In this document: piece by piece, positions 1 through 46,132 of the stretch
Layout: the number at the start of each line of letters is the position of its first letter
Position numbering within the stretch: position 1 is the stretch's first letter
Assembly (NCBI GenBank): GCA_949743265.1
Contig: CATJSX010000176.1
Span: forward strand, 1 to 46,132
Length of the DNA: 46,132 bases
DNA from: an uncultured Peptococcaceae bacterium
GTDB lineage: Bacteria > Bacillota > Peptococcia > Peptococcales > Peptococcaceae
Reading direction: 5' to 3'
Made by a program: the position numbers and the translations under genes
Notes under the pieces: model-generated
Told to the model about the DNA's origin: nothing
The model's database searches: none
The model's input: the letters and a program-made list of their open reading frames with translations, nothing else

Positions 1-612
1 CAAAAAATCGGTTGGGTTTCCAGTTCTTTTTTTGATAAATACTTGTCATGGGAATCGGCATTATCTATCGTCCTATCTGGTGTCAGTGGTACTTTGAGCA
101 TGAGCAGGGCTATTACGGATAACGATGTCAAACGCGCTCTGGCACTATTGCGTCAGCTACGACTGGGAAAGAAAATCGACCAACCTTTTGCCTTGATGAG
201 CAAAGGCGAACGTCAATGCGTGCTGATTGCTCGTGCGTTAGTCAGCCAACCAGAAATTTTGATTTTAGACGAGCCGAGTACGGGGCTAGATATTTACGCC
301 CGTGAATACATTTTGACAGCAGTAGATGATTTGGCGCGCCATACAGATATGACTATCATCTATGTCACCCATTATATTGAAGAAATCTTGCCGTCATTTG
401 ACAAAACTATGCTGATGAAAGACGGTCAAATTTATGCTCAAGGCGTGACATCTGATATGCTTAGCGATGATTTATTTACTAGCTTTCTTAATTATCCTGT
501 ACATATCAGCCGCGATATTGACGGTTACTGGCAAGCGAAACTGGCGGTAGAAGCTACTTTTCGCAACGACAGCGCATTTACCAGCAGTCAAGGAGGGTCA
601 ATCAATGGCTAA
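1..612 (+). CDS. Soluble ABC-type ATPase, 5' end outside the window
   Basis: The reading frame is open from base 1, so the N-terminus including Walker A is missing; 203 residues are visible. They hold an ABC signature with the variant MSKGERQ near residue 66, Walker B ILILDEPSTGLD near 86-97 and the switch histidine in YVTHY near 124. The first residues (IGWVSSSFFD) are identical to a stretch in the ATPase at 14908-15738, so the two are paralogues. No membrane-spanning partner is encoded beside it, so a cytosolic role like that of ModF/YlmA-type ATPases fits better than transport. It overlaps the next gene by 8 bases (ATGGCTAA), which implies translational coupling. The function is unknown; the ATPase fold is certain. 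Confidence 0.9.
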   Translation, partial: QKIGWVSSSFFDKYLSWESALSIVLSGVSGTLSMSRAITDNDVKRALALLRQLRLGKKIDQPFALMSKGERQCVLIARALVSQPEILILDEPSTGLDIYAREYILTAVDDLARHTDMTIIYVTHYIEEILPSFDKTMLMKDGQIYAQGVTSDMLSDDLFTSFLNYPVHISRDIDGYWQAKLAVEATFRNDSAFTSSQGGSING

Positions 613-1612
613 AAATACCTTCACCGCTTACCAACGCACCAAAGAAAAGTTTGATGCGTTGCGCGAAGACGCATCCATGTATTTTGAGAATAACAAAGAT
701 TTAGTGGCCGCCTCCGAATTCGAAGCCGCTATGGCGTTGGGCTGTTTTGATAAGGAGTTTATGTATTTTGCTACCGCTTATCAGGAAAATAACATCACTG
801 CTTATCGTGTCAGCTCTAAAGAAATCAATTTGCAAAAATTTGTTGAGCAAGCCGTTACTGAAAGTTTGTATCCTACGCCAGTAAAACGTTTTATCAAACG
901 CACGCCATGCCCATCTGGTCAAGAAAGCGCTATCCGGCGGCAGATTAAAATCGAATCTGCCAAAACGTTAAGCAAAATTTATCCTGCTGCTTATTTTGAG
1001 GCGCTGGCGAAACTTAGCGGCATAGAAGCCTCCAACAGCGCCTATTCTCTTTTAAGCGATTGGCGAGATGAGTTGGACGGCGTATATGACATTGAACGGT
1101 TAGCGCTATTTCAGAGCTTGCTCTTAAATGCACTGGAAAGCAAAGTTTTGACTGTCAAAAGTTATCTGACATTTGCCACATGGCTTAAAGAGATTTACAA
1201 ACAATTAGAAGATGATATTATTGCTAAAGGCTTGTACAAAAAAATTCTTAGCGGCTTTGCTTATACACAAGACAAAATAACTTGGCAGTACTTTTATGAC
1301 GCTAAACTGGAAGTTACTTATAACGAAAAAGCTAGTAAAGAACAGCAAGGCTATTGGGTTACACCTATTTTTACTCGTGAAAAGTGGCTGCGGGATATGA
1401 GTGAATTTCGTGCAATGCGCGAAAAATTTATTGCCGATTTTCGCCAATATTGCACAAATGGCTATCTAAAGCGTTTTTTAGCGATTAAAGATTTGCCTGG
1501 TGTCATCAATCGTGAAACCTTTGAAACACAACTCTCAGCTGTCGCTGCCCAATGCCCGCCAGAAGCTGTTGTCACTTTTACTAGCTACTATCAAAAATGG
1601 AACGTTCGTTGA
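605..1612 (+). CDS. Uncharacterised partner protein of the ABC ATPase, copy 1
   Basis: A 335-residue soluble protein with no signal peptide, membrane segment or motif that I recognise. The ATG at 605 has a strong AGGAGGG site and overlaps the stop of the ATPase gene. It is alignable along its length with the protein at 13492-14475. Shared landmarks are a YPTP/FPTP motif after about 95 residues, a following amphipathic stretch containing (I/L)YPA or MYPA, an RD(E/D)L..... (D/E)xER segment, and a similar C-terminal half. Because both copies sit next to a paralogous ATPase, the two proteins probably act together. No catalytic residues can be proposed from sequence alone. Confidence 0.85.
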   Translation: MAKNTFTAYQRTKEKFDALREDASMYFENNKDLVAASEFEAAMALGCFDKEFMYFATAYQENNITAYRVSSKEINLQKFVEQAVTESLYPTPVKRFIKRTPCPSGQESAIRRQIKIESAKTLSKIYPAAYFEALAKLSGIEASNSAYSLLSDWRDELDGVYDIERLALFQSLLLNALESKVLTVKSYLTFATWLKEIYKQLEDDIIAKGLYKKILSGFAYTQDKITWQYFYDAKLEVTYNEKASKEQQGYWVTPIFTREKWLRDMSEFRAMREKFIADFRQYCTNGYLKRFLAIKDLPGVINRETFETQLSAVAAQCPPEAVVTFTSYYQKWNVR

Positions 1613-1915
1613 TTTTCTTCGTATAAATATCTAAAGTAATACGCGCTTCATATCGATTGCTTAATACGAGATTAACAAATATTCAAATGCTATTTGAGCT
1701 TTTGTTTGTCATATAAACAATCACCTCAAAAGCAGCGTCTTCTTTCTTAATGATAAGGTGAAATTTGAGAGTGTACGCCCAAAAACAAGTGTCGATTCTG
1801 CTAAAAGTGTCTGTTTTGTTTTTCTTTGACAATGTAAGAAAAGCAATTTTCTAATCACCTTCGGGTGTCATAAAACATACATTAAAAAGAGAAAGGCAAA
1901 AGGAGGTTTTCAAAG
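1613..1915. other. Intergenic stretch with a promoter only
   Basis: About 300 AT-rich bases between the ATPase module and the LysM protein. A weak TCAAA/TTTGA hairpin near 1680-1697 followed by CTTTTGTTTG could be a poor terminator. The only clear signal is the promoter-like pair at 1826-1855. I see no small gene. Confidence 0.5.
1826..1855 (+). promoter_or_regulatory. Promoter for the LysM/BsuPI protein
   Basis: TTGACA at 1826-1831 and TCTAAT at 1850-1855 with an 18-base spacer. It lies about 55 bases before a strong AGGAGG ribosome site and the ATG at 1916. Confidence 0.6.
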
Positions 1916-3064
1916 ATGACCTATGTGGTAGAATCAGGAGATACGATTGAAACTATTGCCCGCAAGTATAATGTTTCGCCCAATTCTTTAATGCAAATGA
2001 ATAACTTATCTAGCAGCAATCAACTAAAAGTGGGCATGATTATTACTATCACGCCATCATCGGATATGGCTTGCTGTAACGCACCCTTAGGTGCTGAATG
2101 GTGTCCTAGATTGTCGCTAGGTTCACGTGGTCCAGCCGTAGAAGAGTTACAAAGCAGACTGCGCTATTATGGATATTATACTGGACGTCAAAACGGCGTT
2201 TTTGATTGGGAAACAGAAACAGCACTGCGCAATTTTCAACGCACTAACGGTTTGTGGGGAAGCGGCACAACGGATCGGGAAACATGGCGGGTATTAGGCG
2301 TTACTTGCCGCAATCATACGCAATCGACTAGAAGCTGCCCCACTCTAAGACGTGGTTCGCGTGGTTCAGCGGTATCTTTTTTGCAAAGTTTATTGCAAAG
2401 AAGAGGCTATTATGTCACAGTTGATGGTAATTTCGGTCGTAGAACAGAAGACGCTGTTATGGCGCTGCAACGGGATAATGGCTTTTTTGCCAATGGTGAA
2501 GTTGATCAGAGAATTTGGGATTTATTGGGCGTAACTTGTTTGCCGCTTGATAACAGCAACAGCGGTAGTACTTGGCCGCCAAATCTCAACGTACCAGCAA
2601 GTCCCGGCGGTTATCAGCCACCAATGCAAGTTACACCAGAAGGAACTACCAGCGGAGAGCCTAATCTAGACGGATTAAACTACAATTGGCAAGAAATCGG
2701 CGATTTTCGCTATGTATTGACCACTAATCGTTATCGCTACCGTGAAGGCGAGCCCGTTGAAATCACATTTAGAAAACGTAATTTGACTAATGAACCTGTA
2801 GCGTTAAGATACCCATCTGATCAATTATTTGATTTTTATATTTCTGATGCACAAGGTATCGAGTTGTGGCGTTGGTCCAAGGGGCAACATGCTGCTAATG
2901 TAGCGAGAGAAATTGTTTTAGCGCCAGATGCCGCTGAAACTATTAACATCGTTTGGGATCAAAGAACCGATAACGGATATTGGATTCCAGCGCAAACATT
3001 AACGCTATGGGGAACTAATACGGCGACTAATGTGTCTATACCATTAAATATCGAGATTTATTGA
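1916..3064 (+). CDS. LysM, two peptidoglycan-binding domains and a BsuPI-type domain
   Basis: A 382-residue protein with four modules. Residues 1-47 are a LysM repeat (YVVESGDTIETIARKYNV). Residues about 60-127 and 142-210 are two PG_binding_1 domains (LGSRGPAVEELQSRL and RGSRGSAVSFLQSLL). After a proline/glycine-rich linker, residues about 255-382 resemble the BsuPI intracellular proteinase inhibitor domain, a beta-sandwich. Each binding domain is bracketed by cysteines (CC/WCP, CPT, VTC). It begins directly at LysM with no export signal, although all its binding modules target cell wall. In spore formers such proteins associate with spore layers; here that is only a possibility. It stands alone, with its own promoter and terminator. 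Confidence 0.88.
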   Translation: MTYVVESGDTIETIARKYNVSPNSLMQMNNLSSSNQLKVGMIITITPSSDMACCNAPLGAEWCPRLSLGSRGPAVEELQSRLRYYGYYTGRQNGVFDWETETALRNFQRTNGLWGSGTTDRETWRVLGVTCRNHTQSTRSCPTLRRGSRGSAVSFLQSLLQRRGYYVTVDGNFGRRTEDAVMALQRDNGFFANGEVDQRIWDLLGVTCLPLDNSNSGSTWPPNLNVPASPGGYQPPMQVTPEGTTSGEPNLDGLNYNWQEIGDFRYVLTTNRYRYREGEPVEITFRKRNLTNEPVALRYPSDQLFDFYISDAQGIELWRWSKGQHAANVAREIVLAPDAAETINIVWDQRTDNGYWIPAQTLTLWGTNTATNVSIPLNIEIY

Positions 3065-3101
3065 ATTTAGAAAAAATATTGGTATTTGATGAGAATTTAA
3101 G

Positions 3102-3145
3102 AAACGGCGGTGAATTTCTTCTTTGGAATTCGCCGCCGTTTGGTA
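3102..3145 (+). terminator. Hairpin after the LysM protein gene
   Basis: A 15-base-pair stem with one G-U pair (3102-3116 with 3127-3141), GC-rich in the core. The trailing T-run is short (GTTTGG), so efficiency is uncertain. Confidence 0.6.
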
Positions 3146-3406
3146 TATGGTCAATCAGTGCTTCTAAAAAAGTTTAATTATCCTGCTAAGTTGTTTTATT
3201 GTTTATAGCTTTTGGGTAGACTGCGCTATGAGGCGCTGTTGCGAGTTAATCAAGCGTTACTAATTTTGATCCATTTGATACGGATTTTAGTCATAATATA
3301 GTTGACAAAGCGCTGGCAAATTGTTATTTTGTTTATAAAGCAGTCAAAGGATTTCAAGAAAGGAAAAGGAAAAATCAAATTAAGAAGCGATTTTTCAGGA
3401 ACGTTT

Positions 3407-4333
3407 ATGATAATTCGTTTGGAGCAGATGCGGCAACTGGTAGAAATTTATCGTTTTCAATCTGTTACGCAGGCGGCTCAAATATTACAGACTTCCCAGC
3501 CATCGTTGAGCCGATCTATTGGTAAATTGGAAGCAGATTTAGGCGTTACATTTTTTGAACGGACTTCTCATGGCGTAGAGTTTACCGACGAGGGGCGTTT
3601 GATAGCAGAGCAAGCGGCACATATTCTTCAAGAGGCGGAAACCTTGGAATCTATCGGCAGAAATAAAACACAAATCAAAGGAACAGTACACATTTCTATC
3701 GGCTCCGCTTTTTATCATTATTTGGCGGCTGATTTATTGATAGCATTTCATCGCTCATATCCACAGGTTGATTTGACGGTAACAGAAAATAGCGTTCATA
3801 CTGCTTTAGCATTATTGGAAAACGATAAAACAAATTTAGGTGTCGTTTATGCTAATAAAACTAAAAACCAACGTTTTGAAGAAGATTTGCAGGAACGAGA
3901 ATTGGCGTTTATATCGTTGGGAGAGGTGACGCATGATTTGTTTGTTGGTCCGTCTGATCGATTGTTAGGACAAAAAGAAATCAGCATGGCAGAAGTCAGC
4001 GAATTGCAGTTGATCGATTGCGAAAGCGGCTGGAACAATATTTTTCGCGCTGCTGGCTATCCGTTATTGAACAAGATGATAACTGTCAGCGAGCGTAGCG
4101 TACAAAAACAGCTGGTACGGCAAGGAATAGGCGCTGCTCTTTTGCCTAAATGGAAAAGCAGCGGTTATTTGCCGCAAACGGAAAAAACTTTGCACAGAAT
4201 CACGATTTTTGACGCAAAAGACGCCAACCAAGTCAAACTTTATCTCGTATACGCTCAAAATAAACCGTTGTCGGTATTAGAACGAGAAGCCATACGTTTA
4301 GTAAAAGCAGCTTACGCTAAACAAACTTACTGA
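3407..4333 (+). CDS. LysR-family transcriptional regulator
   Basis: A 308-residue LysR-type regulator. An N-terminal winged helix-turn-helix (MRQLVEIYRFQSVTQAAQIL, then SQPSLSRSIGKLE and FFERTSHGVEFTDEG) is followed by a periplasmic-binding-like effector domain. The ATG at 3407 was chosen because AGGA precedes it by six bases and the family normally begins a few residues before the helix-turn-helix; the frame is open further upstream but lacks homology. It ends 180 bases before a flavoprotein operon on the same strand. That gap holds a T-N11-A inverted repeat typical of LysR sites, so this regulator probably controls that operon. The ligand is unknown. Confidence 0.92.
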   Translation: MIIRLEQMRQLVEIYRFQSVTQAAQILQTSQPSLSRSIGKLEADLGVTFFERTSHGVEFTDEGRLIAEQAAHILQEAETLESIGRNKTQIKGTVHISIGSAFYHYLAADLLIAFHRSYPQVDLTVTENSVHTALALLENDKTNLGVVYANKTKNQRFEEDLQERELAFISLGEVTHDLFVGPSDRLLGQKEISMAEVSELQLIDCESGWNNIFRAAGYPLLNKMITVSERSVQKQLVRQGIGAALLPKWKSSGYLPQTEKTLHRITIFDAKDANQVKLYLVYAQNKPLSVLEREAIRLVKAAYAKQTY

Positions 4334-4365
4334 ATCCATTCATTAAGAATATTTTTATAGTGATT

Positions 4366-4402
4366 ACAGACTGTATGCTTTTGGTATATGGTCTGTTTTT
4401 TT
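4366..4402 (+). terminator. Rho-independent terminator after the LysR gene
   Basis: An 11-base-pair stem (ACAGACTGTAT with ATATGGTCTGT, two G-U pairs) directly followed by TTTTTTTG. Confidence 0.8.
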
Positions 4403-4428
4403 GTTGTTTAAAATTCCATGCTTTTTGA

Positions 4429-4451
4429 GTATATAAAATCATTCGATATAC
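4429..4451. promoter_or_regulatory. Candidate LysR-type operator (T-N11-A)
   Basis: Perfect inverted repeat GTATAT-N11-ATATAC ending five bases before the -35 box at 4456. Spacing and symmetry match a classical LysR box. It lies between a LysR gene and its likely target operon. Confidence 0.55.
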
Positions 4452-4455
4452 CTAT

Positions 4456-4484
4456 TTGACATTTATTATAGTAAAATATATAAT
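4456..4484 (+). promoter_or_regulatory. Consensus sigma-A promoter of the flavoprotein operon
   Basis: TTGACA (4456-4461), 17-base spacer, TATAAT (4479-4484): an exact consensus match. With so strong a core, the operator just upstream may tune or repress it rather than be required for activation. Confidence 0.85.
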
Positions 4485-4514
4485 AAAAATAAAAACTATC
4501 AGGAGGGATAACTA

Positions 4515-5105
4515 TTGAATGTTTTAGCAATTAACGGTAGTGCTCGGCAAGATGGCAATACGGCTATTTTGCTCAATACGGTTTTGAAGGAATTACATAA
4601 AGAAGGTATTGAAACGGAGCTGATACAACTTAGCGGACAGAAGATTGCACCGTGTCAAGCTTGTTGGGCTTGCAGTGGATTAAAAAATTGCCTTCATGGA
4701 GAGGATAATTTCTATGAAATTTTAGAGAAAGTGAAAATAGCAGATGGTATTTTGCTCGGTTCGCCGGTTTATGCAGCCAATATATCGGCTACAATGCAAT
4801 CTTTTTTGGAACGGGCAGCTGTAGTAGCCGATATGAACCGCGAGGCAAAATTACTTCGCCATAAAGTAGGCGCTACTGTTGCGGTTGCCCGTCGCGGCGG
4901 AGCGCTGCAAACATTAGACGCTATGCTTCATTTTTTTCTGCTTCAAGAAATGTTTGTCGTCGGCTCGTCTTATTGGCCAATTGCTTATGGACAGATGAGC
5001 GGTGACGTATTACAGGACCAAGAAGGATTAGCCACTGCAAAAACATTAGGAAAAAACATGGCGTATTTACTGAAAACATTAAAAGAAAGGCGGAATGAGC
5101 AATGA
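4515..5105 (+). CDS. Flavodoxin-like NAD(P)H-dependent FMN reductase family protein
   Basis: A 196-residue protein of the flavodoxin-like reductase/iron-sulfur flavoprotein group. The FMN-phosphate loop is NGSARQDGNTA at residues 7-17, followed by the cysteine cluster CQACWACSGLKNC (about 49-61) typical of this group, and a GSPVYAAN segment that contacts flavin. The start is TTG at 4515, seven bases after AGGAGGG. The stop overlaps the next start by 4 bases (ATGA), so the two are co-translated. It is probably a cytosolic electron-transfer flavoprotein supplying or paralleling the lipoprotein oxidoreductase downstream; the substrate is unknown. Confidence 0.88.
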   Translation: MNVLAINGSARQDGNTAILLNTVLKELHKEGIETELIQLSGQKIAPCQACWACSGLKNCLHGEDNFYEILEKVKIADGILLGSPVYAANISATMQSFLERAAVVADMNREAKLLRHKVGATVAVARRGGALQTLDAMLHFFLLQEMFVVGSSYWPIAYGQMSGDVLQDQEGLATAKTLGKNMAYLLKTLKERRNEQ

Positions 5106-6541
5106 AAAAATGGCTGAAAGCGGCATTGGCTTTAATAGTGATTTTTATGTTGGCGGCTTGCCAAGACGCCAACGGTTTGGGAATAAAACCGGTAGAAGCA
5201 TTACAAGAAGCGCCAGGAAAGACAGAGGTGGAAGAAGAAATGAAAAAAACGCTAGTAGTTTATTTTTCCTGTACCGATACAACAAAAACTGTAGCAGAAT
5301 ATGCGGCGGAAATTTTGCACGCTGATCAGTACGAAATTGTGCCAGAGATTCCTTATACCGAAGAAGATTTGGCGTATTGCACCAATGGTCGAGCGGATCA
5401 AGAACAAAACGATCCTGCTGTACGTCCAGCTATCGCCAATCTTATTGACGATTTGGACAGTTATAATACCATCATACTGGGCTATCCTATTTGGCATGGT
5501 CAAGCGCCAAGAATCATTAGTACATTTTTAGAAAGCTACGAATTAGCGGGTAAAACTATTTTACCGTTCTGTACATCTCATAGCAGCGGTCTGGGTTCCA
5601 GCGCAGAAAACCTTCAAGCGCTTTGCCCTGATGCGGTATGGTTAAGTGGGGAACGGTTTTCGGCAGATACTACTAAAGCAGAAATAGCCCAATGGCTAGC
5701 GCGTATGGATATGACGGTGCCAGTAGGCGCTTTTGATTTTGCTGCAAAAACCGTCCTCTTAAACAGCGGTTATCAGATGCCCATCTATGGGCTAGGCACG
5801 TATAGTTTGACTGGCGAAAATTGTTCCGATGCTGTTGCCGCAGCATTAAAAAACGGTGTACGACTGATTGATACGGCTTACATGTATCACAATGAAACAG
5901 AAGTTGGAGAAGCTATTAAAAATTCCGGAATTCCTCGTGAAGAAATTTTCGTGATAACCAAATTATACCCTAATCAATTTGCCAATGCCGAAGCGGCTAT
6001 TGATGAAGCGCTGGTCAAATTAGATCTTGGCTATATTGATTTGCTGTTACTCCATCATCCGGGCGAGGGCGATGTAGCCGCTTATCAGGCCATGGAAAAA
6101 GCAGTAGCAGAAGGTAAAATTCGTTCAATCGGTCTTTCTAACTGGTATGTAGAAGAATTGGAAGAATTTTTGCCGCAGATTACAATCATGCCTGCTTTAG
6201 TGCAAAATGAAATTCATCCCTATTATCAAGAAAACGACGTTATTCCCTATATTCAAGATTTGGGTGTTGTCGTACAAGGCTGGTATCCGCTGGGTGGCAG
6301 AGGATATACCGCGGAGCTGCTCGGCGATAAGGTAATCACCAATATTGCTCAAGCACACGGTAAATCCGCAGCGCAAATTATCCTCCGTTGGAATTTGCAA
6401 AAAGGGGTAGTCGTTATTCCCGGCTCCAGCAATCCTGATCATATTAAAGAAAATACAGAACTATTTGATTTTGAATTAACGCCAGCGGAAATGGAACAAA
6501 TCAACGAGCTTGATCGTAATGAAAAACACGACTGGTATTGA
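5102..6541 (+). CDS. Lipoprotein fusion of flavodoxin and aldo/keto reductase
   Basis: A 479-residue fusion. Residues 1-20 form a lipoprotein signal ending LAAC, with Cys20 as the lipidated residue. Residues about 48-205 form a flavodoxin-like domain with the FMN-phosphate loop YFSCTDTTKTVAE and a YPIWHGQAP flavin-contact segment. Residues about 215-479 form an aldo/keto reductase with the full catalytic tetrad: Asp and Tyr in IDTAYMYHNE, Lys in VITKLYPNQ and His in LLLHHPG. A closing PGSSNPDHIKEN resembles the NADPH-binding end. An internal ATG (codon 47) sits at the domain boundary and might give a cytosolic form. Membrane anchoring of a cytosolic-type NADPH enzyme outside the membrane is odd. 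Confidence 0.9.
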   Translation: MKKWLKAALALIVIFMLAACQDANGLGIKPVEALQEAPGKTEVEEEMKKTLVVYFSCTDTTKTVAEYAAEILHADQYEIVPEIPYTEEDLAYCTNGRADQEQNDPAVRPAIANLIDDLDSYNTIILGYPIWHGQAPRIISTFLESYELAGKTILPFCTSHSSGLGSSAENLQALCPDAVWLSGERFSADTTKAEIAQWLARMDMTVPVGAFDFAAKTVLLNSGYQMPIYGLGTYSLTGENCSDAVAAALKNGVRLIDTAYMYHNETEVGEAIKNSGIPREEIFVITKLYPNQFANAEAAIDEALVKLDLGYIDLLLLHHPGEGDVAAYQAMEKAVAEGKIRSIGLSNWYVEELEEFLPQITIMPALVQNEIHPYYQENDVIPYIQDLGVVVQGWYPLGGRGYTAELLGDKVITNIAQAHGKSAAQIILRWNLQKGVVVIPGSSNPDHIKENTELFDFELTPAEMEQINELDRNEKHDWY

Positions 6542-6552
6542 TTAGCAAAAAC

Positions 6553-6612
6553 AAAACGGCTGATTGTCGCTGAAGATTTTTTCTTTTGGCGCTGCCAGCC
6601 GTTTTATTTTTT
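6553..6612 (+). terminator. Terminator of the flavoprotein operon
   Basis: AAAACGGCTG (6553-6562) pairs perfectly with CAGCCGTTTT (6596-6605), followed by ATTTTTT. The loop is long (33 bases). Confidence 0.7.
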
Positions 6613-6662
6613 ATAATATCGTTATTTCCTCAAACATTTTACAAAATCGTCGCTGCTGGCAC

Positions 6663-6691
6663 TTGCTGGAAAATCCCAATTGGAGTATACT
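6663..6691 (+). promoter_or_regulatory. Promoter of the ABC exporter gene
   Basis: TTGCTG (6663-6668), 17-base spacer, TATACT (6686-6691). A transcript from here begins after the upstream in-frame codons, which supports the ATG at 6722. Confidence 0.6.
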
Positions 6692-6721
6692 AAGGCTAAC
6701 ATTAAAAAAGGAAGTGGCTTG

Positions 6722-8431
6722 ATGTTTAAAAAATTATTGACGTATTATAAGCCGTATAAAGGATTATTTTTTGCCGATTTGCTGGCGGCTTTTTTGCTAG
6801 CAGTCTGCGATTTGGTTTATCCCATGCTCAGTCGCAACATTATCAACGATGTTGTTCCGCACAAAAGATTGGATCTGCTGATTATTTTTGTCGTTGTGCT
6901 TTTGGCGTTATTTATTGCCAAAGCCGGTTTTAATTATTTTATGCAATATTGGGGGCATGTTTTAGGCGTTTATATGCAGGCTGATATGCGCAATACGGTT
7001 TTTGCTCATTTACAAAAATTGCCCAATCGTTATTTTGACAATAATAAAACTGGCGTTATCATGTCGCGTATCATCAATGATTTAATGGATATTACCGAAT
7101 TGGCTCATCACGGACCAGAAGATATTTTTATTTCTGGTATGATGTTCATTGGCTCTTTTATCATTTTGTGTAGTATCAACGTACCGCTAACCGTCATTAT
7201 TTTTTTGTTTTTGCCTATAGTTTTGTGGGCAGCCATGGCTCAGCGTAAAAAAATGGGGGTTGCCTTTATGGAAGCCCGCGTAAAAACAGGGGACGTCAAC
7301 GCGGTTGTTGAAAATTCTATAGCCGGTGTAAAAGTGACCAAATCTTTCTGTACAGAAGATTTAGAGATGAAAAAATTTTTGGCTGGCAATGAATTATTTG
7401 TAACGGCAAGACGCAAATCTTACAAAGTTATGGGACAGTATTATGCCAGCATGAATTTTGCTATTGATATTCTTCAATTGGTGGCTTTAGCGGCAGCAGG
7501 CTATTTTGCTTACCGAAATTGGATCAATTTAGGCGATTTTGCCGCCTATATTTTGTATATCAAAATGTTTATCCAGCCTGTAACCCGTTTGGTTAATTTT
7601 ACCGAACAATATCAAAATGGAATTACCGGCTTTAAACGGTATTTGGAATTACTAGAAGAAGACAATGAGAAAGAACCTGACAATCCCGTCGCTTTTAACG
7701 ATATTAAAGGGGACATTGCTGTCAATCATGTCACCTTTTCTTATGAAAACAACAAAAATGTACTGACAGACTTATCGCTGCATATTCCAGCAGGCAAACA
7801 CGTGGCTTTAGTAGGTCCTTCCGGCGGTGGAAAAACAACGCTTTGCAATCTTATCCCACGATTTTATGACTATGAACAAGGCGAGATTTTAATTGACGGC
7901 ATCAATATTCGTCATGTTTCTTTGCACGATTTGCGGCGAAATATCGGCATTGTGCAGCAAGATGTTTTTCTTTTTACCGGAACGATTCGAGAAAATATTT
8001 TGTGTGGTAAGCCCGAAGCAACAGAAGCAGAAATTATTGCTGCCAGTAAGCGAGCGAAGATTCATGATTTTATTATGAGTTTAGAAAATGGATACGATAC
8101 TTTTATTGGTGAGCGCGGCGTCAAATTATCGGGTGGACAAAAACAGCGTATTTCAATCGCCCGCGTTTTTTTGAAAAACCCGCCGATTATTATTTTGGAC
8201 GAAGCTACTTCGGCTTTGGATAATGTAACCGAACACGAAATTCAAAGTTCTCTGGAAGAATTAGGTCGTGATCGTACCAATTTGATCATTGCTCATCGAC
8301 TAAGCACCATCAGAAATGCTGATGAAATTTTGGTTTTAACCGATCAAGGAATCGCTGAACGCGGAACACACGAGGAATTATTAGCTTTAGGCGGGATTTA
8401 TTACGCGCTTCATGGCGAAGCCAGATTATAA
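6722..8431 (+). CDS. ABC exporter, fused membrane and ATPase domains
   Basis: A 569-residue half-transporter of the MsbA/LmrA/BmrA type. The N-terminal ~310 residues carry six predicted membrane helices. The nucleotide-binding domain has Walker A GPSGGGKTT, Q-loop QQDVFLF, signature LSGGQKQR, Walker B IIILDEATSALD and switch His in IAHRLST. The start at 6722 was chosen because AAGGAAG lies seven bases upstream and the promoter would exclude earlier codons. It would act as a homodimer exporting a drug, lipid or peptide; the substrate cannot be told. It is monocistronic. Confidence 0.95.
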   Translation: MFKKLLTYYKPYKGLFFADLLAAFLLAVCDLVYPMLSRNIINDVVPHKRLDLLIIFVVVLLALFIAKAGFNYFMQYWGHVLGVYMQADMRNTVFAHLQKLPNRYFDNNKTGVIMSRIINDLMDITELAHHGPEDIFISGMMFIGSFIILCSINVPLTVIIFLFLPIVLWAAMAQRKKMGVAFMEARVKTGDVNAVVENSIAGVKVTKSFCTEDLEMKKFLAGNELFVTARRKSYKVMGQYYASMNFAIDILQLVALAAAGYFAYRNWINLGDFAAYILYIKMFIQPVTRLVNFTEQYQNGITGFKRYLELLEEDNEKEPDNPVAFNDIKGDIAVNHVTFSYENNKNVLTDLSLHIPAGKHVALVGPSGGGKTTLCNLIPRFYDYEQGEILIDGINIRHVSLHDLRRNIGIVQQDVFLFTGTIRENILCGKPEATEAEIIAASKRAKIHDFIMSLENGYDTFIGERGVKLSGGQKQRISIARVFLKNPPIIILDEATSALDNVTEHEIQSSLEELGRDRTNLIIAHRLSTIRNADEILVLTDQGIAERGTHEELLALGGIYYALHGEARL

Positions 8432-8502
8432 AATGCCTTCCGCTGTAAAATCATATCCTAGGGTATGTGTTTTTTTGATAATGGATTATTAAGATTGGCG
8501 AA

Positions 8503-8531
8503 TGGATAATTTCTCATGATTTTAGTATAAT
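8503..8531 (+). promoter_or_regulatory. Promoter-like pair ahead of a possible small RNA
   Basis: TGGATA (8503-8508), 17-base spacer, perfect TATAAT (8526-8531). No protein gene follows before the terminator at 8706. Confidence 0.5.
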
Positions 8532-8537
8532 AAAGAT

Positions 8538-8747
8538 AATTAAAAAGAGGGTACAGAGACGACTTAACATTGACCAAACACACCAAATCAAGATTAGTAC
8601 GTACTGACCTCACTGCATACAAAATTGTTGCCTGTGTCGATAGCTATTCATCAGAAAGTATCAACAAAAACTGAAATAGAGTGGTTATTAAACGGGGGAG
8701 AGCGGAAAAAGACGAGTAAGAAGCGATTGCTTTTTACTCGTCTTTTT
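8538..8747 (+). ncRNA. Candidate small RNA of about 210 nt
   Basis: A promoter-like pair ends at 8531 and a very strong terminator hairpin lies at 8706-8747. The sequence between has no gene with a convincing ribosome site. The best small frame begins at a TTG near 8571 (34 codons), but the nearest GAGGG is about 20 bases upstream. No known RNA family is recognised. Confidence 0.3.
8706..8747 (+). terminator. Strong terminator hairpin
   Basis: AAAAAGACGAGTAA pairs perfectly with TTACTCGTCTTTTT (8706-8719 with 8734-8747). AAGC/GCTT inside the loop may extend the stem. The A/T symmetry lets it work in both directions. Confidence 0.8.
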
Positions 8748-9052
8748 ATGATTATCGGTGGCGTTGCTGAAATTATGGTGATAAAAACTAATTTTAGCAG
8801 TTTTCATATTCTAACATTTTGCATCAATGCAACTAGAGCATATTAAAAAAATATATGTTACTACAAATACAGGAAAAATGAACAAAAACCAAAAACATCA
8901 TCGCAAAATTTTTAAGCGAAATACTTTGCATATACCGCTAATCTATATACTTTAAGTTATTTTATAGAAAACGATACATATTTCTTAAACCATATCCTCT
9001 CTCAATTTTTATGCATCGAAGAATTTTAGAACGTCAAAAAATAAAAATCTGC
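8748..9052. other. AT-rich intergenic stretch, no gene seen
   Basis: About 300 bases downstream of the convergent minus-strand gene ending at 9053. No reading frame with a ribosome site, no clear hairpin and no recognised element. Confidence 0.5.
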
Positions 9053-10087
9053 TTAAGGTCGCTTAAAGGATATTGGTTTAAACCGCTGTTGTTTGAGATG
9101 TACCGAAGGGGCTTTAAATGATGGCGTTTTCAGATTGAAAAAATTCTTACCATTAAAATGTTGCTGCGCTACAGTTGGCGCGACACTGTTTTTGGGTCGA
9201 AAGAAAGCAAAAGATGGCAATTTTGGCGCATTTAGTTTGAATTGACTTAAAGGGTTTTGCATCAACAAACGATCAATTGATGAAAAAGCATGGTTTTGTG
9301 AAGTAGAATGAGTTTTGCTGATGGTTTGTTTTGGCGGCTGAGCGTTTAAATAATTGATAAATTCAATATTTCCCGGCAGCATCAAGCCTTGTTCACGCTG
9401 TGGAAATAAATACGTGCTGTTGATATTTGGCAGTTCTAAAGAGCGTTGACGCAGTTTTTGCCAAGTACTTTGATTTTCATAAGTATACGCTAAAGCGTCT
9501 TCCAAATCGCGAGCATATTCTAAAGCGTTGGCTCGTGAAAATGGATTCAGCAAGTCTTCGCCTTTTTGGGCGAAAGTCAAAAAAGCTTCCAATAATTGCC
9601 GAAAAGTATTATAGCTGAAAGCTGAAACGATAGGTATCGGTCGCAAGCGGCGCTCATGCATGGATTCATCGGAAAGCTTATCATTAGCGCGGGGTGTCGT
9701 CATGTAGCGAATTTCTGGTACAGCAACAATTTGATAATCTTCACCAATATCCAAAATTTGCAACAGTTTTTGGCGACTGGTTGGGTCAGGATTAACGATG
9801 GTTGCTTCCATTAAACTATTGGTATCCAAAGCGTTATATTCCAGTGCATTAAGCCAAAGAGCAAAATATTTGCTGAAAATATCCAAAGAACTGGTCGTAT
9901 TTAACCGCATAACGGCTGATAAACTTTGAGGAGAAGAAACGAGAAACTCTAATTCATCATCATCATAAATGCAAGTAGAATGTTGAGCAATGGCATACTT
10001 TAACGGTTCACGCCATTGTTCGTCAATCAAATACTCGCCGGATAATAATTCGATGAGATACTCTTGCTGCCCTCTTGATAATTCCAT
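9053..10087 (-). CDS. Uncharacterised protein with basic, aromatic C-terminal tail
   Basis: A 344-residue protein that I do not recognise. The ATG at 10087 is preceded by AGAGGTG at good spacing; longer in-frame starts lack a ribosome site. Residues 1-235 look globular and helical, rich in Leu, Glu and Asp. From about residue 255 the protein changes into a low-complexity tail of Lys, Arg, Phe, Pro and Ser with recurring short units such as APKLPSF, TPSFKAPS and FKPISFKRP. Such tails often bind nucleic acid, membrane or a partner and are usually disordered. No signal peptide or membrane helix. It follows a LysR gene on the same strand after 121 bases and may be co-transcribed with it. Confidence 0.75.
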   Translation of the reverse strand: MELSRGQQEYLIELLSGEYLIDEQWREPLKYAIAQHSTCIYDDDELEFLVSSPQSLSAVMRLNTTSSLDIFSKYFALWLNALEYNALDTNSLMEATIVNPDPTSRQKLLQILDIGEDYQIVAVPEIRYMTTPRANDKLSDESMHERRLRPIPIVSAFSYNTFRQLLEAFLTFAQKGEDLLNPFSRANALEYARDLEDALAYTYENQSTWQKLRQRSLELPNINSTYLFPQREQGLMLPGNIEFINYLNAQPPKQTISKTHSTSQNHAFSSIDRLLMQNPLSQFKLNAPKLPSFAFFRPKNSVAPTVAQQHFNGKNFFNLKTPSFKAPSVHLKQQRFKPISFKRP

Positions 10088-10208
10088 AAAGAACACCTCT
10101 TTCATAAAGGTAGCGCAAAGCAGCGCCTTTTTCTTCAACATATGCGTTAGAAAAAGATTTGGTGAATGAGAGTTTAACATTTGATGGCGTTGTTTTAAAA
10201 ACGACAGT

Positions 10209-11138
10209 TCATTTTTCAAAAGAGTTGTTAGGATAATAATCCAGCACACTAATTTTTTGGATGTATTGACTGGTAAAACGAACAACTGCTTTTTCAGCAG
10301 TATTTAAAACATGCTTGGCGCTGTGTACGATATAAATAGGCGTCAATTGCATCGGCTCATAAGGCAACAATATAATATCAGGATAAACGGCATAAATGCC
10401 GGCGCGAATATAAGCTGGTACAACACAAATAGAATGATTGTGAATCACACTATCCAAATGTTGATAAATATTGGACGAAGTAAATAAAGTGTGCGTATCG
10501 TCAAAATTGCTGCGCCATGAATTTTCGGCAGGATAAATGGTTTTTAGCTCATGGGCGATATCCTCTTTGTTCAGCGCACGCTTACGGGCCAACGGAGAAT
10601 CTTTATTAACGCAAAAACAAGCAGCGGTATCGCCGATATGATAAAAAACTAAATTTGGCTCCGTAATGGAAAGGGTTGAATTGATAATCAAATGCAAAAA
10701 TGGCGATTGGTAAAGTTCCTGAGCAGAATCATTATAAGCGTTTTCTACGCAAGTCAGGTTAACTGCTGGATAGTTGCTGTTGATACGACGAATAAAATCA
10801 TTAAGAAACAACGAGAAAAAGAACGGAAAAGAAATTTTGCAGCTGCCTTGTATCTGTTCACTATGCTCAAGTGTCGGCAATGATTTCAAGTAGAAATAAC
10901 TTTGCATCTCTCGATAATCAGTAACAATTTTTTCAGCATAACGCAAAAAAATCTCACCGTCTTTGGTCAACTCAATTCCTGAAGAAGTGCGTTCCAGAAG
11001 TTGAGTATTCAAGTTCTTTTCAAAAGCAATAACAACGCGGCTTAGATGCTGTTGAGAAATAAATAATTTTTGAGCGGCTTTGTTGATAGATTTGTTGTCA
11101 GCAATGACGATAAAGTAATATAAATGCTCAATATTCAT
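10209..11138 (-). CDS. LysR-family regulator, divergent from the phosphatase-superfamily gene
   Basis: A 309-residue LysR-type regulator. The helix-turn-helix lies at about residues 14-40 (DNKSINKAAQKLFISQQHLS), followed by the family's LLERTSSGIELTKDG and an effector-binding domain. It is divergent from the enzyme gene at 11343 across a 204-base gap carrying an imperfect 26-base palindrome, the classical arrangement for a LysR protein that controls its neighbour and itself. The same arrangement recurs at 39815-42896. The inducer is unknown. Confidence 0.93.
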   Translation of the reverse strand: MNIEHLYYFIVIADNKSINKAAQKLFISQQHLSRVVIAFEKNLNTQLLERTSSGIELTKDGEIFLRYAEKIVTDYREMQSYFYLKSLPTLEHSEQIQGSCKISFPFFFSLFLNDFIRRINSNYPAVNLTCVENAYNDSAQELYQSPFLHLIINSTLSITEPNLVFYHIGDTAACFCVNKDSPLARKRALNKEDIAHELKTIYPAENSWRSNFDDTHTLFTSSNIYQHLDSVIHNHSICVVPAYIRAGIYAVYPDIILLPYEPMQLTPIYIVHSAKHVLNTAEKAVVRFTSQYIQKISVLDYYPNNSFEK

Positions 11139-11171
11139 AGAAATGCCTCCTAGAGTAATTTTAATATTATG

Positions 11172-11197
11172 TTAACATTTGCCTTTGCAAAAGTTAA
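11172..11197. promoter_or_regulatory. Imperfect palindrome, candidate LysR operator
   Basis: A 26-base imperfect palindrome whose outer arms are TTAAC/GTTAA and inner arms TTTGC/GCAAA. It lies 34 bases upstream of the LysR start and about 145 bases upstream of the divergent enzyme gene. Confidence 0.45.
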
Positions 11198-11342
11198 TAT
11201 TTTTTAAAAACGATGTTACACTTTTTTGGTGTATCAAGAAATGAAAAAGAGCGTTGGACAAAAACAAAACGAAATGATAAATTTGAGTTAGTTTAAGAAT
11301 ATAGTTACTTCCAGTTAACTAATTTTTTTAGGAGGAAAAAGT

Positions 11343-13376
11343 ATGAGTGAAAAATTGACTTCAAAAGTTTTTGTTTGCGGCGTCGACGCTATGGACCCTC
11401 GTTTAACCAGAAAGTATATCGACATGGGACTAATGCCTAACGCCAAAAAAATGCTGGAAAAAGGAGCGGCTCGTCAAGATTTGGTGATGTTGGGCGCTAT
11501 GCCTACCGTTACGCCGCCACAATGGACCACAATGGCTACTGGCGCATATCCGCAAACACACGGAATTACATCTTTTTATCGTTTAGGCGGTGAAATGGAT
11601 TTAATCAACTTGAATTTAGATTCTCGTTTGTGTAAAGCAGAACAGTTATGGAATGTTACCGCTGAAGCAGGTTATAACACATTAGTTTGGCATTGGCCGG
11701 GCAGTGCATGGCCGCCAAGCTCTGACAGCCCTAATTTGACGGTAGTCGATGGCAGTTCTCCAGGCAGCGTTAATATGAGTACTGCTCAAATCGACGGTGA
11801 ATATTTAGTTATTGCCAGCGTAGATAACTCTCGTTTAGCTTTCCGTACTGGTGAAAGCAATGGTAGTAATGTGCCTTGCGTTATTACTGGTTTAGAAGAA
11901 GATGACTCTACCGGCAAAAGTGGCGGCTGGGGCGACGCTTTTGATCCAGAAGCTGCTGCTAAAAGCAAAGGTTTCCCAATGTATATCATTGATCCGCAAA
12001 CAAACGGACAAGGCGGCTATATCGATAGAGCTATCGACATTGCTTTTTCACCAATCAAAGATGCTGAAGGCTGGGCAGAAGCTCCAGAAGGCGCTAAAGA
12101 ATTTACTTTATTGTTATCAGCCGGTCTGGTTCGCCGTCCTGTTTTGATTTTGAAAAACGGCGAAGGCAAATACGATCGTATTGCTATTTACAAAAACAAA
12201 AAATCTTTAAAACCAATGGCTACTATTGCTAACGGCGAATATTTCCGCGACTATATGGACGATGCTATCAAAAAAGAAGTTCCAGTTCCATCTAATCGTG
12301 ATTTGCGCGTCTTAGAATTAAGAGAAGACGGTAGTTTCGTTAAAATGTGGGTTTCTGCTTCTATGGACGCTACCGTTCATACAATGTGGCATCCAGCAGC
12401 TTTATATCAAGAAATCTTGGATAATGTCGGTTTCCCACCACCAACTTCTACTTTGGGCGGCGGCAACAAACAGCTAATTCTGCAGTGTATGAATGCTTGC
12501 TGGGATCATACCTTAGATTGGCAGAGCGCAGCATTGCTCTACATGATTGAAAAGAAAGGCGTAGAAGTTATTTTCTCCCATTTCCATGCGCCAGATTTGC
12601 AAAAACATATGTTTATCCGTGAAATGAAACGCGGTCGCAAAGAAACAACGCCAGAAGATTATGAAGAAATCATGCAAACAATCTACAAACAAGTAGACCG
12701 TTATTTAGGCAAATTCGTTCATTTATTGGACGAAGGCTGGACCATCATGGTTGTTTCCGACCATGCGCAAGTTTGCCCGACTCATGGCATCAGAGGCTTG
12801 GGCGACATGGGCTTAAACTGCCAGTTAATGGAAGAATTAGGCTTTACAACATTAAAAACCGATGAAAACGGTAATAAATTGCCACAAGTAGATTGGAGCA
12901 AAACAAAAGCTGTTGCTATCAGAGAAATGCATATCTACTTGAATTTGATTGGTCGTACCGATCATGGTATCGTTGATCCAAAAGACCAATATCAATTGGA
13001 AGAAGAAATTATTACAGCGCTCTATGGTCATAAAGATCCTATTACTCACCAAAGAATTATTGCTTTCGCATTGCGTCGTAAAGACGCTGTATTGGTCGGC
13101 TTAGGTGGCGATTATCCTGAATGCGGCGATATTATTTATTGCATGGCAGAAGGGTATGAACACGATCATGACGACAGTATGCCAACATCTTTAGGTGAAT
13201 GCGGAACTTCAGTGTCACCGATTTTCTTTGCCGCAGGCGCTGGCTTGAAGCAAAATATGTACACCGACCGTATGATTCGTCAGGTAGACGTTGCACCGAC
13301 TATTGCTACTATGCTGGACGTTAGAATGCCGGCTCAATGTGAAGGTGCACCTGTTTATCAAATCTTAGCTAAATAG
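11343..13376 (+). CDS. Alkaline-phosphatase-superfamily phosphodiesterase/phosphatase, copy 1
   Basis: A 677-residue metal-dependent hydrolase of the type I phosphodiesterase/nucleotide pyrophosphatase group. Near the N-terminus GVDAMDP carries a metal-binding Asp (15 or 18). PTVTPPQWTTMATG contains the probable nucleophile Thr57, matching the TFPNHxTxxTG pattern of NPP enzymes. THGI follows. Further on, HFHAPDLQKH, VVSDHAQ and a late EHDHDD...TSVSP region carry the other metal ligands. No signal peptide, so it should be cytosolic. The substrate could be a nucleotide, phosphonate, sugar-phosphate or sulfate ester. Strong AGGAGGAAAA ribosome site. A paralogue lies at 40905-42896. Confidence 0.88.
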   Translation: MSEKLTSKVFVCGVDAMDPRLTRKYIDMGLMPNAKKMLEKGAARQDLVMLGAMPTVTPPQWTTMATGAYPQTHGITSFYRLGGEMDLINLNLDSRLCKAEQLWNVTAEAGYNTLVWHWPGSAWPPSSDSPNLTVVDGSSPGSVNMSTAQIDGEYLVIASVDNSRLAFRTGESNGSNVPCVITGLEEDDSTGKSGGWGDAFDPEAAAKSKGFPMYIIDPQTNGQGGYIDRAIDIAFSPIKDAEGWAEAPEGAKEFTLLLSAGLVRRPVLILKNGEGKYDRIAIYKNKKSLKPMATIANGEYFRDYMDDAIKKEVPVPSNRDLRVLELREDGSFVKMWVSASMDATVHTMWHPAALYQEILDNVGFPPPTSTLGGGNKQLILQCMNACWDHTLDWQSAALLYMIEKKGVEVIFSHFHAPDLQKHMFIREMKRGRKETTPEDYEEIMQTIYKQVDRYLGKFVHLLDEGWTIMVVSDHAQVCPTHGIRGLGDMGLNCQLMEELGFTTLKTDENGNKLPQVDWSKTKAVAIREMHIYLNLIGRTDHGIVDPKDQYQLEEEIITALYGHKDPITHQRIIAFALRRKDAVLVGLGGDYPECGDIIYCMAEGYEHDHDDSMPTSLGECGTSVSPIFFAAGAGLKQNMYTDRMIRQVDVAPTIATMLDVRMPAQCEGAPVYQILAK

Positions 13377-13416
13377 TAAATAAGATTTTGGGTTGTTTTG
13401 ATGAGCACCCCGCTCT

Positions 13417-13454
13417 ACCCGGTTGATTGATGATCATTCATCAGTCAACCGGGT
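13417..13454 (+). terminator. Long hairpin between the enzyme gene and the second ATPase module
   Basis: A 17-base-pair stem with one G-U pair (13417-13433 with 13438-13454) and a TCAT loop. It is followed by AAAATTATATTATT rather than a run of T, so it may terminate weakly and allow read-through into the next operon. Confidence 0.55.
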
Positions 13455-13491
13455 AAAATTATATTATTCGATAAATGAAAGGACTGATATT

Positions 13492-14475
13492 TTGGAGCAA
13501 TATCGTTTGGGGCAATACAATGCCACCGCAATTTTGCGTGACGAACAAGTCGCTCAAGAAATCAGAAGTATGGCGGCGCTAGGCAAATTTCCTAAAGAAA
13601 TCACCGTTTATGGTCTAGTCTATTACTGTGACGATGAGCGAAAATATATGATCAGCGCTGATTCAGGCAAATTGATCGCTTTTTTGAACGAAACAGCTAA
13701 TACAGAATTTTTTCCAACGCCTATCGAACACTATTCCAAGCGGTTAGCGATTCCCGAAGGTTATGAAGAAGAAGTGGTACAATCTATCAAATTAGAGATG
13801 GCCAAAAAGTTACAGCAGATGTATCCAGCAGAAGCATTTGCTTTGCTGAAAGCATTTGCCCCCCAAATTAGCAATGATACTTTAGATAAAGAATTATTTG
13901 CTTATCGTGATGATTTGGAAAGCGAATTTGATAAAGAAAGAATTAACGCATTTTTGGCGCTTTGCAGCAAGGCCTATATTAGAAAAAATCTATCGTCTTA
14001 CGGCTATCGCCAATTAGTCGATTGGTGCCATAAGCGATTACGCCAATTAGAAAGCTACATACCGCCCAGCAGCAATCGAGAAAAGCGCTTCTATGGCATG
14101 GTAGCCATCGATACAAACGGCGATAAAAAATGTTGTATCAATGGTAATTTGACCTGCATTTATGAAGAAAAGAGCAAATTAGAAGTGCAGTATGATTATG
14201 TCAGCATTTGGCACCAAATCGCTTATGACCTTGATAATTTCTCTGATTTGCGAGCCGTACAACAAAAAATGCAGACAGATTTATTGACTATTTACGATTC
14301 CAAAATGATTGCCTTAATGAAAATGATTGAACAAGCGCCCAGCGTTGTAAAAACTGACACGTATAAAGAATTATTAGATAAACTGAAAAATTATGGCGAG
14401 AAGCCGCTGTCTTTAGGAAAATATTATGGCAGAAGCTGGGGCATAACGTCAAAAACAGAGGAGGTCGAGTCATGA
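13492..14475 (+). CDS. Uncharacterised partner protein of the ABC ATPase, copy 2
   Basis: A 327-residue protein paralogous to the one at 605-1612. The shared FPTP, MYPA and RDDLESEFDKER landmarks occur in the same order. TTG at 13492 is chosen because AAAGGA precedes it by eight bases; the frame is open upstream but runs through the terminator hairpin. No signal peptide, membrane helix or catalytic motif is visible. A late segment with paired Cys (KKCCINGNLTC) is absent from copy 1. It overlaps the zinc-ribbon gene by 4 bases (ATGA), which places it in one operon with the ribbon protein and the ATPase. Confidence 0.82.
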   Translation: MEQYRLGQYNATAILRDEQVAQEIRSMAALGKFPKEITVYGLVYYCDDERKYMISADSGKLIAFLNETANTEFFPTPIEHYSKRLAIPEGYEEEVVQSIKLEMAKKLQQMYPAEAFALLKAFAPQISNDTLDKELFAYRDDLESEFDKERINAFLALCSKAYIRKNLSSYGYRQLVDWCHKRLRQLESYIPPSSNREKRFYGMVAIDTNGDKKCCINGNLTCIYEEKSKLEVQYDYVSIWHQIAYDLDNFSDLRAVQQKMQTDLLTIYDSKMIALMKMIEQAPSVVKTDTYKELLDKLKNYGEKPLSLGKYYGRSWGITSKTEEVES

Positions 14476-14915
14476 ATTTCGATTATCAAAGTCAAAAGCG
14501 TATTGATATTTTAAAAGATAGGGTGAAGCGCTGTGTCTGCAAATCTTGCGGCAGTAAATTGAGTCTTAGGCAAATTGATTTTAATGATTTTGAAGAATCT
14601 CGTATTGAGATTTTCTGTGATCATTGCGATCGTTTGGAATTTGGTATAGAAGCAGAAATTTATACCAGCGCTGAATTTTACGTTGATGAATTTAAGGTCA
14701 ATTTTTATCCCGATATGGGAAATAATGCCTTGACAAGACGGATGAATGTTGCCAAGATTTGCGAGATTTTGGCGTGGGGATTGGAAAATATGGGCTATTT
14801 AGAAAAGGCAGGTTTTAAAGTAAAACCGGATATGAGCGCTAAAATGTTGGGAGAATGCGTCGTTCTCGACGATCATGCCGTTGCTGTTTTGGATAAGGAG
14901 TTTGCCGATGAATAA
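14472..14915 (+). CDS. Small zinc-ribbon protein of the ATPase module
   Basis: A 147-residue protein with an N-terminal zinc ribbon formed by CVCKSC (about residues 21-26) and CDHC (about 49-52). Its C-terminal half is acidic and helical. No family name is recognised. The gene overlaps its upstream neighbour by 4 bases and the ATPase gene by 8 (ATGAATAA at 14908-14915). The first module at the left edge has no counterpart in view, although one could lie outside the window. It may be an adaptor or substrate-recognition subunit. Confidence 0.8.
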   Translation: MNFDYQSQKRIDILKDRVKRCVCKSCGSKLSLRQIDFNDFEESRIEIFCDHCDRLEFGIEAEIYTSAEFYVDEFKVNFYPDMGNNALTRRMNVAKICEILAWGLENMGYLEKAGFKVKPDMSAKMLGECVVLDDHAVAVLDKEFADE

Positions 14916-15738
14916 AGAAAGCGATTATATTATCGAAGCCAGCGAGCTAACATTTCAAGTTGGCGAAAATAATTTGCTTAGTCGTGTTAATTTTAATGTA
15001 AAAAAAGGGGAACATTGGCTTCTCTATGGCATGAACGGCTGTGGTAAAACCACTCTATTGAGTATTATTGCTGGTTATCGTCGTCAGACAGAGGGACGGC
15101 TAAAAGTGTTTGGCGAAGAATTTTCCAACGATAATATTTTAGCCACTCGTAAACGCATTGGCTGGGTAAGCAGTTCTTTCTTTGATGATCGATATAAACG
15201 GGAGCGAGTACTGGATATTGTATTAGCAGGCAAAACGGGCACTTATGGTTTGGGATTGGAACTGACCAGTGCTGACTATCGTCGGGCAAATCGTTTGTTA
15301 AAAGAATTAGGTTTAGAAGATAAAAGTCCCTATAGTTATTGCCAGCTTTCCAAAGGACAGCGACAAAATGTGCTCATTGCCAGAGCTTTTATGAATAAAC
15401 CAGAAATTTTGCTTCTGGATGAGCCTTGCTCTGGTCTGGATGTTTTAGCGCGCGTTCGATTCATTGATATGTTAAAAAATATTATGGATCATACGGATAT
15501 TACCGTAATTTTTGTCGCTCATGAATTAAACCAACTAAAGGATTTATTCAGTCATACGCTTTTGCTGCGCAATGGTTATGTTTTTGCCCAAGGGCAAACC
15601 GAGGAAATGTTTCAGGAAGCAAAATTGTCATCGTTTCTAAAACAGAAAATTTTGCTGATGGACATTGTCGAAACAGAAATTCAAACGCCAACCGATTATA
15701 GTGGTATTGATTTATCACTCTTTTTGTCACAAGCATAA
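14908..15738 (+). CDS. Soluble ABC-type ATPase, copy 2
   Basis: A 276-residue ATPase complete with Walker A GMNGCGKTT (41-49), signature LSKGQRQ (147-153), Walker B ILLLDEPCSGLD (167-178) and switch His205. The ATG at 14908 follows AAGGAG at seven bases; an earlier in-frame ATG (14875) lacks such a site. It resembles ModF/YlmA-type ABC ATPases, but no permease lies nearby. The IGWVSSSFFD segment at 84-93 is shared exactly with the truncated ATPase at the left edge. About 60 residues follow the ATPase core and could bind the partner protein. Confidence 0.92.
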   Translation: MNKESDYIIEASELTFQVGENNLLSRVNFNVKKGEHWLLYGMNGCGKTTLLSIIAGYRRQTEGRLKVFGEEFSNDNILATRKRIGWVSSSFFDDRYKRERVLDIVLAGKTGTYGLGLELTSADYRRANRLLKELGLEDKSPYSYCQLSKGQRQNVLIARAFMNKPEILLLDEPCSGLDVLARVRFIDMLKNIMDHTDITVIFVAHELNQLKDLFSHTLLLRNGYVFAQGQTEEMFQEAKLSSFLKQKILLMDIVETEIQTPTDYSGIDLSLFLSQA

Positions 15739-15791
15739 TCATCGGCTAAAAACTGCAAAAATTGATTTGTAGTAGATTTTTTGATTTTTGT

Positions 15792-15821
15792 CTTTTCAGC
15801 TGCCGAAAAAGATGATATACT
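15792..15821 (+). promoter_or_regulatory. Promoter of the small acidic protein gene
   Basis: TTTTCA (15792-15797), 18-base spacer and TATACT (15816-15821) with an extended TGA just before it. Confidence 0.55.
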
Positions 15822-15858
15822 AAACAAAGACTACTAAACTAATCAAGGAGTGTTTACT

Positions 15859-16119
15859 ATGCAACATACCAGCCATACGCAAGTCATTTTTGCCGACAGC
15901 GCCGAAGAAGCCAAAGCCAAATATTTGGCTTTAGACATTAAACCAGATCATGACCCTAATCCTCAGATTGATGTCATTAAGGCAACAGATGACGAAGATT
16001 TTGATATTGATATGGATTTCAATCTAATCGGTGAAATTTCTGTCGGAATCGATGTCATGAATATTATTCGTCAGGATTATCCGCGAGCTTACGTTGTTTA
16101 TTATATCGAAGAACACTAA
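15859..16119 (+). CDS. Small acidic protein of unknown function
   Basis: An 86-residue acidic protein (many Asp and Glu, including an EDFDIDMDF run). The ATG at 15859 is chosen since an in-frame GTG nine bases earlier is part of the AAGGAG ribosome site. It has its own promoter and terminator, so it is a single-gene unit. No domain, signal or metal motif is recognised. The early HTQVIFADSAEEAKAKYLAL looks like a beta strand followed by a helix. Confidence 0.7.
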   Translation: MQHTSHTQVIFADSAEEAKAKYLALDIKPDHDPNPQIDVIKATDDEDFDIDMDFNLIGEISVGIDVMNIIRQDYPRAYVVYYIEEH

Positions 16120-16124
16120 CGAAA

Positions 16125-16165
16125 AACGGAGTGCCGAAAGCTCAATTTTGGCGCTCTGTTTTATT
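16125..16165 (+). terminator. Terminator after the small acidic protein
   Basis: An 11-base-pair stem with two G-U pairs (16125-16135 with 16150-16160), then TTATT. The HAD gene starts only 22 bases after the stem. Confidence 0.65.
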
Positions 16166-16181
16166 GTGGAGGGAAATTTTG

Positions 16182-16814
16182 ATGCGAGGAGCTATATTTG
16201 ATTTAGACGGCACACTTTTGGATTCTATGTCTATATGGCAGGAACAGATAGAATGTTTTGTGCGCAGTAAAGGCGTCACGCCTCCAGAAAATCTAATCAA
16301 TATGACAAAAACGCTGGGTACAGCGCAAGCAATCGTTAAAATAATCGAATGGTTTCACTTGGAAGATGATCCTCAAGAAGCGTTGGCTCAGTTTGAGAAA
16401 ATTATGTTTCGCTATTACCAAAGGAGCTTGCCATTAAAACCCCACGCTCTTGACTATTTGCAAACGTTGCAATCGGCTCATATTCCTATGGTCATTGCCA
16501 CGGCTACTGCTCAGCCTTTGGTCGCTGCAGCGTTGAAACGGCTGCAAATCGCTGATTATTTTCAATTTGTGCTAACAGTTGGCGATGTGGGTGTCGGCAA
16601 AGAAGATCCGACACTATTTTTAACTTGCGCTCAACGCTTAAATCTGCCGCCTGAAGACTGCACTGTTTTTGAAGATTCGCTGACAGCATTGCAAACAGCT
16701 CGTAAAGCGGGATTTCACACTGTCGCTGTAGAAGAAAATACCGCTTATTTGGAAAAAGCAGATATTTTGACCGTTGCTGAACGATATATCACTGGTTTTG
16801 AGCAGTTGTTATAA
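16182..16814 (+). CDS. HAD-family phosphatase/phosphoglucomutase-like protein
   Basis: A 210-residue HAD hydrolase of the beta-phosphoglucomutase/PGP subfamily. Motif I is FDLDGTLLDS at residues 6-15 with the nucleophile and acid Asp pair. A helical cap follows, then motif II VIATATA, motif III Lys in GVGKEDP and motif IV VFEDSLTAL. The ATG at 16182 follows GGAGGGA at seven bases. It would remove phosphate from, or isomerise, a small phosphorylated metabolite; the substrate is not predictable. It ends with its own terminator. Confidence 0.9.
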   Translation: MRGAIFDLDGTLLDSMSIWQEQIECFVRSKGVTPPENLINMTKTLGTAQAIVKIIEWFHLEDDPQEALAQFEKIMFRYYQRSLPLKPHALDYLQTLQSAHIPMVIATATAQPLVAAALKRLQIADYFQFVLTVGDVGVGKEDPTLFLTCAQRLNLPPEDCTVFEDSLTALQTARKAGFHTVAVEENTAYLEKADILTVAERYITGFEQLL

Positions 16815-16831
16815 AAAATAAACTCATCGGA

Positions 16832-16868
16832 AAAGCCGAAGCATTCGCTAAGAATCTTTGGCTTTTTT
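16832..16868 (+). terminator. Terminator after the HAD gene
   Basis: AAAGCCGAAG (16832-16841) pairs with CTTTGGCTTT (16856-16865), one G-U pair, followed by TTT. Confidence 0.75.
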
Positions 16869-17012
16869 GTATGCGCATATTCGTCAATATATCGTCTGTA
16901 TTTTGCTGACAAAAAAGTTTTCACTGAATACGTGATAAAAAATTTTCTCCAGCTATTTAATTTAGGCGTAAATTTTGGTAAGCTAAGAAGGAGTGAAAAA
17001 AGGAGTGGCAGC

Positions 17013-18920
17013 ATGATTATTTTGCAGGGAAAAAATTTAAGCAAAGCATATATTACGACAACGATTTTTAACCATATTGATTTCTATATTCAAGAGGGCG
17101 AAAAAATTGGGTTGGTAGGACCCAACGGCGCCGGCAAATCGACCTTATTTCGTTGTATCACAGGAGAAGAAGCTTTTGATGAAGGTCAACTGATGTTTAC
17201 CTCGAAATGCAGCATGGGATATTTGGAACAGATGCCAGATTTTGCACAAGGGATAACTTTATTGGACGCAGTGTTGGAAATGTTTCGCGATGTGTTTGCT
17301 ATTCGAGATCAAATGGGGCGAATGGAACAGGCCATGGCTGAAGTAGAAGGCGACATGTTGGAAAAATTATTGGCGCAGTATGCTCAGATTACTCATCAAT
17401 ATGAAGAAGCTGACGGTTTTAGTTGCGAGAGCAAAGCCAAAGGCATCATTAAAGGGCTGGGATTTCGTGATGAAGATATGGCTAGAGAAGTTTTTTATTT
17501 TAGCGGCGGCGAGAAAACGCGGGTTTCGCTGGCGCGGCTGTTGGTGCGTGAACCGGATCTTTTATTATTGGACGAACCGACTAATCATCTTGATTTAGAG
17601 GCTTTGGAATGGCTGGAAAATTTTTTGCGCAATTACAAAGGAACGGTGCTGATTATTTCGCATGACCGTTATTTCTTGGATCAGATTGCTGGCGGCATTT
17701 TTGAATTGAATCACCAGACGTTAAAAATGTATAAAGGCAATTATACCCGCTATTTGCGCTTAAAAGCAGAACAGGAATTATCCCAAATGCGAGCATACGA
17801 AAAGCAACAGCAAGAAATTGCAGAAACAGAAGAATATATCCGCAAATATAAAGCTGGTATCAAATCTAAGCAGGCAAGAGGACGAATGAAACAGCTTTCA
17901 CGAGTCGAACGACTGGAAAATGTTAAAACGAACAAAAGTATGACGCTTAATTTTCAAGAGGTTTCCTCAAGCGGCGATGTGGTACTAGATGTGCAGAATT
18001 TAAGCATGGCTTTTACAGATAAGCAGTTGTTTGCCGGATTAAATTTAACAATTTATAAGGGAGAGAAAGTCGGACTTATCGGCGGCAACGGCGTTGGCAA
18101 GTCAACGATTTTGAAGCTGATTACTGGTGAATTAACGGCGGAAAACGGCGTTATTAAGCTAGGCTCTCGTGTTAAAGTTGCTTATTACGACCAAGAGCAT
18201 CGTCAATTAGATCCAGAAAAAACGATTATTGACGAAATCGTTTACGGCTATGAGGTGACACTGGGTGAAGCCAGAGATTTGCTGGCGCAGGTTTTGTTTT
18301 TTGGCGAGGAAGTCAACAAGAAAATCGGCGATTTAAGTGGAGGCGAGAAAGCACGAGTAGCACTGCTAAAAATTATTTTGGACGAACCTAATTTGCTATT
18401 GATGGACGAACCCAGCAATCACTTGGATATCACGTCTAAAGAAATTGTTGAAGATTTTTTGCAAGAATTTCCCGGTACGGTCTTGATGGTGTCTCATGAC
18501 CGATATTTGTTAGATGCGGTTACGAGTCGAATTCTGGTGTTAGAGAATGGTTGTCTCAGCAATTATTTGGGTAATTATTCTTATTATAAGCAGAAAAAAA
18601 TGGATTTAGAGCGTCTGGCGCGAGAAAAAGCCGAAACTGAAACAGTCAAAAAGAAAGCGCCAATAGCCAAAGGACAAACGACCGATAAACCGAAAATCAA
18701 TAAGTCAAAGGTGAAAAAGGAAATAGAAACTTTGGAAGCGCAAATCGAAGCGGCAGAAGATAGAATGGCGTTTCTTTCCGAACAGCTGGCTATCGGTGAA
18801 AACTATCAAGATGAAGAAAAAAGTCGTCAACTGGTAGGCGAATTTAATCAGCTAGAAGAAGAAGTTCCTCAATTATACAATAAATGGGAAGAATTGAACC
18901 ATCTTTTAGAGGAAAATTAA
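17013..18920 (+). CDS. ABC-F family ATPase acting on the ribosome
   Basis: A 635-residue protein with two ATPase domains and no membrane segment. Domain 1 has GPNGAGKST, FSGGEKTR and LLLLDEPTNHLD. Domain 2 has GGNGVGKST, LSGGEKAR and LLLMDEPSNHLD. The P-site-tRNA-interaction linker lies between, rich in Lys, Arg and Glu. A C-terminal charged coiled coil (about 550-635) resembles the Uup/YdiF type. The ATG at 17013 follows AAAGGAG. ABC-F proteins of this type relieve stalled or drug-bound ribosomes. It leads a tight operon with the NIF3-like, U32 and MutS2 genes (gaps of 12, 10 and 22 bases), consistent with a ribosome-care role. Confidence 0.95.
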   Translation: MIILQGKNLSKAYITTTIFNHIDFYIQEGEKIGLVGPNGAGKSTLFRCITGEEAFDEGQLMFTSKCSMGYLEQMPDFAQGITLLDAVLEMFRDVFAIRDQMGRMEQAMAEVEGDMLEKLLAQYAQITHQYEEADGFSCESKAKGIIKGLGFRDEDMAREVFYFSGGEKTRVSLARLLVREPDLLLLDEPTNHLDLEALEWLENFLRNYKGTVLIISHDRYFLDQIAGGIFELNHQTLKMYKGNYTRYLRLKAEQELSQMRAYEKQQQEIAETEEYIRKYKAGIKSKQARGRMKQLSRVERLENVKTNKSMTLNFQEVSSSGDVVLDVQNLSMAFTDKQLFAGLNLTIYKGEKVGLIGGNGVGKSTILKLITGELTAENGVIKLGSRVKVAYYDQEHRQLDPEKTIIDEIVYGYEVTLGEARDLLAQVLFFGEEVNKKIGDLSGGEKARVALLKIILDEPNLLLMDEPSNHLDITSKEIVEDFLQEFPGTVLMVSHDRYLLDAVTSRILVLENGCLSNYLGNYSYYKQKKMDLERLAREKAETETVKKKAPIAKGQTTDKPKINKSKVKKEIETLEAQIEAAEDRMAFLSEQLAIGENYQDEEKSRQLVGEFNQLEEEVPQLYNKWEELNHLLEEN

Positions 18921-18932
18921 GGAGGAAAAAGC

Positions 18933-19889
18933 ATGACTTTAAAATTAAAAGAAATTTATCAAAAATTGCTCACGCAAGGCATAGCCAAGGATCCACGCGG
19001 TGTTGAAGGTGTGTCGCGATATTTACAGGAACAAAAGAAAATTTGGGAAGAATTAAAAGAAAAAGAGAAGCCTTATTTTGATGAGGATCGTTTGTTCAAT
19101 CCTTACAGCGATAGTCGTATTCTTTACGGTGACGGTGAGCAAAGAATTAAGACTATTCTTTGCGGCATTGATGTCGAAACGCAGGATTTGCTTTTGGCTG
19201 ATCGTTTACGCGATAAAGGGGAAAAGATTGATTTAGTTTTGACACACCACCCCGAAGGCAAAGCGTTAGTAGCACTTGGTGGTGTGATGGCAATCCAAGA
19301 AGATATATTAGCTGATAGCGGTGTGCCTATCGCGCAAGCGCAAGGATTGATGGCACCTAGAACGGCAGAAATCAGGCGGGCTTTTTTGCCCGATAATGTG
19401 CAGAGAACCATTGACGCTGCTCGTTTATTAGCCTTGCCGCTGATGTGTATGCATACGCCAGCGGATAATCAAGTACAGAAATTTTTGGAGACGCTAATGG
19501 CAGAAAACATGCCGCAGACAGTAGGGGAAGTAGTGGATTTGCTCAAAGATATTCCTGAATATCAATCAGCTATGGCAATAGGTGCAGGTCCAGTTATTGT
19601 TTCTGGTGAAGAAAAACGTCGCTGCGGCAAAATTTTGGTAGAAATGACTGGCGGTACCAGCGGACCGGAAACGCTATATGAAAAATTAGCACAGGCAGGC
19701 ATTGGAACTATCATTTGTATGCATATCAGTGAAAATCACCGCAAAGAAGCTGAAAAACATCATCTTAACGTCATTATTGCTGGTCATATTGCTAGTGATT
19801 CGCTAGGTATGAATTTGCTTCTGGATACGTTAAAAAAAGATGGAATCAAAACGATTCCATTTTCAGGTCTGTATCGCATAGAACGATAG
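18933..19889 (+). CDS. NIF3-like (NGG1p-interacting factor 3) family protein
   Basis: A 318-residue protein. It carries two family signatures: LTHHPEG at about residue 102, where paired histidines bind metal, and AGHIASDSLGMN near residue 285, matching the family's GHxxSE-like metal-site motif. The first 60 residues are a lysine/glutamate-rich helical extension. Family members are di-metal proteins linked to GTP cyclohydrolase-like or nucleotide/thiol chemistry, with no firm reaction known. It sits between ABC-F and U32 genes with a strong AAGGAGG site. Confidence 0.8.
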   Translation: MTLKLKEIYQKLLTQGIAKDPRGVEGVSRYLQEQKKIWEELKEKEKPYFDEDRLFNPYSDSRILYGDGEQRIKTILCGIDVETQDLLLADRLRDKGEKIDLVLTHHPEGKALVALGGVMAIQEDILADSGVPIAQAQGLMAPRTAEIRRAFLPDNVQRTIDAARLLALPLMCMHTPADNQVQKFLETLMAENMPQTVGEVVDLLKDIPEYQSAMAIGAGPVIVSGEEKRRCGKILVEMTGGTSGPETLYEKLAQAGIGTIICMHISENHRKEAEKHHLNVIIAGHIASDSLGMNLLLDTLKKDGIKTIPFSGLYRIER

Positions 19890-19899
19890 GAGATAGCCG

Positions 19900-22407
19900 A
19901 TGAACAAAATTGAATTATTAGCCCCAGCGGGTAATTTGGAAGCGTTGAAAGCAGCGGTAGAAAATGGCGCTGACGCGGTCTATGTTGGCGGTGAGCGTTT
20001 CAGCGCACGACAGAATGCCGATAATTTCAATCATGACGATCTGCTGCAAGGATTAAGCTACGCTCATGATCGACAAGTGAAAGTTTATGGCGCTGTTAAC
20101 ACGCTGATTCATAATCGGGAAGTTGATCAGCTACTTCATGATGTGTATGATTTAGCATCAGCCGGTATTGACGGCGTCATTGTTCAGGATTTAGGTATTG
20201 CGCATTTATTACACGAAACGATGCCTGATTTAAGGCTGCATGGCAGTACTCAGATGATGGTACATAATAGTGCTGGTGTGCGCTATTTGCAGCAAATGGG
20301 CATTAAGCGAGCCGTTTTGGCGAGAGAAACGTCATTGGAAGCTATTCAAACCATCATTAGCGAAAATTTGATGGAAATTGAAACTTTTGTTCATGGGGCG
20401 CTGTGTGTCGCTTATTCTGGTGCGTGTTTATTAAGCAGTATGATTGGCGGTCGTAGCGGCAATCGTGGGCAATGCGCTCAGCCTTGTCGATTAAATTATC
20501 AGTTAGTGGATAAGCAAGGGCAAAATCTTCGCTATGATGTCGGCGGCAGTCATTTGCTTAGTACCAGAGATTTGTCGATGCTATCCCATTTGCCAGCGCT
20601 TATTGATAGCGGCATTGCGTCGCTGAAAATTGAAGGGCGTATGAAACGACCAGAATATGTTGCCATTGTAGTAAAACAGTATCGTCAGACCATTGATCAA
20701 TATTATCGAACAGGGCAGCTGACGGTTACAGCAAAAAGTGAGCATGAATTAAAACAAATTTTTAACCGAGATTTCACTACAGGTTATTATTTTGGTAATC
20801 AAGGCAAAGAATTGATGAGCTACAGCCGACCGAATAATCGTGGTCTTTCTTTGGGAAAAATTATAGATAGCGACCGGCGATGGTTGACGATTCAGTTGGC
20901 AGAAGAAATGTCCATAGACGACGGTTATTTGATTTTGGACGGTGACGAAGAGATTGCTGGCAAAGTCAGAGAATTGCGGGATAAAGACGGCTATTTGCTG
21001 GAGAGCGGGCATAAAGGGCAAATTGTCCGTTTGCTGGCGGCTGGAACCGTTGAACGCCCGCGGGAAATTTATAAAACCAGCGACAATCGTTTACTGCAAG
21101 CGGCGCAAGCCACTTATCGTCGCCCGTCAACTATTGGTCAACGAGCAGTCGATTTTAAGATTACAGCAAAATTAGGACAGCTTTTATTTTTGGAAGGAAA
21201 GAGCGGTCAATATACAGCCGCTGCCTCAAGCGATTATGTAGTAGAAACGGCGCAAAAACATCCCAGTGATGAGGAAAGTATCATAAAACAGCTGGATCGG
21301 TTAGGCAATACGCCTTTTATTTTGGGTGAAACGTCGGTTGTTTTGGACGAAGGCGTTATGGTGCCGGCTAGCGAACTTAATAAGCTGCGCCGAACAGTAA
21401 TTGAAGCGCTAATGTCGCAGGAAGACAAGCCAATAGTGACATTGGAAGAATTTGAAGAAACGGCATATGAATTTTTGAGCCATATTCCACCCAAAATGGA
21501 AGGTTATGGCGCTCATTTACTTTCGGTAGCGGTAAGCGATGGGCTGGCAGCAGAGGCAGCACTGGCGAACGGAGCGGATATTATTATTTTAAATATCAAT
21601 ACTTTGCGTGGCAAAACGCCATTGAGCGAACAAGACATACAGCAGTTAGTAGAAGCTGCGCATATCAAAAACAAACGCCTTTATGTTGCGCCGCCAATGA
21701 TTGCTCATGAAGGACAAACAGAAAATATCAAACGATGGCTGCAAACAGCAAAAGAAGCCAAAGCAGATGGTATTATGGCAGGCAATATAGGTATTTTTCA
21801 ACTGGCGAAAGAAGCAGGGTGGCTCAATATTTGCGCCGATTACACCATGAATATTTTTAACGATTTAACCATTAAGCAGTTAATTGGCGAAGAAGCAGTA
21901 CAAGTTACTTTATCGCCAGAATTGAATTTAAGACAAATTGATGATTTTTCATTTATCGGTAATGTGCCTGTTGAAGTGATTGTGCATGGCAATTTTCCGT
22001 TAATGATTAGCGAACAATGTGTTTGCGGTTCAGTACTTGGCGATCGTAGCAGTAAAAATAAATGTACAATGCCTTGTCAAAAAGGACATTATGGACTAAA
22101 AGACCGTATGGGCATGATTTTTCCTTTGGAAATGGATAACCAATGCCGCATGTATGTCTATAATAGCAAAGGATTAAATTTGTATAAGCGATTGAATGAC
22201 CTTTTAAACAGCGGCGTCGACGTCATTCGTTTGGAAGCCAAGGAACGGGAGGCGGACTATGTGGGCGCTGTTACTGCCATTTATCGCGCTGCGCTTGATG
22301 CGTATAAAACCTCTGGTGAGGTAATATTTGATGAAGAAATAGCAGCCGCTTTGGAGGCGAAGGAAGCGCAAGGCAGTACGTATGGTCATTATTTTCGCGG
22401 AGTATAG
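19900..22407 (+). CDS. U32 peptidase family protein (RlhA/TrhP-like RNA hydroxylation factor)
   Basis: An 835-residue long-form U32 protein. The N-terminal domain has the family core ADAVYVGGERFSAR and the cysteine-bearing block HGALCVAYSGACLLSS...RGQCAQPCR, whose cysteines are needed for iron-sulfur binding in homologues. The middle region corresponds to the DUF3656 insert. A second, diverged TIM-barrel half has CVCGS and CTMPCQ. Characterised relatives hydroxylate a cytidine in 23S rRNA (RlhA) or wobble uridine in tRNA (TrhP) from prephenate; which applies here is not decidable. It lies in the operon with ABC-F and MutS2. Confidence 0.9.
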   Translation: MNKIELLAPAGNLEALKAAVENGADAVYVGGERFSARQNADNFNHDDLLQGLSYAHDRQVKVYGAVNTLIHNREVDQLLHDVYDLASAGIDGVIVQDLGIAHLLHETMPDLRLHGSTQMMVHNSAGVRYLQQMGIKRAVLARETSLEAIQTIISENLMEIETFVHGALCVAYSGACLLSSMIGGRSGNRGQCAQPCRLNYQLVDKQGQNLRYDVGGSHLLSTRDLSMLSHLPALIDSGIASLKIEGRMKRPEYVAIVVKQYRQTIDQYYRTGQLTVTAKSEHELKQIFNRDFTTGYYFGNQGKELMSYSRPNNRGLSLGKIIDSDRRWLTIQLAEEMSIDDGYLILDGDEEIAGKVRELRDKDGYLLESGHKGQIVRLLAAGTVERPREIYKTSDNRLLQAAQATYRRPSTIGQRAVDFKITAKLGQLLFLEGKSGQYTAAASSDYVVETAQKHPSDEESIIKQLDRLGNTPFILGETSVVLDEGVMVPASELNKLRRTVIEALMSQEDKPIVTLEEFEETAYEFLSHIPPKMEGYGAHLLSVAVSDGLAAEAALANGADIIILNINTLRGKTPLSEQDIQQLVEAAHIKNKRLYVAPPMIAHEGQTENIKRWLQTAKEAKADGIMAGNIGIFQLAKEAGWLNICADYTMNIFNDLTIKQLIGEEAVQVTLSPELNLRQIDDFSFIGNVPVEVIVHGNFPLMISEQCVCGSVLGDRSSKNKCTMPCQKGHYGLKDRMGMIFPLEMDNQCRMYVYNSKGLNLYKRLNDLLNSGVDVIRLEAKEREADYVGAVTAIYRAALDAYKTSGEVIFDEEIAAALEAKEAQGSTYGHYFRGV

Positions 22408-22429
22408 TTAATATAAGCAGGAGAGAATA

Positions 22430-24796
22430 ATGAATCAAATAACTTTAAAAAAATTAGAATATGAAAAAATTACCGCAATGCTTGTCAACGAGTGCAGTTC
22501 CAGTTTAGGCAGAGCTAAAGCGGAAAAACTAGCACCCATTGACGATGAAGAACAAATTAGCCTCTGGCAGCAGGAAACGACAGAAGGTGTGACGCTGCGT
22601 CGTTTTGAACCGAATATTCCTTTGGGCGGCATTGTCGATATTTCTCGGCAGCTGCGCAAAATTGAAGTGGGCGGTATGTTGGAGCCGGAAGAATTTTTGC
22701 AGCTCTTAGACGTTTTAGGCGCGGCGAAAAAATTGAATCATTTTTTGGTTCAGCGCAAAAAGACTTACGAATTGCCCCGATTGGAATGGTGGGGCAGCCA
22801 GCTGACGCCTTTTCCTCAGTTGGAAGCCGCTATTGATGATGTCATTTCACCAGAAGCGGCCGTCAGGGATACTGCTTCTAATGAACTTTACAGCGTACGA
22901 CGCAAAATTGCGACATTACGCAATCGTATCAAAGAAAAATTAGAACATATCGTGCGTTCGGATAGCAGTAAATATTTGCAGGACGCTATCATCACCATTC
23001 GCGGTGATCGCTATGTAGTGCCGGTTAAGCAGGAGTATCGCAGTCAGATTCCCGGCATTGTTCATGATCAGTCCGCTAGTGGCGCGACACTTTATGTTGA
23101 GCCTATGAGCGTGGTAGAAATCAACAACGATTTGCGTAAAGCCTACAGCAAAGAACGAGATGAAGTCGTCAAAGTGTTGACCCAATTAAGCGGAGAAATT
23201 GCGCCTTTCGTTGAGGCGTTGCAATATAATTTAGAAGTTTTGGCACAACTCGATTTTATTTTTGCCAAAGCGCGTTTGAGCGAAAAAATGAACGGTATAG
23301 CGCCAGAATTGCTCAAAAAAGAAACGAAACTGACTATCAATAAAGGACGACATCCGTTGATTGCTAAAGAAAATGCCGTGCCATTAAGCATTACGTTAGG
23401 TAACGATTTTGACGCGGTTATTATTACTGGTCCCAATACTGGCGGTAAAACAGTGACGCTGAAAACAGTGGGTTTGTTTGTGTTGATGCATCAATCAGGA
23501 CTACATATTCCTGCTGATACTGGTAGCAGTATGGGAATTTTTCATGGTGTTTTTGCTGATATTGGCGATGAACAAAGTATAGAACAATCATTAAGTACTT
23601 TTTCCTCCCATATGACCAATATTGTAACGATTGTTGAACAGGTTGATCGTCGTTCGCTGGTTTTGCTGGATGAATTAGGCGCCGGTACGGATCCTTCTGA
23701 GGGAGCAGCTTTGGCTATCGCCATTTTAGATGATATTTTGAAAAAAGGGGCGAAAATTATTGCCACGACACATTACAGTGAACTGAAAACGTATGCTTAT
23801 CAAGAGGAAAATGTGCAGAATGCCAGCGTAGAATTTGATATTGAAACGCTGCGTCCTACGTATCGCTTATTGATGGGCGTTCCCGGTAAAAGCAATGCGT
23901 TTGAGATTGCTGCCAAATTAGGCGTTGCACCTAAGATTATTACCAATGCCCGCGCTTTGATTTCCCAAGAACAGAATGATGTGGCTGATTTGATTCAGTC
24001 GCTGGAAAATAGTAATTTGACGGCGCAACGGCAGCAGGTAGAAGCGGAGCGCAAACTGCGAGAGGCCGAAGAACAGCTGCGTGATTTGGAAAAAGAACGA
24101 GCAGCGTTAATCGAAGCTACCGACAAGATTAAGCGGCGTGCTGAAGACGAAGCCTTGACGATTGTGCGTCAAGCACAGCAAGAAAGCGATGAAATATTGA
24201 AAGAGTTGCGCAAAATACAGCATACCGAAGCAGCAAGAGCTCATAATAATGCCATGACACTGAAAAAAGAATTAGATGCTAAAGAAGATAAATTAGCTGC
24301 CCATGTGCTTAAAGGACCAAAAGTTGTCATCAATCAGGTGAAAACCGTTTCTATCGGTCAAGATGTGTTTATTCCTAAATTTAACCAAAACGGCAGTGTT
24401 TTGACTAAGCCTAACGGACAAGGAGATTTGCAAGTACAAGTAGGAATTATGAAAGTGACTGTTAACTTAAAAGAATTGCAAATCGTGGAGAAAAAAGAGA
24501 ATAAAAAAATTTCTGGTTCCAGCAAATTGGTAAATCATAAAACGGCTGTTATCAAAAATGAAATAGACTTACGCGGACTTACCGTTGACGAAGCGCTGGA
24601 TTTGGTGGATAAATATTTAGACGATGCTTATCTCAGCAGTTTGGCGCAAGTGAATATCATTCACGGCAAAGGCACTGGTGTTTTGCGCAGCGCTGTTCGT
24701 GAAATGCTCAAACATCATCCCCATGTTAAAAGCGCACGTCTGGGCGGTTTTAATGAAGGCGGCGATGGCGTAACGATAGCGGAATTGAAAAAATAG
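22430..24796 (+). CDS. mutS2: MutS2 ATPase/endonuclease
   Basis: A 788-residue MutS2 of normal family length. The ATPase core has Walker A GPNTGGKTVTLK at about 334-345 and Walker B LVLLDELGAGTDPSEGAA. A long charged coiled coil (about 515-620) is followed by a KOW-like segment. The C-terminal Smr domain (about 715-788) carries LRGLTVDEA and the catalytic-type HGKGTGVLR. There is no MutS mismatch-recognition domain. MutS2 splits collided ribosomes (RqcU in Bacillus) and suppresses recombination in some bacteria. It is the last gene of the ABC-F operon and is followed by a terminator. Confidence 0.97.
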   Translation: MNQITLKKLEYEKITAMLVNECSSSLGRAKAEKLAPIDDEEQISLWQQETTEGVTLRRFEPNIPLGGIVDISRQLRKIEVGGMLEPEEFLQLLDVLGAAKKLNHFLVQRKKTYELPRLEWWGSQLTPFPQLEAAIDDVISPEAAVRDTASNELYSVRRKIATLRNRIKEKLEHIVRSDSSKYLQDAIITIRGDRYVVPVKQEYRSQIPGIVHDQSASGATLYVEPMSVVEINNDLRKAYSKERDEVVKVLTQLSGEIAPFVEALQYNLEVLAQLDFIFAKARLSEKMNGIAPELLKKETKLTINKGRHPLIAKENAVPLSITLGNDFDAVIITGPNTGGKTVTLKTVGLFVLMHQSGLHIPADTGSSMGIFHGVFADIGDEQSIEQSLSTFSSHMTNIVTIVEQVDRRSLVLLDELGAGTDPSEGAALAIAILDDILKKGAKIIATTHYSELKTYAYQEENVQNASVEFDIETLRPTYRLLMGVPGKSNAFEIAAKLGVAPKIITNARALISQEQNDVADLIQSLENSNLTAQRQQVEAERKLREAEEQLRDLEKERAALIEATDKIKRRAEDEALTIVRQAQQESDEILKELRKIQHTEAARAHNNAMTLKKELDAKEDKLAAHVLKGPKVVINQVKTVSIGQDVFIPKFNQNGSVLTKPNGQGDLQVQVGIMKVTVNLKELQIVEKKENKKISGSSKLVNHKTAVIKNEIDLRGLTVDEALDLVDKYLDDAYLSSLAQVNIIHGKGTGVLRSAVREMLKHHPHVKSARLGGFNEGGDGVTIAELKK

Positions 24797-24807
24797 CGCA
24801 AGCCAGT

Positions 24808-24861
24808 CAATTACCAGCAGTAAGAAATCATCAACGCGTTTTCTTGCTGCTGGTTGATTTT
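24808..24861 (+). terminator. Terminator of the ABC-F/NIF3/U32/mutS2 operon
   Basis: CCAGCAGTAAGAAA (24814-24827) pairs with TTTCTTGCTGCTGG (24840-24853); flanking TCAA/TTGA extends it past a bulge. GATTTTG follows. Confidence 0.7.
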
Positions 24862-24916
24862 GATGACGCAAAACCACCAATTGACAAAAAATTTTCGTCA
24901 AAGATGATCGATCCTG

Positions 24917-24925
24917 TGCTATAAT
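24917..24925 (+). promoter_or_regulatory. Extended -10 promoter of the lipoprotein/two-component operon
   Basis: TGCTATAAT: a perfect TATAAT (24920-24925) with the TG extension. No good -35 box lies 17 bases upstream. A TTGACA at about 24881 is too far away. Confidence 0.5.
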
Positions 24926-24963
24926 AACATTAGCAATAATCAGCAGCTTGGGGAGGTTTTTTT

Positions 24964-26271
24964 ATGCAAAAAAAATGGTTGCTGTTTTTGATGGTAATGA
25001 TATTTTGCGTTGGCTGTCAATTTGAACTGCCAACACCAGAAAGTTTGATTGTCTCGCCAAAGACCAATGAAGATAAGAATAATCAGAAACAAATCATTAC
25101 TGGATTTTTGATGAACGATGAATCTTTGACGGTACCTACAGGAATGGATAACGCGGCAGCGTATATGAGCATAGATATTGACGATGATCGCAAAGAGGAA
25201 TTAGTAGCTTTTTATCGCAATACCGAGAAAAATTTTGAGCATGGTTTTATGATTTTGACTCAGGATAGCGACGATCAATGGCATATCATGCAGAAAAAAA
25301 CGGAAATTGGCGTAGGCATTGATTATTTTGAGATTACAGATCTTAATAACGACGGTCGTTTAGAAGTTCTTTTTGGCTTAAAAAGCGGCGATTTGAAATC
25401 GCTTTACTGTTATGAATTAGCGGAAGACACTTTAACGGATTTAGGACGTATACAGTATGAATCTATATTATTGACTAGCGACGACGGTGCCAGTCGGCAG
25501 ATTGTGACGGCGGTCAATGACGTCAGCGATATGAACGGTGGTAGTCAAATCAATATTTATGATTTAATGGGTCATCAGTTTATTTGTGTTTATGAACAAG
25601 TTTTTGACGGCTACTGTAAAAGCATAACTTATGGACAAATCAGCCAATCACAGCAAGGTTTCGGTTTGGCAATGCTCCATAGTCAGTTTTTATCTGTTGT
25701 TCTTCTGGCAGAGGAAGAAACAGGCTATCGAATTATTTTGGAACAGCCGCTAGCTTTTGATTATAATACATTACAGGATACAGAGATATTTTCTGATATC
25801 AATCAGGACGGTATTTTGGAAGTTTGCTATTTGATACCGCCAGAAGATAATAACGGTTTGCATGAAGTGGATGATTATTTAAAAGTTTGGTATCAGTGGA
25901 GCGATCCCATAGGACTTTTACCCATGCAGGCGATTATCAGCAATAAAGGCGCTGGTTATGACTTTGTATTGCCTATTGCATGGTTGGAAGGAATTCGTTA
26001 TGCTTTCCGAACGGAAAGCGGTATGGAATGGGTTGATTTTTCCGTAGAAAACGAAGATTTTTCGGTTACTATGCTTTTTTCTCTGTTAGTGATGGATCAG
26101 TATTCATGGCAACAAAATGAATCGTTAAAAAATGCTAACATGGTTGTTTTAGGCAATAATCCTGTCAGCGATAAAGTCTACTTAGCGCTTTTGCAGGATA
26201 ATCTGCCAATAGAAATGGATATTACAGAAGGGCGTTTAATCAGCTGTTTGAGAATAAACGGAGGGAAGTAG
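24964..26271 (+). CDS. Lipoprotein with VCBS/FG-GAP-like Asp-rich repeats
   Basis: A 435-residue lipoprotein; the signal sequence ends FCVGC with Cys18 lipidated. Three short Asp-rich loops, DIDDDRKEELV, DLNNDGRLEVLF and DINQDGILEVCY, resemble the calcium-binding turns of FG-GAP/VCBS beta-propeller repeats. It is separated by one base from the response regulator gene, so it belongs to the two-component operon. It could be an extracytoplasmic partner or sensor for that system, or an output of it; the sequence does not say which. Confidence 0.82.
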   Translation: MQKKWLLFLMVMIFCVGCQFELPTPESLIVSPKTNEDKNNQKQIITGFLMNDESLTVPTGMDNAAAYMSIDIDDDRKEELVAFYRNTEKNFEHGFMILTQDSDDQWHIMQKKTEIGVGIDYFEITDLNNDGRLEVLFGLKSGDLKSLYCYELAEDTLTDLGRIQYESILLTSDDGASRQIVTAVNDVSDMNGGSQINIYDLMGHQFICVYEQVFDGYCKSITYGQISQSQQGFGLAMLHSQFLSVVLLAEEETGYRIILEQPLAFDYNTLQDTEIFSDINQDGILEVCYLIPPEDNNGLHEVDDYLKVWYQWSDPIGLLPMQAIISNKGAGYDFVLPIAWLEGIRYAFRTESGMEWVDFSVENEDFSVTMLFSLLVMDQYSWQQNESLKNANMVVLGNNPVSDKVYLALLQDNLPIEMDITEGRLISCLRINGGK

Positions 26272-26272
26272 A

Positions 26273-26971
26273 ATGGCAAAAATTCTTGTAGTAGAAGATG
26301 AGGAAGCGATTCGCAGCTTTATTAAGATCAATCTGAAGCGACATAATTTTGAAATTATTGAAGCTGCCAGCGGCGAAGAAGCGTTGGAAAAAATAGATGA
26401 TACTGTCGACGTGGCTTTACTGGACGTCATGCTGCCAGGTATAGACGGTTTTGAAGTTTGTAAAACTATTCGACAGCAATATAGCGGTATGGGTATTATT
26501 ATGCTCACTGCCAAAGGACAAGAACAAAATAAAATTGAAGGCTTGGAGCTGGGTGCTGACGATTATATGGTCAAACCTTTTAGCCCCAAAGAATTGATGG
26601 CGCGTATCAATGCGTTGCTGCGACGAATTAGTGTTGTGCAAGAACGGAAAGAGGAAAACGACAAGCATATTACTTCTGGTATTTTTACTATCATGCAGGA
26701 TGAGCGCAAGCTGCTCAAAAAAGGCGTTGAAATCGAGCTGACACCCATTGAATTCGCTTTAGTTAAATACTTTATGGAAAACGCTAATAAAGCTATTCAC
26801 CGCGATGAAATCTTAAATAACGTTTGGGGCTATAATTATGTCGGAGATTTTAAAATAGTCGACGTCAATATTCGCCGCATTCGCCAAAAAATTGAAGATG
26901 ATCCGTCCAATCCCCGCTATATTGAAAAAGTCTGGGGATATGGCTATCGCTGGTGGGGAGGCGAAGATTAA
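26273..26971 (+). CDS. OmpR/PhoB-family response regulator
   Basis: A 232-residue regulator. The receiver domain (1-115) has the acidic pocket VEDEE, phospho-acceptor Asp51 in LLDVMLPG, and the conserved Lys in MVKPFSP. The winged-helix DNA-binding domain (about 135-230) contains ELTPIEFALVKYF, NNVWGYNYVGD and VDVNIRRIRQKIEDDP. The kinase gene follows three bases after its stop, so the pair is cognate. The regulated genes are unknown and probably include this operon. Confidence 0.96.
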   Translation: MAKILVVEDEEAIRSFIKINLKRHNFEIIEAASGEEALEKIDDTVDVALLDVMLPGIDGFEVCKTIRQQYSGMGIIMLTAKGQEQNKIEGLELGADDYMVKPFSPKELMARINALLRRISVVQERKEENDKHITSGIFTIMQDERKLLKKGVEIELTPIEFALVKYFMENANKAIHRDEILNNVWGYNYVGDFKIVDVNIRRIRQKIEDDPSNPRYIEKVWGYGYRWWGGED

Positions 26972-26974
26972 GCC

Positions 26975-28438
26975 GTGCGAAGTATTAGCAGGCGTTTGAT
27001 CGCTAGTTATTTGACGATTGGTTTATTTACGCTGATTATTTTAGAAACGCTGTTTATCGTGGCAATCTCTCAGTATTATATTGGCGGTATGGAACGAGCG
27101 TTGATGAACAGCGCTGAAAAATCGGCCGTTTTTTTCAGCCGCTCAGAGCTTCATTCGCTGATTCAGGAAGATACCACTATTTACGACAAATCTAAGTTCA
27201 TTTTTGAAAATATGGATAGCGAAGAAAAAGCCATGATCGAAGTTATCGACTTGGAAGGCAATGTGGTTATCGATAGTACCGGCGCTAGCAGCGAAGAGAA
27301 AATCATAACGCCAGATTATTTAGCAGCGTTAAACGGTGAAAGTTCATCTTGGCGCGGCAGGACTGATAACGGCGAAGCCATTATGGCCGTTTCAACGCCT
27401 ATTTACAATGAGCGAAATATGACCAGCGATAAAAAAATTATCGGCGTCTTGCGTTATCAATCATCAATGGAAATGGTCAATAAAGTACTTTTTCAGTATA
27501 TTTTCTTCGTGGTTGGTATTGGTATTGTCGTTTTGACGGCTTCAGCTTTTCTGGGATATATGATGGCGAGACAGATACTAATTCCGATTAAAGAATTGAT
27601 TCGCGTAACGGGTGAAATCGCTTTAGGCAATTTTAAAGTAACGGCTGTTAAATATCATAACGACGAAATCGGTCAACTGGTTGATGCATTCAATTTGATG
27701 GCGCGGGAAATTACCAAATCGGATCAAGCCAAAAATGAATTTATTTCTTCAATTTCGCATGAATTGCGTACGCCTTTGACTTCAATCAAAGGCTGGGGGG
27801 AAACTATCTTGGAAGCTGTAGATGATCGGGAAACGACAGAAGAGGGCCTAAATATTATTTGTAGAGAAACGGATCGTTTGATTGTTTTGGTGAATGATTT
27901 GTTGGACTTTTCCAAGCTGCAAGCGCAGCGATTAGAATTGCACAAAGAAGAGTTTAATTTAGATAAATTGCTGTATGATATTAGGAATCAATTTTCGATT
28001 CGCGCTAAACAAGAAAAAATCAAACTGCTATTGGAAGAAAATGATGATCACGCGCTGGTCATGGCGGACTATAATCGGTTAAAGCAAGTTTTGATTAACG
28101 TTGTGGATAACGCGATGAAATTTACTATTGGCAAGACTAATGCGGAGATCAAAATTATTAGCCAGCTGCTTGATGACCAAGTAGCCGTTATTGTTGAAGA
28201 TAACGGCAGCGGCATCAGCGTAGAAGATTTAACACAGGTTAAAGAAAAGTTTTATAAAGGAACCAGCAAAAAAAGCGGTACAGGTTTAGGACTCTCCATT
28301 GCCAGCGAAATTATAGCGCTTCATGGTGGAGAATTATTGATTGATAGTATTGAAGGAAAAGGAACAAAAGTAGTGATCACACTGCCATTATATTATGAAT
28401 TGATGATAGAAGATGATGATTATTACGCGGATATTTAA
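26975..28438 (+). CDS. Membrane sensor histidine kinase
   Basis: A 487-residue kinase. Membrane helix 1 is about 8-33 and helix 2 about 172-196, flanking a ~140-residue extracytoplasmic sensor. HAMP is about 197-249. The dimerisation/phosphorylation domain has SSISHELRTPLTS with His262. The ATP-binding domain shows the N box (VDNAMKF), G1 (VEDNGSGIS) and G2 (GTGLGLSIAS). GTG at 26975 is preceded by GAGGCGAAG. Architecture is of the PhoR/WalK/VicK general type but without a clear PAS domain. The signal is unknown; the upstream lipoprotein may take part in sensing. Confidence 0.95.
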   Translation: MRSISRRLIASYLTIGLFTLIILETLFIVAISQYYIGGMERALMNSAEKSAVFFSRSELHSLIQEDTTIYDKSKFIFENMDSEEKAMIEVIDLEGNVVIDSTGASSEEKIITPDYLAALNGESSSWRGRTDNGEAIMAVSTPIYNERNMTSDKKIIGVLRYQSSMEMVNKVLFQYIFFVVGIGIVVLTASAFLGYMMARQILIPIKELIRVTGEIALGNFKVTAVKYHNDEIGQLVDAFNLMAREITKSDQAKNEFISSISHELRTPLTSIKGWGETILEAVDDRETTEEGLNIICRETDRLIVLVNDLLDFSKLQAQRLELHKEEFNLDKLLYDIRNQFSIRAKQEKIKLLLEENDDHALVMADYNRLKQVLINVVDNAMKFTIGKTNAEIKIISQLLDDQVAVIVEDNGSGISVEDLTQVKEKFYKGTSKKSGTGLGLSIASEIIALHGGELLIDSIEGKGTKVVITLPLYYELMIEDDDYYADI

Positions 28439-28456
28439 AAACAGCCCATTTACAAG

Positions 28457-28488
28457 AGCGCTGATAATGAAAAATTTCAGCGCTTTTT
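28457..28488 (+). terminator. Terminator of the two-component operon
   Basis: AGCGCTGA (28457-28464) pairs with TCAGCGCT (28477-28484), followed by TTTTG. Confidence 0.75.
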
Positions 28489-28746
28489 GTTATGCAAAAA
28501 AATCCTATGAACCAATAACAGTCGAATAATGACTGCGCATCATTTTAGTGTTGCCAAATAATAAAATCATTGAGAAACTATCGTTGATATATTGAAATAC
28601 CATCAAAAGATGCCGCTAACTAATTGTTAGCGGCACTTTGAGTTAAAATAGCATTTTAACGTTTTATTAAAGCAAATCTGTTCATGAGCTTTTATTTTCT
28701 ATATCCTTTGATCAATCTATTTGTTTTTATCACCAAATACCGTTCT
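28489..28746. other. Intergenic stretch between convergent genes
   Basis: AT-rich and carrying no gene with a ribosome site. Its only element is the inverted repeat at 28611-28635. Confidence 0.5.
28605..28635 (-). terminator. Probable terminator for the minus-strand reductase gene
   Basis: TGCCGCTAAC (28611-28620) pairs perfectly with GTTAGCGGCA (28626-28635). Read on the minus strand it is followed by TCTTTTG. It lies about 110 bases past the stop. Confidence 0.55.
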
Positions 28747-29877
28747 CTAATCTTTCAGTTTAGCGGCAAAATTAGCCATTGCTTCCGATATTTTAATTTG
28801 CTGTGGGCAAACTTGTTCGCAGCTACGACAGCCGACGCAAGCAGAAGGATGCTTTTCTACAGGAATTGCCATTAACGCCATTGGAGCAATAAAACCACCG
28901 CCAGTAAAATTATGCTCGTTATAAAGTTCCAATAAAGTCGGAATGTCCAAACCATTGGGGCAATGACTGACGCAATAGCGGCAAGCCGTACAGGGCAGCG
29001 TATCGTTTAGCATACCGTCAGCAACGGCTAATAGCGTTTCCATTTCTGTTTCATTAAGCGGCTTGCTTACAGCAAACGTAGCGATATTTTCTTTTAATTG
29101 TTCAGCATTGGACATGCCGGAAAGAATCATTGTAACGCCGGCAATACTTTGCAAGAAACGAAACGCCCATGCCGGAATCGTTTCGTCAGGACGCAGCGTT
29201 TGCAACTTAGCGCTGTCCTTTGCTGATAATTTTGCTAATCGACCACCTCGTAAGGGCTCCATAACCCAAATAGGAATCTGATAAGAATTAAGCAAGTCTA
29301 CTTTACGTTTAGCCTCTTGGAACGACCAATCAAGATAATTTAGTTGTATTTGGCAGAATTCCATATCTTTGCCGTAAGCTTCCAAGAAGCGTTTCATGAT
29401 TTCATAACTTCCATGGGCAGAAAAACCTAAGTGACGAATCCTGCCATTCTTCTTTTGTTCCATCAAATAATCATAGATACCATATTGCGCATCAAGATAA
29501 CCATCAATATTCATTTCGCAAACGTTATGAAATAAATAGAAATCAAAATAATCTACACGACATTTCTCTAATTGTTTTTCAAAAATCTCTTTAACTTTGG
29601 GCATATTGCTCAAATCATATCCGGGAAATTTGCTTGCCAAATAATAGCTTTCACGAGGATAATGACTCAGCACTTTGCCCATAACCAATTCAGAATTTCC
29701 TTCATGGTAGCCCCAAGCAGTGTCGTAATAGTTGATTCCTTCTTTCATGGCATAGGCAACCATCTCTTCTGTAGCGGCAACGTCAATGTTGGCATCGTTG
29801 CCGTCAATTACTGGCAGACGCATAGCGCCCATTCCTAACGCCGATAAACGTAAATCCTGAAACTCTTGATAAATCAC
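28747..29877 (-). CDS. Aldo/keto reductase with C-terminal 4Fe-4S ferredoxin domain
   Basis: A 376-residue protein. The aldo/keto reductase domain (about 1-270) has Asp and Tyr in YYDTAWGYHEGN, Lys in ASKFPGYD and His in FYLFHNV. The C-terminus has cysteine clusters CTACRYCVSHCPNGL and CVGCRSCEQVCPQ, each fit for a 4Fe-4S centre. GTG at 29877 is chosen for the GGGGAGG just upstream; a TTG seven codons earlier overlaps that site. Such fused enzymes are common in anaerobes and couple NADPH or ferredoxin to reduction of an unknown carbonyl. A LysR gene (30420) is divergent, 540 bases away. Confidence 0.93.
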   Translation of the reverse strand: MIYQEFQDLRLSALGMGAMRLPVIDGNDANIDVAATEEMVAYAMKEGINYYDTAWGYHEGNSELVMGKVLSHYPRESYYLASKFPGYDLSNMPKVKEIFEKQLEKCRVDYFDFYLFHNVCEMNIDGYLDAQYGIYDYLMEQKKNGRIRHLGFSAHGSYEIMKRFLEAYGKDMEFCQIQLNYLDWSFQEAKRKVDLLNSYQIPIWVMEPLRGGRLAKLSAKDSAKLQTLRPDETIPAWAFRFLQSIAGVTMILSGMSNAEQLKENIATFAVSKPLNETEMETLLAVADGMLNDTLPCTACRYCVSHCPNGLDIPTLLELYNEHNFTGGGFIAPMALMAIPVEKHPSACVGCRSCEQVCPQQIKISEAMANFAAKLKD

Positions 29878-29977
29878 AATAACTTCCTCCCCTTCCAAAC
29901 CAATAAACGATTTTTCCCCACTAGACAGATAATTAGCTATATCAAAGCTACTACTGCCTTATATTACCTCTATATTC

Positions 29978-30006
29978 ATTATACTGTTCATTTTCAATAA
30001 GCGCAA
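29978..30006 (-). promoter_or_regulatory. Promoter of the ferredoxin-aldo/keto reductase gene
   Basis: On the minus strand, TTGCGC (30001-30006), 17-base spacer, perfect TATAAT (29978-29983). The leader would be about 95 bases. Confidence 0.5.
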
Positions 30007-30049
30007 GTGATTATAAAGCATAGCTATCAATGCCTAAGAGGTATGAATC

Positions 30050-30290
30050 AGGCTAAGTGCCATGTACATTTTATAGCTGTAGTAAAAATCACGGCTGTGC
30101 TCTGCCGCTTTATTGACAAGTGTGCGCTATAATCGCAAACACTACTAGCCGAACGAACCAGCCCACAGACAACAATAACGGCGCATGAAGCACAACAGCC
30201 ATTATATACCTGCGTCCGAAATCGCCAGCAAGCAACGCCTGATTTGAAGTTGAAAAACCTCAAATCAAGCGGTTGCTTTTATTTACGAAA
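30050..30290 (+). other. Gene-free stretch, less AT-rich, ending in a terminator-like hairpin
   Basis: About 240 bases that look less AT-rich than neighbouring intergenic DNA. They end in a bipartite hairpin, AAGCAAC...GTTGCTT outside TGATTTGA/TCAAATCA, followed by TTATTT (about 30231-30286). This could be the 3' end of an uncharacterised small RNA, or remnant DNA. I recognise no RNA family, and the TTGACA/TATAAT pair near 30114 is only 9 bases apart and not a valid promoter. Confidence 0.3.
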
Positions 30291-30300
30291 GTAGTTTTTA

Positions 30301-30328
30301 TTGACAACGCCGAAATTACTTATATAAT
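30301..30328 (+). promoter_or_regulatory. Consensus promoter of the LysR gene at 30420
   Basis: TTGACA (30301-30306), 16-base spacer, TATAAT (30323-30328). Confidence 0.8.
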
Positions 30329-30419
30329 ACAGTTAAACGGTATAGTCTAAAATCTGGTTTTTCCTTAAACTAAGATTTGGCTATTTTATATCAGATTTTG
30401 AGCAAACGGAGGAAATAGC

Positions 30420-31277
30420 ATGCGTTTAGAACAATTAAACTACTTAATCGCTATTGATCGCTATCATTCTATGAATAAAGCCGCTGAGAGTATTTTTATT
30501 TCACAGCAATCTATCAGCAAAGCTATCATGCAGTTGGAAGAAGAATTTCAAACTCAGCTGGTTTTGCGCACCAATAAAGGCTCTTTTCTTACAGAAGCTG
30601 GTCATGAATTGAGCCGTGCGGCGCAAGATTTTTATCATCGTTGTGATGCTGTCAAAGAATGTTTTGCTCAGAAACCTATTTCTGCTAAACTGCATTTGCT
30701 TTTGGAATATTCCTTATTAGCCATTTGGGACGCTCTTTTTCTTTACTATGCCATGTACGCGCCTCATATTGAGCTGGAACGTACACATATTGACTATGTT
30801 GATTTAGAGGACGCCATCGAAAAAAATCCCGACAGCATTGCCGTCAGTTATTTACATGACGAATTTTTGCATATTTTTCTAAAAAAATATCACTGTCAGT
30901 TGGTTAAAACGTCATTTCTTTCACTTCATGTCGCTAAAGATTCACCGCTTGCTCAAAATAAAACCATATCGTTAAAGAATCTGCACAATATGAAAATCCC
31001 TATCTATACCTTAAAAAATAAACCTTCTGTACTGATGTATCTTTTAAAAAAATATCATTTGGAAGCGAATAACAATCAGTACATTTATCAAATAACCCCT
31101 ACTTTACAAAAAGAATTAAGCAAGCGTCATGACGTTGTTTATTTTGCACCGCATAGCAGTATATTGGAATCAACAATTGCGGTAACTTTAAAAGAAAAAA
31201 TTCCTATGTCTTTGTACTGTATTAGCAAAAACGCAGAAATCCCAACAGAACTCGTTGATGCACTAATATCATTTTGA
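30420..31277 (+). CDS. LysR-family regulator
   Basis: A 285-residue regulator. The helix-turn-helix (MNKAAESIFISQQSISKAIMQ) lies at about residues 18-38, followed by QLVLRTNKGSFLTEAG and a shorter than usual effector domain. It has a consensus promoter and an AGGA-type ribosome site (CGGAGGAAATAGC). The nearest candidate target is the divergent ferredoxin-aldo/keto reductase, though the 540-base gap is wide for a typical LysR pair. The ligand is unknown. Confidence 0.9.
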   Translation: MRLEQLNYLIAIDRYHSMNKAAESIFISQQSISKAIMQLEEEFQTQLVLRTNKGSFLTEAGHELSRAAQDFYHRCDAVKECFAQKPISAKLHLLLEYSLLAIWDALFLYYAMYAPHIELERTHIDYVDLEDAIEKNPDSIAVSYLHDEFLHIFLKKYHCQLVKTSFLSLHVAKDSPLAQNKTISLKNLHNMKIPIYTLKNKPSVLMYLLKKYHLEANNNQYIYQITPTLQKELSKRHDVVYFAPHSSILESTIAVTLKEKIPMSLYCISKNAEIPTELVDALISF

Positions 31278-31329
31278 CAGTTACACTTTGCTGAACGCAA
31301 ATTTGCGTTATCTTTACTTAAGCTGCATA

Positions 31330-31378
31330 AAAAATACCCAAGACAAACACTTTTTGTGTCTGTTTCTTGGGTATTTTT
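31330..31378. terminator. Bidirectional terminator between convergent genes
   Basis: A long stem: AAAAATACCCAAGA pairs with TCTTGGGTATTTTT, extended by ACAAACAC/GTGTCTGT. The A/T flanks give a T-run on both strands. It serves the LysR gene and the glucosaminidase-like gene at 31381. Confidence 0.85.
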
Positions 31379-31380
31379 GA

Positions 31381-32544
31381 TCAATATTGAAGCATTTTTA
31401 ACCAAAAATCATCAATGATACTTTCACCGTAACCATCGCCCGGTATCGCCCAGTGACCGTTTAAATCAACCCAGCGAGGAGATACGCCGCGCTGTACGTA
31501 GTTAAAACGAGGATCTAATAATTCTGTTCCTACAGGCAAGTCTTCTGTTGAGGCATAAGCGTATAAATGCTGTAAATGCGCTTCTACACCAAAAGCTGGC
31601 GTAGCAAAACTTAATCCATGCAAACCGGATAAATAAAACGCCTTTGAAGAATTAACGCCATTTAACGGCTCATTGCCTAAAAGCGGCGTACCAGTAGCAC
31701 CCAAACCGCAATAATTGTTTTGAAAAGGTTCTACAGAGCCGCCAAATTGAAAATATCCGGTTTCTTTAAGCGCTTGAGCTAAAGCTAAATCGCCGCGAAT
31801 ATTGTATTTAGCGCCGATTTCTAAATATAAATCAATAATATGATCAGGATAAGGAATAAAACTTTTTTCTGACTTGCTCAAAATTAAATTGGTACGGATA
31901 AATTGTTCTCTCTCGTTTAAAAAGGCCTGTATTTGTTCTTTAGTAGCAATAGGCGAACCAAAAATACTCAATTCATAGCGATTGCTGATGGTATTTTCTA
32001 CATTTTCTTGCGGTTGGCGACTCGCAGTGATAACCGTTGCCGATGGCGGTGAAATTTCTTCTGTTTTCACTACATTTGTCTCGCTAACGATGACCAAACC
32101 GTTTTCCCAAATAACGTCGCAAGAAAGGGCTTCGCCAATTACGCGCAAAGGCACCATGGTATAACCGCCTTCCAACATAAACGGTCGACCAGTTTCGTTA
32201 TTAGTCGCAAGAATTGCTCCATTGATGTTAATGCTCAAATCCTCGCTAGAAGATTTTACTGCCGCTGGCTGCCTGCCGCTATTTTTAGTAGCAATAGCGA
32301 TTTGATTACTGTCACTAAACCATTCCACTTGATGCCCCAAAGCAGTGGAAATCAATCGAAGCGGCACATACATTCTTCCTTCAACAATCTGCGGTACAGC
32401 AATATCGTTTTCCGGCGCATAAAGTTGATTATTGACAACTAACACTGTTTCTTCCCCTTGTGCCCAAGCAGAAGCAGTTGACATCAACAGCAAGCATAAG
32501 AGCAGCATCCCCAGCCATTTGATATATTGTTTTTTCACCTTCAA
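31381..32544 (-). CDS. Secreted glucosaminidase-like protein with CuAO N-terminal repeats
   Basis: A 387-residue exported protein. A signal peptide (about 1-29) ends SASAWAQG. Two copper-amine-oxidase N-terminal-type repeats follow, each with the hallmark (Y/M)VPLR(L/V)I: about residues 37-85 (GRMYVPLRLIS) and 105-155 (YTMVPLRVIG). The rest, about 215-387, resembles a mannosyl-glycoprotein endo-beta-N-acetylglucosaminidase domain, with LALAQALKETGYFQFGG carrying the likely catalytic Glu. It probably trims peptidoglycan from outside. The paired domains are common in Negativicutes and Clostridia. Confidence 0.88.
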   Translation of the reverse strand: MKVKKQYIKWLGMLLLCLLLMSTASAWAQGEETVLVVNNQLYAPENDIAVPQIVEGRMYVPLRLISTALGHQVEWFSDSNQIAIATKNSGRQPAAVKSSSEDLSININGAILATNNETGRPFMLEGGYTMVPLRVIGEALSCDVIWENGLVIVSETNVVKTEEISPPSATVITASRQPQENVENTISNRYELSIFGSPIATKEQIQAFLNEREQFIRTNLILSKSEKSFIPYPDHIIDLYLEIGAKYNIRGDLALAQALKETGYFQFGGSVEPFQNNYCGLGATGTPLLGNEPLNGVNSSKAFYLSGLHGLSFATPAFGVEAHLQHLYAYASTEDLPVGTELLDPRFNYVQRGVSPRWVDLNGHWAIPGDGYGESIIDDFWLKMLQY

Positions 32545-32569
32545 CCCTCCTTGTTCATTTGTCAGCGTT

Positions 32570-32598
32570 ATTTTACCATATTCGACAAAACTTGTCTT
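32570..32598 (-). promoter_or_regulatory. Promoter of the glucosaminidase-like gene
   Basis: On the minus strand, AAGACA, 17-base spacer, TAAAAT (32570-32575). Both boxes are imperfect. Confidence 0.4.
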
Positions 32599-32627
32599 TA
32601 TTTTTTAGGAAATTTTTACTGATTAAA

Positions 32628-32656
32628 TTGGCAAGCGCCGTCTTTTGTGATATGAT
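32628..32656 (+). promoter_or_regulatory. Promoter of the cyclophilin gene
   Basis: TTGGCA (32628-32633), 17-base spacer, TATGAT (32651-32656); each box differs from consensus at one base. Confidence 0.75.
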
Positions 32657-32689
32657 ACACTTACTAATAAAGAAAGGATTTGATAAGCA

Positions 32690-33211
32690 ATGAGCAATCC
32701 CATCGTTACCATCACTATGGCCAGCGGCAATGCCATTAAAGTTGAGTTGTATCCTGAAATGGCGCCCAACACCGTCAATAATTTCATTTTTTTGATCAAC
32801 AACGGTTTTTATGACGGCTTAGGTTTCCATCGTATTATTCCCGGCTTTATGATTCAAGGCGGCTGCCCGCAAGGCAATGGCATGGGCGGTCCCGGCTATA
32901 CCATTGAAGGTGAATTTGCCGAAAATGGTTTTAAAGATAACACCTTGTTGCACGAACGGGGCGTGATTTCCATGGCGAGAACTATGCATCCCGATTCTGC
33001 TGGATCGCAATTTTTTATTATGCATGATGTCGCTAAACATTTGGACAATAAATACGCGGCTTTTGGCCAAGTCATTGAAGGTATGGACGAAGTAGACCGT
33101 ATTGCCAAGGTTAAGACAAGTTATGGCGATCAACCTGTCAAACCAGAAATCATGACCAAAGTAACCGTAGAAACATTTGGCAAAGATTATCCACTGCCCA
33201 AAAAATATTAA
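32690..33211 (+). CDS. Cyclophilin-type peptidyl-prolyl isomerase
   Basis: A 173-residue cytosolic cyclophilin, no signal peptide. The core motifs are present: FHRIIPGFMIQGGCPQGNG, with the catalytic Arg, the Phe and Gln that line the proline pocket, then GVISMARTMHPDSAGSQFFI and FGQVIEGMDEVD. It catalyses cis-trans isomerisation of proline bonds during folding. It is a single-gene unit with its own promoter and terminator. Confidence 0.95.
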   Translation: MSNPIVTITMASGNAIKVELYPEMAPNTVNNFIFLINNGFYDGLGFHRIIPGFMIQGGCPQGNGMGGPGYTIEGEFAENGFKDNTLLHERGVISMARTMHPDSAGSQFFIMHDVAKHLDNKYAAFGQVIEGMDEVDRIAKVKTSYGDQPVKPEIMTKVTVETFGKDYPLPKKY

Positions 33212-33220
33212 AATGCAAAG

Positions 33221-33263
33221 AAAGAACCGTCACTAAAAACTTTTTTTTGATGGTTCTTTTTTT
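33221..33263 (+). terminator. Terminator after the cyclophilin gene
   Basis: AAAGAACCGTCA (33221-33232) pairs with TGATGGTTCTTT (33248-33259), one G-U pair, then TTTT. Confidence 0.8.
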
Positions 33264-33493
33264 GAGCAAATTTATCAAACTAGCGATTGTTTCTCGTTCT
33301 TAAATGAAATACAAGCATATAGGGAGCAATAAGTACTGTAATTTCTTCACAAGAAAAATTTTGCACAAGGCTCGCTAAAGCCAAGCGCTTTGACAAAACT
33401 GTTGAAAGCTGTATTTTTTGAATTTTGTTCTGCTTACTTCTGTAAAAGACAATTTTTTGGCGCTATCTTCTACTGGATTTTTCTTGTGTTTAA
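33264..33493. other. Intergenic stretch upstream of galU, no gene seen
   Basis: AT-rich. A short GGCT/AGCC hairpin near 33370 is not followed by T residues on the plus strand. No reading frame with a ribosome site is present. Confidence 0.45.
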
Positions 33494-33502
33494 TGGTATA
33501 CT
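33494..33502 (+). promoter_or_regulatory. Extended -10 promoter of galU
   Basis: TGGTATACT: TATACT at 33497-33502 with the TG extension; no convincing -35 box. Confidence 0.45.
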
Positions 33503-33556
33503 ACAAAATAAATGTCGAAGTCTTATATAATTTTGTGGAAATGAGGAGTGACACAA

Positions 33557-34432
33557 ATGAAAATAACAAAAGCTGTTATTCCAGCAGCAGGATTGGGTAC
33601 TAGATTTTTACCAGCGACGAAAGCACAGCCAAAAGAAATGTTGCCTATTGTCGATAAACCAACCATTCAATATATCATTGAAGAAGCAGTCGCTTCTGGT
33701 ATTAGCGATATTTTGATTATTACAGGACGCAATAAGCGAGCTATTGAAGATCATTTCGACCGTTCTGTTGAATTGGAATTAGAACTGGAACGCAAAGGCA
33801 AAACAGAACTTTTGGCGCAAGTGCAGCGTATTTCTGAATTAGTCAATGTACAATATGTGCGGCAAAAAACGCCACAAGGTTTAGGGCACGCTATTTTATG
33901 CGCTAAAAATTTCGTCGGTAACGAACCTTTCGCTGTACTTTTAGGCGACGATGTGGTTGACGCTGAAGTCCCTTGCTTAAAACAGCTTATTGATATTTAC
34001 GACCGGTATAATAATACGGTTTTAGGCGTTCAGCAAGTGGCGTATGAAGACGTTAATAAATATGGCGTTGTAGCGGGGAAATTATTAGATGAACGAATCT
34101 ATATGGTTGAAGATTTAGTCGAAAAACCTTCCCGAGAGCAAGCGCCTTCCAACGTAGCTATTTTAGGACGGTATATTATTACACCAGAAATTTTTGAAAT
34201 TTTGTCTGAAACTGCTCCCGGAGCTGGTGGGGAAATTCAATTGACAGATGCGCTCAAGAAACTATCAAAACAAAAACAGCTGCTGGCGTATGAATTTTCT
34301 GGTCGCCGCTATGATGTAGGCGATAAGCTGGGATTTTTAGAAGCCACTGTAGAAATGGCTTTGAAGCGCGAAGATTTGCGGGAGGATTTTTTGACATATT
34401 TAGAACGAATCCTTCATTTGTCAAAAATTTAA
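33557..34432 (+). CDS. galU: UTP-glucose-1-phosphate uridylyltransferase
   Basis: A 291-residue GalU of normal length. The nucleotide-binding start VIPAAGLGTRFLPATKAQPKEMLP is at about 8-31, followed by the family's IIEEAVASGI and HAILCAKN, a GDD sugar-nucleotide motif, VEKP and GRYDVG near the end. It makes UDP-glucose for envelope polysaccharide and nucleotide sugars. ATG at 33557 is chosen because the upstream in-frame GTG forms part of the GAGGAG ribosome site. Confidence 0.96.
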   Translation: MKITKAVIPAAGLGTRFLPATKAQPKEMLPIVDKPTIQYIIEEAVASGISDILIITGRNKRAIEDHFDRSVELELELERKGKTELLAQVQRISELVNVQYVRQKTPQGLGHAILCAKNFVGNEPFAVLLGDDVVDAEVPCLKQLIDIYDRYNNTVLGVQQVAYEDVNKYGVVAGKLLDERIYMVEDLVEKPSREQAPSNVAILGRYIITPEIFEILSETAPGAGGEIQLTDALKKLSKQKQLLAYEFSGRRYDVGDKLGFLEATVEMALKREDLREDFLTYLERILHLSKI

Positions 34433-34685
34433 ATCAAAATAAGCAATAAATATATAATATATATTTTATAGTCAGTTTGTATATGCGGTTATCTTTGATG
34501 CAGACGTCTGAAATCTTTCGTTTGCAAGAATATATCAATCCATCATCAGTAAACTTTTAATAATGAAAAAGGTAATTTTTTCATATCGTTAAATGAAGAA
34601 AGCGCATATTTTTGCCAAATATTTATATCGCCTTTTTCATCAAGATGCTTTTGCGCTTTTTTAATTTGCAGCTATATTGAACCAT
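34433..34685. other. AT-rich stretch downstream of galU
   Basis: Extremely AT-rich at 34440-34475 (ATATATAATATATA). Several weak A/T hairpins, none a convincing terminator. No gene seen. Confidence 0.45.
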
Positions 34686-34741
34686 AAAAAAACAACCGTC
34701 AAAAGTTAGCATTAGACTTAACTTTTGGCGGTTGTTTTTTT
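34686..34741. terminator. Bidirectional terminator between galU and the 6S-like RNA
   Basis: AAAAAAACAACCGTCAAAAG plus TTA at 34686-34708 pairs along its length with 34717-34740; one G-U pair. Poly-A/poly-T flanks let it stop both strands. Confidence 0.85.
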
Positions 34742-34810
34742 ATAGCGATAACCTCATCTTTTTTGGCTTATTTAATGTCGTCGGCTTATAAAACCAAGCG
34801 TTTTTAAACA

Positions 34811-35002
34811 TTAGCCCCACACCGCCGTAAATATTCGGTGTTTTGAACCTGCCTGAGCAGGTGGGTGCCCTCCCAGCAGCTTCCTCGTTTCTCCTTAAAA
34901 AGGAGCTGTCAAATTCACTGCCAGAGTTAGGCTCCCGTATAAATGATGTTGGTACAAAACTGACCAAATATCTACGCACTTAGCAGGGTGATAATGTTTT
35001 CT
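34811..35002 (-). ncRNA. ssrS: 6S RNA (regulator of RNA polymerase), likely
   Basis: On the minus strand this forms a long rod. The closing stem CGTAGATATTTGGT (about 34973-34960) pairs with ACCGAATATTTACG (about 34838-34825) almost fully. The 3' side has GGGAGGGCACCCACC and the small hairpin ACCTGctcaGGCAGGT then TTCAAAAC, as remembered for Firmicute 6S RNAs. A CTCCTTtttAAGGAG hairpin caps the far end. It lies just downstream of aspS, where Bacillus subtilis keeps its 6S-1 RNA (bsrA). Boundaries are approximate. 6S RNA mimics an open promoter and sequesters RNA polymerase holoenzyme. Confidence 0.75.
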
Positions 35003-35010
35003 TCGTTATT

Positions 35011-35039
35011 ATCTTATCACAACGACGCGCCAGTTGCAA
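35011..35039 (-). promoter_or_regulatory. Promoter of the 6S-like RNA
   Basis: On the minus strand, TTGCAA (35034-35039), 17-base spacer, TAAGAT (35011-35016). It starts 43 bases after the aspS stop. Confidence 0.5.
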
Positions 35040-35081
35040 GGGATTTACGATTTTTATTTTCACAAAAATCATCCAGCCGCT

Positions 35082-36860
35082 CTATTTATTTTTTAAATCC
35101 AATTTGATATGCAACTCCCGCAACTGTGCCGAAGAAACAGCAGACGGCGCTTCAAACATTAAATCCATAGCGCTCTGCGTTTTGGGGAAAGCGATAACGT
35201 CGCGAATACTTTCGCGTTTAGCCATCAGCATGATCAAACGATCCAACCCCAAAGCAATGCCGCCATGAGGTGGTGTCCCATATTCAAAAGCGGTCATGAA
35301 ATTGCCGAACTGCTCTTGATAAACTTCTGGCGCCATATCTAAAAGTTTGAACATTTTTTCCTGAATATCCCGCTCATGAATACGAATACTGCCGCCGCCA
35401 GCTTCAACGCCATTTAGAACAACATCGTAAGCCCGCGCCCTTACTTTACTCGGCTCTACTGCCATCAAGGGGATATCTTCTTTAAGCGGCGCTGTAAAAG
35501 GATGGTGCATGGCAAAGTAACGCCCGCTCTCATCGTCCCATTCCAACAACGGAAATTCTGTCACCCACAAGAAATTTAATTCATCGTGATCAATCAAATC
35601 CAGCCGTTTTGCCAATTCCAGCCGCAAATGTCCTAAAGCATCGCAAGCAATTTTATGGGTATCAGCCACACAGAAAATAATATCGCCCGCTTCAGCTTTC
35701 GCTGTGGTCAAAATCGCCTTGAGTTCTTCCTCAGTCAAAAATTTTGTAATAGGCGATTTAATCTCATTTTCTTCAATAACGAAATAAGCCAAACCTTTAG
35801 CGCCGTAAATGCTGACAAATTTAGTCAAATCATCAATTTGACGACGAGGCATATTGGAGCAGCCTTTAGCGTTAATAGCTTTCACAACACCGCCGTTTTT
35901 GACCGCTTGATTAAAGACCTTAAAGCCGCAATTTTGGGCAATAGCACTCAAATCTACCAATTCAAAGCCAAAGCGCAAATCTGGTTTATCTGAGCCGTAG
36001 CGGTTCATAGCTTCATCATAAGTTAGTCGCGGAAACGGTGTGACAATATCCCGATTCATGGTTTTTTTGAATACGTACTTGAGCATTTCTTCCGTATTGG
36101 TCATAATGTCTTCTTCATCGACAAAAGATAACTCCATATCTAACTGCGTAAATTCCGGCTGACGGTCAGCACGCAAATCTTCATCACGGAAACAACGGGC
36201 AATTTGGTAATAACGCTCCATACCAGCTACCATCAACAGTTGTTTGTACTGTTGAGGCGATTGCGGCAGCGCATAGAATTTGCCTTCGTTGACGCGGCTG
36301 GGTACCAAATAATCACGTGCGCCTTCTGGCGTGCTTTTCATCAAAATCGGCGTTTCAATTTCCAAAAAATCATGCTCGTCAAGAAAATCGCGAATACTTT
36401 TAATCACTTGATGACGCAGCATCAAATTTCGCTGCATTTCTGGACGGCGCAAATCAAGATAACGATATTTCAGCCGCAAATTTTCATCAACGTCAACGCC
36501 GTCTGTAATGTAAAAAGGCGGTGTTTTGGCTTTGTTCAAAATGACCATTTCGCTGGCAGAAACGTCAATATCCCCTGTCGCCAAATTAGGATTGATCATG
36601 CCTTCGGGACGAACGACAACAGAACCTTTAACGGCAATAACGTATTCGCTGCGTACCGCTTCTGCTTGTTGAAAACATTCGGCACTGGCAGTTTCAGGAC
36701 TGCAAGTAACTTGGACAATACCCGAACGATCCCGCAAATCAATAAAGATCACGCCGCCATGGTCGCGGCGTTTCTGCGCCCAACCCATCAAGACGACTTC
36801 ACTGCCCACATCGCTTTTGCGCAAATCGTTGCAATGGTGCGTTCTTTTTAAACTGCTCAT
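35082..36860 (-). CDS. aspS: Aspartyl-tRNA synthetase
   Basis: A 592-residue bacterial-type class II enzyme. An N-terminal anticodon-binding OB fold ([25 protein letters not shown] split across about 24-50) is followed by the catalytic domain with the flipping loop ([11 protein letters not shown]), motif 2 ([19 protein letters not shown]) and motif 3 ([13 protein letters not shown]). The bacterial GAD insert lies between. The RRDHGG His resembles the residue seen in non-discriminating enzymes that also charge tRNA-Asn; this is a weak inference. Start codon abuts the hisS stop (TAAATG), so both are one operon under the T-box leader. Confidence 0.97.
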
Positions 36861-38123
36861 TTATAGTCTCTCCTTTAAAAAGTGTGTTAATTCATCAATA
36901 GACACCGTTATTTGTTCGCTGGTACTCATTTCCCGCACTTGCACTTGGCGCTTGTCTATTTCTTCTTCGCCAATGATAACGGTAAATTTGACCTGCATAC
37001 GATCGGCGCCTTTCATCTGCGCTTTAAGACTGCGATCCAAATAATCAATTTCGGTATAAATCCCTTGATTGCGCAAATCCATCGCCAAAAGAAAACTTTC
37101 TTTCTTAGCTGCTTCTCCTAAAGACGCGATATAGACTTGCGGATATACTTCAAAATTCAAATCAATTTGCTGTTCTTCCAGCGTCAAGAGCAGCCGCTCC
37201 AGCCCAATGGCCATGCCAATGCCCGGCATATCTTCGCCGCCGCACTGCGCTAAGAGGCTATTGTAGCGACCGCCGCCGCAAATAGCGTTCTGTGCTGAAC
37301 CGACGCTGTTAATAACGACTTCAAAAGCCGTACGAGTATAATAATCCAATCCTCGTACCAGATTGGTATCCACTTGATAAGTAATATTCATGCCATCTAA
37401 ATAGCTCTTTAACTGCTCAAAATGATTGCGGCAATCATCACAAGCTGCCTCGATAGTCGTCGGCGCATTCTGAGCAGCTTTGCGGCAAGATTCGTTTTTG
37501 CAATCTAAAATTCTCAGCGGATTTTTTGCCAGTCTGCCCAAACAAGTAGGGCATAATTCCGCTTTGTGCGCCGAGAAATATTGCCGCAAAGCTTCCTGAT
37601 GAGCAGGACGGCAGTTGCTGCAACCGACAGTATTGATCTTAGTCGTCAACGCGTTTAATCCCAGCGTTTTAAAAAAAGTAGTAGCTAAAGCAATGACCTC
37701 AGCGTCAATACTAGCATCGCTAACGCCAAAAACTTCAATGCCGAATTGATGAAACTGCCGATAGCGTCCTGCTTGCGGCTGATCATAACGAAACATCGGT
37801 CCCATATAGTAAAGTTTCGTCGGCTGGGGCTGAGCATACAATTTATTTTCCAAAAAAGCGCGTACCGTTCCAGCAGTGCCCTCCGGTCGTAAAGTCATAT
37901 GGCGAAAACCTTTGTCTTCAAAAGAATACATTTCTTTTTCAACGATGTCTGTCGTTTCCCCAACGCTGCGCAAAAATAATTCGGTGTGTTCAAATATGGG
38001 CGTACGGATTTCCCGATAGCCCCATTTGGCACACAGCTGGCGAACTTGATTTTCGATAAACTGCCATTTCTCCACTTGATTAGGCAAAAAATCGTTGGTT
38101 CCTCGTGGTCTTGTCGTCAACAT
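36861..38123 (-). CDS. hisS: Histidyl-tRNA synthetase
   Basis: A 420-residue class II enzyme. It has the motif 1 region RPRGTNDFLP, the PEGTAGTVRA block, motif 2 (MFRYDQPQAGRYRQFHQFGIE), the histidine-A motif LVRGLDYYTRTAFE, and motif 3 (GIGMAIGLERLLL), then an anticodon-binding domain. A central insertion (about 165-215) has cysteine pairs CSNC, CPTC and CKNESC, which look metal-binding. It is the first gene of hisS-aspS, with AAAGGA before the ATG and the T-box terminator immediately upstream. Confidence 0.97.
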   Translation of the reverse strand: MLTTRPRGTNDFLPNQVEKWQFIENQVRQLCAKWGYREIRTPIFEHTELFLRSVGETTDIVEKEMYSFEDKGFRHMTLRPEGTAGTVRAFLENKLYAQPQPTKLYYMGPMFRYDQPQAGRYRQFHQFGIEVFGVSDASIDAEVIALATTFFKTLGLNALTTKINTVGCSNCRPAHQEALRQYFSAHKAELCPTCLGRLAKNPLRILDCKNESCRKAAQNAPTTIEAACDDCRNHFEQLKSYLDGMNITYQVDTNLVRGLDYYTRTAFEVVINSVGSAQNAICGGGRYNSLLAQCGGEDMPGIGMAIGLERLLLTLEEQQIDLNFEVYPQVYIASLGEAAKKESFLLAMDLRNQGIYTEIDYLDRSLKAQMKGADRMQVKFTVIIGEEEIDKRQVQVREMSTSEQITVSIDELTHFLKERL

Positions 38124-38161
38124 TGTCTCTTCGTCCTTTCTTCAAATTTTAAGCAAACCAT

Positions 38162-38212
38162 AAAAAAATAGCCCCCATTCCCAAAAAATACTTTTGGGAC
38201 GAGACTATATGC
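38162..38212 (-). terminator. T-box attenuator terminator
   Basis: On the minus strand, ATAGTCTCGTCCCAAAA folds back on TTTTTTGGGAATGGGGGCTAT, followed by TTTTTTT. In the charged-tRNA state this stops transcription before hisS. The competing antiterminator uses the T-box sequence just upstream. Confidence 0.85.
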
Positions 38213-38410
38213 CCGCGGTGCCACCCAATTTGGATATTTTTAAATATCCCACTCTAGCAGATAAAGGCTGCTTCCTTTGATGATCATAAACGATAAGGCT
38301 GTTTCCATCTGCGTTTTTATAAAGCCCCTTTCAGTCGCGAGGGCATCTCCCTGAATAAAATTTCACCGCAAATATTTGTCCTTGTCTATCATCACAACCA
38401 TATAATGTTA
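38165..38410 (-). promoter_or_regulatory. T-box riboswitch controlling hisS-aspS
   Basis: The T-box core TGGGTGGCACCGCGGGC is at 38211-38227 on the minus strand, a near-perfect family match. Upstream, stem I opens with GATGATAGACAAGG and closes with a matching ATCATC. Its distal part (CAGGGAGATGCCC...GCGACTG) has the T-loop pair that stacks on the tRNA elbow. Uncharged tRNA binding would stabilise the antiterminator and turn on both synthetase genes. The specifier codon cannot be fixed by eye: a GAT (Asp) follows the upper stem-I helix, but His codons are not excluded. Confidence 0.95.
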
Positions 38411-38416
38411 CCGATA

Positions 38417-38445
38417 ATTTTAGCCAATAGCTCTCCATTTGTCAA
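38417..38445 (-). promoter_or_regulatory. Promoter of the T-box/hisS-aspS operon
   Basis: On the minus strand, TTGACA (38440-38445), 17-base spacer, TAAAAT (38417-38422). Confidence 0.8.
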
Positions 38446-38542
38446 CAGCCGAAAATCAAGAAAAAATTTCTTTTATGTGAAAGCATTTTGTAGTACAATC
38501 AAAATAGTATCGTGTACATCACAAAATTGAGGAGGTTATCTA

Positions 38543-39649
38543 ATGAAAAGATGCTTTATTTATCAAGATGAAAAATCACAAAAATTTTGGAACATTGATA
38601 TTGGCGATACGACTTTTATCGTTAATTATGGCCGTTTAGGCACGCAAGGACAAACGCAGGAAAAATCTTTTGCTCAAGCGGAGGATTGCCAAAAAGCGGC
38701 GCAAAAAGCTATTGACGAAAAAATCAAAAAAGGCTATACCGAAGTTTCAGAAGAAACCGTCGCCAATACGGCAGATGAAGCCAAACGCTTTAGTCTAACA
38801 TACGATGAACAAGAAGACGAAGGCATCGAATTGCTTTTTAAAAAAATTCTGGGCTACAAAAAATTAGCCACACTAAAACATATGACCATCGCCAATTGGC
38901 CCGAAGCCTATGCCAACAGCGCCGACGACGTTATTCAATGGCTTATCGAACACAAAGAAAAATTTCAGCAGTTGGAAAGCCTGCATATCGGCGATATGAC
39001 TTACGAAGAATGTGAAATTTCATGGATTATACAAGCAAATTACAGTCAGTTATGGTCGGCTTTTCCTCATCTAAAAGCGCTGACGGTGCAGGGGTCCACA
39101 GATTTGTCGCTAGGCGAAATCGTCAGCGACCATTTAGAAAGTCTCGAGATTATTTGCGGCGGTTTGCCCGGCGGTGTTATTGACGCAGTAACCAACGCCA
39201 AAGCGCCTAATCTGCGCAAAGTCAATCTGTATCTGGGCGATGAAAATTATGGCTTTGATGGCAATTTGGACGCTGTTAAACGTTTCTTGACGGATTCCCA
39301 TTTTCCTAAACTCACTTATTTGGGCATTTGCAATATTGATTATCAATACGCTGATGAAGCTGCCGAACTCATTTGCCACTGTCAATATGCGCCGCAAATT
39401 GAAGTGTTGGATATGTCCAAAAGCGTGCTGACCGATAAAGGCGGGCAAGTGCTCTTGGATAATTTGGATAAATTCCCCAAACTTCAGCTGCTGGATTTGG
39501 AATATCATTATTTGTCCGCCAAAATGATGGAGAAATTTAGAAAACTGCCTATCAAAGTGAAAATCGGCGATCCGCAAGTGCTGGATTTCGACGAAGAAGA
39601 TGAAGACGGCGAAAGATTCTGCTACAGTGGTCCTATGTTTACGGAATAG
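38543..39649 (+). CDS. WGR-domain and leucine-rich-repeat protein (STM4015-like)
   Basis: A 368-residue protein. Residues 1-70 are a WGR domain; the signature appears as VNYGRLGTQGQTQEKSF, with the usual W replaced by the N-Y of NYGR. The rest (about 110-345) is a series of irregular leucine-rich repeats (LESLHIGDM, LKALTVQGS, LEIICGG, LRKVNLYLG, LTYLGICNI, IEVLDMSKS, LQLLDLEYH), each with a beta-strand core. It ends in a Glu/Asp-rich tail. The WGR-LRR pairing resembles the STM4015 family, whose function is unknown. A GGAGGTT site precedes the ATG. It stands alone, divergent from hisS. Confidence 0.85.
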   Translation: MKRCFIYQDEKSQKFWNIDIGDTTFIVNYGRLGTQGQTQEKSFAQAEDCQKAAQKAIDEKIKKGYTEVSEETVANTADEAKRFSLTYDEQEDEGIELLFKKILGYKKLATLKHMTIANWPEAYANSADDVIQWLIEHKEKFQQLESLHIGDMTYEECEISWIIQANYSQLWSAFPHLKALTVQGSTDLSLGEIVSDHLESLEIICGGLPGGVIDAVTNAKAPNLRKVNLYLGDENYGFDGNLDAVKRFLTDSHFPKLTYLGICNIDYQYADEAAELICHCQYAPQIEVLDMSKSVLTDKGGQVLLDNLDKFPKLQLLDLEYHYLSAKMMEKFRKLPIKVKIGDPQVLDFDEEDEDGERFCYSGPMFTE

Positions 39650-39650
39650 A

Positions 39651-39696
39651 ATAATAAAAATGCTGTCAGGCAAAAGCTTGACAGCATTTTTATTAT
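39651..39696. terminator. Terminator after the WGR/LRR gene
   Basis: A very long stem: ATAATAAAAATGCTGTCA plus GGC pairs with its mirror at 39675-39696, AAAA loop. It ends in TTTTTATTAT and is symmetric, so it also serves the minus-strand LysR gene ending at 39815. Confidence 0.9.
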
Positions 39697-39814
39697 GACG
39701 CAAAGCAAAAAATTGGTTATTTCTGCTTTTGTTTATAATGCTTAATGATTTCCAGTATATTTTGATGCAACTTCTTAATATCCGTTATTTTATTATGATC
39801 ATTAAACAAAAAAT

Positions 39815-40708
39815 TTATGAGATATGTTCACAAAAGAGCTTTATATAAGACATTTTTTCTACGGAATCCAAATTTTGAATATAACCTATGCTGGAAAATA
39901 TCTTATCCTTTAAAGGATGCGCTATCAAAGATGTTCCTAAATTATAAAATGGCGCTGTAGAAATTTGTGTATAAAGAGCATAGCCTAAACCGTCTTCTAA
40001 TAATTGATTATATAACATCTCATTGTCAGAATAAATGACAGAATCAATACCATAATACCGCAATATACGATAAGGAAGATAATCATCTAAATTTTCATCT
40101 AATGTCAACAAAATTGCCGGATATGCTGCTAGTTGCTCAAAAGATAGGGCAGTATATTTATTTAAAGGATGTTTTTTGCATACAACGACAGAAAAAGATA
40201 AATGCATGATCGGTGTAAAAGGTAGAGCGATTTTTTCACGAAAATCGTTTTCCTCATTGATGAATAACATCGAAAAAAATCCCAAATCAAGTGAAGAATT
40301 TTTCAATTGATCAATGATCATTGAAGAAGACATCGTAGAAATATCTAGTTGAACATTGGGAAGATTTTTATAAAAATAGCTGATGCTTTTAGGAAGTAAA
40401 TGGCGCACAACTACTGGAACAGCACCGATTTTTAAGCATATCTCTTCTTTATTTTGTACTAGAAAATGTAAAGTTATATCCTCTAATTTATCTAAAATTT
40501 TTGTGACTTCAGCTAACAAATATTCTCCAGACGAGGTCAGTTCAACGCCGCGAGAAGTGCGTAAAAAAAGGGACACATGCAGTTCGTTTTCGAGTTTTTT
40601 AATAGCTACACTTAAAGCTTGTTGCGAAATATAAAGTTGTCGGCTAGCTTCGGTAATGGAACCTACTTCTGCTAATTTTTTAAAATAAGTTAACTGTTCT
40701 AAACGCAT
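39815..40708 (-). CDS. LysR-family regulator, divergent from phosphatase-superfamily copy 2
   Basis: A 297-residue LysR-type regulator. The helix-turn-helix (EVGSITEASRQLYISQQALSV) is at about residues 14-34 and is followed by SLFLRTSRGVELTSSG. It is divergent from the enzyme gene at 40905 across about 195 bases containing a spaced inverted repeat. The layout mirrors the LysR/enzyme pair at 10209-13376. The most likely targets are the enzyme and the transporter that follows it. Confidence 0.93.
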   Translation of the reverse strand: MRLEQLTYFKKLAEVGSITEASRQLYISQQALSVAIKKLENELHVSLFLRTSRGVELTSSGEYLLAEVTKILDKLEDITLHFLVQNKEEICLKIGAVPVVVRHLLPKSISYFYKNLPNVQLDISTMSSSMIIDQLKNSSLDLGFFSMLFINEENDFREKIALPFTPIMHLSFSVVVCKKHPLNKYTALSFEQLAAYPAILLTLDENLDDYLPYRILRYYGIDSVIYSDNEMLYNQLLEDGLGYALYTQISTAPFYNLGTSLIAHPLKDKIFSSIGYIQNLDSVEKMSYIKLFCEHIS

Positions 40709-40803
40709 ATCTTTTCCTCCTTTTTATTTAATATATCAGAAACGACAACACTTTACAAGCAAATGTTCGTCCTCAACTGCTATTTGTGGATTGAAGGCAT
40801 ATT

Positions 40804-40839
40804 TTGAAATAAAAACTGATTTTATAAAAATTATTTCAA
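40804..40839. promoter_or_regulatory. Spaced inverted repeat, candidate LysR operator
   Basis: TTGAAATAA (40804-40812) and its exact complement TTATTTCAA (40831-40839), 18 bases apart. The right arm ends three bases before the TACAAT -10 box, so it covers the -35 region. Confidence 0.5.
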
Positions 40840-40848
40840 TGATACAAT
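40840..40848 (+). promoter_or_regulatory. Extended -10 promoter of phosphatase-superfamily copy 2
   Basis: TGATACAAT: TACAAT at 40843-40848 with a TG extension. The -35 position reads TTTTAT, a poor match, so activation by the LysR protein is plausible. Confidence 0.5.
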
Positions 40849-40904
40849 AGGTTTAGAACGAAAAGACAACATTATAAAATTATTACTTAGGGAGGTTATT
40901 TTTG

Positions 40905-42896
40905 ATGAAACGAAATGCATTAACAGAAAAAATTATTGTCTTGGGAGTTGACGGCATGGATCCCAGGTTGACCAAGAAGTATCTGTCAATGGGCATTATG
41001 CCTAATGTGCAAACATTACTAACACGAGGTGTTGCTAGAGAAGATTTAGTATTATTGGGTGGACAGCCTACTGTAACGCCGCCAATGTGGACGACTTTAG
41101 CAACTGGCGCTTATCCAGTAACGCACGGAATTACTTGTTTTAATGGACAAGGCAGCAATATTGACGAAACGGTGTACAATATTGATTCACGTCGCTGTAA
41201 AGCGGAGCCTCTTTGGAATGTATTTGCTGAAGCTGGCAAAAAAACACTTGTGTGGCATTGGCCCGGTTCTTCTTGGCCACCAACCAGTGATAGCCCTAAT
41301 TTATCGGTAGTAGACGGTCTGACTCCTGCTGTAGTCAATTCTTTTGCTCAGATTTGCGGAGAATCATTAATTATGGCTAATACTAATGTAAAAGAAATTA
41401 CTTTTCAAGAAAAAGCCGCTTCTGATAGTAATATACCGTGTGTTATTGATAATCAAAAAGATCAAAGAGATAGTGGTACCAATATGGGTGCTACCGGATT
41501 GATCTTACGTCCAGAAGACGGAGAACATGCGCTGAGTACAACGCCTTTTGACGTCGCTTTATCTCCTATTACGGCACCTCATGGATGGGATATAGAAACA
41601 ACGGGAAACTTAGAATGTGTTTTGTTATTTTCTAACGGCATGGTTCGCCGTCCGGCACTAATTTTAGCTGATAACGATGGAAAATACAGCCAAGTTGCGA
41701 TATATCGCTCAAAAAAAGATCACGAACCATTACTTGTTTTGGATAAGAATGTATTTTATGCTGATATCGTAGATGATGGCTTTCGCGGAGAAGAGAAAAT
41801 ACGCGCTTCACGACATATGCGTATTTTGGAATTAGCAGAAGATGGCAAAAGATTAAAAATATGGGTATCTCCTCTGATGAATATTGATTATGATGAACTT
41901 TTTCATCCACGAGAATTATACTACGATGTGATAACACATTGTGGTTATGCAAAACCCCATTCTTTGGTTGGCGGCGGCGATAAACAACTAATCGAAGATT
42001 GCATGAGTGTGACATGGGATCTTGTTTGTCAGTGGTATGCTGATGCCATTAATTATCTGATAGAAAATCATCAATATGAGATTATTTTTTCACATTTGCA
42101 CAATATTGATCTGCAAGGTCATATGTTGATTAAACATTTAAAAGACCATGGCAAAAACAAATTAACCGAAGAAGAGTATGAGCTTTTGGTTCGTCGTATG
42201 TATACACAAACCGATGAGTATATCGGCAAATTTCTTCATTTACTTGATGAAAATTGGACAATTTTGCTCGTTTCTGATCATGCCGCTGTCGCCTCTGAAT
42301 ATGAACCGCTTTTGATGGGTGACTGCACGGGTATCAACGTTCGTTTGATGGAAGAATTAGGCTTTACAGTATTAAAAAAAGATGAAAATGGCAAAGATTT
42401 GTATGAAATTGATTGGGATAATACTAAAGCTGTAGCACCAAGAGGAAATCATATTTATTTAAATATCAAAGGTCGCCAGCCATATGGTATCGTTGATACC
42501 AAAGATCAGTATGAACTGGAAGAAGAAATTATCACTGCATTATATGGTTATAAACATCCCCAAAGCGGTAAACGTGTTATTGCGTTGGCTTTGCGTAACC
42601 GAGATGCTATATTGCTTGGTATGGGGGGAGCCGAATCTGGAGATATAATTTATTGGAATGCAGAAGGCTATAATTATGATCATTGCGATTCATTATCAAC
42701 TACTTTAGGATATGGCGACACATCAGTATCTCCTATTTTCATAGGTGCAGGTAAAGGGTTGAAAGCTGGTTATAAAACGGAACGTATTATTCGTATGGTT
42801 GATATCGCTCCAACAATGGCAGTTTTAGGCGGTGTGCGCATGCCTAGAGCATGTGAAGGAGCGCCGATTTATCAAGTTTTAGCCGAAGAATATTAA
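40905..42896 (+). CDS. Alkaline-phosphatase-superfamily phosphodiesterase/phosphatase, copy 2
   Basis: A 663-residue paralogue of the enzyme at 11343-13376, alignable end to end. Shared blocks are GVDGMDPRLTKKYLSMGIMP, TVTPPMWTTLATG (nucleophile Thr in VTPP), VWHWPGS, FSHLHNIDLQGH, LVSDHA and TSVSPIFIGAG. The metal-ligand Asp/His set appears complete. ATG at 40905 is favoured over TTG three bases earlier because GGAGG is nine bases upstream of the ATG. No signal peptide. An SLC13-type transporter follows on the same strand, so the substrate or product may be taken up by that carrier. Confidence 0.88.
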   Translation: MKRNALTEKIIVLGVDGMDPRLTKKYLSMGIMPNVQTLLTRGVAREDLVLLGGQPTVTPPMWTTLATGAYPVTHGITCFNGQGSNIDETVYNIDSRRCKAEPLWNVFAEAGKKTLVWHWPGSSWPPTSDSPNLSVVDGLTPAVVNSFAQICGESLIMANTNVKEITFQEKAASDSNIPCVIDNQKDQRDSGTNMGATGLILRPEDGEHALSTTPFDVALSPITAPHGWDIETTGNLECVLLFSNGMVRRPALILADNDGKYSQVAIYRSKKDHEPLLVLDKNVFYADIVDDGFRGEEKIRASRHMRILELAEDGKRLKIWVSPLMNIDYDELFHPRELYYDVITHCGYAKPHSLVGGGDKQLIEDCMSVTWDLVCQWYADAINYLIENHQYEIIFSHLHNIDLQGHMLIKHLKDHGKNKLTEEEYELLVRRMYTQTDEYIGKFLHLLDENWTILLVSDHAAVASEYEPLLMGDCTGINVRLMEELGFTVLKKDENGKDLYEIDWDNTKAVAPRGNHIYLNIKGRQPYGIVDTKDQYELEEEIITALYGYKHPQSGKRVIALALRNRDAILLGMGGAESGDIIYWNAEGYNYDHCDSLSTTLGYGDTSVSPIFIGAGKGLKAGYKTERIIRMVDIAPTMAVLGGVRMPRACEGAPIYQVLAEEY

Positions 42897-42904
42897 TCAT
42901 AGGA

Positions 42905-42939
42905 GAGAATTTCGCTGAAAATTTTTCTGCGAAATTCTC
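42905..42939 (+). other. Hairpin in the enzyme-transporter gap
   Basis: GAGAATTTCGC pairs perfectly with GCGAAATTCTC, 13-base loop. No T-run follows (AAAATGG), so it is more likely a messenger stabiliser or partial attenuator than a terminator. Confidence 0.5.
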
Positions 42940-42965
42940 AAAATGGCTTATATGGAGGGGTTTTT

Positions 42966-44423
42966 ATGCTAAATGAATCAACGAAAAAGAAAATTGCTAT
43001 TTCCTATATTCATTTTACGATAATGTGTTTGATTATGTTCGGTTTTCGTTTTATCCCGCCATTTTTATCTGTGACACCAGTGGGCATGACAGTGTTGGGA
43101 GCATTTTTAGGATGGCTGTATGGGGTTTGTTTTTCAGATATGTGTCTTGCTTCTTTATTGGGATTTATCGCTATTAGTCTTACAGGAATTATGCCCATTG
43201 CGGACTACTATAAAGCCGGTTTTGGCAACGAAACGGTTATCTTAATTATCTTTGGTATGTTCTTTCTGGGAGGATTAATTGCCAAATTTGATCTCACCAA
43301 TCTTTTGCTTAAAAAAATTTTCCAAATCAAATTTCTTTATAAAAAACCTTGGATTTTGTCAGGCGGGCTACTGATCTTGGCGTACTTTACTTGCGTTTTC
43401 ACTAATCCTTACATCGTTGTTTTGTTTTTTTATCAAATAGTTATTACGATCAGCCAGAAAGCGGATTTCAAACCCTTTTCTATGTGGCCGTCCATGATGA
43501 TTATTGGCAGCACTATATTAGCTAGTATGGCAATTATAGGTATGCCTTATCAAGGAACTGTACTACTTTTTATGGGAATCTTTAGCGGCGTTATGGGTGA
43601 GATGGCGATAGGATGGGGAGCTTACATGCTTTGGGTAAATCTAATCGTTATTATAGGAATAGTTGCATATCTTATCGCTTGTCGTTTTATTTTTAGAGCG
43701 GATATTTCAGCGTTGAATGATTTGGACGCTTCATTCTTTGGTGAAGCTGAAAAAGCTACTAAAGAGCAAAAAATTGCTTTAAGCCTAATGGCACTATTTG
43801 TATGCTTATTATTAGGATTTGGTTTTGTACCAGAAAGTTGGTTTATAAAATCTTACCTAAATGCTATTGGATTAGCGGGGTTAGTCATGTTTTGTATTAT
43901 TCTTGCTAATATTATTCACGTGGACAATAAGCCGTTTATCGGTTTTATTGAAATGGCAGTTAATGGTATACAATGGAATGTATTTTTATTAACGGCTTTT
44001 TCTATTCCTCTGATGACGATATTGACTAATCAAGAAACCGGAATCATGGCTTCTTTAACAGCTGTACTGACTCCTGTATTAAATGGACATTCTCCCTTTG
44101 TCTTTATTATCATCGTTTTAATTGTTAGCGTCATTCTGACCAACTGTTTAAATAATATGGTGGTTATCATGATTATGATACCCGTTTTATGCGGCTACGC
44201 TATGGAAATGAATTTGAACCCTGCTTTGCTCATTACTATGTTAATTATTACTGGCTATTTGGCTATTTTATTACCAGCTGGTTCGCCATTAACAGCGATT
44301 ATGTTTAGCTATAAGGAATGGGTGAACTTGAAAACTGTTTGGCTTTATGGCGGATTGATTTTAGTTATTTGGCTTTTGACTATGCTAATAGTTGGCATTC
44401 CTTTGGGAAATTGGTTATTTTAA
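42966..44423 (+). CDS. SLC13/CitT-like anion transporter
   Basis: A 485-residue membrane protein with about 11-12 hydrophobic segments. It resembles the SLC13/DASS or ArsB-type ion-transporter superfamily: paired halves each have a re-entrant region, with TNPYIVV in the first half and TNCLNNMVVIM in the second (Thr-Asn motifs like the SNT/SNA substrate and sodium sites). GAGGGG precedes the ATG. It follows the phosphatase-superfamily gene by 69 bases and lies in the same operon. A dicarboxylate, sulfate or organic-acid substrate is plausible; it could import the enzyme's substrate. Confidence 0.82.
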   Translation: MLNESTKKKIAISYIHFTIMCLIMFGFRFIPPFLSVTPVGMTVLGAFLGWLYGVCFSDMCLASLLGFIAISLTGIMPIADYYKAGFGNETVILIIFGMFFLGGLIAKFDLTNLLLKKIFQIKFLYKKPWILSGGLLILAYFTCVFTNPYIVVLFFYQIVITISQKADFKPFSMWPSMMIIGSTILASMAIIGMPYQGTVLLFMGIFSGVMGEMAIGWGAYMLWVNLIVIIGIVAYLIACRFIFRADISALNDLDASFFGEAEKATKEQKIALSLMALFVCLLLGFGFVPESWFIKSYLNAIGLAGLVMFCIILANIIHVDNKPFIGFIEMAVNGIQWNVFLLTAFSIPLMTILTNQETGIMASLTAVLTPVLNGHSPFVFIIIVLIVSVILTNCLNNMVVIMIMIPVLCGYAMEMNLNPALLITMLIITGYLAILLPAGSPLTAIMFSYKEWVNLKTVWLYGGLILVIWLLTMLIVGIPLGNWLF

Positions 44424-44436
44424 ATCATTTCAAAAA

Positions 44437-44470
44437 AAACGTCGCAACTATATGTAGTTGCGACGTTTAT
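44437..44470. terminator. Bidirectional terminator between the transporter and yajC
   Basis: AAACGTCGCAACTA pairs perfectly with TAGTTGCGACGTTT, loop TATG. Poly-A on one side and T-rich on the other serve both convergent genes. Confidence 0.85.
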
Positions 44471-44483
44471 CATTTAGTTGATT

Positions 44484-44843
44484 TTATTTTTTATCATCGA
44501 CTTCTTCATCATAATAAACATCGCTGTCATCGTCGTCTATATATTCTTCTTCGTCCTCGTCGTCTTCATCATCATCGGTATCAATTTGCCTGATGGACGC
44601 TCGCAGCATTTCGATGGTCAGACCTTCAGCGATTTCCAAAAATACTTTGTCCTCTGTCAGCGCTTTGATTTTGCCGCAGATGCCGCCGACGGTGATGATT
44701 TTCGTTCCCGGTGTCAATTCTTTGAGCATTTCGTTGTGTTTTTTCATTTGCTGCTGTTGCGGTCTGATCATGATAAACCACATCACGCCCAAAATGAGAA
44801 TCCACGGCATGATGCTCATCAAAAGACTTCCCCCTTGTTCCAT
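44484..44843 (-). CDS. yajC: YajC, preprotein translocase accessory subunit
   Basis: A 119-residue protein. One membrane helix lies at about 8-27, directly followed by the hallmark RPQQQQMKKH and then a small soluble domain (LTPGTKIITVGGICGKI). The last ~33 residues are almost all Asp, Glu and Tyr (DDDEDDEDEEEYIDDDD), unusually acidic even for the family. YajC joins SecDF in protein export. It follows tgt by 67 bases, the usual tgt-yajC order. GGGGGT precedes the ATG. Confidence 0.95.
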   Translation of the reverse strand: MEQGGSLLMSIMPWILILGVMWFIMIRPQQQQMKKHNEMLKELTPGTKIITVGGICGKIKALTEDKVFLEIAEGLTIEMLRASIRQIDTDDDEDDEDEEEYIDDDDSDVYYDEEVDDKK

Positions 44844-44910
44844 TGGTTTACCCCCTTTCTTTATCCTGCCATTTTATATTACTTCTTGCCTCGGCTGATA
44901 ATATCCTTTA

Positions 44911-46032
<1,122 letters not shown>

Positions 46033-46039
46033 TCAATAA

Positions 46040-46132
46040 TCAATCAGTCATACGTTTTTGCAGCCGCTGACATAGCGGCAAAAGTTCCTCTAATTTAGCA
46101 ACAATACGTTTTTGTTCCGCAAGAGGGGGAAG
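46040..46132 (-). CDS. hsdS: Type I restriction specificity subunit (HsdS), C-terminal end only
   Basis: Read on the minus strand, the frame is open from the window edge to TGA and encodes 30 residues beginning LPPLAEQKRIVAKLEELLPL. This is the conserved C-terminal helix motif of HsdS proteins (PPLAEQ-KRIV-K-EEL). It ends 19 bases before the tgt start codon. Whether it is an intact gene continuing beyond the window or an isolated remnant cannot be seen. The HsdS family call is strong despite the short length. Confidence 0.8.
   Translation of the reverse strand, partial: LPPLAEQKRIVAKLEELLPLCQRLQKRMTD

Follow-up and report, generated by a model that had tools for sequence, protein, structure and literature searches.

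What does a small zinc-ribbon protein do when it is encoded between a partner protein of an undescribed family and a soluble ABC ATPase, directly downstream of a phosphodiesterase? The window that raises this question is the whole contig G000:C176:1-46132 of an uncultured Peptococcaceae bacterium (46,132 nucleotides), and the components of the locus, from now on referred to as PAR (partner protein), ZnR (zinc-ribbon protein), ABC ATPase and PDE (phosphodiesterase), are as follows.

10209-11138, minus strand: LysR-type regulator, divergent from the PDE (PF00126 and PF03466)
11343-13376, plus strand: class A type I PDE of the alkaline phosphatase superfamily (PF01663, E 3.3e-25), proposed client of the module
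13416-13455, plus strand: perfect hairpin of 18 pairs separating PDE from PAR and resembling a terminator or attenuator (z -5.8)
13492-14475, plus strand: PAR, 327 amino acids (open reading frame)
14472-14915, plus strand: ZnR, 147 amino acids (open reading frame with the pattern CxCx2C...Cx2C)
14908-15738, plus strand: soluble ABC ATPase, 276 amino acids, ModF/YlmA-like (PF00005, E 1.4e-31)
39815-44423: second set of LysR (minus strand), class A PDE (plus strand, 40902-42896) and CitMHS-type permease (plus strand), without a module

The three plus-strand module genes lie exactly where a preliminary description of this DNA had placed them, with the PAR stop codon (14473-14475) overlapping the ZnR ATG at 14472 by 4 bases and the ZnR stop codon (14913-14915) following the ATPase ATG at 14908 with an overlap of 8 bases. 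The overlaps had been read as translation of the three genes as a unit; however, each gene has its own Shine-Dalgarno-like sequence (AAAGGA for PAR, AGGAGG for ZnR and AAGGAG for the ATPase), so that translational coupling is plausible rather than proven. The most likely PAR start is the TTG at 13492, which has AAAGGA a few bases 5' of it, an alternative in-frame TTG being located at 13423. Hairpins of other sequence are found at the same position between PDE and PAR in the two orthologous loci, L051 and L052, and the PDE and the PAR-ZnR-ABC genes are therefore probably expressed in separate amounts. An additional minus strand open reading frame of 410 amino acids (9053-10285), which has no Pfam match, carries a long 5' extension overlapping the end of the LysR open reading frame.

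The ATPase is a member of the ABC family (PF00005) and contains the Walker A (GMNGCGKT), signature (LSKGQRQ) and Walker B (ILLLDEP) motifs, its nearest solved chains being 2ihy and 4hzi. Its Q-loop motif, IGWVSSSFFD, recurs with variations in virtually all module ATPases, and the Q-loop glutamine, which contacts the membrane domains in transporters, is replaced by serine throughout. Based on these motifs, the protein is predicted to be catalytically complete but to lack the Q-loop glutamine that marks a transporter subunit. Among the neighboring open reading frames that were scanned, a part of the total, no ABC membrane subunit was recognized beside module ATPases, and the permeases tested were of the CitMHS/DASS or MFS type. 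The closest sequences are soluble ABC ATPases of the ModF/YlmA type, of which 2ihy has the same VS-type Q-loop without glutamine. The score against the ModF family (NF008186) is 117.9 bits, below the cut-off of 459; ModF is a two-domain protein, unlike the module ATPase, and has no known ZnR, PAR or PDE. A literature search on ModF/YlmA returned unrelated papers only. A role in defense was dropped because the PADLOC hits of the ATPase (mad3, mad8, AriA and PtuA) are generic matches to the ATPase core and ZnR and PAR are unmatched.

ZnR had been described as a ribbon protein, which holds and can be stated more exactly as CxCx2C...Cx2C: C21, C23, C26, C49 and C52 are invariant among 39 aligned homologues and include the two Cys-x2-Cys knuckles C23/C26 and C49/C52 expected of a zinc ribbon. 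In its AF2 model (pLDDT 90.9), residues 16-57 superpose weakly on the Rpb9 and NudC ribbons (Z about 2.5-2.8, about 2 A). PAR, which represents an undescribed family, consists of two diverged copies of a unit formed by a β-β-α-β element plus helices. Its halves align in hhalign with a probability of 96.3 (E 1.9e-9), compared with 0.6 for a control segment, pointing to an internal duplication; the AF2 model has a pLDDT of 87.6. Neither protein matched a family over the cut-off in Pfam, NCBIfam, PHROGs and PADLOC scans, nor did their profiles match PDB sequences. Foldseek returned nothing at E <= 0.001, either for ZnR against the PDB or for PAR against the PDB and viral models. A second structural look yielded only short, low-Z matches, for ZnR to the Rpb9 and NudC ribbons and for PAR to crystal-protein helices and the BioW N-terminal domain; the missing whole-fold match for ZnR or PAR is not proof of a new fold.

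A further copy of the module, referred to as module 1, lies at the start of the window.

1-612, plus strand: ABC ATPase of module 1 (PF00005), 5' end missing as the contig starts inside the gene
605-1612, plus strand: PAR of module 1, with a ZnR gene expected upstream of the contig edge

No other place in the assembly yielded the missing N-terminus of this ATPase. Modules 1 and 2, the latter being the complete one, share 42% identity in the ATPase and 26% in PAR. Based on these two copies, it had been proposed that an ATPase-partner pair was duplicated within the window and that one copy gained ZnR and specialized. This reading is highly improbable. As the contig begins inside the module 1 ATPase, module 1 says nothing about the presence of a zinc ribbon, and ZnR is located within about 2 kb of 41 of the 47 PAR genes in related genomes, a count obtained by comparing places by eye and unbiased by the ZnR-based fetching of loci. 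Among the six PAR genes without a nearby ZnR, three (module 1, G015:C168 and G017:C114) start no more than about 700 bases from the contig start and two (G015:C80 and G017:C5) lack the PAR N-terminus, the sixth being G011:C221. The second module thus does not "add" ZnR. Further, the ATPase tree places module 2 as sister to the L051/L052 modules of other gut MAGs (100/100 support), far from module 1, which is nearest by path to the C11 module of the same genome; many deep forks of this tree are open. The two copies in the window are old paralogues and did not arise by local duplication. The shared IGWVSSSFFD segment had been taken to link them; the sharing and the paralogy of the ATPases are correct, but a motif found across the family marks the family and implies no special link between the two copies. 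A shared history of ATPase and partner, which the preliminary description had put forward for testing, is borne out: across 26 complete modules, ATPase, ZnR and PAR distances correlate at 0.67-0.75 (0 of 2000 permutations as high), indicating that the three have evolved together as a co-inherited unit with the same history.

The genome encodes about 12 modules. Close ATPase matches number 13, among them the copy cut off by the contig edge and a homologue outside any module (C152), and there are 11 intact ZnR genes, a decayed ZnR remnant at G000:C141:22184-22467 and six full PAR genes. One module is apparently split over two contigs, with the ATPase at the start of C126 and ZnR at the end of C27; in the tree, the C126 ATPase has as its sister the ATPase of L076, a locus with adjacent ABC and ZnR genes. 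A short, diverged PAR-like gene (L089, G000:C33, 5365-6129) adjoins a PDE and a permease and has neither ABC nor ZnR beside it.

Both ZnR and PAR were found in all 13 sampled genomes of the gut Peptococcaceae-type family and in none of the 8 sampled elsewhere in the order. Among 398 genomes sampled across the phylum, ZnR occurred outside the family in one genome only (G361), in a PDE-PDE-ZnR-ABC-PAR locus where an aromatic-acid-type MFS transporter replaces the usual permease. Searching named genomes with the ZnR profile returned 27 loci, all from uncultured Peptococcaceae, Gracilibacteraceae or Clostridia MAGs, several of them from ruminant gut. The commonest gene order is ZnR-ABC-PAR, the PAR-ZnR-ABC order of the window being common to L051 and L052. 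ZnR and the ATPase form the core, PAR is optional and no other part of the family is as constant as ZnR.

What the module acts on is suggested by its neighbors. Among 40 ZnR-ABC modules, 35 have a neighboring PDE, while a LysR gene lies within 6 kb in 27 and a permease within 6 kb in 23; no PDE was found within the stretch fetched for the C11 and C158 modules. The link to the upstream PDE had not been raised in the preliminary description. Across the 13 genomes, the numbers of modules and PDEs are correlated (Spearman 0.91; 0.84 per Mb). ZnR and PDE distances correlate with r 0.70 (n=35; 0.65-0.75 over the sets tested), and within the window genome alone r is 0.79 (3 of 2000 permutations) for ZnR-PDE versus 0.26 for ZnR-ABC, in a set that takes in the C126/C27 module joined by inference. 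That the sequence of the cassette tracks the neighboring PDE suggests an ATP-driven helper for this enzyme; co-divergence of this kind can stem from linkage alone, LysR distances also correlating with ZnR (r 0.52-0.54).

Two other neighbors could be the target instead. The ATPase might power the adjacent citrate/dicarboxylate-type permease in the way ArsA powers ArsB, an idea favored by the frequency of the permease and by its membership in PF03600, which we take to belong to the same broad ion-transporter superfamily as ArsB. We consider this unlikely, since the permease is absent from 17 of the 40 modules and is exchanged for an MFS transporter in G361, many PDE-permease sets have no ATPase and the Q-loop glutamine is lost. 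The permease also shows the weakest co-divergence with ZnR, with r 0.32 compared with 0.75 for ZnR-PDE in the permease-bearing set (n=21). Similarly improbable is a regulatory module in which ZnR binds RNA polymerase, RNA or LysR and the ATPase adjusts how strongly the PDE locus is expressed, comparable to gene-regulatory ABC proteins. The low-Z resemblance to the N-terminal ribbon of Rpb9, the frequency and co-divergence (about 0.5) of LysR and the hairpins between PDE and module would all fit; however, zinc ribbons this small match many folds at such Z, the association with PDE class described below exceeds the link to LysR, and no nucleic-acid-binding domain was recognized in PAR. The PDE represents the best-supported client of the module.

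The residues that characterize the alkaline phosphatase superfamily, a Thr/Ser nucleophile and Asp/His metal ligands, are present in the PDE, with T57, D15, D418, H422, D473, H474 and H609 conserved in 52-54 of 54 homologues. A signal peptide is not apparent in the protein encoded at 11343-13376, which was taken as cytosolic. About 78 PDE paralogues of ~680 amino acids are encoded in the 3.04 Mb genome, often together with a LysR regulator and a CitMHS/DASS-type permease; about 5-36 copies are present in relatives from the family and few elsewhere in the order. Literature searches on this expansion or on the gut lineage found nothing relevant. About 69 of the 78 PDEs have no adjoining module, and PDEs also occur in other families of the order, where ZnR is lacking, so the module should not be needed for general PDE activity unless it acts in trans. 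The same numbers bear on another reading, metal delivery only, with ZnR supplying the PDE two-metal site with zinc and the ATPase driving release without any remodeling. Five invariant cysteines in ZnR and an intact two-metal site in the client are what this would require, but most PDEs of the genome do without a module and, to our knowledge, ordinary alkaline-phosphatase-superfamily enzymes take up metal without such helpers; we therefore regard it as a doubtful alternative.

On scoring against two reference sequences, PDEs separate into two main classes, A and B, with a few intermediates (e.g. L048|13933 and L061|1887). The nearest PDE is of class A in 21 of 22 PAR-bearing modules and of class B in all 12 PAR-less ones (Fisher 2.4e-8, a value uncorrected for phylogeny that overstates independence because the loci share ancestry). 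The one exception, L061, has an intermediate PDE on the opposite strand. Parsimony on the ATPase tree requires 5 changes of the PAR label, only 1 of them being forced by starred branches; L062 and C126 were scored as PAR-less in this count, though their PAR status is cut off. At L068, PDE-B/ABC/ZnR and PDE-A/ZnR/ABC/PAR are found side by side, each module with its own class. In the window genome, 6 of 7 class B PDEs have an adjoining module compared with about 3 of 69 in class A.

We propose, with a probability of roughly 45%, that the three proteins assist the co-encoded alkaline-phosphatase-superfamily PDE as a soluble, ATP-driven helper. The ATPase would dimerize on ATP like other soluble ABC proteins, without a membrane partner. 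ZnR would dock it on a particular PDE and be the source of specificity, and PAR, as a duplicated two-domain protein, may serve as an extra clamp required by class A and not by class B PDEs. Remodeling of the PDE, powered by ATP hydrolysis, would follow, either to open it to the exchange of substrate or product or to load its two-metal site. The gene unit, the families with their conservation and distribution, the PDE class association, the co-divergence and the intact catalytic residues of ATPase and PDE are shown by the sequences, whereas the physical complex, ZnR docking and ATP-driven remodeling or metal loading are inferred. The Q-loop serine and the gene set retained in G361 also favor the proposal; against it stand the many PDEs that have no module, the C11 and C158 modules, the terminator-like hairpin at this locus and its two orthologues, linkage as a possible source of the co-divergence and the lack of any structural match of ZnR or PAR hinting at function. 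A broader claim, put forward more tentatively, is that this is an undescribed ATP-driven activation machine for alkaline-phosphatase-superfamily enzymes, composed of a soluble ABC protein and two new families, in which ZnR encodes client choice and the retention or loss of a third subunit follows client class, the whole having expanded within a single gut lineage alongside its client paralogues, which number in the dozens.

The nearest working analogue, by analogy and not by membership, is the PhnK/PhnL pair, soluble ABC dimers that hydrolyze ATP to open up the core of C-P lyase, with rearrangement of its Zn site (PMC9947105). Like the module, PhnK/PhnL are soluble ABC proteins encoded with a cytosolic enzyme of phosphorus metabolism on which they act without a membrane partner (PMC9947105), action on the PDE being our proposal. 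The module differs in having one ABC protein instead of two, in the additional ZnR and PAR and in its putative client, an alkaline-phosphatase-superfamily enzyme; core genes for PhnGHIJ were not recognized at the loci, which were typed only for the module, PDE, permease and LysR families. On the enzyme side, phosphonoacetate hydrolase PhnA and nucleotide pyrophosphatases share the nucleophile threonine and metal ligands and are the nearest PDB and NCBIfam matches, and the LysR-enzyme-transporter layout of PhnA also occurs at PDE loci. However, similarity to PhnA is weak (30.2 bits for TIGR02335 versus a cut-off of 407.55, E 2.4e-7), and the PDE differs in length (about 680 versus about 410 amino acids), in its about 78 copies and in the ATPase module alongside. 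Soluble ATPases that act on partner proteins or a secondary carrier are also known from SufC/SufBCD and ArsA/ArsB, though ArsA, unlike the module ATPase, lies outside the ABC family and the loci contained no recognized homologues of Suf or Ars. Soluble ABC ATPases directed at an enzyme and not at a membrane are few, and we know of no alkaline-phosphatase-superfamily enzyme that needs an ATP-driven helper. With about 12 natural modules of two kinds in one genome, most of them adjoining a client candidate, client choice can be tested by swapping. The genome also offers a handle on two unannotated protein families and on the question of what maintains about 78 PDE paralogues in the 3 Mb of an uncultured gut lineage.

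Several minor features of the PDE loci were observed. Broken copies include a split PDE at L015 (1420-3443), adjoining the C13 module, and a multi-stop PDE at G000:C95. At L045 (G000:C27, 1293-6685), two enoate-reductase-like flavoprotein genes flank a permease with LysR genes nearby, which by eye resembles a parallel expansion of another enzyme family. Two other PDEs of G361 (L091 and L092, G361:C4) lie beside genes that by eye are ethanolamine/microcompartment-like and trimethylamine-type methyltransferase-like, a possible clue to PDE substrates.
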